Below are positions 1 through 35,012 of a DNA stretch of 35,012 bases, one piece after another (within the stretch, counting starts at the first letter, position 1; every line of letters starts with the position of its first letter). This DNA comes from an uncultured Bacteroidota bacterium. Its GTDB lineage: Bacteria; Bacteroidota; Bacteroidia; Chitinophagales; Chitinophagaceae. Under the pieces are notes generated by a model that did not search any database, was not told the origin of the DNA, and was given only the letters and a program-made list of their open reading frames with translations. The stretch lies in NCBI GenBank assembly GCA_903913355.1, contig CAIWKU010000504.1, forward strand, positions 1 through 35,012, read 5' to 3'. The translations under genes and the position numbers were made by a program.

Positions 1-1
1 A

Positions 2-190
2 GTAAAAAAAGCAGTACCTAAAAAAATAGCAAAACCTGCTCCTAAAAAAGCAGCACCTAAAAAGAAACCAGTTGCTAAAAAGCCAGTGCCAGCGCCAGTT
101 ACACCAGTTCCGGCACCTGCACCAGCACCTGTAGTTGAACAACCCACACTGTTTACACCAGAAGCTCCGGCAGAAGGCAGCAGCAACTAA
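2..190 (+). CDS. C-terminal end of a Lys/Ala/Pro-rich protein (5' end outside window)
   Basis: Open frame from base 2 to TAA at 188-190: VKKAVPKKIAKPAPKKAAPKKKPVAKKPVPAPVTPVPAPAPAPVVEQPTLFTPEAPAEGSSN*. A strong terminator follows directly. Confidence 0.7.
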   Translation, partial: VKKAVPKKIAKPAPKKAAPKKKPVAKKPVPAPVTPVPAPAPAPVVEQPTLFTPEAPAEGSSN

Positions 191-220
191 TCACTATTTT
201 CAATTAATCAGATATCTTCA

Positions 221-263
221 ACTCCTGTTTGTGTGCACTGCACCCGAACAGGAGTTTTTTTTG
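221..263 (+). terminator. Rho-independent terminator
   Basis: Perfect 9-bp stem ACTCCTGTT (221-229) / AACAGGAGT (247-255), followed by a run of 8 T. Confidence 0.85.
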
Positions 264-380
264 TTACAAAAAAATCGTTCACATCTTATTTAATCATTTT
301 TAGAAAACGAATCCTGTTTTCAAATATCTTTATAGCATCAGCAGATTCGCTGCTATTTCCCTTCACCAAAATCGATTCTT

Positions 381-2786
381 ATGCGTTATTTATGTATCGC
401 TTTATTTTGCTTTTGCAGTTTATTTAGCGTAGCACAATCCACTTCAAAAATTACCGAGAAAACGAAAAACATGAAACGCTATGATGGCTATTTCACTTTC
501 TGGTGGGATGCTGTAAATGGCAAAATATGGCTACAGGTAGATAAATTCGACAAAGAATTTTTGTATGTAAACAGCTTACCTGCCGGTTTGGGCTCCAATG
601 ATATTGGTTTAGACCGGGGACTGATTGGTGGAAGCAGGGTGGTTGCCTTTAATAAAGTAGGCAAAAAACTGTTTTTGGTACAACCGAATTATAGTTTTCG
701 TGCCAGCTCTGATGATAAAAATGAACAAAGGGCAGTAAAAGAATCCTTTGCACAATCCACTATCGCCAGTTTTGTGGTGGATGAGGATGAAGGAGATAAA
801 GTACTGGTGGATGCAACCGGGTTCTTTGTAAGAGATGCAGAAAATGTTGCCGACCGGATCAAAAATATGCGCCAGGGCACCTACTCTTTCAGCGAACCCC
901 GTTCTGCTATTTATTTACCTAATACCCGGAATTTCCCCTTAAACAGTGAGTTTGAAGCAACCATTAGTTTTACCGGTGGTAGCGATGCAGGCAGGTTTGT
1001 AACCAGTGTTACCCCATCTCCTGAGGCCATTACGGTTCGCATGCACCATTCTTTTGTGCAACTTCCGGATGATTCCTACAAACCCCGCCGATATGATGTT
1101 CGCAGCGGATACTTCGGCATCTCGTATTTTGATTATAGCAGTCCATTTACCGATCCGATTGAGAAAAAATTTATTGCCCGTCATCGTCTTCAGAAAAAGG
1201 ACCCTTCAGCAGCGATTAGTGAGCCTATAAAACCCATTATTTATTATCTAGACAATGGTACACCCGAACCCATTCGTTCTGCTCTGTTAGACGGTGCCAG
1301 GTGGTGGAACCAGGCATATGAAGCAGCCGGTTTTAAAAACGCGTTTATTGTAAAAGTATTGCCAGATAGTGCAGACCCTATGGATATTCGTTATAATATG
1401 GTTAACTGGGTGCATCGTTCTACCAGGGGTTGGAGTTATGGGGCCTCAGTAACTGACCCTCGAACTGGTGAGATCATTAAAGGGCAGGTAACATTGGGCT
1501 CTTTACGTGTTCGTCAGGATTACCTGATTTTTACCGGACTCTTATCTCCCTATGAAACAGGTAAACCGGTTCCGGAAACCATGAAAGCGGCTGCCTTACA
1601 ACGTTTGCGTCAATTGGCTGCACATGAAATTGGTCATACATTGGGTTTGCAACATAACTATGCATCCAGCTTTAATAACCGTGCATCTGTTATGGATTAT
1701 CCACCTCCTTATGTATATATCAACCCAAAAGGAGAACTCGATTTTTCGCAGGTATATACCAATGAAATTGGCGCATGGGATAAACGTGCCATTACGTATG
1801 GCTATTCAGATTTTGCCCCCGGTACCAATGAAGAAACTGCTTTAAATAGTATTCTGGAAGAAAATACCAAAAATGGTTTACTCTTTATTGCCGATGCCGA
1901 TGCACGCGCCGCCAGTGGTATGCATCCGAAAGCCCACCTATGGGATAATGGTTCAGATGCGGTAGAAGAATTAAAAAATGTAATGCAGGTACGTCAGAAA
2001 GCAATCTCACAATTCTCTGAACAGGCAATTCGGGTAAACAGTCCTTTGGCTACTCTTGAAGAAGTACTGGTTCCGGTTTATAATTATCATCGTTATCAAT
2101 TAGAAGCCGCTTGTAAATTGATTGGTGGCATGAATTACAGTTATAATGTTCGGGGTGATAAACAGGTAACCCCACAAGTTCTTCCCAAAGCAAGCCAGGA
2201 AAAAGCATTACAAACCGTTCTCGATTGTTTATCACCTGATATCCTGACCATGCCAGATAAGATCATGCAAATGATCCCGCCACGTCCGCCAATGTATTAT
2301 GGTGGTGAGTTATTTCAGAAAAGAACAGGGATGAGTTTTGATCCATTGGCCGCAGCAGAAGCTTTAACTGATTATGAACTGGCATTTCTCTTTAATCCCG
2401 AAAGGGCCAACAGACTGGCACAATTTAAAGCACAGGCCAATACCATTGGATGGGATGATGTACTGGATGCCATTATCGCCAAAACCTGGAAAGCCCCGTT
2501 GCAAAAGGGTTTGAAAGGAGAAGTACAGATCCAGACACAACAAATGGTGCTTACCTGGATATTGGGACTCAGCCAAAGTGATGCCTCAAACTATATTGTA
2601 AAATCCATTTGCTTTGATCGGTTACAATCTCTAAAAAAATATGCAGAGCAGATGAAAGCTACTCCGGGCTTACAGGCCCATTATGCATATGCGATTGAAA
2701 GAATTTCCAAACCCAAAGACATTGCCTTACCCCAACACAAAGAAATTCCACCAGGCGCACCCATTGGTTGTGATGCGGATTTTTAG
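381..2786 (+). CDS. Secreted zinc-dependent metalloprotease (DUF5117/DUF5118/DUF4953-type)
   Basis: 801 aa; signal peptide MRYLCIALFCFCSLFSVAQ; metzincin-like motif AAHEIGHTLGLQHNYASS; overall layout matches the Bacteroidetes zinc-dependent metalloprotease family. Confidence 0.88.
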   Translation: MRYLCIALFCFCSLFSVAQSTSKITEKTKNMKRYDGYFTFWWDAVNGKIWLQVDKFDKEFLYVNSLPAGLGSNDIGLDRGLIGGSRVVAFNKVGKKLFLVQPNYSFRASSDDKNEQRAVKESFAQSTIASFVVDEDEGDKVLVDATGFFVRDAENVADRIKNMRQGTYSFSEPRSAIYLPNTRNFPLNSEFEATISFTGGSDAGRFVTSVTPSPEAITVRMHHSFVQLPDDSYKPRRYDVRSGYFGISYFDYSSPFTDPIEKKFIARHRLQKKDPSAAISEPIKPIIYYLDNGTPEPIRSALLDGARWWNQAYEAAGFKNAFIVKVLPDSADPMDIRYNMVNWVHRSTRGWSYGASVTDPRTGEIIKGQVTLGSLRVRQDYLIFTGLLSPYETGKPVPETMKAAALQRLRQLAAHEIGHTLGLQHNYASSFNNRASVMDYPPPYVYINPKGELDFSQVYTNEIGAWDKRAITYGYSDFAPGTNEETALNSILEENTKNGLLFIADADARAASGMHPKAHLWDNGSDAVEELKNVMQVRQKAISQFSEQAIRVNSPLATLEEVLVPVYNYHRYQLEAACKLIGGMNYSYNVRGDKQVTPQVLPKASQEKALQTVLDCLSPDILTMPDKIMQMIPPRPPMYYGGELFQKRTGMSFDPLAAAEALTDYELAFLFNPERANRLAQFKAQANTIGWDDVLDAIIAKTWKAPLQKGLKGEVQIQTQQMVLTWILGLSQSDASNYIVKSICFDRLQSLKKYAEQMKATPGLQAHYAYAIERISKPKDIALPQHKEIPPGAPIGCDADF

Positions 2787-2804
2787 TTCCAAATATTTCT
2801 ATTC

Positions 2805-2836
2805 AAATAAGCCTTCTTTTCGGAAGGCTTATTTTT
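2805..2836. terminator. Bidirectional terminator between convergent genes
   Basis: Perfect stem AAATAAGCCTTC (2805-2816) / GAAGGCTTATTT (2823-2834) with a 6-nt loop and following T run. Confidence 0.8.
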
Positions 2837-2846
2837 TTGCCCGAAA

Positions 2847-3998
2847 CTATTTTATTAATACGATCTCCACCCTTCTGTTCTTTTGCCTTCCAACAGACGT
2901 TCTGTTAGAAGAAACCGGAATAGTTGCACCCATGCCTTTGGTGGTAATGGAAGAGGGTAATGACTCTAGCTGAGCAATCAGGTAATTTTTTACTGTTTCT
3001 GCCCGATGTATGGATAAAGATTGATTGAAACTGCTGGTACCAAGACTATCCGTATGACCAATCACTTCAATATTTTTAAAATGCCTGCTTTTGATTTGTG
3101 TAATCAATGAGTCGAGCCTGCCTGAAAACACCGGATTCAGTTCGCTACTGTTAAACCGAAAAAGTACATCCGGTATCACAAGTGTGTCATTGATTTCTGG
3201 TTTGGGTTTAGTTGGTGGGGAAGCTGTAATAATCATCAAACTGTCTTTGGCAGGGATATCTGACACCTCAGGTTCTTCATCAAGATAATTAAATGGAGTG
3301 TGCCGGGAATTATTAATGTATAATAGCGCAGTATTTGCAGAAAGCTCTTTGCAGCCGTCATGAGCAGAATCTTCTACAGAAGAAAGCGAAACATCGTCTA
3401 AATCATAGATCACATTTACATCCTGTCCCAGTTTGTATTTCCCTGGAAGGGGGTCTTTTGAAAAATTACCTATCACCAGATATCTTTCTTTACCCGTTGC
3501 CATAAACTCAAAACCAAATGCCGACCAATCCCAATCATTTTGGCCATTACTTAATTTTTGTTTCTCAGTAATAGTAAATTTCTGTTTCGCTTGTGCTAAT
3601 TTCTGTTTATTGCGATAAGGTTCAAAAGGTAGTAATAGGATATCTACATGCTCAAACCCAAATCTTGAGTCTGCACGGAAAGAAGATCTGAATCGATATA
3701 TTTTACCTGAATCCAGCGGGCATAAGATGCGGGTATACAAAAAACTTCGAAGCGTAAACGCATGTTGCAGGTTCTCGATTACAATACTTTCAAATTGATT
3801 GCCTCTGAAAAAACCTGCTGTTCCCATGCTGGCAGTAACCGCAGAAAGCGGGAAACGAAACCAGGCTTCCGGTGCACAGCCTGAACGAAATTCGGTACAG
3901 ATATTTCTGTCTTCAAAATTACCATTGGCCAAAAGGTTTTGTGCCTGTGTTTTCCAAACGCAGAGGGAAAATAACAGAACAAGCAATTGTTTAGCCAT
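2847..3998 (-). CDS. OmpA-family outer membrane/peptidoglycan-binding protein
   Basis: 383 aa; signal peptide MAKQLLVLLFSLCVWKTQAQ; C-terminal OmpA-like domain (VIGHTDSLGTSSFNQSLSIHRAETVKNYL ... NRRVEIVLIK). Confidence 0.88.
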   Translation of the reverse strand: MAKQLLVLLFSLCVWKTQAQNLLANGNFEDRNICTEFRSGCAPEAWFRFPLSAVTASMGTAGFFRGNQFESIVIENLQHAFTLRSFLYTRILCPLDSGKIYRFRSSFRADSRFGFEHVDILLLPFEPYRNKQKLAQAKQKFTITEKQKLSNGQNDWDWSAFGFEFMATGKERYLVIGNFSKDPLPGKYKLGQDVNVIYDLDDVSLSSVEDSAHDGCKELSANTALLYINNSRHTPFNYLDEEPEVSDIPAKDSLMIITASPPTKPKPEINDTLVIPDVLFRFNSSELNPVFSGRLDSLITQIKSRHFKNIEVIGHTDSLGTSSFNQSLSIHRAETVKNYLIAQLESLPSSITTKGMGATIPVSSNRTSVGRQKNRRVEIVLIK

Positions 3999-4073
3999 AT
4001 TTAAATATCTGTAATCTATCCTAAAGATTCTGTTAAACAGCTGGGCAAGGGTTATCGGACATTATATCCCATA

Positions 4074-4120
4074 AAAAAAGACAGAGAATTGACCCATATT
4101 TTATGAGCCATTCTCTGTCT
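4074..4120 (-). terminator. Rho-independent terminator for the E2 gene
   Basis: Perfect 11-bp stem AGACAGAGAAT (4079-4089) / ATTCTCTGTCT (4110-4120); the adjacent A run on + is a T run on -. Confidence 0.82.
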
Positions 4121-4150
4121 ATTATTGTAAAGTTTTCTTCTTTTTTACAA

Positions 4151-5806
4151 TTACACCAACATCCGCAAAGGCTCTTCCAGCAGTCCTTTTAGTGTTTGCA
4201 GAAAAGCTGCCCCGGTAGCGCCATCCACCGAACGGTGGTCGCAACTCATGGTAAGCTTCATGATATTTCCCGGCACTACCTGTCCATTTTTTACAACAGG
4301 CACTTGTGAAATACCGCCTACTGCCAGAATACAGGAATCAGGTGGGTTAATAATAGCCGTAAACTGATCGATACCAAACATCCCCAAATTTGAAATGGTG
4401 AATGTGCTGCCTTCCCAATCACTGGGTTGTAATTTTTTATCTTTTGCTTTCTGTGCGTATTCTTTTACTTCAGCACCAATCTGACTTAGCGATTTGGTAT
4501 CTGCAAAACGAACTACTGGCACCAATAATCCATCTTCCACAGCTACGGCCACCCCAATATTTACATGATGGTTATAGCGTATTTTATCACCCAACCAGCT
4601 ACTGTTTACTTTAGGATGTTGTTTTAATGCCATGGCAGTTGCCTTAAGTACTAAATCATTAAAGCTGACCTTTACCGGAGCTACTTCATTGATTTTGGCA
4701 CGTGCTGCTACAGCTGCATCCATATCAATAGTCATAGTTAAATAAAAATGCGGCGCAGTAAATAAACTTTCACTTAACCTGCGTGCAATTACTTTACGCA
4801 TTTGTGAAACAGGAACCTCATCAAAGCTTTCCTGTCCTGCTATAACCGTCGGAGCCACTGCTTTTGCAGTTGTTGCTGCAGGAGCGGAAGAACTGGCTGC
4901 TGGTGCAGGCTGATAATTATCGATATCCGTTTTGGTAATTCTTCCGTTATCACCACTGCCTTTTACATAACGAAGATCAATTCCTTTTTCAGAAGCTATT
5001 TTCTTGGCGAGTGGAGACGCTAATATTCTTCCTTCATTTATAACAGTTTCAGCACTTGCAGCAGGCGGTGTTGAAGCAGCGGGTGAAGCAGTTGCTATTT
5101 TTGTTTCAGGTGCGGCTGCAACAGGTTCTGCTGACTTAGCAGCAGCGGGCCCTGATTTTACGGCTGCTATGATTGAAGAAATATCCAGACCCTGTTTTCC
5201 GATAATGCAAAGCAGGTCATTTACCTGAATGGTTTCACCAGCTTTTGCTCCCTGGTATAATAAAATTCCATCCTTATAACTTTCCAGTTCCATGGTGGCT
5301 TTATCCGTTTCGATATCTGCCAGCACTTCGCCTTTTTTTACAGTGTCACCTACATTTTTATGCCATCCTGCAATAACGCCTTCTGTCATGGTATCACTTA
5401 ATCTCGGCATCAAAACCACTTCTTCCATGGCAGATACATCTAAAGAACCAGCTGCTGGTGTAGATGCTGGTGCGGGAGCAGGTGCTTCTGTTTTTGCAGG
5501 AGGAGCAGTTTCCACAACAACCGGAGCGCCTGAAATATGCTGGGCTATTAGTGCAGATACATCTTCTCCGGCTTTACCAAAAATAGCCAGCAGATCATTT
5601 ACCTGCAATTTGCCACCGGTTGGGGTACCAATATGTAATAATATTCCATCCTGGTAACTTTCCAGTTCCATGGTGGCTTTATCCGTTTCAATTTCTGCTA
5701 ATAAATCACCCTTCTTCACTGCATCGCCTACTTTTTTATGCCAGGCAGCAATTACACCTTCGGTCATGGTGTCGCTCAATCGGGGCATTAAGATCACTTC
5801 AGCCAT
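4151..5806 (-). CDS. pdhC: Pyruvate dehydrogenase complex dihydrolipoamide acetyltransferase (E2), two lipoyl domains
   Basis: 551 aa; two lipoyl domains (ETDKATMELESY and DIETDKATMELESY), Ala/Pro-rich linkers, E3-binding domain (ASPLAKKIASEKGIDL), catalytic C-terminus with SCDHRSVDGA. Confidence 0.95.
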   Translation of the reverse strand: MAEVILMPRLSDTMTEGVIAAWHKKVGDAVKKGDLLAEIETDKATMELESYQDGILLHIGTPTGGKLQVNDLLAIFGKAGEDVSALIAQHISGAPVVVETAPPAKTEAPAPAPASTPAAGSLDVSAMEEVVLMPRLSDTMTEGVIAGWHKNVGDTVKKGEVLADIETDKATMELESYKDGILLYQGAKAGETIQVNDLLCIIGKQGLDISSIIAAVKSGPAAAKSAEPVAAAPETKIATASPAASTPPAASAETVINEGRILASPLAKKIASEKGIDLRYVKGSGDNGRITKTDIDNYQPAPAASSSAPAATTAKAVAPTVIAGQESFDEVPVSQMRKVIARRLSESLFTAPHFYLTMTIDMDAAVAARAKINEVAPVKVSFNDLVLKATAMALKQHPKVNSSWLGDKIRYNHHVNIGVAVAVEDGLLVPVVRFADTKSLSQIGAEVKEYAQKAKDKKLQPSDWEGSTFTISNLGMFGIDQFTAIINPPDSCILAVGGISQVPVVKNGQVVPGNIMKLTMSCDHRSVDGATGAAFLQTLKGLLEEPLRMLV

Positions 5807-5872
5807 AGTTCAATTACTCTTTAAATGAGCCGTGAAATTACACTAAAAATGAGAACCACGGCAATGGGCAAT

Positions 5873-5909
5873 AAAAAAAGGATGAAAGGGAATTTGCTTC
5901 CTTTCATCC
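5873..5909 (-). terminator. Rho-independent terminator for the isocitrate dehydrogenase gene
   Basis: Perfect stem GGATGAAAGG (5880-5889) / CCTTTCATCC (5900-5909); A run on + at 5873-5879 is a T run on -. Confidence 0.8.
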
Positions 5910-5932
5910 CTATAAATCATAAAAAATGCTAT

Positions 5933-7387
5933 TTATTGACCCTGGGCCAGACTATAGGCCTTTTTATCGCCCCACATATTCAGCAACTCGGTAGAACATA
6001 TCTTAAAATCATGCGCCAGGCGCTTGTATAATTCAAGAATATCTACTTGTGTTACCGGAACCTCGCCCAGGCTCTCAAAACGACAGCTATACTGGTTTAC
6101 CAGATTGGTAAATGAAGATCCTTTGGGCCAAACCTGGGTTCCGCGGTTGCTGATCGTAACCAGTTTAAAAATATCGGCAGTATGGTGCAGGCATTTCTCT
6201 GCAATCACCTGGGGCTGCAGGTTACTCTCTATAAACATATCTACCCCTACAATGGTTACCTCATTTAAATCAAGGCTTTCCAGCATCGGGTTCTTCTCTA
6301 ATTTAAAATGGGTAGGTGTAGGGGCCTGGTTAGCGATAAAAGGTTTTGGCTGATGTGCGGGCAGTTTTCCGAAATTCTCAATAATGGCTTGTGAGAATTC
6401 GGTGGTGCTGAGTGATGGGATACTCTTATCTCCAAAATCTCCGGTATGCACCCCGCTTTCAAGTGTATACAATAATGCATTTTCCAAGGTGGTGGCTGCT
6501 TCCATCAGGCCCAGGTGTCTCAACATGCCAAAACCACTCAGCAATAATGCAGTAGGGTTGGCTATATTCTTTCCGGCAATATCCGGAGCAGTTCCGTGTA
6601 CTGCTTCAAAAATAGAAATATGGTCTCCGATATTGGCTGAAGGAGCAAAGCCCAATCCCCCAACTAATCCTGCACAAAGATCGCTTACAATATCTCCCTG
6701 CAGATTGGTTAATACGACCACATCAAACAAATCGGGTCTGCTTACCAGTTTCATACACAGGTCATCAACAATCACATCATCTGCTTTCAGTTCGGGGTAT
6801 TCTTTGGCTACTTCATTAAATACTTCCAGAAACAGTCCGTCTGTCAATTTCATAATATTGGCCTTATGCCCGCAGGTAATTCTTCTCGCCCCTTTTTTCT
6901 TGGCCATTTCAAATGCATACTTAATTACCTGTAAGCTACCCGGCCTGGTAATAAAGCGACGGCTTAGGGCCACATCATGAGTAAGCATATGTTCAATTCC
7001 ACCATAAGTATCTTCTATATTTTCCCTGACAATGGTGATATCGATCGGGATACCCGCTTTACTGAATACCGTATCCACCCCATGTAAGGTCTGAAATGTA
7101 CGCTTATTCGCATAGGTATTCCAGGTTTTACGGGCGGTAACATTTACACTTTTTACGCCTTTTCCTTTCGGTGTTTCCATAGGGCCTTTAAAAAGAATGC
7201 CCAAAGATTCAATGGTTTGCTGTGCTTCGGGGGTCATGCCATTGCTATAGCCTTTATCAAACACCCATTTACCCATATCTACAAATTCATATTCAAGAGG
7301 AACCCGGGCGGCTTTGAAAATGGATAAAACTGCATCCATTATTTCCGGACCTATTCCGTCTCCTTTCGCAACAGCTACTTTTGTCAT
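5933..7387 (-). CDS. icd: NADP-dependent isocitrate dehydrogenase, long form with C-terminal extension
   Basis: 484 aa; isocitrate/isopropylmalate dehydrogenase core (GDGIGPEI, VRENIEDTYGGIEH, NLQGDIVSDLCAGLVGGLG, AVHGTAPDIAGKNIANPTA) plus ~140-aa C-terminal domain. Confidence 0.93.
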   Translation of the reverse strand: MTKVAVAKGDGIGPEIMDAVLSIFKAARVPLEYEFVDMGKWVFDKGYSNGMTPEAQQTIESLGILFKGPMETPKGKGVKSVNVTARKTWNTYANKRTFQTLHGVDTVFSKAGIPIDITIVRENIEDTYGGIEHMLTHDVALSRRFITRPGSLQVIKYAFEMAKKKGARRITCGHKANIMKLTDGLFLEVFNEVAKEYPELKADDVIVDDLCMKLVSRPDLFDVVVLTNLQGDIVSDLCAGLVGGLGFAPSANIGDHISIFEAVHGTAPDIAGKNIANPTALLLSGFGMLRHLGLMEAATTLENALLYTLESGVHTGDFGDKSIPSLSTTEFSQAIIENFGKLPAHQPKPFIANQAPTPTHFKLEKNPMLESLDLNEVTIVGVDMFIESNLQPQVIAEKCLHHTADIFKLVTISNRGTQVWPKGSSFTNLVNQYSCRFESLGEVPVTQVDILELYKRLAHDFKICSTELLNMWGDKKAYSLAQGQ

Positions 7388-7558
7388 AATACTTTTTTTC
7401 GTGTTGCAAAATTAAGCAATGCCGTAACATGACCGTGTTAAATAGCATATGATTCTGATTATTAGTCAATTTATCTACGGGAAACCGCTTATCAAGTTTT
7501 GAATCGGATTCTTTGCGGCAATTCCTTATTTTTACTGAAAGCAAGTAACCCCCATCAA

Positions 7559-7945
7559 ATGGTATCCAAAATTTCAGAAGGTGTTGAAATCAGCGTAGAG
7601 ACCTTTTACCAGGCCGAATACAGCAACCCGCAGAACAGCGAGTTTATGTTTGCGTACAGGATTACCATCGAAAATCATAACAATTTTACCATTAAACTGC
7701 TGCGTCGTCAATGGTTTATCTTTGACAGCAATGGCGATCATCGGGAAGTAGAAGGAGAAGGCGTGGTAGGCGTTCAGCCCGTTTTAAAACCCGGCGAAAA
7801 CTACCAATACGTAAGCGGTTGCAATCTTCGTACAGAAATCGGCAGAATGCACGGTAGCTACCAGATGGAAAATGAAAACAACAAACAATTGTTTTCTGTC
7901 AATATCCCCTCTTTTGATATGATTGTTCCTACCAAAATGAATTAA
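7559..7945 (+). CDS. apaG: ApaG family protein (Co2+/Mg2+ efflux-associated)
   Basis: 128 aa from the internal ATG (MVSKISEGVEISVETFYQAEYSNPQNSEFMFAYRITIEN...LLRRQWFIFDSNG...GVVGVQPVLKPGE...Y.SGCNLRTEIGRMHGSYQM), diagnostic of ApaG. ORF-track start 7499 is probably too far upstream. Confidence 0.92.
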   Translation: MVSKISEGVEISVETFYQAEYSNPQNSEFMFAYRITIENHNNFTIKLLRRQWFIFDSNGDHREVEGEGVVGVQPVLKPGENYQYVSGCNLRTEIGRMHGSYQMENENNKQLFSVNIPSFDMIVPTKMN

Positions 7946-7949
7946 GCGA

Positions 7950-8954
7950 TTACCTGGGTTTATATTTCGCTTCCTCAAATATCTGCTTAGCGGGCATTTT
8001 CATTAGTGTTTTCAGAGAAATATTTTTCTGATTCTCCATCCATTTAGAAACAATTTGCATCCCCACAAACTGTCCAATATTGCCTGGAGAAGCTTCGCCT
8101 AATGCGGGTGTATTCGGACCATCATTCAAATAATCCCTTGTGATATTGGGATCGGTATTAAATAAAAGGTCTCCCTGAACAAAAAAGCTCCAGATATTTT
8201 TCTCACTTGCATAACAGCCTTCCAATTGCTGAAGCGTATAGCCTGTTTTTATGGTATCGGGCAGATTGGGTAATAACTGGTCGAGCACATACATTCTTTT
8301 TCCTGATTCAACCATCTGTTCTACCAATGGCTTACCTAAACTATTATTGGGATACATGTCTTCAATAATATTTTTAATACCATTCACAACAATATAAGCA
8401 GGTTCAAACCTACGAGAGATAAACAGAGGATACATTTCCTGCCCCTCCTGACTCAGATACAAAGGATAGTCCTTACCCATATACAGTTGAAGTCCAACCG
8501 CCATTGCATTTGGTGTTAAAATACTTCCATAGCTATTGATAGGGCCGATAAACGTAACCAGTTTAGCGGGTAGTTTATACTGGGGAAAATAATAATGCAC
8601 AAAACGAAAACCTTGTTTTACCTGTTCTGTAATCGTGCTGATGTCTTTGTATTTATCTATTGCTGCTGTTGCCAGATTTTGATAGCTGCGGATAAACGAA
8701 GGAACCTGCTGCATGGCACTATCGGGTGAAGTACCCAGGATATTGAATAGAAAATCCTGTGTAAAGCCCGGATGCTTTTTACTAAGTGCATCCAAGGAAG
8801 TATTTAACTGAGTGGTATCCAACGCAAAAAAATCCTTTTCAAACCGCTCTACTTCCAGCGATATTTTGATACCTGATACATCTGGGATTTTTTTTGCCCT
8901 ATGACAACTTAGTGTAATAAATGCAATGCTTATAAATAGTATGATTCTTTTCAT
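7950..8954 (-). CDS. gldB: Gliding motility-associated lipoprotein GldB-like
   Basis: From the internal ATG: MKRIILFISIAFITLSCHRAKK (lipobox LSC), GldB-like body (FVHYYFPQYKLPAKLVTFIGPINSYGSILT...GLQLYMGKDYPLY). ORF-track start 8987 adds 11 aa before the signal peptide. Confidence 0.8.
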   Translation of the reverse strand: MKRIILFISIAFITLSCHRAKKIPDVSGIKISLEVERFEKDFFALDTTQLNTSLDALSKKHPGFTQDFLFNILGTSPDSAMQQVPSFIRSYQNLATAAIDKYKDISTITEQVKQGFRFVHYYFPQYKLPAKLVTFIGPINSYGSILTPNAMAVGLQLYMGKDYPLYLSQEGQEMYPLFISRRFEPAYIVVNGIKNIIEDMYPNNSLGKPLVEQMVESGKRMYVLDQLLPNLPDTIKTGYTLQQLEGCYASEKNIWSFFVQGDLLFNTDPNITRDYLNDGPNTPALGEASPGNIGQFVGMQIVSKWMENQKNISLKTLMKMPAKQIFEEAKYKPR

Positions 8955-9217
8955 ATAAACAGATCTGTTGGATTGTATACCGCTCACAAACTCTTATCAT
9001 TCATGATTGGCCAGTAGTACAAGGTTTTTATCAAAAATTTGTTACAAAGGAAAAAATCTCTTTCCATAATATCCTGTTAAACAAGCACCATTTCGAACTA
9101 TCATTAATAAGAATTGTTCAGGCATAATTAACCCTGGAATCGCAGAGATAATAAAAAATGGAAGATTTATCCTGAATTCGGGTTACAAACTATTCAAAAG
9201 TTCCTGAACTTCGTCAT

Positions 9218-10900
9218 ATGAAGATATTCTTAGCGCAGCAAAACTATCATATCGGCAATTTTGAAAGCAATACCCATAAAATCATCCAGGCTATCAGGGA
9301 AGCCAAGTTGCAGGGTGGTGATCTGATTATGTTCAGTGAAATGTGTGTATGTGGTTATCCGGCAAGGGATTTTGTGGAGTTTAGTGATTTTATCGCAAAA
9401 TGTTATTCGGCTATTGACATAATAAAAGAAGAAGCAGATACGATTGGGGTATTAATAGGCAGTCCGGCCCGAAACCAATTGCAAAAAGGCAAGAATCTAT
9501 TCAATGCGGCATTTTTTCTATATGAAAAAAAAGTGAAAGCAGAAATACACAAAACCTTATTGCCTACTTATGATGTATTTGATGAATACCGGTATTTCGA
9601 ACCCTCTTTTGAATGGAAGGTTGTACCCTTTAAAGGAAAAAGATTAGCCATTACCATTTGTGAAGATATCTGGAACCTGGGCGATAATCCGTTATATCGT
9701 ATCTGCCCAATGGATAAGCTGATGGAGCAGCAGCCAGATTTGATGCTGAATATCAGTGCCTCCCCTTTTGATTACACACATGATGAAGACCGGAAAGCCG
9801 TGATCAAAGCCAATGTATTAAAGTATAAAATTCCGATGTTTTATTGCAATGCCATTGGAAGTCAGACAGAAGTAGTGTTTGACGGAGCTTCGCTGATATT
9901 TGACAAATATGCCAATTTATGCAAAGCCCTACCCATGTTCCAGGAAGCCCTGGAAAGTGTAGAACTATTGGAAGATGGAACGATGGATACACCCATTCTG
10001 GAACTTGCCAGCCGTGTTCCGGATAAAGAATTGAGTCCTGCTACCCTTGAACCCGAACTCAATATTGCCCAGGTATATGATGCTTTATTATTGGGGATCC
10101 GCGATTATTTTGGAAAAATGGGATTTACCAAGGCGATACTGGGCTCATCGGGTGGTATTGATTCGGCGGTAACCCTTGCTATTGCAGTAGATGCATTGGG
10201 AAAAGAAAATGTGCGCGCCATATTAATGCCTTCTCCTTTTTCAACCGATCATTCGGTAAATGATGCGGTGCAGTTGAGTAAAAATCTGGATAACCCTTAT
10301 GATATTATCCAAATCAATGAAGTGTTTGATTCCTTTTTACATACCCTAAAACCTGTTTTTCAAGACCTGCCTTTTTCATTAGCAGAAGAAAATATCCAAA
10401 GCCGTAGCAGAGGTAACCTGCTGATGGCGATCGCTAATAAGTTTGGGTATATTCTCTTAAACACATCCAATAAAAGTGAACTGGCAACTGGTTATGGTAC
10501 TTTGTATGGAGATATGGCTGGCGGTTTAGGCGTTCTGGGTGATTGCTATAAATTACAGGTATATGCATTGGCACGGTATATTAACCGTAATGCAGAAATC
10601 ATTCCTGAAAATATTATTACCAAAGCACCCAGTGCAGAATTGCGCCCTAATCAGAAAGACAGTGACAGCCTGCCAGACTATGGGGTTCTTGACAAAGTTC
10701 TTTATCAGTATATAGAAAAAAGAATGGGACCGGATGAAATCAAAGCACTTGGATTTGATGCTGCACTGGTTGATCGTACTTTGAAAATGGTGAATACCAA
10801 CGAATATAAACGCAACCAATTTTGTCCCATTATCCGAATATCTCCTAAAGCATTCGGGGTGGGAAGAAGGGTGCCGATTGTAGGTAAATACCTGAGTTAG
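9218..10900 (+). CDS. nadE: Glutamine-dependent NAD+ synthase
   Basis: 560 aa; N-terminal nitrilase domain (FSEMCVCGYPARDF, CEDIW) and C-terminal NAD synthase (LGSSGGIDSAVTLAIAVDALG ... NTSNKSELATGYGTLYGDMAGGLGVLGD). Confidence 0.95.
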   Translation: MKIFLAQQNYHIGNFESNTHKIIQAIREAKLQGGDLIMFSEMCVCGYPARDFVEFSDFIAKCYSAIDIIKEEADTIGVLIGSPARNQLQKGKNLFNAAFFLYEKKVKAEIHKTLLPTYDVFDEYRYFEPSFEWKVVPFKGKRLAITICEDIWNLGDNPLYRICPMDKLMEQQPDLMLNISASPFDYTHDEDRKAVIKANVLKYKIPMFYCNAIGSQTEVVFDGASLIFDKYANLCKALPMFQEALESVELLEDGTMDTPILELASRVPDKELSPATLEPELNIAQVYDALLLGIRDYFGKMGFTKAILGSSGGIDSAVTLAIAVDALGKENVRAILMPSPFSTDHSVNDAVQLSKNLDNPYDIIQINEVFDSFLHTLKPVFQDLPFSLAEENIQSRSRGNLLMAIANKFGYILLNTSNKSELATGYGTLYGDMAGGLGVLGDCYKLQVYALARYINRNAEIIPENIITKAPSAELRPNQKDSDSLPDYGVLDKVLYQYIEKRMGPDEIKALGFDAALVDRTLKMVNTNEYKRNQFCPIIRISPKAFGVGRRVPIVGKYLS

Positions 10901-10906
10901 GATATG

Positions 10907-10938
10907 AAAAAAAGCAAAGAAAAATCTTTGCTTTTTTT
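10907..10938. terminator. Bidirectional terminator between nadE and the thiolase gene
   Basis: Stem AAAAAAAGCAAAGA (10907-10920) / TCTTTGCTTTTTTT (10925-10938) with a 4-nt loop. Confidence 0.8.
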
Positions 10939-10974
10939 AGATCAGCTATCGAGATACATTTTCCGAAAAATTAT

Positions 10975-12150
10975 TTACAGGTTTTCAATAATCCCTGCAA
11001 TTCCTTGTCCACCGCCGATACAGGCAGTAACAATTCCATATTTTTTATTCAATCGCTTCATATCGTTTAGAAGTTGAACAGTCAATTTACACCCAGTACA
11101 ACCTAATGGATGGCCCAATGCAATTGCGCCTCCGTTAATATTTACAATTTCTGGATTCAAACCTAATTCTCGGATCACGGTTAATGATTGGGAAGCAAAT
11201 GCTTCATTTAATTCGATGAGATCGATATCATTCAATGTCATATTTGCCTGCTTCAACACTTTTGGCACAGCGGCAATCGGTCCGATGCCCATCACACGCG
11301 GGTGCACTCCAGCCGATGCACAGTTAACCAATCTACCAATGGGCTTGAGTCCCAATTCCAGCATCATTCTTTCACTCATTACAATCGTAAATGCAGCTCC
11401 ATCACTGGTTTGGGATGAATTACCTGCTGTTACTGAGCCTCCTACCGCGAAAACGGGTTTTAATTTACCGAGTGCTTCAATACTGGTGTCAGCACGCACG
11501 CCTTCATCTGTATCTACGATATAAGAACGGGTTGCTTTTTTCCCTTTCTGGTCAACATAAGTTTCCTCAACCGTGATAGGTAAAATGCCGCTTTTAAAAT
11601 AGCCATTCTGAATAGCAGCATTCGCTTTCCGGTGTGAATGAAATGCAAACGCATCCTGGTCTTCCCTGCTTACATTATATTCTTTAGCTACGGCTTCAGC
11701 AGTTAAACCCATACTTAAATAAAAATCGGGTTCATCTTTTGCAATCGCATAAGAGGGAACCGTTTTCCAACCTGCGGTTGGCACCAGACTCATACTTTCT
11801 GTACCCCCCGCAATAATACAATCTGCCATACCGGTTCTGATCTTAGCCGTTGCCATGGCAATGCTTTCCAAGCCACTGCCACAATAACGGTTAATCGTTA
11901 TTCCGGCAACCCCAATACCCAGGGCCCGGGCTGAAATCATTCGCCCAAATTGCAAGCCCTGTTCTGCTTCGGGAACGGCATTTCCTACAATCACATCATC
12001 TACCCTGCTGGCATCTAATTGCGGAACTATGGCCATCAGTCCCTTGATTACTTCTACAGCAAGATCATCCGGTCGAAAAAACCGGAATCCGCCTTTCTTA
12101 CTTTTTCCTACCGCTGTTCGGTAACCAGCTACGATATATGCTTCCTGCAT
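10975..12150 (-). CDS. Acetyl-CoA C-acyltransferase (thiolase)
   Basis: 391 aa; NRYCGSGLESIAMA (catalytic Cys), NINGGAIALGHPLGCTG, CIGGGQGIA. Confidence 0.95.
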   Translation of the reverse strand: MQEAYIVAGYRTAVGKSKKGGFRFFRPDDLAVEVIKGLMAIVPQLDASRVDDVIVGNAVPEAEQGLQFGRMISARALGIGVAGITINRYCGSGLESIAMATAKIRTGMADCIIAGGTESMSLVPTAGWKTVPSYAIAKDEPDFYLSMGLTAEAVAKEYNVSREDQDAFAFHSHRKANAAIQNGYFKSGILPITVEETYVDQKGKKATRSYIVDTDEGVRADTSIEALGKLKPVFAVGGSVTAGNSSQTSDGAAFTIVMSERMMLELGLKPIGRLVNCASAGVHPRVMGIGPIAAVPKVLKQANMTLNDIDLIELNEAFASQSLTVIRELGLNPEIVNINGGAIALGHPLGCTGCKLTVQLLNDMKRLNKKYGIVTACIGGGQGIAGIIENL

Positions 12151-12293
12151 GACAAACGATTTTTAGCTTCTCAAATGTAGGAAAAAATATTAAAAGTTGT
12201 TTATGCAACTAATTTCTCCGGATTAGAAAACCAAGTCAAATAATAGGATTTCTTACTATAATAATCCATGCCAGATGGCCAATAGCCAGTGGC

Positions 12294-12301
12294 TGCCTAT
12301 C
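12294..12301 (+). promoter_or_regulatory. Candidate Bacteroidetes-type -7 element (TAnnTTYG-like) just upstream of pyrD
   Basis: CCTATCTTCGCAATATG: TATCTTCG ends about 6 nt before the pyrD ATG at 12310; no clear -33 element. Confidence 0.25.
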
Positions 12302-12309
12302 TTCGCAAT

Positions 12310-13365
12310 ATGATTTACCCCCTTATCCGAGAACTCTTATTCTGTTTCCCGCCGGAAGAGGTACATTATTTTTCGATGAATCTGTTGAAAACCGGTTTCA
12401 GGATTGGCCCGGTAGCATCGCTGATGAAAAAGCAATTTGGTTATTCTTCAGCCACATTACAAAAAAGCGTTTTCGGATTGAATTTTAGTAACCCGGTTGG
12501 TCTAGGTGCCGGGTTTGATAAAAACGCATTATACCTTACTGAATTACAGGCACTGGGATTTGGCTTTGTAGAAATTGGAACCGTTACGCCCAGACCTCAG
12601 CCGGGCAATGATAAACCCAGGTTATTTCGCCTTCCGGCAGATAAGGCCCTGATCAACCGAATGGGGTTTAACAATGACGGAGTTTTTGAAATTAAAAAAA
12701 GACTAAGCCAGCGAAAGCTTAACGAGCAAAACTTACAGAATACACTGATTGTGGGTGGCAATATTGGCAAAAATAAAATTACTCCCAATGAAAATGCCTG
12801 GAAGGATTATGGAGTCTGTTTTAATGAACTGTTTGACTGTGTTGATTATTTTGTAGTGAATGTAAGTTCGCCAAATACACCGGGTTTGCGGGAATTACAG
12901 GAGAAGGATTCATTGAGAAAAATCCTGTCCCATTTACAGAATGCAAATCAGGCAAAAAATAAACCCAAACCCTTATTATTAAAGATTGCCCCGGATTTAA
13001 CGAAAGAGCAACTTGATGATATTGTAGACCTCTCTTTTGAAATTCAGTTGAGTGGATTGGTAGCGGCCAATACCACCATTGGCAGGGAAAATCTAAGTGA
13101 AAAGTCAAAAGTGAAAAGTCAAAAAATTGGGTTGGGTGGATTGAGCGGCAGACCGGTAAAAGAAAAAGCCAGTTCGATAGTCCAATATCTTTCTGAACAA
13201 ACTGAGAAAACTATTCCGATTATAGCCAGTGGGGGCATTTTTACCGGAGAGGATGCAAAAGAAAAAATGGATGCTGGTGCTTCGCTTGTGCAGGTATGGA
13301 CCGGTTTTATTTATGAAGGGCCTTCCATCGTGAAAAATATATGCACGTACCTGGCCGGGGAATAA
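12310..13365 (+). CDS. pyrD: Quinone-dependent dihydroorotate dehydrogenase
   Basis: MIYPLIRELLFCFPPEEVHYFSMNLLK...NPVGLGAGFDKNA...NVSSPNTPGLRELQ...LKIAPDL...GGLSGRPVKEKA...IIASGGIFTGEDA. ATG at 12310 preferred over the ORF-track start 12289. Confidence 0.95.
   Translation: MIYPLIRELLFCFPPEEVHYFSMNLLKTGFRIGPVASLMKKQFGYSSATLQKSVFGLNFSNPVGLGAGFDKNALYLTELQALGFGFVEIGTVTPRPQPGNDKPRLFRLPADKALINRMGFNNDGVFEIKKRLSQRKLNEQNLQNTLIVGGNIGKNKITPNENAWKDYGVCFNELFDCVDYFVVNVSSPNTPGLRELQEKDSLRKILSHLQNANQAKNKPKPLLLKIAPDLTKEQLDDIVDLSFEIQLSGLVAANTTIGRENLSEKSKVKSQKIGLGGLSGRPVKEKASSIVQYLSEQTEKTIPIIASGGIFTGEDAKEKMDAGASLVQVWTGFIYEGPSIVKNICTYLAGE
13097..13124. repeat. Heptamer tandem repeat (GTGAAAA GTCAAAA x2) inside pyrD
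   Basis: GTGAAAA-GTCAAAA-GTGAAAA-GTCAAAA, four contiguous 7-mers (exact 14-bp unit twice). Confidence 0.8.
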
Positions 13366-13375
13366 TTTTTTTCAA

Positions 13376-13747
13376 TTGTATAGTATGAAACACAGATCTC
13401 TTGGCAAATCTTTTTCAAACGCTTTTTCAGGAATACTGATTTTTTTTGCAAATGACCGCAATGGCAGAATTCATTTGGCGGTAGCCATCTGGGTGAGTAT
13501 TGGAGGTATTTATTTTGCGATTTCTTTATCCGAATGGGCCATCCTGTTGCTCTGTATGGGCTTTGTAATTTGTATGGAAATGATCAATCACTCTTTGGAA
13601 AAAGTTTGTGATTCAATACATAGTTCCTATCATCCATTGATAAAAACTGCTAAAGATGTGGCTGCAGCTGCGGTATTGTGTTCGGCTATTATCAGTGCCA
13701 TTATCGGCTTGTTACTATTTGTTCCGAAAATAGCGGCACTTGTGTAA
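13376..13747 (+). CDS. Diacylglycerol kinase/undecaprenol kinase family membrane protein
   Basis: 123 aa, DgkA-type: GKSFSNAFSGI, EMINHSLEKVCDSI, HPLIKTAKDVAAAAVL; three predicted TM segments. Confidence 0.88.
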   Translation: MYSMKHRSLGKSFSNAFSGILIFFANDRNGRIHLAVAIWVSIGGIYFAISLSEWAILLLCMGFVICMEMINHSLEKVCDSIHSSYHPLIKTAKDVAAAAVLCSAIISAIIGLLLFVPKIAALV

Positions 13748-13768
13748 ACTAAACAGGTGCCGCTATTT
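13728..13768. terminator. Hairpin spanning the diacylglycerol kinase stop codon, between convergent genes
   Basis: Perfect 12-bp stem AAATAGCGGCAC (13728-13739) / GTGCCGCTATTT (13757-13768); stop codon 13745-13747 lies in the loop; weak T tract. Confidence 0.55.
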
Positions 13769-13779
13769 CCGGGTCAGGA

Positions 13780-16700
13780 TTAAAAATCAAATCCTAATGC
13801 AAAATATAATTGCGGACTTCCTTTAAATACACCTTTCATTGGCCAGCCTGCATCCAGTTTCATAAAATAGCCCAGCAAAGTACTTCGAACACCAAAACCA
13901 TACCCGCCAGCAAAAGGTCCTAAACCACCCGCATCTATTTTTACGACTACCGGTGTGCTTGGATCACTGATTACCTGGGTTGGACGGGTAATCCCATTAT
14001 ATTGCCCATTCCATGCTGTACCCAGATCTACAAACTGTATGATCTGGAAATTCCGGATAAACGCATTGTTAATGGGTTTATTAATCAAAGTGGCAAATAC
14101 AGGGAAACGGAACTCACTATTCATTACAACCGCGTTATTTCCATTGGCTATATTCTGACTATAGCCACGCATATTCAGGGTTAATGACTGAAATGCATAT
14201 GACTGATCCTGTGCTGGTGGGTTGTTATTGAATTTGGGTCCAACCCATCCATCTACACCCCCTAAATAATAAACAATCTTTTGTCCGCCCCATGAGAAAT
14301 CACCCGCAGCTCTTCCGGCCCATATAAAGTTTCTATAAATCTTTTTATACAATCTGCCGTCAAAACCCAGATTAAGCGTGGCCTTTCCATTATTAAGAGA
14401 AGTTTTAAAAGTAGGCATATCTACATCAAAATAGATTTTATAGCGTAACCCATCCCAGATATTCTGTGTAGGATTGAGTGTATTATCATGCACATATTCA
14501 AAATGAGAAACAATATATTGTGTAAGGGTATCCTTATACGCAAGGGCATTCGGGTCGGGGAAACCAGAATTATTATCGTAAGGACGCAATACACCTCTAT
14601 CACTTCTTAAGCCAACCGTCGCGCGCAGGCTTCTTACTTCATCAAAGGGATAACTAACATTAAACTGGTATAGGTTAGTATACAGCATATTGTCGTAACT
14701 GGTGTTATAGAAATTACTTACATTACTTCTGTAATAGGTAACGCCCCAGTCAATTCGCTTCCGCAGATTCTGGTAGGAAAAGAAAACATCTTTATCGCTT
14801 AGATTGGTGCCAAAACGAACACCTCCAATAAATTTAACATCCTCAAACAAATCACTGACCCCTACTTTGAAAGAAAAATTTAGATCGGTTCCATTATTCA
14901 GTTGTATCGGGCCCTGGCCACCGGCATAGGGTTGATACCTGTTCACTAATATATTATTGGTGATACCGGCTAATACATAATCAGAATTGAACTTGAGTCG
15001 GTAATCAAACAATTTTGATTTGGTAAGAACAGAAGCTTTGGATGCAGGTTGTTGCACTTTAGCTATAGAAGCGGAAGTATCTGGTTTTTCATTTGAGAAT
15101 TCGTTCTGGAAAAAATCCTTTGCTTTTTTAAGTGTATCTGAAGCACTCTTTTTATTATAGGTAATGGCTTTCCCTTCTACTGCTTTTTGATTCGCCATTT
15201 CTTTTTTAATATACTCGGTGGGTCTTGCTGATACATTTCTTTTATTCAAAGCCAGTTCATCTACTTTCAGTTTATACAGGAATTTATAATCTCCTTCTCT
15301 TCTTACCTCACTTACCTGTCCTTTATCACCCGCAATTCTTGATTCCAGCAAACTACTCTGGTAATTAGTGATTGGAAACGTATAGGTAGAATCCTTGTAC
15401 ACCTGGAAATAGCTGACACTATCGGGTTTGGGTTTTTGCCAGGCCATTAATGTGGAATCGATCTCTTTGCGTGAAGGATTATGCAGTACTTCATCCCCTA
15501 TATACATCAGGGTATCGAGGCCATTTCTTTGTGTAGCAAAAAAACCTGCCCAGCGGTTACCAATACCGTTTTCATCAGATACGTAGGTAAAGTGATTGGT
15601 ATTATACTGCATGGGTTTACGCGCATTACCAAACTTCAGATTGGTTAACTGGGTTATCTGCTTATTTTTTCCATCATTCAAAATATCTATCATAAAAATA
15701 TTGAACCGATGTCTGCTGGGTAAAACAGTATCCTGATCAGGAGCATGTGGTGATGGCCTGTTAGATGCAAAAATGATTCCTACCTTATTAGGGAATGCTA
15801 CCATGGTAGGGTCTAGATCATCATACACATCATTCGTAATCTGGGTAGCTTTTTGTTCTTCAATTTTGTACGTATATATATCAGCGTGTCCATTTTTCAC
15901 CGCACTCAAAACAAGAGTATTTGCATCAAGCATATAGGAAGCATCCAGCACCTGATCAAAGGCGCCCAGCTCCTGTTTATTCTTTCTGATTTTGGCAATA
16001 TTGTCATAAACAAACATTTTGATTTTGCCTCCATCCCAATAAATAACGCTTAAGCGGGTTCCTTTACCATCCCATGCCAAAATTGGGTAATTGGGATTGA
16101 TATCTCCCTGGCGGGTTTTGGTACCCAGGGTTAATAATGTTTTTACATTATAGAAATTCTCATGCAGGGTAACAATATAAACGCCTTTCTTAAATTCCAC
16201 TACAGCATATGTGGAACTTTTGGGATTGGGGTTTGCCTGAAAGCGGAAAAAATCATTTTTAGAAACATCTTCCGAAACAACCATCTGACCTTTCGACTGA
16301 TTTCTGCGTTGTCTTATATCTTTTACATAACGATCCTGCTGGGCCTGCATAAAATCAGCCAACACTTCCTTAAATTTCTTCTTACAAACCCGCAAACAGG
16401 CATTGTTCAGGTTTTTATAGATCCGAGCCAGATAGAGTAAGTAAGTAACATTCTCCTTTTTGTACTTTTCTGCGATATAATACCAGAAAGCATGCCCAGC
16501 CAGTAATGGCTGTTCAAAAGCAAACTGGTAGAACGAACTATATGTGCCGCCTAATATGGCGCTTTTTAACTGATCGTCCCTTTCTGTACTCCAGGGTTCA
16601 GCAGCATAAGAAACATATCCGTCTACCAGCCATTTGGGCAGATCCAGTAATGCCTGGTTACTGGCAAACTCACCAATATCATCCCCAAATAATAAATTAT

Positions 16701-17145
16701 CAGTCAGCACTTTGGCAATCCCCTCTCGAATCTGTCTTTTTAGGTGCGCATGGTTACCATCAAAATAAACTACCAACTTATTATTTACCAATTTGGTGAT
16801 ACCGCCAGCATTCTGCCAATCGGCACCCAGACCTATATTACTGCTCTTATAATCATTATAGTCGTTATAAATAACAATATTGGCCCGGCGTTGCAAAGAG
16901 TATTCTGTAAAACTCTCCAGCGATTTCAGTTCTTCCTCTGCAACCTGCGCCACAAATTTGCCCAATTCCACCCCATCCTGTGAGATATAAGTATTGAAAT
17001 TGGGAGATTGATAGAATTTCCAGATAAACTTCTTATGCTGTATCCTGTTTTTTCCAAATTCAACAGCATTTACCTGTGCCTTTGAAAGCAATGGAAATAT
17101 AAAAACAATAAAAACTGTCCACCTTACGATTCGATTCACTTGCAT
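13780..17145 (-). CDS. Large secreted TolB-like propeller / outer-membrane beta-barrel protein with N-terminal peptidase-MA-like domain
   Basis: 1121 aa; signal peptide; N-terminal gluzincin-like segment lacking HExxH; WD40/PD40-like repeats (DDLDPTMVAFPNKVGIIFASNRPSPH...); C-terminal barrel-like segment ending YFALGFDF. Confidence 0.75.
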   Translation of the reverse strand: MQVNRIVRWTVFIVFIFPLLSKAQVNAVEFGKNRIQHKKFIWKFYQSPNFNTYISQDGVELGKFVAQVAEEELKSLESFTEYSLQRRANIVIYNDYNDYKSSNIGLGADWQNAGGITKLVNNKLVVYFDGNHAHLKRQIREGIAKVLTDNLLFGDDIGEFASNQALLDLPKWLVDGYVSYAAEPWSTERDDQLKSAILGGTYSSFYQFAFEQPLLAGHAFWYYIAEKYKKENVTYLLYLARIYKNLNNACLRVCKKKFKEVLADFMQAQQDRYVKDIRQRRNQSKGQMVVSEDVSKNDFFRFQANPNPKSSTYAVVEFKKGVYIVTLHENFYNVKTLLTLGTKTRQGDINPNYPILAWDGKGTRLSVIYWDGGKIKMFVYDNIAKIRKNKQELGAFDQVLDASYMLDANTLVLSAVKNGHADIYTYKIEEQKATQITNDVYDDLDPTMVAFPNKVGIIFASNRPSPHAPDQDTVLPSRHRFNIFMIDILNDGKNKQITQLTNLKFGNARKPMQYNTNHFTYVSDENGIGNRWAGFFATQRNGLDTLMYIGDEVLHNPSRKEIDSTLMAWQKPKPDSVSYFQVYKDSTYTFPITNYQSSLLESRIAGDKGQVSEVRREGDYKFLYKLKVDELALNKRNVSARPTEYIKKEMANQKAVEGKAITYNKKSASDTLKKAKDFFQNEFSNEKPDTSASIAKVQQPASKASVLTKSKLFDYRLKFNSDYVLAGITNNILVNRYQPYAGGQGPIQLNNGTDLNFSFKVGVSDLFEDVKFIGGVRFGTNLSDKDVFFSYQNLRKRIDWGVTYYRSNVSNFYNTSYDNMLYTNLYQFNVSYPFDEVRSLRATVGLRSDRGVLRPYDNNSGFPDPNALAYKDTLTQYIVSHFEYVHDNTLNPTQNIWDGLRYKIYFDVDMPTFKTSLNNGKATLNLGFDGRLYKKIYRNFIWAGRAAGDFSWGGQKIVYYLGGVDGWVGPKFNNNPPAQDQSYAFQSLTLNMRGYSQNIANGNNAVVMNSEFRFPVFATLINKPINNAFIRNFQIIQFVDLGTAWNGQYNGITRPTQVISDPSTPVVVKIDAGGLGPFAGGYGFGVRSTLLGYFMKLDAGWPMKGVFKGSPQLYFALGFDF

Positions 17146-17206
17146 ATCCGAACTTTAGTGTTTTAAAATTAGTCATTTACGTTTAAAAGCCGGCAAAAAT
17201 ACCCTT

Positions 17207-17845
17207 ATGCTCCAGGTCAAATTTTTTACATTCAGCCCGATACATGAAAATACCTATCTGCTCTTTAATGAGCAGAACAAAGCTATTATAATTGATCCCG
17301 GATGTTACTTCAGCGCTGAACAGGAAACGTTAAAAAATTTTATGATTGAGAAGGGTCTAGAACCTGTTCAATTGCTCAATACGCATTGTCATTTGGACCA
17401 TGTTTTCGGGAATAAATGGGTATTTGACACCTGGGGACTGGAATTGTATATTCATTCCGGGGAGGCTGAAATGTTAAAACTAGCCCCGCTTTCAGGGGAA
17501 AGATGGGGGCTACCTTTTGATAATTATCAGGGCCCGCTTCATTTTCTCGCTGAAGGGGATACTGTATTCCTGGGTAATGAGGAGTTAAAAATCATTTTTA
17601 CTCCAGGTCATTCCCCTGCCAGTATCTGTTTTTACTCAGAAAAACATAAAATATTAATTGGCGGAGATGTACTTTTTCGGGAAAGCATCGGTCGAACCGA
17701 TTTGCCGGGTGGGAACCATGCCCTATTATTAAAAAGTATACGAGAACAATTATTTGTTCTGCCGGATGATGTAATTGTTTACCCGGGGCATGGTATGCCT
17801 ACCACAATCGGTTATGAGAAGCAGCATAACCCATTTTTACAATAA
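17207..17845 (+). CDS. MBL-fold metallo-hydrolase (glyoxalase II-like)
   Basis: 212 aa; THCHLDHVFGN, FTPGHSPASICFY, GGDVLFRESIGRTDLPGG, VYPGHGMPTTIGYEK. Confidence 0.92.
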   Translation: MLQVKFFTFSPIHENTYLLFNEQNKAIIIDPGCYFSAEQETLKNFMIEKGLEPVQLLNTHCHLDHVFGNKWVFDTWGLELYIHSGEAEMLKLAPLSGERWGLPFDNYQGPLHFLAEGDTVFLGNEELKIIFTPGHSPASICFYSEKHKILIGGDVLFRESIGRTDLPGGNHALLLKSIREQLFVLPDDVIVYPGHGMPTTIGYEKQHNPFLQ

Positions 17846-17863
17846 TTCTTTAGAATATGCTAT

Positions 17864-20044
17864 TTATTCAGCATTTGCCTTACTATATGCCATGATAAAA
17901 ATGGCTCCCAGGTTTTTGTAGGGGGGAACATAATCATCAAAAGTTTCTTTGATACTACCCCTGAATTTGGATTCCAGGCTTTCCCATAATGAAGGCCAGT
18001 TAAGATCTTTACCCTGTCGTAAAAGCTCGCTGATATCATCTATCAACTCCTGGTTAATTACCCCTTTTCCAACTTGTTTGGAAGCAATAATATTGGCACC
18101 CGGACAAGTTTCGAGCACCTGGTTAAGGCTTTGATAGCCACCGCAACTACCCAATAATACCAGTTTAGCTGAATAGGGAAGTTTATGAATAGTGGTACGA
18201 AGAGAATAACTATGTCCGCGATGGATGGCAATAACCGGTTGCAGGCCTTTGGACGAGAGATAGGCAACCAAACTATCCTGAGAACGTTCATCCAATTCCC
18301 TGGTTTCATCCAATGGAAGATTAGAATAGATAGTTACCGGGGCGCCTTTTACCGAGCTCACTTCTACCCAATTGGGTTTTCGGGTGATTTTCCAGTTACT
18401 GTTGGCGAAACGGTTCAAAAAGGCATTGAATACTACCGGGCCACCTTTATCCCCGTAAAAGAATTGTTGTATCACAATCCTGCCAGAAGTGTCTCGTAAT
18501 AATTGGTTGGGCATATTATACACCGGGTTAATACCCAATGTTGCCGATACATCTATCCGGTTGGTAGAATCAATAGAAAGAAAAATAATATTCAGCAGGT
18601 TATATATAATCTGTCCCCTTTCATTATTCAATCGTTTACTTTCTTTCCATTTCTGTTGTACTTCTTCCAGTATCAGGTTGCGTATGGTTTGATTATATAT
18701 ACTGGCATAAGAATTGGCAACATCCACGGCATCTTCCAGGGTTTTGGTATTGTCCAGTCCGTTTACAAAACTGCGCATCAGTTTCTGCGCAGTCGCATTT
18801 TCCATCCTTCCCAAAAGATCATCGAGTGTATTGTATGAGGCACAGATTTTGATGAATTTTTTATAATAATCATAATGCAATTGCTGAAACAGGCTATCTG
18901 ATCTTGGATTTTTCATTCGCTGAAAAATTCTTGGATAGACTCCATTGACAAAACTGGAAGTATACATTTCTTCCTCCCCCAAAACAGCGAGATAATATAA
19001 TTCTTCGGGGCTGAGATGATCAATTTTTCTGAATCGAATACTTCCATTTTCTACATCATGCAGGGCATTGATATCATTGATGTACAGCTCAATGGCTTTG
19101 GATTTCAGTTTGCTGGTAAGTGCCTGAACTGCCATAGGTGTATCTCCCTGTTGCATTCTTTCAACATACTGGATCCTTGTTTTTACCAATAGCTTATAAT
19201 AGGCGTATGATGAGTCATTCAATACTTTGGGAGCGATATCATCCATGGTTAATTTTCCATGATACAGCTCATCCAGAAAAGGGAAATACATTCTACCGGT
19301 TGATTTCTTGGCCAATTCTGAAATAATTTTTACCAAGGGATGTTGTATTGCGAGAATCCTTTTTCCCAATGCATCCGACCCCGCTGCATAGGCATACAAT
19401 TCCTCCTGGTTACGGTATGCAGCAATAATGATTAAGCTGTCTGCATATTTACTTTCAGGATATCTCGCAAGAATCGCTAATACATTCCCGGGTTTTCGCT
19501 GGCATAATTTCAGCACAATCAGGTCTTTGGCTTCATTAATTCCTTTGTTGTTTTTTAAAGCATAATTATCAATCAGAATCTTACCGGTCTCAGGTTCATT
19601 GTCAGCCACCATATCCAGGAAAGATTCTCCTTTCCAGTCTGCATGCATGGCATCTGCATACGCTTTTACCAATGAGGGTAATTGGGTAGCCGTTATCGTT
19701 CTCAAGCGATAGGCCCTGATAAAACCAGATAACATTTCATTGATGCCGCGTAACCATTTGAAACGGGCATTCTCATCCAGCTTAGCATTCAGTTCAATTT
19801 CATTGCGCATTCGGTTTACGACCAACCTTACCGTGCTATCAATTGTTTTGTTAAGATCCTTATTGGTGGTAATGGCAAATAAACTTCCATCTCTGTTTCG
19901 TAAACCGGCAATCGTATCGAGGGATTGAAGGATATATTCATGGTGTAATAACCGGATAGCAGGGATTACCGGTTTTTCCTGTGAAAAAACAGCGCCTGAA
20001 AGGAATAAACCAAGAACAAAGACATATATCTTCTTCATTTTCAT
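17864..20044 (-). CDS. Secreted protein of unknown function with C-terminal caspase/CHAT/separase-like (clan CD-like) segment
   Basis: Signal peptide MKMKKIYVFVLGLFLSGAVFSQ; C-terminus QPVIAIHRGHSYSLRTTIHKLPYSAKLVLLGSCGGYQ...GANIIASKQVGKGVINQELID. ORF-track start 20077 adds 11 aa upstream. Confidence 0.7.
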   Translation of the reverse strand: MKMKKIYVFVLGLFLSGAVFSQEKPVIPAIRLLHHEYILQSLDTIAGLRNRDGSLFAITTNKDLNKTIDSTVRLVVNRMRNEIELNAKLDENARFKWLRGINEMLSGFIRAYRLRTITATQLPSLVKAYADAMHADWKGESFLDMVADNEPETGKILIDNYALKNNKGINEAKDLIVLKLCQRKPGNVLAILARYPESKYADSLIIIAAYRNQEELYAYAAGSDALGKRILAIQHPLVKIISELAKKSTGRMYFPFLDELYHGKLTMDDIAPKVLNDSSYAYYKLLVKTRIQYVERMQQGDTPMAVQALTSKLKSKAIELYINDINALHDVENGSIRFRKIDHLSPEELYYLAVLGEEEMYTSSFVNGVYPRIFQRMKNPRSDSLFQQLHYDYYKKFIKICASYNTLDDLLGRMENATAQKLMRSFVNGLDNTKTLEDAVDVANSYASIYNQTIRNLILEEVQQKWKESKRLNNERGQIIYNLLNIIFLSIDSTNRIDVSATLGINPVYNMPNQLLRDTSGRIVIQQFFYGDKGGPVVFNAFLNRFANSNWKITRKPNWVEVSSVKGAPVTIYSNLPLDETRELDERSQDSLVAYLSSKGLQPVIAIHRGHSYSLRTTIHKLPYSAKLVLLGSCGGYQSLNQVLETCPGANIIASKQVGKGVINQELIDDISELLRQGKDLNWPSLWESLESKFRGSIKETFDDYVPPYKNLGAIFIMAYSKANAE

Positions 20045-20177
20045 AACGTAAGCAAAAATAACGTCATTTATCACCAAGATGGTGAATTCGCCCGAATTCA
20101 GTTAACAATAACATAATAAGCGTAAATGAGTGAATTGCGGTTCTTTAAAATTAATTTTGTGTAAACATTACGTTAAC

Positions 20178-20858
20178 ATGGAAGGTAAGCCAAAGAAGAT
20201 TTTGATTGCAGACGATGAACCGGATATTCTTGAGATAGTTAGTTATAACCTGGGAAAGGAAGGATATGAGATTTATACCGCCAAAGATGGTAATGAAGCT
20301 ATTGAAAGAGCCAAACAGCTACACCCCGATCTGATTATTCTCGATATTATGATGCCTAAGAAAACAGGGGTGGAAGTATGCCAAATCCTTCGCTCCCAAC
20401 CCGCTTTTCAGGATACACTCATCATTTTTCTGACTGCTTTGAGTGATGAGGCTTCTCAAATTAAAGGATTGGAAACAGGGGCAGATGATTATGTTAGCAA
20501 ACCGATTAGTCCCAAAGTACTGGTAAGCAGGGTAAATGCTATTTTCAGAAGAATCAATAATAAAGAAACAGGAAAAAGCATACAGGTTGGTAATATCAAT
20601 ATTGATCCTGTTAAATTTCTGGTTACCATTAACGATCTTGAAGTGATTCTTGCCAAAAAAGAATTTGAATTGCTTTACCTCCTGGCATCCCGCCCGGGCC
20701 GAGTATTTTTACGCAACGAGATCCTTTCGCAGGTTTGGGGAAATGATGTAATTGTTGGCGACCGTACAATTGATGTACATATTAGAAAAGTGAGGCAAAA
20801 ACTGGGAGTTGACTGCATTACCACTGTAAAAGGGGTGGGTTATAAATTTGAAGCCTGA
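20178..20858 (+). CDS. OmpR/PhoB-family response regulator
   Basis: ATG at 20178: MEGKPKKILIADDEPDILEIV...LIILDIMMPKKTG...TALSDEASQIKGLETGADDYVSKPI, winged-helix C-terminus (RPGRVFLRNEILSQVWGNDVIVGDRTIDVHIRKVRQKLG...TVKGVGYKFE). Confidence 0.93.
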   Translation: MEGKPKKILIADDEPDILEIVSYNLGKEGYEIYTAKDGNEAIERAKQLHPDLIILDIMMPKKTGVEVCQILRSQPAFQDTLIIFLTALSDEASQIKGLETGADDYVSKPISPKVLVSRVNAIFRRINNKETGKSIQVGNINIDPVKFLVTINDLEVILAKKEFELLYLLASRPGRVFLRNEILSQVWGNDVIVGDRTIDVHIRKVRQKLGVDCITTVKGVGYKFEA

Positions 20859-20955
20859 TAGCCTGTTTTCCTAGTTAAGTTGCTGTATAAAAACTAAATT
20901 GCTGCTGTTATCGGCCGCAAATAGTTTTACGACCTGTTACAACTGATGATCCCGC

Positions 20956-22005
20956 ATGTTTAAAACCAAAAACCTTTCCCCCCAGCAATTATCTGCATTT
21001 ACGGCAATCATTTTGTCTGTACCCATTTCTTTGGGTATCTGGATACTCAGGCCTGATTGGATCATTGCCCTGGTATCATTGGTAATTACTTTTATTGGAA
21101 GTTATTTTCTGATCCGTTTTGTGCTGGAATCCTTTATCTATAGGAAGATCAAACTGATCTATAAGTTTATTTACCAGACCAAAGCCACAAAAAGAGAAGA
21201 AACCTATTATAAATATATTTTACCCCAAAAAGGGATCGACGAAGTAAGAGAAGATGTGGAGCAATGGGCCGAACAAAGAAAAGCCGAGATTGAATTGCTG
21301 AGAACCAATGAAGCTTATCGCAAAGAATTTCTCCAAAATCTGGCACATGAATTCAAAACACCCATTTTTGCTATCCAGGGATATGTAGACACTTTACTAA
21401 ACGGAGCGATAGATAGTCCGGAAGTCAGCAAACGCTTTCTGGAAAATGCCGCCCGCAATGTAGACAGAATGGTAAACCTCGTGGAGGATCTGGATGAGAT
21501 TTCGAGATTGGAAAGCGGCGAACAACCCTTGTATAAAGAGAATTTTGTAATCCAGGATATTATCCGGGAAACTTATGAAACCCTGTCTATTAAAACAGCG
21601 GCCAGAAATATCAAATGCAGTATCAAAAAAGGCTGCGAGTCGCCTGTGACTGTTTTTGCCGACAAGGAAAAAATACGACAGGTAATTATCAATTTGCTGG
21701 AAAATGCTACCAAATATGGCAAATATGACGGGAGTATTGTTGCCAGTATTTATACAACCGACGGAAAACATGTACTGATTGAATTTAGTGATGATGGTAT
21801 CGGAATCTCTGAAGAACACCTGCCCAGGATTTTTGAAAGATTTTACCGTACCGACAGGGGACGTAGCCGGGATATAGGGGGTACCGGGTTGGGGTTGGCC
21901 ATTTGTAAGCATATTATTGAGGCCCATGGACAAACCATGCACGTAAGAAGTAAGCTGGATGTGGGTACTACCATTGGATTTACCCTGGATACCAAAAAAG
22001 ACTAA
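20956..22005 (+). CDS. Membrane sensor histidine kinase (PhoR-like)
   Basis: 349 aa; two N-terminal TM segments, H-box LAHEFKTPIFAIQGYVDTL, N-box INLLENATKYGKYDG, DDGIGISEEHLPRIFERFYRTDRGRS, GGTGLGLAICKHI. Confidence 0.93.
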   Translation: MFKTKNLSPQQLSAFTAIILSVPISLGIWILRPDWIIALVSLVITFIGSYFLIRFVLESFIYRKIKLIYKFIYQTKATKREETYYKYILPQKGIDEVREDVEQWAEQRKAEIELLRTNEAYRKEFLQNLAHEFKTPIFAIQGYVDTLLNGAIDSPEVSKRFLENAARNVDRMVNLVEDLDEISRLESGEQPLYKENFVIQDIIRETYETLSIKTAARNIKCSIKKGCESPVTVFADKEKIRQVIINLLENATKYGKYDGSIVASIYTTDGKHVLIEFSDDGIGISEEHLPRIFERFYRTDRGRSRDIGGTGLGLAICKHIIEAHGQTMHVRSKLDVGTTIGFTLDTKKD

Positions 22006-22008
22006 ATG

Positions 22009-22033
22009 AAAAAGCCCCAATAGAGATCGGGGC
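22009..22033 (-). terminator. Candidate minus-strand Rho-independent terminator
   Basis: On the minus strand GCCCCGAT-CTCT-ATTGGGGC followed by TTTTT; on the plus strand the stem has an A-C mismatch and no downstream T run. Confidence 0.5.
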
Positions 22034-22232
22034 AATTACATGAGAAAAATGCTACCATTGCTATGAACAGATTGTAAAATTGCCAGGTAAGTATTAAGAA
22101 ATAATGAACCCAATGCAATGAAAATATTATCAATTCTAAAACCTTTTTGAAAATGATAAAGAAAAACGTAAATATGCAATATTATCTAATCGTTAATTAT
22201 TCTTCACCCCGGCTCTATCGGTTTCATAACCC

Positions 22233-22240
22233 TATTTTTG
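22233..22240 (+). promoter_or_regulatory. Candidate Bacteroidetes -7 element upstream of the DUF47 gene
   Basis: Exact TAnnTTTG match (TATTTTTG) about 15 nt before the predicted start at 22256; -33 element not convincing. Confidence 0.4.
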
Positions 22241-22255
22241 CCTAAATTTTAATGT

Positions 22256-22903
22256 ATGGGTATCAACAACTTCGGACGCTTTTTCATGCCAAAGAACAAA
22301 GTCTTCTATGAACTTTTCGAAGACGTAGCAGAAAAAGTTCACGAAATGGGCATCAAACTCAAAGAAATGGTAAGCGAGGCCGATTCAAATAAACGTGCTT
22401 CCATATTGGCTCAGATTGAAGACCTGGAGCATAAAAATGATGATAATACCCATCGCATTTTCACAGAACTGGGCAGAAATTTCATTACCCCTTTCGATCG
22501 GGAGGATATTCACTACCTGGCGACTGCCCTGGATGATATATGTGATTATATCTATGCGTCTTCAAAAAAGATTAATTTTTACAGTGTAAACCCAAATGAT
22601 ACCGGTATCCAGAAAATGGCAGATCTGATTTTGCAGGGTTCGATTGAGATCAAAAAAGCGGTAATGGGACTGCGGGATATGAAAAATCTTCGTGAAATGA
22701 CTGAAGCGATGGTTAAGGTAAATAGCATAGAAAATCAGGCAGATGACGTATTTGATATGAGTATTGAAATGCTTTTTCAGCAGGAAAATGATTTCAAGGA
22801 AGTGATCAAGAAAAGAGAAATTTATCAGGTAATGGAAATCGTTACCGATAAATGTGAGGACGCAGCCAATGTGATTGAGTCTATTATCATCAAATACGCA
22901 TAG
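22256..22903 (+). CDS. DUF47/PhoU-like phosphate transport regulator (Pit accessory protein)
   Basis: 215 aa helical protein: FYELFEDVAEKVHEMGIKLKEMV...DLEHKNDDNTHRIFTELGRNFITPFDREDIHYLATALDDICDYIYASSKKINFY; followed by a PiT transporter gene. Confidence 0.93.
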   Translation: MGINNFGRFFMPKNKVFYELFEDVAEKVHEMGIKLKEMVSEADSNKRASILAQIEDLEHKNDDNTHRIFTELGRNFITPFDREDIHYLATALDDICDYIYASSKKINFYSVNPNDTGIQKMADLILQGSIEIKKAVMGLRDMKNLREMTEAMVKVNSIENQADDVFDMSIEMLFQQENDFKEVIKKREIYQVMEIVTDKCEDAANVIESIIIKYA

Positions 22904-22908
22904 TTTTT

Positions 22909-22984
22909 TAATTAGCAATTAGCAATTAAACCAGCTAATAAAATATGCCTAATTATTAATTGTTAATTATTATTTACTAATTAT
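22909..22984. repeat. AT-rich 7-bp-periodic repeat / imperfect inverted repeat in the DUF47-PiT intergenic gap
   Basis: TTAATTAGCAATTAGCAATTAA followed ~26 bp later by TTAATTGTTAATTATTA, approximately its reverse complement. Confidence 0.6.
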
Positions 22985-22988
22985 CCTT

Positions 22989-24029
22989 ATGCTCACTTTA
23001 CTCATAGTTATCATTGTTCTGGCTTTTATTTTCGATTACATCAATGGGTTCCATGATGCGGCCAATTCCATTGCTACGATTGTTTCTACTAAAGTACTCA
23101 CCCCTTTTCAGGCTGTTTTATGGGCAGCATTTTTTAATTTTCTTGCTTTCTTTATTGCAAAATATATATTCAAGGATTTCGGAATTGGCAACACGGTTGC
23201 TAAGTGGATTCATTCTGAATTTATTACCCTTCCAGTTATATTAGCTGGTATTATAGCAGCTATTATCTGGAACCTGACAACCTGGTGGTTTGGTATACCT
23301 TCCAGTTCATCACATACATTAATGGGCGGCTTTGTAGGAGCAGCTCTGGCACATGCCCATGGATTCACTACTTCTACGGGTGATGTGATTAATTACTCCA
23401 AAGTAATCCCTACTTTCTTATTTATTTTTCTGGCTCCGCTGATAGGGATGGTCATTGCCTTTTTTATAACCATATTAATTGTGCATATCTGTAAAAGATC
23501 CAATCCCTATAAAGCAGAAAACTGGTTTAAAAGACTTCAATTGCTTTCTTCCGCTGCATTTAGTCTGGGGCATGGCAGTAATGATGCACAAAAGGTAATG
23601 GGTTTGGTAGGTGCTGCGGTTATTTATTACGAGGGTACCAAAGGTAACCATATGACGTTTAACCAGTTTGCTGAAAATTATAGCTGGGTGCCTTTTACCA
23701 GTTTCCTCTGTATTGGTTTGGGAACGATGAGCGGTGGATGGAAGATTGTAAAAACCATGGGTACCCGCATTACCAAAGTAACTCCATTAGAAGGTGTAGC
23801 GGCTGAAACTGCCGGTGCGATAACCCTATTCCTGACAGAACACTTTAAAATACCCGTTTCTACCACACATACGATTACCGGTTCCATTATTGGCGTGGGT
23901 GCTACCAAAAGATTAAGCGCGGTAAGATGGGGAGTAACCGTAAATCTTCTCTGGGCATGGATTTTAACCATCCCTATTTCTGCAATACTTGCCGCCCTTG
24001 TTTATTATGCATTAAAATTATTTATCTGA
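22989..24029 (+). CDS. Inorganic phosphate transporter, PiT family
   Basis: 346 aa polytopic; DYINGFHDAANSIATIVSTKVL, GIPSSSSHTLMGGFVGAAL, FSLGHGSNDAQKVMGL, PVSTTHTITGSIIGVGA. Confidence 0.96.
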   Translation: MLTLLIVIIVLAFIFDYINGFHDAANSIATIVSTKVLTPFQAVLWAAFFNFLAFFIAKYIFKDFGIGNTVAKWIHSEFITLPVILAGIIAAIIWNLTTWWFGIPSSSSHTLMGGFVGAALAHAHGFTTSTGDVINYSKVIPTFLFIFLAPLIGMVIAFFITILIVHICKRSNPYKAENWFKRLQLLSSAAFSLGHGSNDAQKVMGLVGAAVIYYEGTKGNHMTFNQFAENYSWVPFTSFLCIGLGTMSGGWKIVKTMGTRITKVTPLEGVAAETAGAITLFLTEHFKIPVSTTHTITGSIIGVGATKRLSAVRWGVTVNLLWAWILTIPISAILAALVYYALKLFI

Positions 24030-24091
24030 TCCATCCCCATTGATAGTATTTATCGGATATATCAATTTATCTTGCAGTACATTTTTTTACT

Positions 24092-25135
24092 ATGGCTAAG
24101 ATTCTTGTAACCGGAGGCTGCGGCTATATTGGTTCGCACACCATTATTGACCTTCTTGAGAATGGATATTCCGTTATTTCCATCGATGATAATTCACGGT
24201 CTACTGCTTATGCTGTAAATGGCATTGAACAGATCACCGGAAAGAAGATAAAAAATTATAAAGTTGACCTGAAAAATTTCGACGAAACACGGGCTGTTTT
24301 CCAGGAAAATGAAGATATCACCGGCATCATCCATTTTGCCGCCTATAAAGCCGTTGGCGAATCTGTGGCCGAGCCATTACGGTATTATGAGAATAATATG
24401 TTTGGCCTGATTAACCTGCTGAAATGTGTACAGGAATTTGATATTCCTTATTTTGTTTTTTCATCCTCCTGCACGGTATATGGCAACCCGGATAGTATTC
24501 CGGTAACTGAATTATCCCCTACCAAAAAAGCAGAATCTCCTTATGGTGCTACCAAACAAATGGGTGAAGAGATATTAAGGGATTTTACAAAAATTGATGG
24601 TATTCGTTCTGCTATTTTACTACGGTATTTTAATCCGGTTGGTGCACATCCATCCGGGTTAATTGGCGAGGTACCTGTTGGCAGGCCACAAAACCTGGTT
24701 CCAGCCATCACACAAACTGCCATTGGTAAACTACCTAAAATGCTGGTTCATGGAAACGATTATCCAACTAGAGATGGCAGTTGTGTAAGAGATTATATCC
24801 ACGTATCTGATATTGCCAGTGCGCATACGCTTGCCTTGCAATACCTCATAAACAATGAAAACCAAAGCCCCTGCGATGTATTTAATCTAGGAACCGGTAA
24901 TGGCATCAGTGTTTTAGAAGCCATTCACACTTTTGAAGAAGTCAGTGGTGTAAAACTCAATTATGAAATAGGTCCACGCCGTCCGGGTGATGTAATTGCT
25001 ATTTATGCCAACAATGACGAAGCAGTTAACCGTCTGGGCTGGAAAATCAAATACGGTATTAAGGATATGATGAAAACTGCCTGGGACTGGGAACTGAAAA
25101 TTAAAGAAGCCGAAGAAAAAGTAAAAAGCAACTAA
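24092..25135 (+). CDS. galE: UDP-glucose 4-epimerase
   Basis: 347 aa; KILVTGGCGYIGSHT, FSSSCTVYGNPDSIPVTE, SPYGATKQMGE, RYFNPVGAHPSGLIGE, RDYIHVSDIA. Confidence 0.96.
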   Translation: MAKILVTGGCGYIGSHTIIDLLENGYSVISIDDNSRSTAYAVNGIEQITGKKIKNYKVDLKNFDETRAVFQENEDITGIIHFAAYKAVGESVAEPLRYYENNMFGLINLLKCVQEFDIPYFVFSSSCTVYGNPDSIPVTELSPTKKAESPYGATKQMGEEILRDFTKIDGIRSAILLRYFNPVGAHPSGLIGEVPVGRPQNLVPAITQTAIGKLPKMLVHGNDYPTRDGSCVRDYIHVSDIASAHTLALQYLINNENQSPCDVFNLGTGNGISVLEAIHTFEEVSGVKLNYEIGPRRPGDVIAIYANNDEAVNRLGWKIKYGIKDMMKTAWDWELKIKEAEEKVKSN

Positions 25136-25139
25136 GCTT

Positions 25140-26201
25140 TTACTGGTTCACCATTTTCTCCGCATTTTCTGCCATTTGCAGTGCTTCAATAAATTCATCA
25201 ATATCTCCATTGATTACTGAATCCAGATTATAAGAGGTAAGACCTATACGGTGGTCTGTTACCCGCCCCTGTGGCCAGTTATAGGTTCTGATTTTGGCAC
25301 TTCTATCCCCCGTACTCACCAGGGTTTTACGTCTACCCGCTATTTCCTCTTCTTGCTTGCGTACCTGCTCTTCATACAATTTTGTGCGTAGCATGGTCAT
25401 TGCTTTCTCCCGGTTACCCAATTGTGATCGCTCCGTCTGACAAACCACCACTACTCCGGTGGGTATATGCGTTAAAAATACTTTAGTCTCTACTTTATTT
25501 ACGTTTTGTCCGCCCGCACCCCCACTTCTTGCTGTCTCCATTTTTACATCGCTCTCTTTCAACTCAAAATCCACTTCTTCTGCTTCCGGCATTACTGCAA
25601 CAGTTGCAGCAGATGTATGTACCCGCCCCTGGGTTTCTGTATTGGGTACCCGTTGAACACGATGCACGCCACTTTCAAATTTCAAAGTGCCGTATACATC
25701 CTCTCCCGTTACTTCTACCACTACTTCTTTATATCCGCCAACAGTGCCTTCACTTTCACTCACAATCGCTGTTTTCCACCCTTTTCTGGAACAATACCGT
25801 AAATACATCCCTAGCAAATCTCCCGCAAAAAGACTGGCTTCATCGCCACCAGTTCCGGCACGTATTTCCAGAATGGCATTTTTATCATCCTGCGGGTCTT
25901 TGGGTATCAGTAGTTTGGTAAGTTCTTTTTCGAGGGCATCTTTTTTTAATTCCAGTTCCGGTAATTCCATTTTGGCGAGTTCACGCATTTCTTCGTCGCT
26001 CCCGCTTTGGGCCTCTTTTGCAAAATCATAATCTGCCAGCACTTTCCGGTATTCTTCATAGGGCACCATAATCTTTTCCAGGGCACGGTATTCCTTGCTA
26101 TAGGCACCAAATTCCTTCTGGTTATTAATGATCTCAGGATTGGTCAGCGCCACACCCACTTGTTGAAACCGGGCTTTTATTGCATCCAGCTTATTCAGCA
26201 T
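25140..26201 (-). CDS. prfA: Peptide chain release factor 1
   Basis: ATG at 26201 ([15 protein letters not shown]...); [78 protein letters not shown] (RF1 type). ORF-track start 26252 adds 17 aa. Confidence 0.94.
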
Positions 26202-26298
26202 ATCCACTTTTTTTAAGGATGGCAAAATTACTGTTTTACCGGGGAAGCGCACATACTAAAAAGAGATTAGTTAATTTCATGAGATACAAGCCCCCTTT

Positions 26299-27861
26299 AT
26301 GCGACTAGTTTACTCTCTTTTTTTGCTGTTTTTCTTAAGAACCAGCGCCCAACAGGCAGATGTATTGATTAAGAATGGTAAAATTCTCGATGGAACCGGT
26401 AATAGCTGGGTGTATGGCGATCTGGCCATTCAGAAGGGTAAAATTCTGGCGATTGGCAAACTAAACAAATGGACTGCTTCAAAAATAATCGATGCCACGG
26501 GTTTGATTGTGGCACCGGGATTTATTGATGTTCATACTCATATTGAGGGTGAGGAGAAAAGAAATCCGACAGCTGATAATTTCATTTACGATGGGGTAAC
26601 TACCGTCGTTACCGGCAACTGCGGCTTATCGCAGGTGAATATCGGGAAGTATTTCGGCATGCTTGACAGCCTTACTCTTTCCATCAATGTTGCCTCTCTC
26701 GTGGGTCATAATGATGTTCGTAAAGCGATTATGGGGTCTGCTAACCGTGATCCAACAGAAGAAGAAATGAAGAAAATGGAATTAGTAGTAGAACAGGCTA
26801 TGAAAGATGGGGCTGTTGGGTTTTCTACCGGACTTATTTATATTCCCGGCACCTATTCTAAAACAGAAGAAGTGGTGAGACTGGCAAAAATAGCTGCCTC
26901 TTTTGGAGGGGTGTATGCCAGTCATATCAGAAATGAAGGTGATAGTGTAACACAAGCCATAGAAGAAGCATTACATATAGGTTGGGAAGCCAGGATGCCG
27001 GTTGAGATCTCGCATTTTAAACTCAGCGGTCAACAGAACTGGGGCAGAAGTAAAGAAACCATACCTATGATTAAAAAAGCAAGAGAAGAGGGGCTTGATG
27101 TAACCATTGATCAGTATCCGTATACTGCCAGCAGTACTTCTCTTAGCACTTTATTGCCCGACTGGGTTTTGGCGGATGGACAGGATTCGATTAAATTTAG
27201 ATTGGCCAATCCGGTAATCAGAAAAGAAGTGATCAGTTTTATGCTGCAAAGGCTTAGAAAAAGAAAGCTCAGGCATTTCAGCTATCCGGTAGTGGCATCT
27301 TATGGTGCTGACAGCACCCTGAACGGGAAGAGTATTGAAGAAGTCAATTTAAGTAAAGGAAGAAAACATATAGCCCGGCAGGAAGCAGAAACGATTCTGG
27401 AAATGATGGAACATGGAGGCGCAGGGATGATATTTCATGGAATGGGGGAAGAAGATGTAAAAGCCATTATGCAATACCCCTATAATATGTTTGCCAGTGA
27501 TGCAGGTATCCGGATTTTTAAATCAGGAAACCCCCATCCACGCGGATATGGAACGAATGCAAGGGTATTGGGAAAATATGTAAGGGAAGAAAAACTGATT
27601 TCGCTGGAAGAAGCCATACGAAGAATGACTTCCCTTCCTGCCCAGAAGTTTCAATTGAAGAACAGGGGTATTCTAAAAGAAGGATTTGCAGCAGATATCG
27701 TGGTATTTGATGAAAAGAAAGTAGGAGACAGATCAACCTATGATAATCCGCATCAATATTCGGTAGGATTTGAATATGTGTTGGTAAATGGACAGTTAAC
27801 CGTGGAATATGGAAAACATACAGGTGCCCGTGGTGGTACTACTTTACGTTTGAAAATGTAA
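26299..27861 (+). CDS. Secreted N-acyl-D-amino-acid deacylase family amidohydrolase
   Basis: 520 aa; signal peptide MRLVYSLFLLFFLRTSAQ; DVLIKNGKILDGTGNSWVYGDLAI...VAPGFIDVHTHIEGE...TGNCGLS...SHIRNEGDSVTQAIEEAL...EISHFKLSG. Confidence 0.9.
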   Translation: MRLVYSLFLLFFLRTSAQQADVLIKNGKILDGTGNSWVYGDLAIQKGKILAIGKLNKWTASKIIDATGLIVAPGFIDVHTHIEGEEKRNPTADNFIYDGVTTVVTGNCGLSQVNIGKYFGMLDSLTLSINVASLVGHNDVRKAIMGSANRDPTEEEMKKMELVVEQAMKDGAVGFSTGLIYIPGTYSKTEEVVRLAKIAASFGGVYASHIRNEGDSVTQAIEEALHIGWEARMPVEISHFKLSGQQNWGRSKETIPMIKKAREEGLDVTIDQYPYTASSTSLSTLLPDWVLADGQDSIKFRLANPVIRKEVISFMLQRLRKRKLRHFSYPVVASYGADSTLNGKSIEEVNLSKGRKHIARQEAETILEMMEHGGAGMIFHGMGEEDVKAIMQYPYNMFASDAGIRIFKSGNPHPRGYGTNARVLGKYVREEKLISLEEAIRRMTSLPAQKFQLKNRGILKEGFAADIVVFDEKKVGDRSTYDNPHQYSVGFEYVLVNGQLTVEYGKHTGARGGTTLRLKM

Positions 27862-27864
27862 TAC

Positions 27865-28953
27865 ATGAAACTATATGCTTTCATATTTCTATTCATTGCA
27901 GGGATTACTGCAACTGCACAAAAAATAAATTATAAGGGCATAGATTCTTTAATTGGTTCCTTGTCCAACAAAGATCTGTTCAGCGGAATAGTGTTGATAG
28001 CAGAGAATGGACATATCCATTATGAAAAAGCATTTGGTTATCGTGAATTTGACAAACAGCTATCATTACAAAAAACGGATCTGTTCGAAATGGCCTCAGT
28101 AAGTAAACAGTTTACAGCCATGATTATCATGATGCTAAAAGAGAAAGGCTTGCTGCAATATGATGATTTGGTTGAAAAATACCTGAGCATCCCTTACAAA
28201 GGAATCACCATCAGAAACCTGTTAACACATACCAGTGGGTTACCCGATTACCAGGCAATCATGGACGAGCATTGGGATAAATCGAAAGTTGCCGGCAATG
28301 ATGATATTTTGGCCTATCTCAATCAATACCATCCTCCTGCTCTTTTCGAACCCGGCACTCAATACGCCTATAGCAACACCGGCTATGTATTACTGGCAAG
28401 TATTGCCGAAAAAGCTTCCGGAACAGATTTTATCAACCTTTGCAGAGAAAAAATTTTCAGGAAACTGAAAATGAATCATACAGATATTAGAAGTCTGTCA
28501 GAAAAAGCAGCAATTACTCATTTTGCCATCGGACATATTTATATACCTGAAAAAAATACTTTTATACGAGCAGATTCTTTTCCTTCCTCAAACTATACTA
28601 TCTGGCTGGGTAACCGAAAAGGTCCCGGTCGTATCAGCTCTACTGCTGAGGATCTTTTAAAATGGGACCAGGCTTTGTATACAGAAAAACTGATCAGTCA
28701 GCAAACCCTTGCTGAAGCATTCTCTCCTATGAAATTAAAAAACGGAACGGTTTCTAACTATGGTTTTGGCTGGGTGCTTCCGGCAACACAAACCAATGGG
28801 AAAATAGTATACCATACAGGTGATAACCCGGGGTATAAAACAGAAATCATTCGATTTATTGATAAAAAGAAAACCCTGATTGTGCTTTGCAATAACGCAT
28901 CTTCCCAATTCGAAAATATCATACAAACCATTCAATCACATATTCTCCAATAA
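27865..28953 (+). CDS. Secreted class-C beta-lactamase-related serine hydrolase
   Basis: 362 aa; signal peptide MKLYAFIFLFIAGITATAQ; SxxK motif (MASVSKQFTA), Tyr motif YSNTGYVLL, third motif VYHTGDNPGY. Confidence 0.92.
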   Translation: MKLYAFIFLFIAGITATAQKINYKGIDSLIGSLSNKDLFSGIVLIAENGHIHYEKAFGYREFDKQLSLQKTDLFEMASVSKQFTAMIIMMLKEKGLLQYDDLVEKYLSIPYKGITIRNLLTHTSGLPDYQAIMDEHWDKSKVAGNDDILAYLNQYHPPALFEPGTQYAYSNTGYVLLASIAEKASGTDFINLCREKIFRKLKMNHTDIRSLSEKAAITHFAIGHIYIPEKNTFIRADSFPSSNYTIWLGNRKGPGRISSTAEDLLKWDQALYTEKLISQQTLAEAFSPMKLKNGTVSNYGFGWVLPATQTNGKIVYHTGDNPGYKTEIIRFIDKKKTLIVLCNNASSQFENIIQTIQSHILQ

Positions 28954-28964
28954 TACCTCATCAC

Positions 28965-30125
28965 ATGCTAAAAAAATTATGCATCTTATTACTTCCTATT
29001 TGTCTACAGGCCCAGAATTACCAGAAGATACATTCAAAAGCCATACTGGTAGATTCTCATAATGATATCCTAACCGCCTGTATCGAAAAAAAAGTAAGTA
29101 TGGATGATGACCTGAAAGGAAAAACACAATCAGACCTGATCCGGTTTAAGGAAGGTGGCGTGGATGTACAGCTATTTTCTATCTGGTGTGATGGGAACAA
29201 AATGAATCCGTATGCATGGGCTAATCGTGAGCTGGATACACTGGATGCTGTTATAAGTCGCAATCCCGATAAGATTGTTATGACCAGAACATTTGCCCAG
29301 TTAAGAAAAGCCGTCAGGCAAAAAAAGTTGGCGGCAATGGCGGGTGTGGAAGGGGGACATATGATCGAGGATAATCTTGACAACCTGAATAAATTATATG
29401 CCAGAGGTACCCGTTATATGACACTTACCTGGAACAATTCAACTTCCTGGGCCAGTTCTGCCATGGATGAAACTTCTAAAAAAGATTTATCACATAAAGG
29501 CCTCACAGATTTTGGGAAAGAAGTTATCAAAAGAATGAACGAACTGGGTATGATGGTTGACCTGTCGCATGTGGGTGAGCAAACATTCTGGGATGCCATT
29601 CATACTACTACCAAACCTGTAATTGTTTCACATAGCAATGCATATGCCCTGTGTCCGGCTTTCCGTAATTTAAAAGATGAACAGATCAAAGCTGTAGCAA
29701 AGAACGGAGGTGTGATTGATTTAAATTTTTATTCCGGATTTGTGGATAGTAATTTTCACCAGAAAGAAATTCATTTCGCTGTTGCACATGCAAAGGAGCT
29801 GGATTCTTTAAAAAAAGCGGGTATTCAACCCGAATATGCACTTAGCATGCTCACAGATAAATATGCTACTGAAGCAGAAGCCATCAGGCCTTCTTTAAGC
29901 AGTTTATTGGCTCACCTGGATTATATTGTTTCACTGGCGGGAGTAGATCATGTGGGAATTGGTTCCGATTTCGATGGCATTACATCTTCTCCGCAATCCT
30001 TGAATGATGTAACCAGTTATCCATTGATCACAAAAGCATTATTGGAAAAAGGATATAGCAAAAAAGATATTACCAAAATATTAGGTGGGAATATTTTGCG
30101 GGTTCTGAAAGCGAATGAAAAATAA
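28965..30125 (+). CDS. Secreted membrane dipeptidase (renal dipeptidase, peptidase family M19)
   Basis: 386 aa; signal peptide MLKKLCILLLPICLQAQ; VDSHNDIL, GVEGGHMIEDNLDNLNKLYARGTRYMTLTWN, MVDLSHVGEQTFWDAI, PVIVSHSNAYALCPAFRNLKDEQIKA, GIGSDFDG. Confidence 0.95.
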   Translation: MLKKLCILLLPICLQAQNYQKIHSKAILVDSHNDILTACIEKKVSMDDDLKGKTQSDLIRFKEGGVDVQLFSIWCDGNKMNPYAWANRELDTLDAVISRNPDKIVMTRTFAQLRKAVRQKKLAAMAGVEGGHMIEDNLDNLNKLYARGTRYMTLTWNNSTSWASSAMDETSKKDLSHKGLTDFGKEVIKRMNELGMMVDLSHVGEQTFWDAIHTTTKPVIVSHSNAYALCPAFRNLKDEQIKAVAKNGGVIDLNFYSGFVDSNFHQKEIHFAVAHAKELDSLKKAGIQPEYALSMLTDKYATEAEAIRPSLSSLLAHLDYIVSLAGVDHVGIGSDFDGITSSPQSLNDVTSYPLITKALLEKGYSKKDITKILGGNILRVLKANEK

Positions 30126-30288
30126 ATTTTGTCATTAGATTCTTTTTCGTTGTGATGAATATTTTTTACTGCAGAGCCGCAAAGTAGCAGTGGTTTCTCA
30201 GAGTAGTTTACCATGATAAATAATTTCGATAACAGACAATACCGGGTAATAAATACCTGACTAATAAAAATACCAAACAAAAGAGATT

Positions 30289-32385
30289 ATGAGAAAAACA
30301 CTACTGCTATTCTTGTTTCCGTTTCAATTGATTGCTCAAAACAATTCATTATCATCCTATAAAAGTTATCCATTCCCTACTGAATTGGTTTCGGCCGCAA
30401 AAGGATCACAAATAGCATGGGCACTGGATGAACAGGGTGTAAGAAATGTTTATGTAGCAGAAGGTCCAGCTTTTATACCCAGAAAGCTAACAGCATACAA
30501 TCGAAATGATGGTCAGGAAATTACCAGTATCCATATTTCTGATGATGGTAAATGGGTCGTATTTGTTCGTGGTGGAGATCATGGTGCTAATTACGATGGC
30601 GGACTTCCCTTAAATGCATCCAGTGATCCAACACCATTTAAAGTGCAGGTAGCTAGTATTCCTTTTTCTGGTGGGGAGTTAAAATATTTATCCGAAGGCG
30701 ATGCACCTGAAATTTCAAACGATAGCAAATCTGTGGTTCTAATTAAATCCGGTCAGGTTTGGATTGCACCTATTGATGGCTCATCTGCAGCGAAAAATCT
30801 GTTTACTACAAAAGGAACAGTAAGCTCTTTGGAGTGGAGCCCTTCCGGAAGTTCTTTATTATTTGTAGCCAATAGAGGCGATCATTCCATTATTGGTATT
30901 TATACGAATGAAAACACAGCTATCAAATGGATCGCTGCATCTTTCTATCGTGATAATTCGCCTCATTGGTCATTGGATGGGTCACAGATTGTTTTTATAA
31001 GAAGACCCGGTGCAGGCGGTGCACCCGATTCTTTGATGGGCAGGAAACATATTCCCTGGAGTATTTATATAGCGGATGTAAACAATAACCAGACCCGGCT
31101 TCTTTGGAAAGCTCCCAACACTTTACGTGGTTCCGCTCCTACTACGCATGGAGGAACTAACCTGCATTGGGCTGCAGATAATAAGATCATATTTCTTTCT
31201 TACCAGGATGGATGGCCACACCTTTACTCGATTGAAGCCGGCGGTGGAAAAGAGATCTTGCTAACACCGGGTAATTTCATGTGCGAGCACATTGTTTTAA
31301 GCGCTGATAAAAAATTTCTCACATTCAGTGCAAATGCGGGCCCTGATGCACTTGATATAGAAAGAAGACATGCAGTTAAAGTAAGTGTTAGTAAAGCCGA
31401 TATGGAAGTCTTAACTATCGGAAACGGATTAGAATGGACACCTGTTCTGACAAATGAAAATAAAACAGTGGCTTTTATCAGTGCTACTACTCAGCAATCA
31501 CCTTTGCCTGCTTATCAATCTTTATCGGGTGATAAATCCATTCATTTGATTGGCACCAATCTGGTACCCACTGATTTTCCAAAAGAAAAATTAATAACGC
31601 CTACCCAAGTGATTTTTAAAGCTGCAGATGGGGTAACCGTTCATGCCCAACTATTCATGCCTGAAAAAGGTGCTGGTAAAAAACCCGCTATCGTTTACGT
31701 GCATGGGGGGCCACCCCGGCAAATGCTATTAGGCTGGAATTATTCAGATTATTATTCAAATGCCTATGCATCTAATCAATACCTGGCAAGTTTGGGTTTT
31801 GTGGTGCTATCTGTTAACTATCGACTGGGAATTGGTTATGGTTATGAATTCCATCAACCTGCCAAAGGAGGTGCTTTTGGTGCAGCCGAATACCAGGATA
31901 TCAAAGCAGCCGGATTATGGTTAGCAAAACAGAAATTTGTGGATAGTACAAAAATTGGCATCTATGGTGGCTCTTATGGAGGTTACCTGACAGCAATGGC
32001 ATTATCCAGAGATTCAAAATTATTTGCAGCCGGTGTAGATATTCATGGGGTACACGACTGGACGGCACAGGCTTCACTGGTTACTAACAATGATAAATAT
32101 GAAAAAGCTCCGGATTATGATAAAGCTTTGAAAACGGCCTGGCAATCCTCACCAGTATCTTCTATCAATACATGGAAATCACCCGTATTGATAATTCATG
32201 CTGATGATGACCGGAATGTTCGCTTTAACCAGAGTGTAGATCTGATTAATCGACTTGAAAAAAAGGGTGTGCCTTTTGAAACGCTCATGATTGTTGATGA
32301 TACACACCACTGGATGAATTGGAATAATGCCGTTAAAGTGTATGGAGCAGTCGCAGATTTTTTTGTTCGAAAGTTTCAAAATTAA
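30289..32385 (+). CDS. Secreted S9 family peptidase (prolyl oligopeptidase/DPP-like)
   Basis: 698 aa; signal peptide MRKTLLLFLFPFQLIAQ; propeller repeats, PAIVYVHGGPPRQM, KIGIYGGSYGGYLTAMAL (GxSxGG), LIIHADDDRNVRFNQS, DDTHHW. Confidence 0.94.
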   Translation: MRKTLLLFLFPFQLIAQNNSLSSYKSYPFPTELVSAAKGSQIAWALDEQGVRNVYVAEGPAFIPRKLTAYNRNDGQEITSIHISDDGKWVVFVRGGDHGANYDGGLPLNASSDPTPFKVQVASIPFSGGELKYLSEGDAPEISNDSKSVVLIKSGQVWIAPIDGSSAAKNLFTTKGTVSSLEWSPSGSSLLFVANRGDHSIIGIYTNENTAIKWIAASFYRDNSPHWSLDGSQIVFIRRPGAGGAPDSLMGRKHIPWSIYIADVNNNQTRLLWKAPNTLRGSAPTTHGGTNLHWAADNKIIFLSYQDGWPHLYSIEAGGGKEILLTPGNFMCEHIVLSADKKFLTFSANAGPDALDIERRHAVKVSVSKADMEVLTIGNGLEWTPVLTNENKTVAFISATTQQSPLPAYQSLSGDKSIHLIGTNLVPTDFPKEKLITPTQVIFKAADGVTVHAQLFMPEKGAGKKPAIVYVHGGPPRQMLLGWNYSDYYSNAYASNQYLASLGFVVLSVNYRLGIGYGYEFHQPAKGGAFGAAEYQDIKAAGLWLAKQKFVDSTKIGIYGGSYGGYLTAMALSRDSKLFAAGVDIHGVHDWTAQASLVTNNDKYEKAPDYDKALKTAWQSSPVSSINTWKSPVLIIHADDDRNVRFNQSVDLINRLEKKGVPFETLMIVDDTHHWMNWNNAVKVYGAVADFFVRKFQN

Positions 32386-32403
32386 ATACCTGTTGAAAAT
32401 AAT

Positions 32404-34623
32404 TTGTTTATGAGAAAATCGCTTTTCTATATGCATAAAATAACTGTGTATATTTTTATACTCTTTTTTCCGTGTATTCTTTCTGCGCAGGGATTCGACA
32501 AAAATGAAATTGCCCGATGGCAGCAGGAAGCCAACCAGGTAACGATTATTCGCGACAACTGGGGTATTCCACATATTTATGGAAAAAAAGATGCAGATGC
32601 TGTATTCGGATTATTATATGCACAATGTGAGGATGATTTTAAAAGAGTGGAGATGAATTATATTGAGAAGCTGGGAAGAAAATCAGAAGTATATGGTGAA
32701 ACAGAATTGTATAATGACCTCTTGATTCGTATGGTGATAGATTCGTCTGAAGCCATCAAAGACTACCAGCAGGCTCCAGAATGGTTACAAAAATTACTAA
32801 ATGCTTATGCAGATGGGATTAATTTTTATCTCTACAAACATCCTTCTCTAAAACCCGCATTACTAACCCGATTTCAACCATGGTATCCTTTATTATGGAC
32901 CGATGGAAGTATTGGTGCCATTGATATTGCAGATGTAACAGTTGGTGAACTAAAAAGTTTTTATTCTGGAGATCCTGGAAGTACCGCTTTATTGATACCA
33001 AAAGAGGTAGATCCTTTACCCGGCGGCTCCAATGGATTTGCGATTGCGCCATCCAAAACTGTTTCAGGTAATGCAATACTTTATATCAATCCCCATGTAA
33101 CATTTTATTTTCGACCGGAAGTAGCTGTACAAAGCGAAGAAGGATTACATGCCTATGGTGCCGTAACCTGGGGTCAGTTTTTTGTATACCAGGGATTTAA
33201 TGAACATTGTGGCTGGATGCATACTTCCAGTTACAGTGATGTGGCAGATACTTATATTGAAAAAGTAAGCAAAAAAGAGAATGGTTTTTTTTATCAATAT
33301 GAAAACGAGTTCAGACCTGTAAAACAGAAAGAGATTAGTATCCGCTATCTTTCTAATAGCAGTTTGTTAACCAAAACATTCACTACTTATTATACCCACC
33401 ATGGTCCGGTAATGGCCAAACGCAACGGTCAATGGATTTCTGTTAAAGCCAATAACCGGGATATGAAAGGTTTGATACAATCCTGGCAACGCACAAAAGC
33501 AAACGGGTATCAAGCATTCAAAAAAACTATGGAGCTATTGGCCAACACATCTAACAATACAGTGTATGCGGATGATCAGGGTAATATCGCCTACTGGCAT
33601 GGCAATTTTATGCCGAAGCGGGATCCGCAATTTAACTGGAGCAAACCCGTGGATGGTTCTACCAGTGCTACAGAATGGAAGGGCTTACATTCCCTGGATG
33701 AATTGATACAAGTTCATAATCCCGCAACAGGTTGGATACAAAACTGCAACTCAACACCTTTTACGGTATCCGGAGCCAGCAGCCCCAAAAAAGAAAATTT
33801 TCCAGCTTATATGGCACCTAACGGAGATAATTTCAGAGGTGTAAATGCAGCGAAAATATTAAACAGTACCGATCAATATACCATTGATAAAGTAATTGCC
33901 TCAGGCTATGATACACATCTTGCTGCTTTTGACGCGTTGATTCCGGCACTATTAAAAGCATATGAGAATAATAAAAGCAATGCAGCTTATCGGGTATTGG
34001 AAGCGCCGATACAAATACTATCCAACTGGAATCGCAATTCCTCAGAAACTTCAGTAGCCACAACATTGGCCATTGAATGGGCACAAAAATTATGGCCTGC
34101 CATTCAAAGACCTGCTGGAGAAAATGATAAGACTGATCAGGTAGAAAAAACATGGCGCTTTGCTACAAATGCTTCGCCGCCAAATTTATTGGACCCATTG
34201 ATTACAACCTTAAACGATCTTACGAAAAAGTATGGCAGCTGGCAAATTGCCTGGGGAGAGATCAATCGATACCAAAGATTAAGCGGAAACCTTACTGAAA
34301 AATTTGATGATGCAAAACCCAGTATCCCAGTTGGGTTTGCTGCATCTACCTGGGGTTGTTTACCCTCATTTGTGAGCAGGAGTTTTAACGGCACCAATAA
34401 AAGATACGGCTATAACGGAAATAGTTTTATCTGCGCAATTGAATTCGGAAAAACAGTGAAAGCAAAATCATTATTGGCAGGGGGGGAAAGCGGTAATGAA
34501 AATTCAGCGCATTTTGGAGACCAGGCATTGATGTATAGTAAGGGGCAGTTTAAAGAAGTTTTGTTTTACAAGGAAGATGTAATAAAACATGCAGAAAAAA
34601 CCTATCACCCGGGTTTTGAATAA
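32404..34623 (+). CDS. Secreted penicillin acylase-family Ntn hydrolase (S45)
   Basis: 739 aa; signal peptide; VTIIRDNWGIPHIYGKKDADAVFGLLYAQCEDDFKRVEMN; candidate beta-chain start GGSNGFAIAPSKTVSGNAILYINPH; YTHHGPV; CNSTPF. Confidence 0.92.
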   Translation: MFMRKSLFYMHKITVYIFILFFPCILSAQGFDKNEIARWQQEANQVTIIRDNWGIPHIYGKKDADAVFGLLYAQCEDDFKRVEMNYIEKLGRKSEVYGETELYNDLLIRMVIDSSEAIKDYQQAPEWLQKLLNAYADGINFYLYKHPSLKPALLTRFQPWYPLLWTDGSIGAIDIADVTVGELKSFYSGDPGSTALLIPKEVDPLPGGSNGFAIAPSKTVSGNAILYINPHVTFYFRPEVAVQSEEGLHAYGAVTWGQFFVYQGFNEHCGWMHTSSYSDVADTYIEKVSKKENGFFYQYENEFRPVKQKEISIRYLSNSSLLTKTFTTYYTHHGPVMAKRNGQWISVKANNRDMKGLIQSWQRTKANGYQAFKKTMELLANTSNNTVYADDQGNIAYWHGNFMPKRDPQFNWSKPVDGSTSATEWKGLHSLDELIQVHNPATGWIQNCNSTPFTVSGASSPKKENFPAYMAPNGDNFRGVNAAKILNSTDQYTIDKVIASGYDTHLAAFDALIPALLKAYENNKSNAAYRVLEAPIQILSNWNRNSSETSVATTLAIEWAQKLWPAIQRPAGENDKTDQVEKTWRFATNASPPNLLDPLITTLNDLTKKYGSWQIAWGEINRYQRLSGNLTEKFDDAKPSIPVGFAASTWGCLPSFVSRSFNGTNKRYGYNGNSFICAIEFGKTVKAKSLLAGGESGNENSAHFGDQALMYSKGQFKEVLFYKEDVIKHAEKTYHPGFE

Positions 34624-34683
34624 AAGGAAATAGAAAGTAGACAGATCAAAATTGCCATATAACCATTAAACAATGCAACCATT

Positions 34684-35012
34684 ATGAAAAAGATTCTCAT
34701 CCTGATGCTAATGCCCATCTCACTAATGGCGCAGAAAAATTTTACCGAATTACTGGAAAAATATATGCAGGCAGAAAACCAGGTAAAAGGTTTTACTGGT
34801 TCAGTACTTGTTATGAAAAATAATAAAGTATTGATTAGAAAAGCATATGGCATGGCTGATAGAGAATGGAATGTGGCTAATACCCCCGATACGAAATTTG
34901 AGATCGGCTCCATTACCAAACAATTTACGGCTGCCAGCATTTTGCAACTGGTGGAGCAGGGTAAATTAAGTTTAGATGATAAGTTAAGTAAGTTTATTCC
35001 TTCTTTTCCAAA
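34684..35012 (+). CDS. Second class-C beta-lactamase-related serine hydrolase (3' end outside window)
   Basis: MKKILILMLMPISLMAQKNFTELLEKYMQAENQVKGFTGSVLVMKNNKVLIRKAYGMADREWNVANTPDTKFEIGSITKQFTAASILQLVEQGKLSLDDKL...; SxxK motif SITK. Confidence 0.9.
   Translation, partial: MKKILILMLMPISLMAQKNFTELLEKYMQAENQVKGFTGSVLVMKNNKVLIRKAYGMADREWNVANTPDTKFEIGSITKQFTAASILQLVEQGKLSLDDKLSKFIPSFP

Follow-up and report, generated by a model that had tools for sequence, protein, structure and literature searches.

A run of genes for exported hydrolases occupies the right-hand end of a contig from an uncultured member of the Chitinophagaceae and raises the question whether the encoded enzymes act together on one class of substrates. 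A first-pass annotation of this DNA had proposed a pathway which dismantles N-acylated peptides containing D-residues. The window analyzed here, with a length of 35,012 nucleotides, corresponds to a complete contig of a MAG assembly that comprises 595 contigs and 3.42 Mb, and gene G has no right-hand neighbor in this assembly.

Layout of the cluster and predicted location of its products

The cluster (positions 26299-35012) comprises five complete genes and one truncated gene, all encoded on the plus strand (Table 1). The open reading frames confirmed the previously described row of six consecutive genes with gaps of 3, 11, 163, 18, and 60 bp. For gene F the ATG at 32410 is a likelier start than the TTG at 32404, and with this start the gap between E and F amounts to 24 bp instead of 18 bp. 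All six family assignments of the annotation were backed by a Pfam match.

Table 1. Genes of the hydrolase cluster and the neighboring locus marker.
Gene	Product	Coordinates	Strand	Pfam match or remark
prfA	Release factor 1; divergent conserved flank, outside the cluster, locus marker	25140..26252	-	Neighbor in many relatives
B	Exported D-aminoacylase-like amidohydrolase, 520 aa	26299..27861	+	PF07969 Amidohydro_3
C	Exported S12 (class C beta-lactamase fold) serine hydrolase, 362 aa	27865..28953	+	PF00144
D	Exported M19 dipeptidase, 386 aa	28965..30125	+	PF01244 Peptidase_M19
E	Exported S9 (prolyl-oligopeptidase/DPP4 superfamily) peptidase, 698 aa	30289..32385	+	PF00326 + PD40/DPPIV_N
F	Exported S45 penicillin-acylase-type Ntn hydrolase	32404 or 32410..34623	+	PF01804 Penicil_amidase
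G	Second exported S12 protein, first 109 aa only, cut by contig end	34684..35012	+	PF00144 partial

In line with the annotation, leaders resembling signal peptides were seen: all six proteins start, as judged by eye, with a hydrophobic stretch whose last residues are AQ. Regarding the destination of the proteins, the annotation had left the choice between the periplasm and the extracellular space. No lipobox was seen by eye in the six leaders and no type IX secretion sorting domain was among the Pfam matches of the six proteins, so that the periplasm is the likelier predicted location and the extracellular alternative lost ground. Scans for the Bacteroidota-type promoter motif, sigma-70 promoters, and terminators gave nothing beyond chance level, and no Rfam or tRNA match was found within the window. 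The cluster contains no gene for a sugar enzyme, a MurNAc amidase, a peptidoglycan-specific amidase or endopeptidase, a regulator, or a transporter.

Recurrence of the gene order

An independent MAG contig (L032), whose D protein is 97% identical to that of the window, carries B-C-D-E-F in the same order, and it is thus unlikely that this order is an assembly accident. The arrangement prfA-B-(C)-D-(E)-F was found in many Chitinophagaceae, with gaps of mostly a few bases (B to C mostly 1-4 bp, C to D mostly 0-16 bp). In Sediminibacterium ginsengisoli (L093), a relative that can be cultured, the prfA locus carries B-C-D. For a comparison of neighborhoods, 80 loci were collected with D as query, and genes on the same strand within four genes of D were counted as partners. 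Relatives of the D-aminoacylase were present near D in 39 of these loci, S12 genes in 29, S45 genes in 26, and S9 and gamma-glutamyltransferase genes in eight each. As a control, 338 genes of these loci at a distance of more than five positions were examined, among which there were three S12 genes, one S45 gene, and no gene of the other three families; since the loci are related, these counts are not independent, and the distant control genes are partly conserved housekeeping genes. Taken together, the order on L032, the enrichment of partners near D, and the short gaps argue that the cluster is not a product of chance.

Stronger evidence than the neighbor counts is provided by the re-association of the same genes at other loci. 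The order E-B-D-x-F occurs in L064, D-F-B in L089 and, by its other neighbors, in L087, and D-x-B in L111; the latter three loci lie beside what appears by eye to be an alternative complex III operon. Further arrangements are F-D (L100), D-B (L106), F-B (L169), and B-D at another locus (L172). Even if only well-supported branches are counted, the M19 tree demands several changes of locus. Two loci from two other, distant bacterial families carry related sets, namely a D-aminoacylase relative followed by S12, class A beta-lactamase fold, S45, and amidohydrolase genes (L179), and S12 followed by S51/M20, a D-aminoacylase relative, and S45 (L213). The class A beta-lactamase-fold gene of the former (L179:8833-9732) encodes a lipoprotein-like protein with SSN in place of SDN.

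The conservation of gene order within the Chitinophagaceae, on which the annotation had made its proposal depend, can therefore be affirmed as far as synteny recurs; exceptions exist even among members of the same genus, several of whose genomes have B, D, and F at separate loci. In a phylum-wide sample of 60 loci around D-aminoacylase relatives (five of them unscored), S12 genes were near in five cases, S45 genes in four, and M19 genes in two. Most D-aminoacylase relatives of the phylum thus occur without any of these partners, which weakens the assumption that they always travel together.

Not all members are equally constant. E is missing from many otherwise syntenic loci and is regarded as optional. 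G is represented by 109 amino acids only; S12 genes 72-74% identical to it lie behind F, in L066 as the next gene and in L035 with an M61 peptidase gene in between. In summary, B-C-D-(E)-F(-G) represents a conserved, co-directional, operon-like set, for which we infer co-transcription from the sequence.

Two side observations concern additional neighbors. One recurrent neighbor of B, D, E, or F (L071, L085, L111, L117, and L165) is a membrane protein that carries an HGSNAT-like N-acetyltransferase domain. In L070 the S9 and S45 genes are separated by an uninterrupted row of seven copies of a gene for a small putative membrane protein, the tested copy being without a Pfam match.

Features of the individual enzymes

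By sequence, the best solved relatives of B are an N-acyl-D-Glu deacylase (3gip) and a D-aminoacylase (1m7j). Alignment with both proteins revealed the metal ligands and the catalytic Asp (HxH, Cys, His, His, Asp) in B and all of its 38 relatives; among the residues kept in 38/38 are H79, H81, C108, H209, H239, K241, Y273, D401, and R415. In D-aminoacylases the acyl group and the alpha-carboxylate are anchored by Tyr, Lys, Tyr, Ser, Asp, and Arg (PMC12017989), and the anchors Y181, K241, Y273, S279, D401, and R415 of B are invariant among the relatives aligned. Two other anchors, Leu116 and Leu370, are without a clean match in B, and Leu370 falls at an indel. An AlphaFold2 model of B (mean pLDDT 80.8, stretches of the active-site loops below 50) possesses the overall D-aminoacylase fold, with 1m7j as best PDB match (TM 0.79/0.86). 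B hence shares metal ligands, alpha-carboxylate anchors, and fold with the D-aminoacylases of Alcaligenes (AfDam, 1m7j), Bordetella (BbDam, 3gip), and Klebsiella (9g5m). It differs from them in having a leader of the export type, additional residues behind the SDAG motif, and an insertion domain which cannot be aligned by sequence, and in being encoded within a hydrolase cluster. As this insertion includes the loop-2 specificity residue (Leu, Arg, or Gln), we claim no preference of B for hydrophobic or acidic D-residues.

The structural comparison also bears on a role in amino-sugar metabolism, in which B would be a GlcNAc1A deacetylase of the OngB type acting in oxidative chitin breakdown, and the cluster would handle chitin-linked material. 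OngB is closely related to the D-aminoacylases (PMC12017989), the host family includes chitin degraders, and the OngB structures come almost as close to the model of B as do the D-aminoacylases (order 1m7j, 9g5m, OngB, 3gip; all TM 0.79-0.87). By sequence, however, OngB scores below the D-aminoacylases, and at the position which, if the alignment is right, corresponds to Ser292 of the OngB group, B has a Thr (T280) that is invariant in 13 relatives. This D-aminoacylase-like Thr argues against the OngB branch; moreover, no chitin gene was recognized in the cluster or its annotated relatives. We consider an amino-sugar role extremely unlikely.

C contains the motifs S78xxK81, Y169xN171, and H317xG319, which are conserved in 23/23 relatives and place it with the DD-/D-peptidase-like S12 serine hydrolases. 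S12 enzymes with HxG as third motif comprise DD-peptidases, D-peptidases, and esterases. Solved relatives of C include the alkaline D-peptidase 4y7p and the DD-peptidase 1cef, with which it shares SxxK, YxN, and HxG, although the overall similarity is low. Class C beta-lactamases, in contrast, have KTG as third motif, a variant absent from C and all 23 relatives. The score of C with the general class C beta-lactamase model is 82.8 bits (cut-off 415), and it stays far under every beta-lactamase cut-off shown; motif and score argue against C being a class C beta-lactamase.

These data are also pertinent to the idea that the set detoxifies beta-lactams, which mimic acyl-D-Ala-D-Ala, or uses them as food. 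Members that act on beta-lactams are known from each of the S12, penicillin-acylase, and renal-dipeptidase (dehydropeptidase) families, and the class A beta-lactamase-fold gene between S12 and S45 in L179 would suit such a function. On the other hand, C has the HxG motif and low scores, the L179 protein has SSN, and in the inspected loci we came across no further gene of the resistance type. Breakdown of beta-lactams is improbable.

The nearest solved relative of D is Sco3058 (3id7), a renal dipeptidase homolog, to which it matches across most of its length. The M19 zinc ligands (His, Asp, Glu, His, His) are complete in D and in 80/80 relatives. The two proteins differ at His152 (human numbering), an active-site residue of renal dipeptidase; D has a Trp (Trp156) in this place, as do 76/80 relatives. 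Owing to its strong match with the family model D was retained as an M19 protein, with a putative and not an established activity as dipeptidase. In ten loci (L049, L052, L057-L061, L063, L123, and L126) genes of the M19 lineage of D directly precede a gamma-glutamyltransferase gene near recA/nadA, which would fit an ordinary role of that lineage in glutathione or gamma-glutamyl metabolism. In L253 and L264 a D-aminoacylase relative has a gamma-glutamyltransferase gene nearby as well.

E is a DPP4-like S9 peptidase with a PD40/DPPIV-like propeller, and its residues S562, D640, and H673/H674 are present in 6/6 relatives. F has cephalosporin acylases as nearest solved relatives, 1keh foremost. 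The hallmarks of the S45 family, i.e., the Gly-Ser processing junction, His23, and the beta-chain Asn, were detected in F and 24/24 relatives, where S209, H231, and N449 correspond to the nucleophilic Ser, His23, and Asn of the penicillin/cephalosporin acylases. Overall similarity to 1keh is low, and the position of Arg57 in glutaryl-cephalosporin acylase is occupied by Tyr (23/24), for which reason glutaryl specificity of F was set aside.

The S45 family contains acylases of acyl-homoserine lactones (AHL) and of lipopeptides as well. The membership of F in this family and its weak match with the model of the AHL acylase PvdQ are compatible with a quenching function, in which F would inactivate AHL signals or antibiotics of the acylated lipopeptide type while the other enzymes clean up. 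The PvdQ score of F, however, is 74.4 bits against a cut-off of 950, its nearest solved relatives are the cephalosporin acylases, and no signaling or resistance genes were recognized beside the cluster. Nothing in F or the cluster points toward the quenching of quorum signals or lipopeptides brought up by the annotation, and we judge it very improbable.

Pairing of S12 and D-aminoacylase-like genes and proposed function

The genome from which the window derives includes three D-aminoacylase-like genes (E < 1e-60), and all three are located beside an S12 gene or fused to one: B-C in the window, a pair on contig C176 (14 bp gap), and a single reading frame on contig C103. Given that 19 S12 matches were counted in this genome, the chance of three such pairings is about 1e-5, a rough, post hoc value which assumes approximately 3,000 genes and independence. 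Single-frame fusions of S12 and D-aminoacylase-like domains were detected in G000:C103:2-2389 (L112), L113:7108-9651, L114:8981-11524, L167, and L173. The fusion of the window's own genome (C103) is cut by the contig end; it is full length (848 aa) in genomes G003 and G021 and is present in G185 and G249, too.

In G003, G021, and G249 the fusion is followed by DgcN-like and Ala-Glu-epimerase/DgcA-like genes, and in many relatives an unfused D-aminoacylase paralog likewise precedes this gene pair. DgcN and DgcA have been reported as a D-glutamate route (PMC10845958, PMC12363236). With 151 bits (cut-off 480) for the DgcN-like protein and 208 bits (cut-off 500) for the epimerase, both remain below the cut-offs and are therefore referred to as "like" and not as members. 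Relatives of B are thus encoded together with components resembling the D-glutamate pathway, but this link lies outside the cluster of the window, and a search for DgcN in the genome of the window gave no match.

In the reading we favor, with a probability of roughly one half, the cluster would encode a conserved periplasmic hydrolase set which trims short peptides with D-residues and/or N-acyl caps and frees amino acids and acyl groups for uptake. It was deduced, including substrates and order of steps, from enzyme families and gene neighbors. The S12 enzymes C and G would cut at D-residues, the S45 enzyme F would take off the N-acyl cap, and the S9 peptidase E would shorten L-peptide parts. 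D and B, the M19 enzyme and the D-aminoacylase relative, could then finish X-D-Xaa dipeptides and N-acyl-D-amino acids. As likeliest natural source one may guess at peptidoglycan stem peptides, released by turnover or from prey or dead cells; the D-glutamate link of the paralog and the motif type of the S12 enzymes speak for this source. The D-residue substrates proposed by the first-pass annotation gain circumstantial support from the anchors of B, the HxG motif of C, the S12-D-aminoacylase pairing and fusion, and the operon of the paralog with DgcN-like and epimerase genes.

Ordinary peptide scavenging by co-regulated exported peptidases and esterases of broad L-peptide specificity, with no D-residue pathway involved, would account for several features of the loci. 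M19 enzymes cleave L-L dipeptides too, E is an ordinary S9 peptidase resembling DPP4, and some clusters contain M61, M28, or S51/M20 peptidases. Furthermore, the adjacency of D-like M19 and gamma-glutamyltransferase genes in a sister lineage is as expected for the breakdown of glutathione and Cys-Gly. Generic scavenging, however, does not predict the repeated pairing and fusion of S12 and D-aminoacylase genes, and the substrate anchors of D-aminoacylases are intact in B. We regard this explanation as rather unlikely, though worth keeping in mind.

Tentatively, the trimming of D-residue and N-acyl-capped peptides may be extended to an undescribed periplasmic pathway of Bacteroidota, in which S12 D-peptidase and D-aminoacylase, as a dedicated pair that is sometimes fused into one protein, together with the M19 protein and the S45 acylase dismantle peptidoglycan-derived or acylated D-peptides and feed the catabolism of D-glutamate and D-amino acids. 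The parts belong to known families; their combination and the fusion appear to be undescribed in the literature searched, as no description of the gene set was found in open-licence papers. If the proposal is true, common soil and freshwater Bacteroidota would possess exported steps which turn D-amino-acid peptides, a fraction of organic matter that is degraded slowly, into nutrients. Owing to the S12-D-aminoacylase fusion and the DgcN-linked paralog, the idea is open to tests on individual purified proteins.

The operon of the paralog or fusion with a DgcN-like DUF1611 gene and an enolase-family epimerase gene was observed in L113, L114, L164, L167, L246-L250, L256, and L257, and the paralog of this operon is without the metal-site Cys of B. 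In the S12-paired paralogs G000:C176:8297-9964 (L115) and L116, both the HxH and the Cys metal ligands are lost, and these proteins may hence use another mechanism or be inactive as deacylases.
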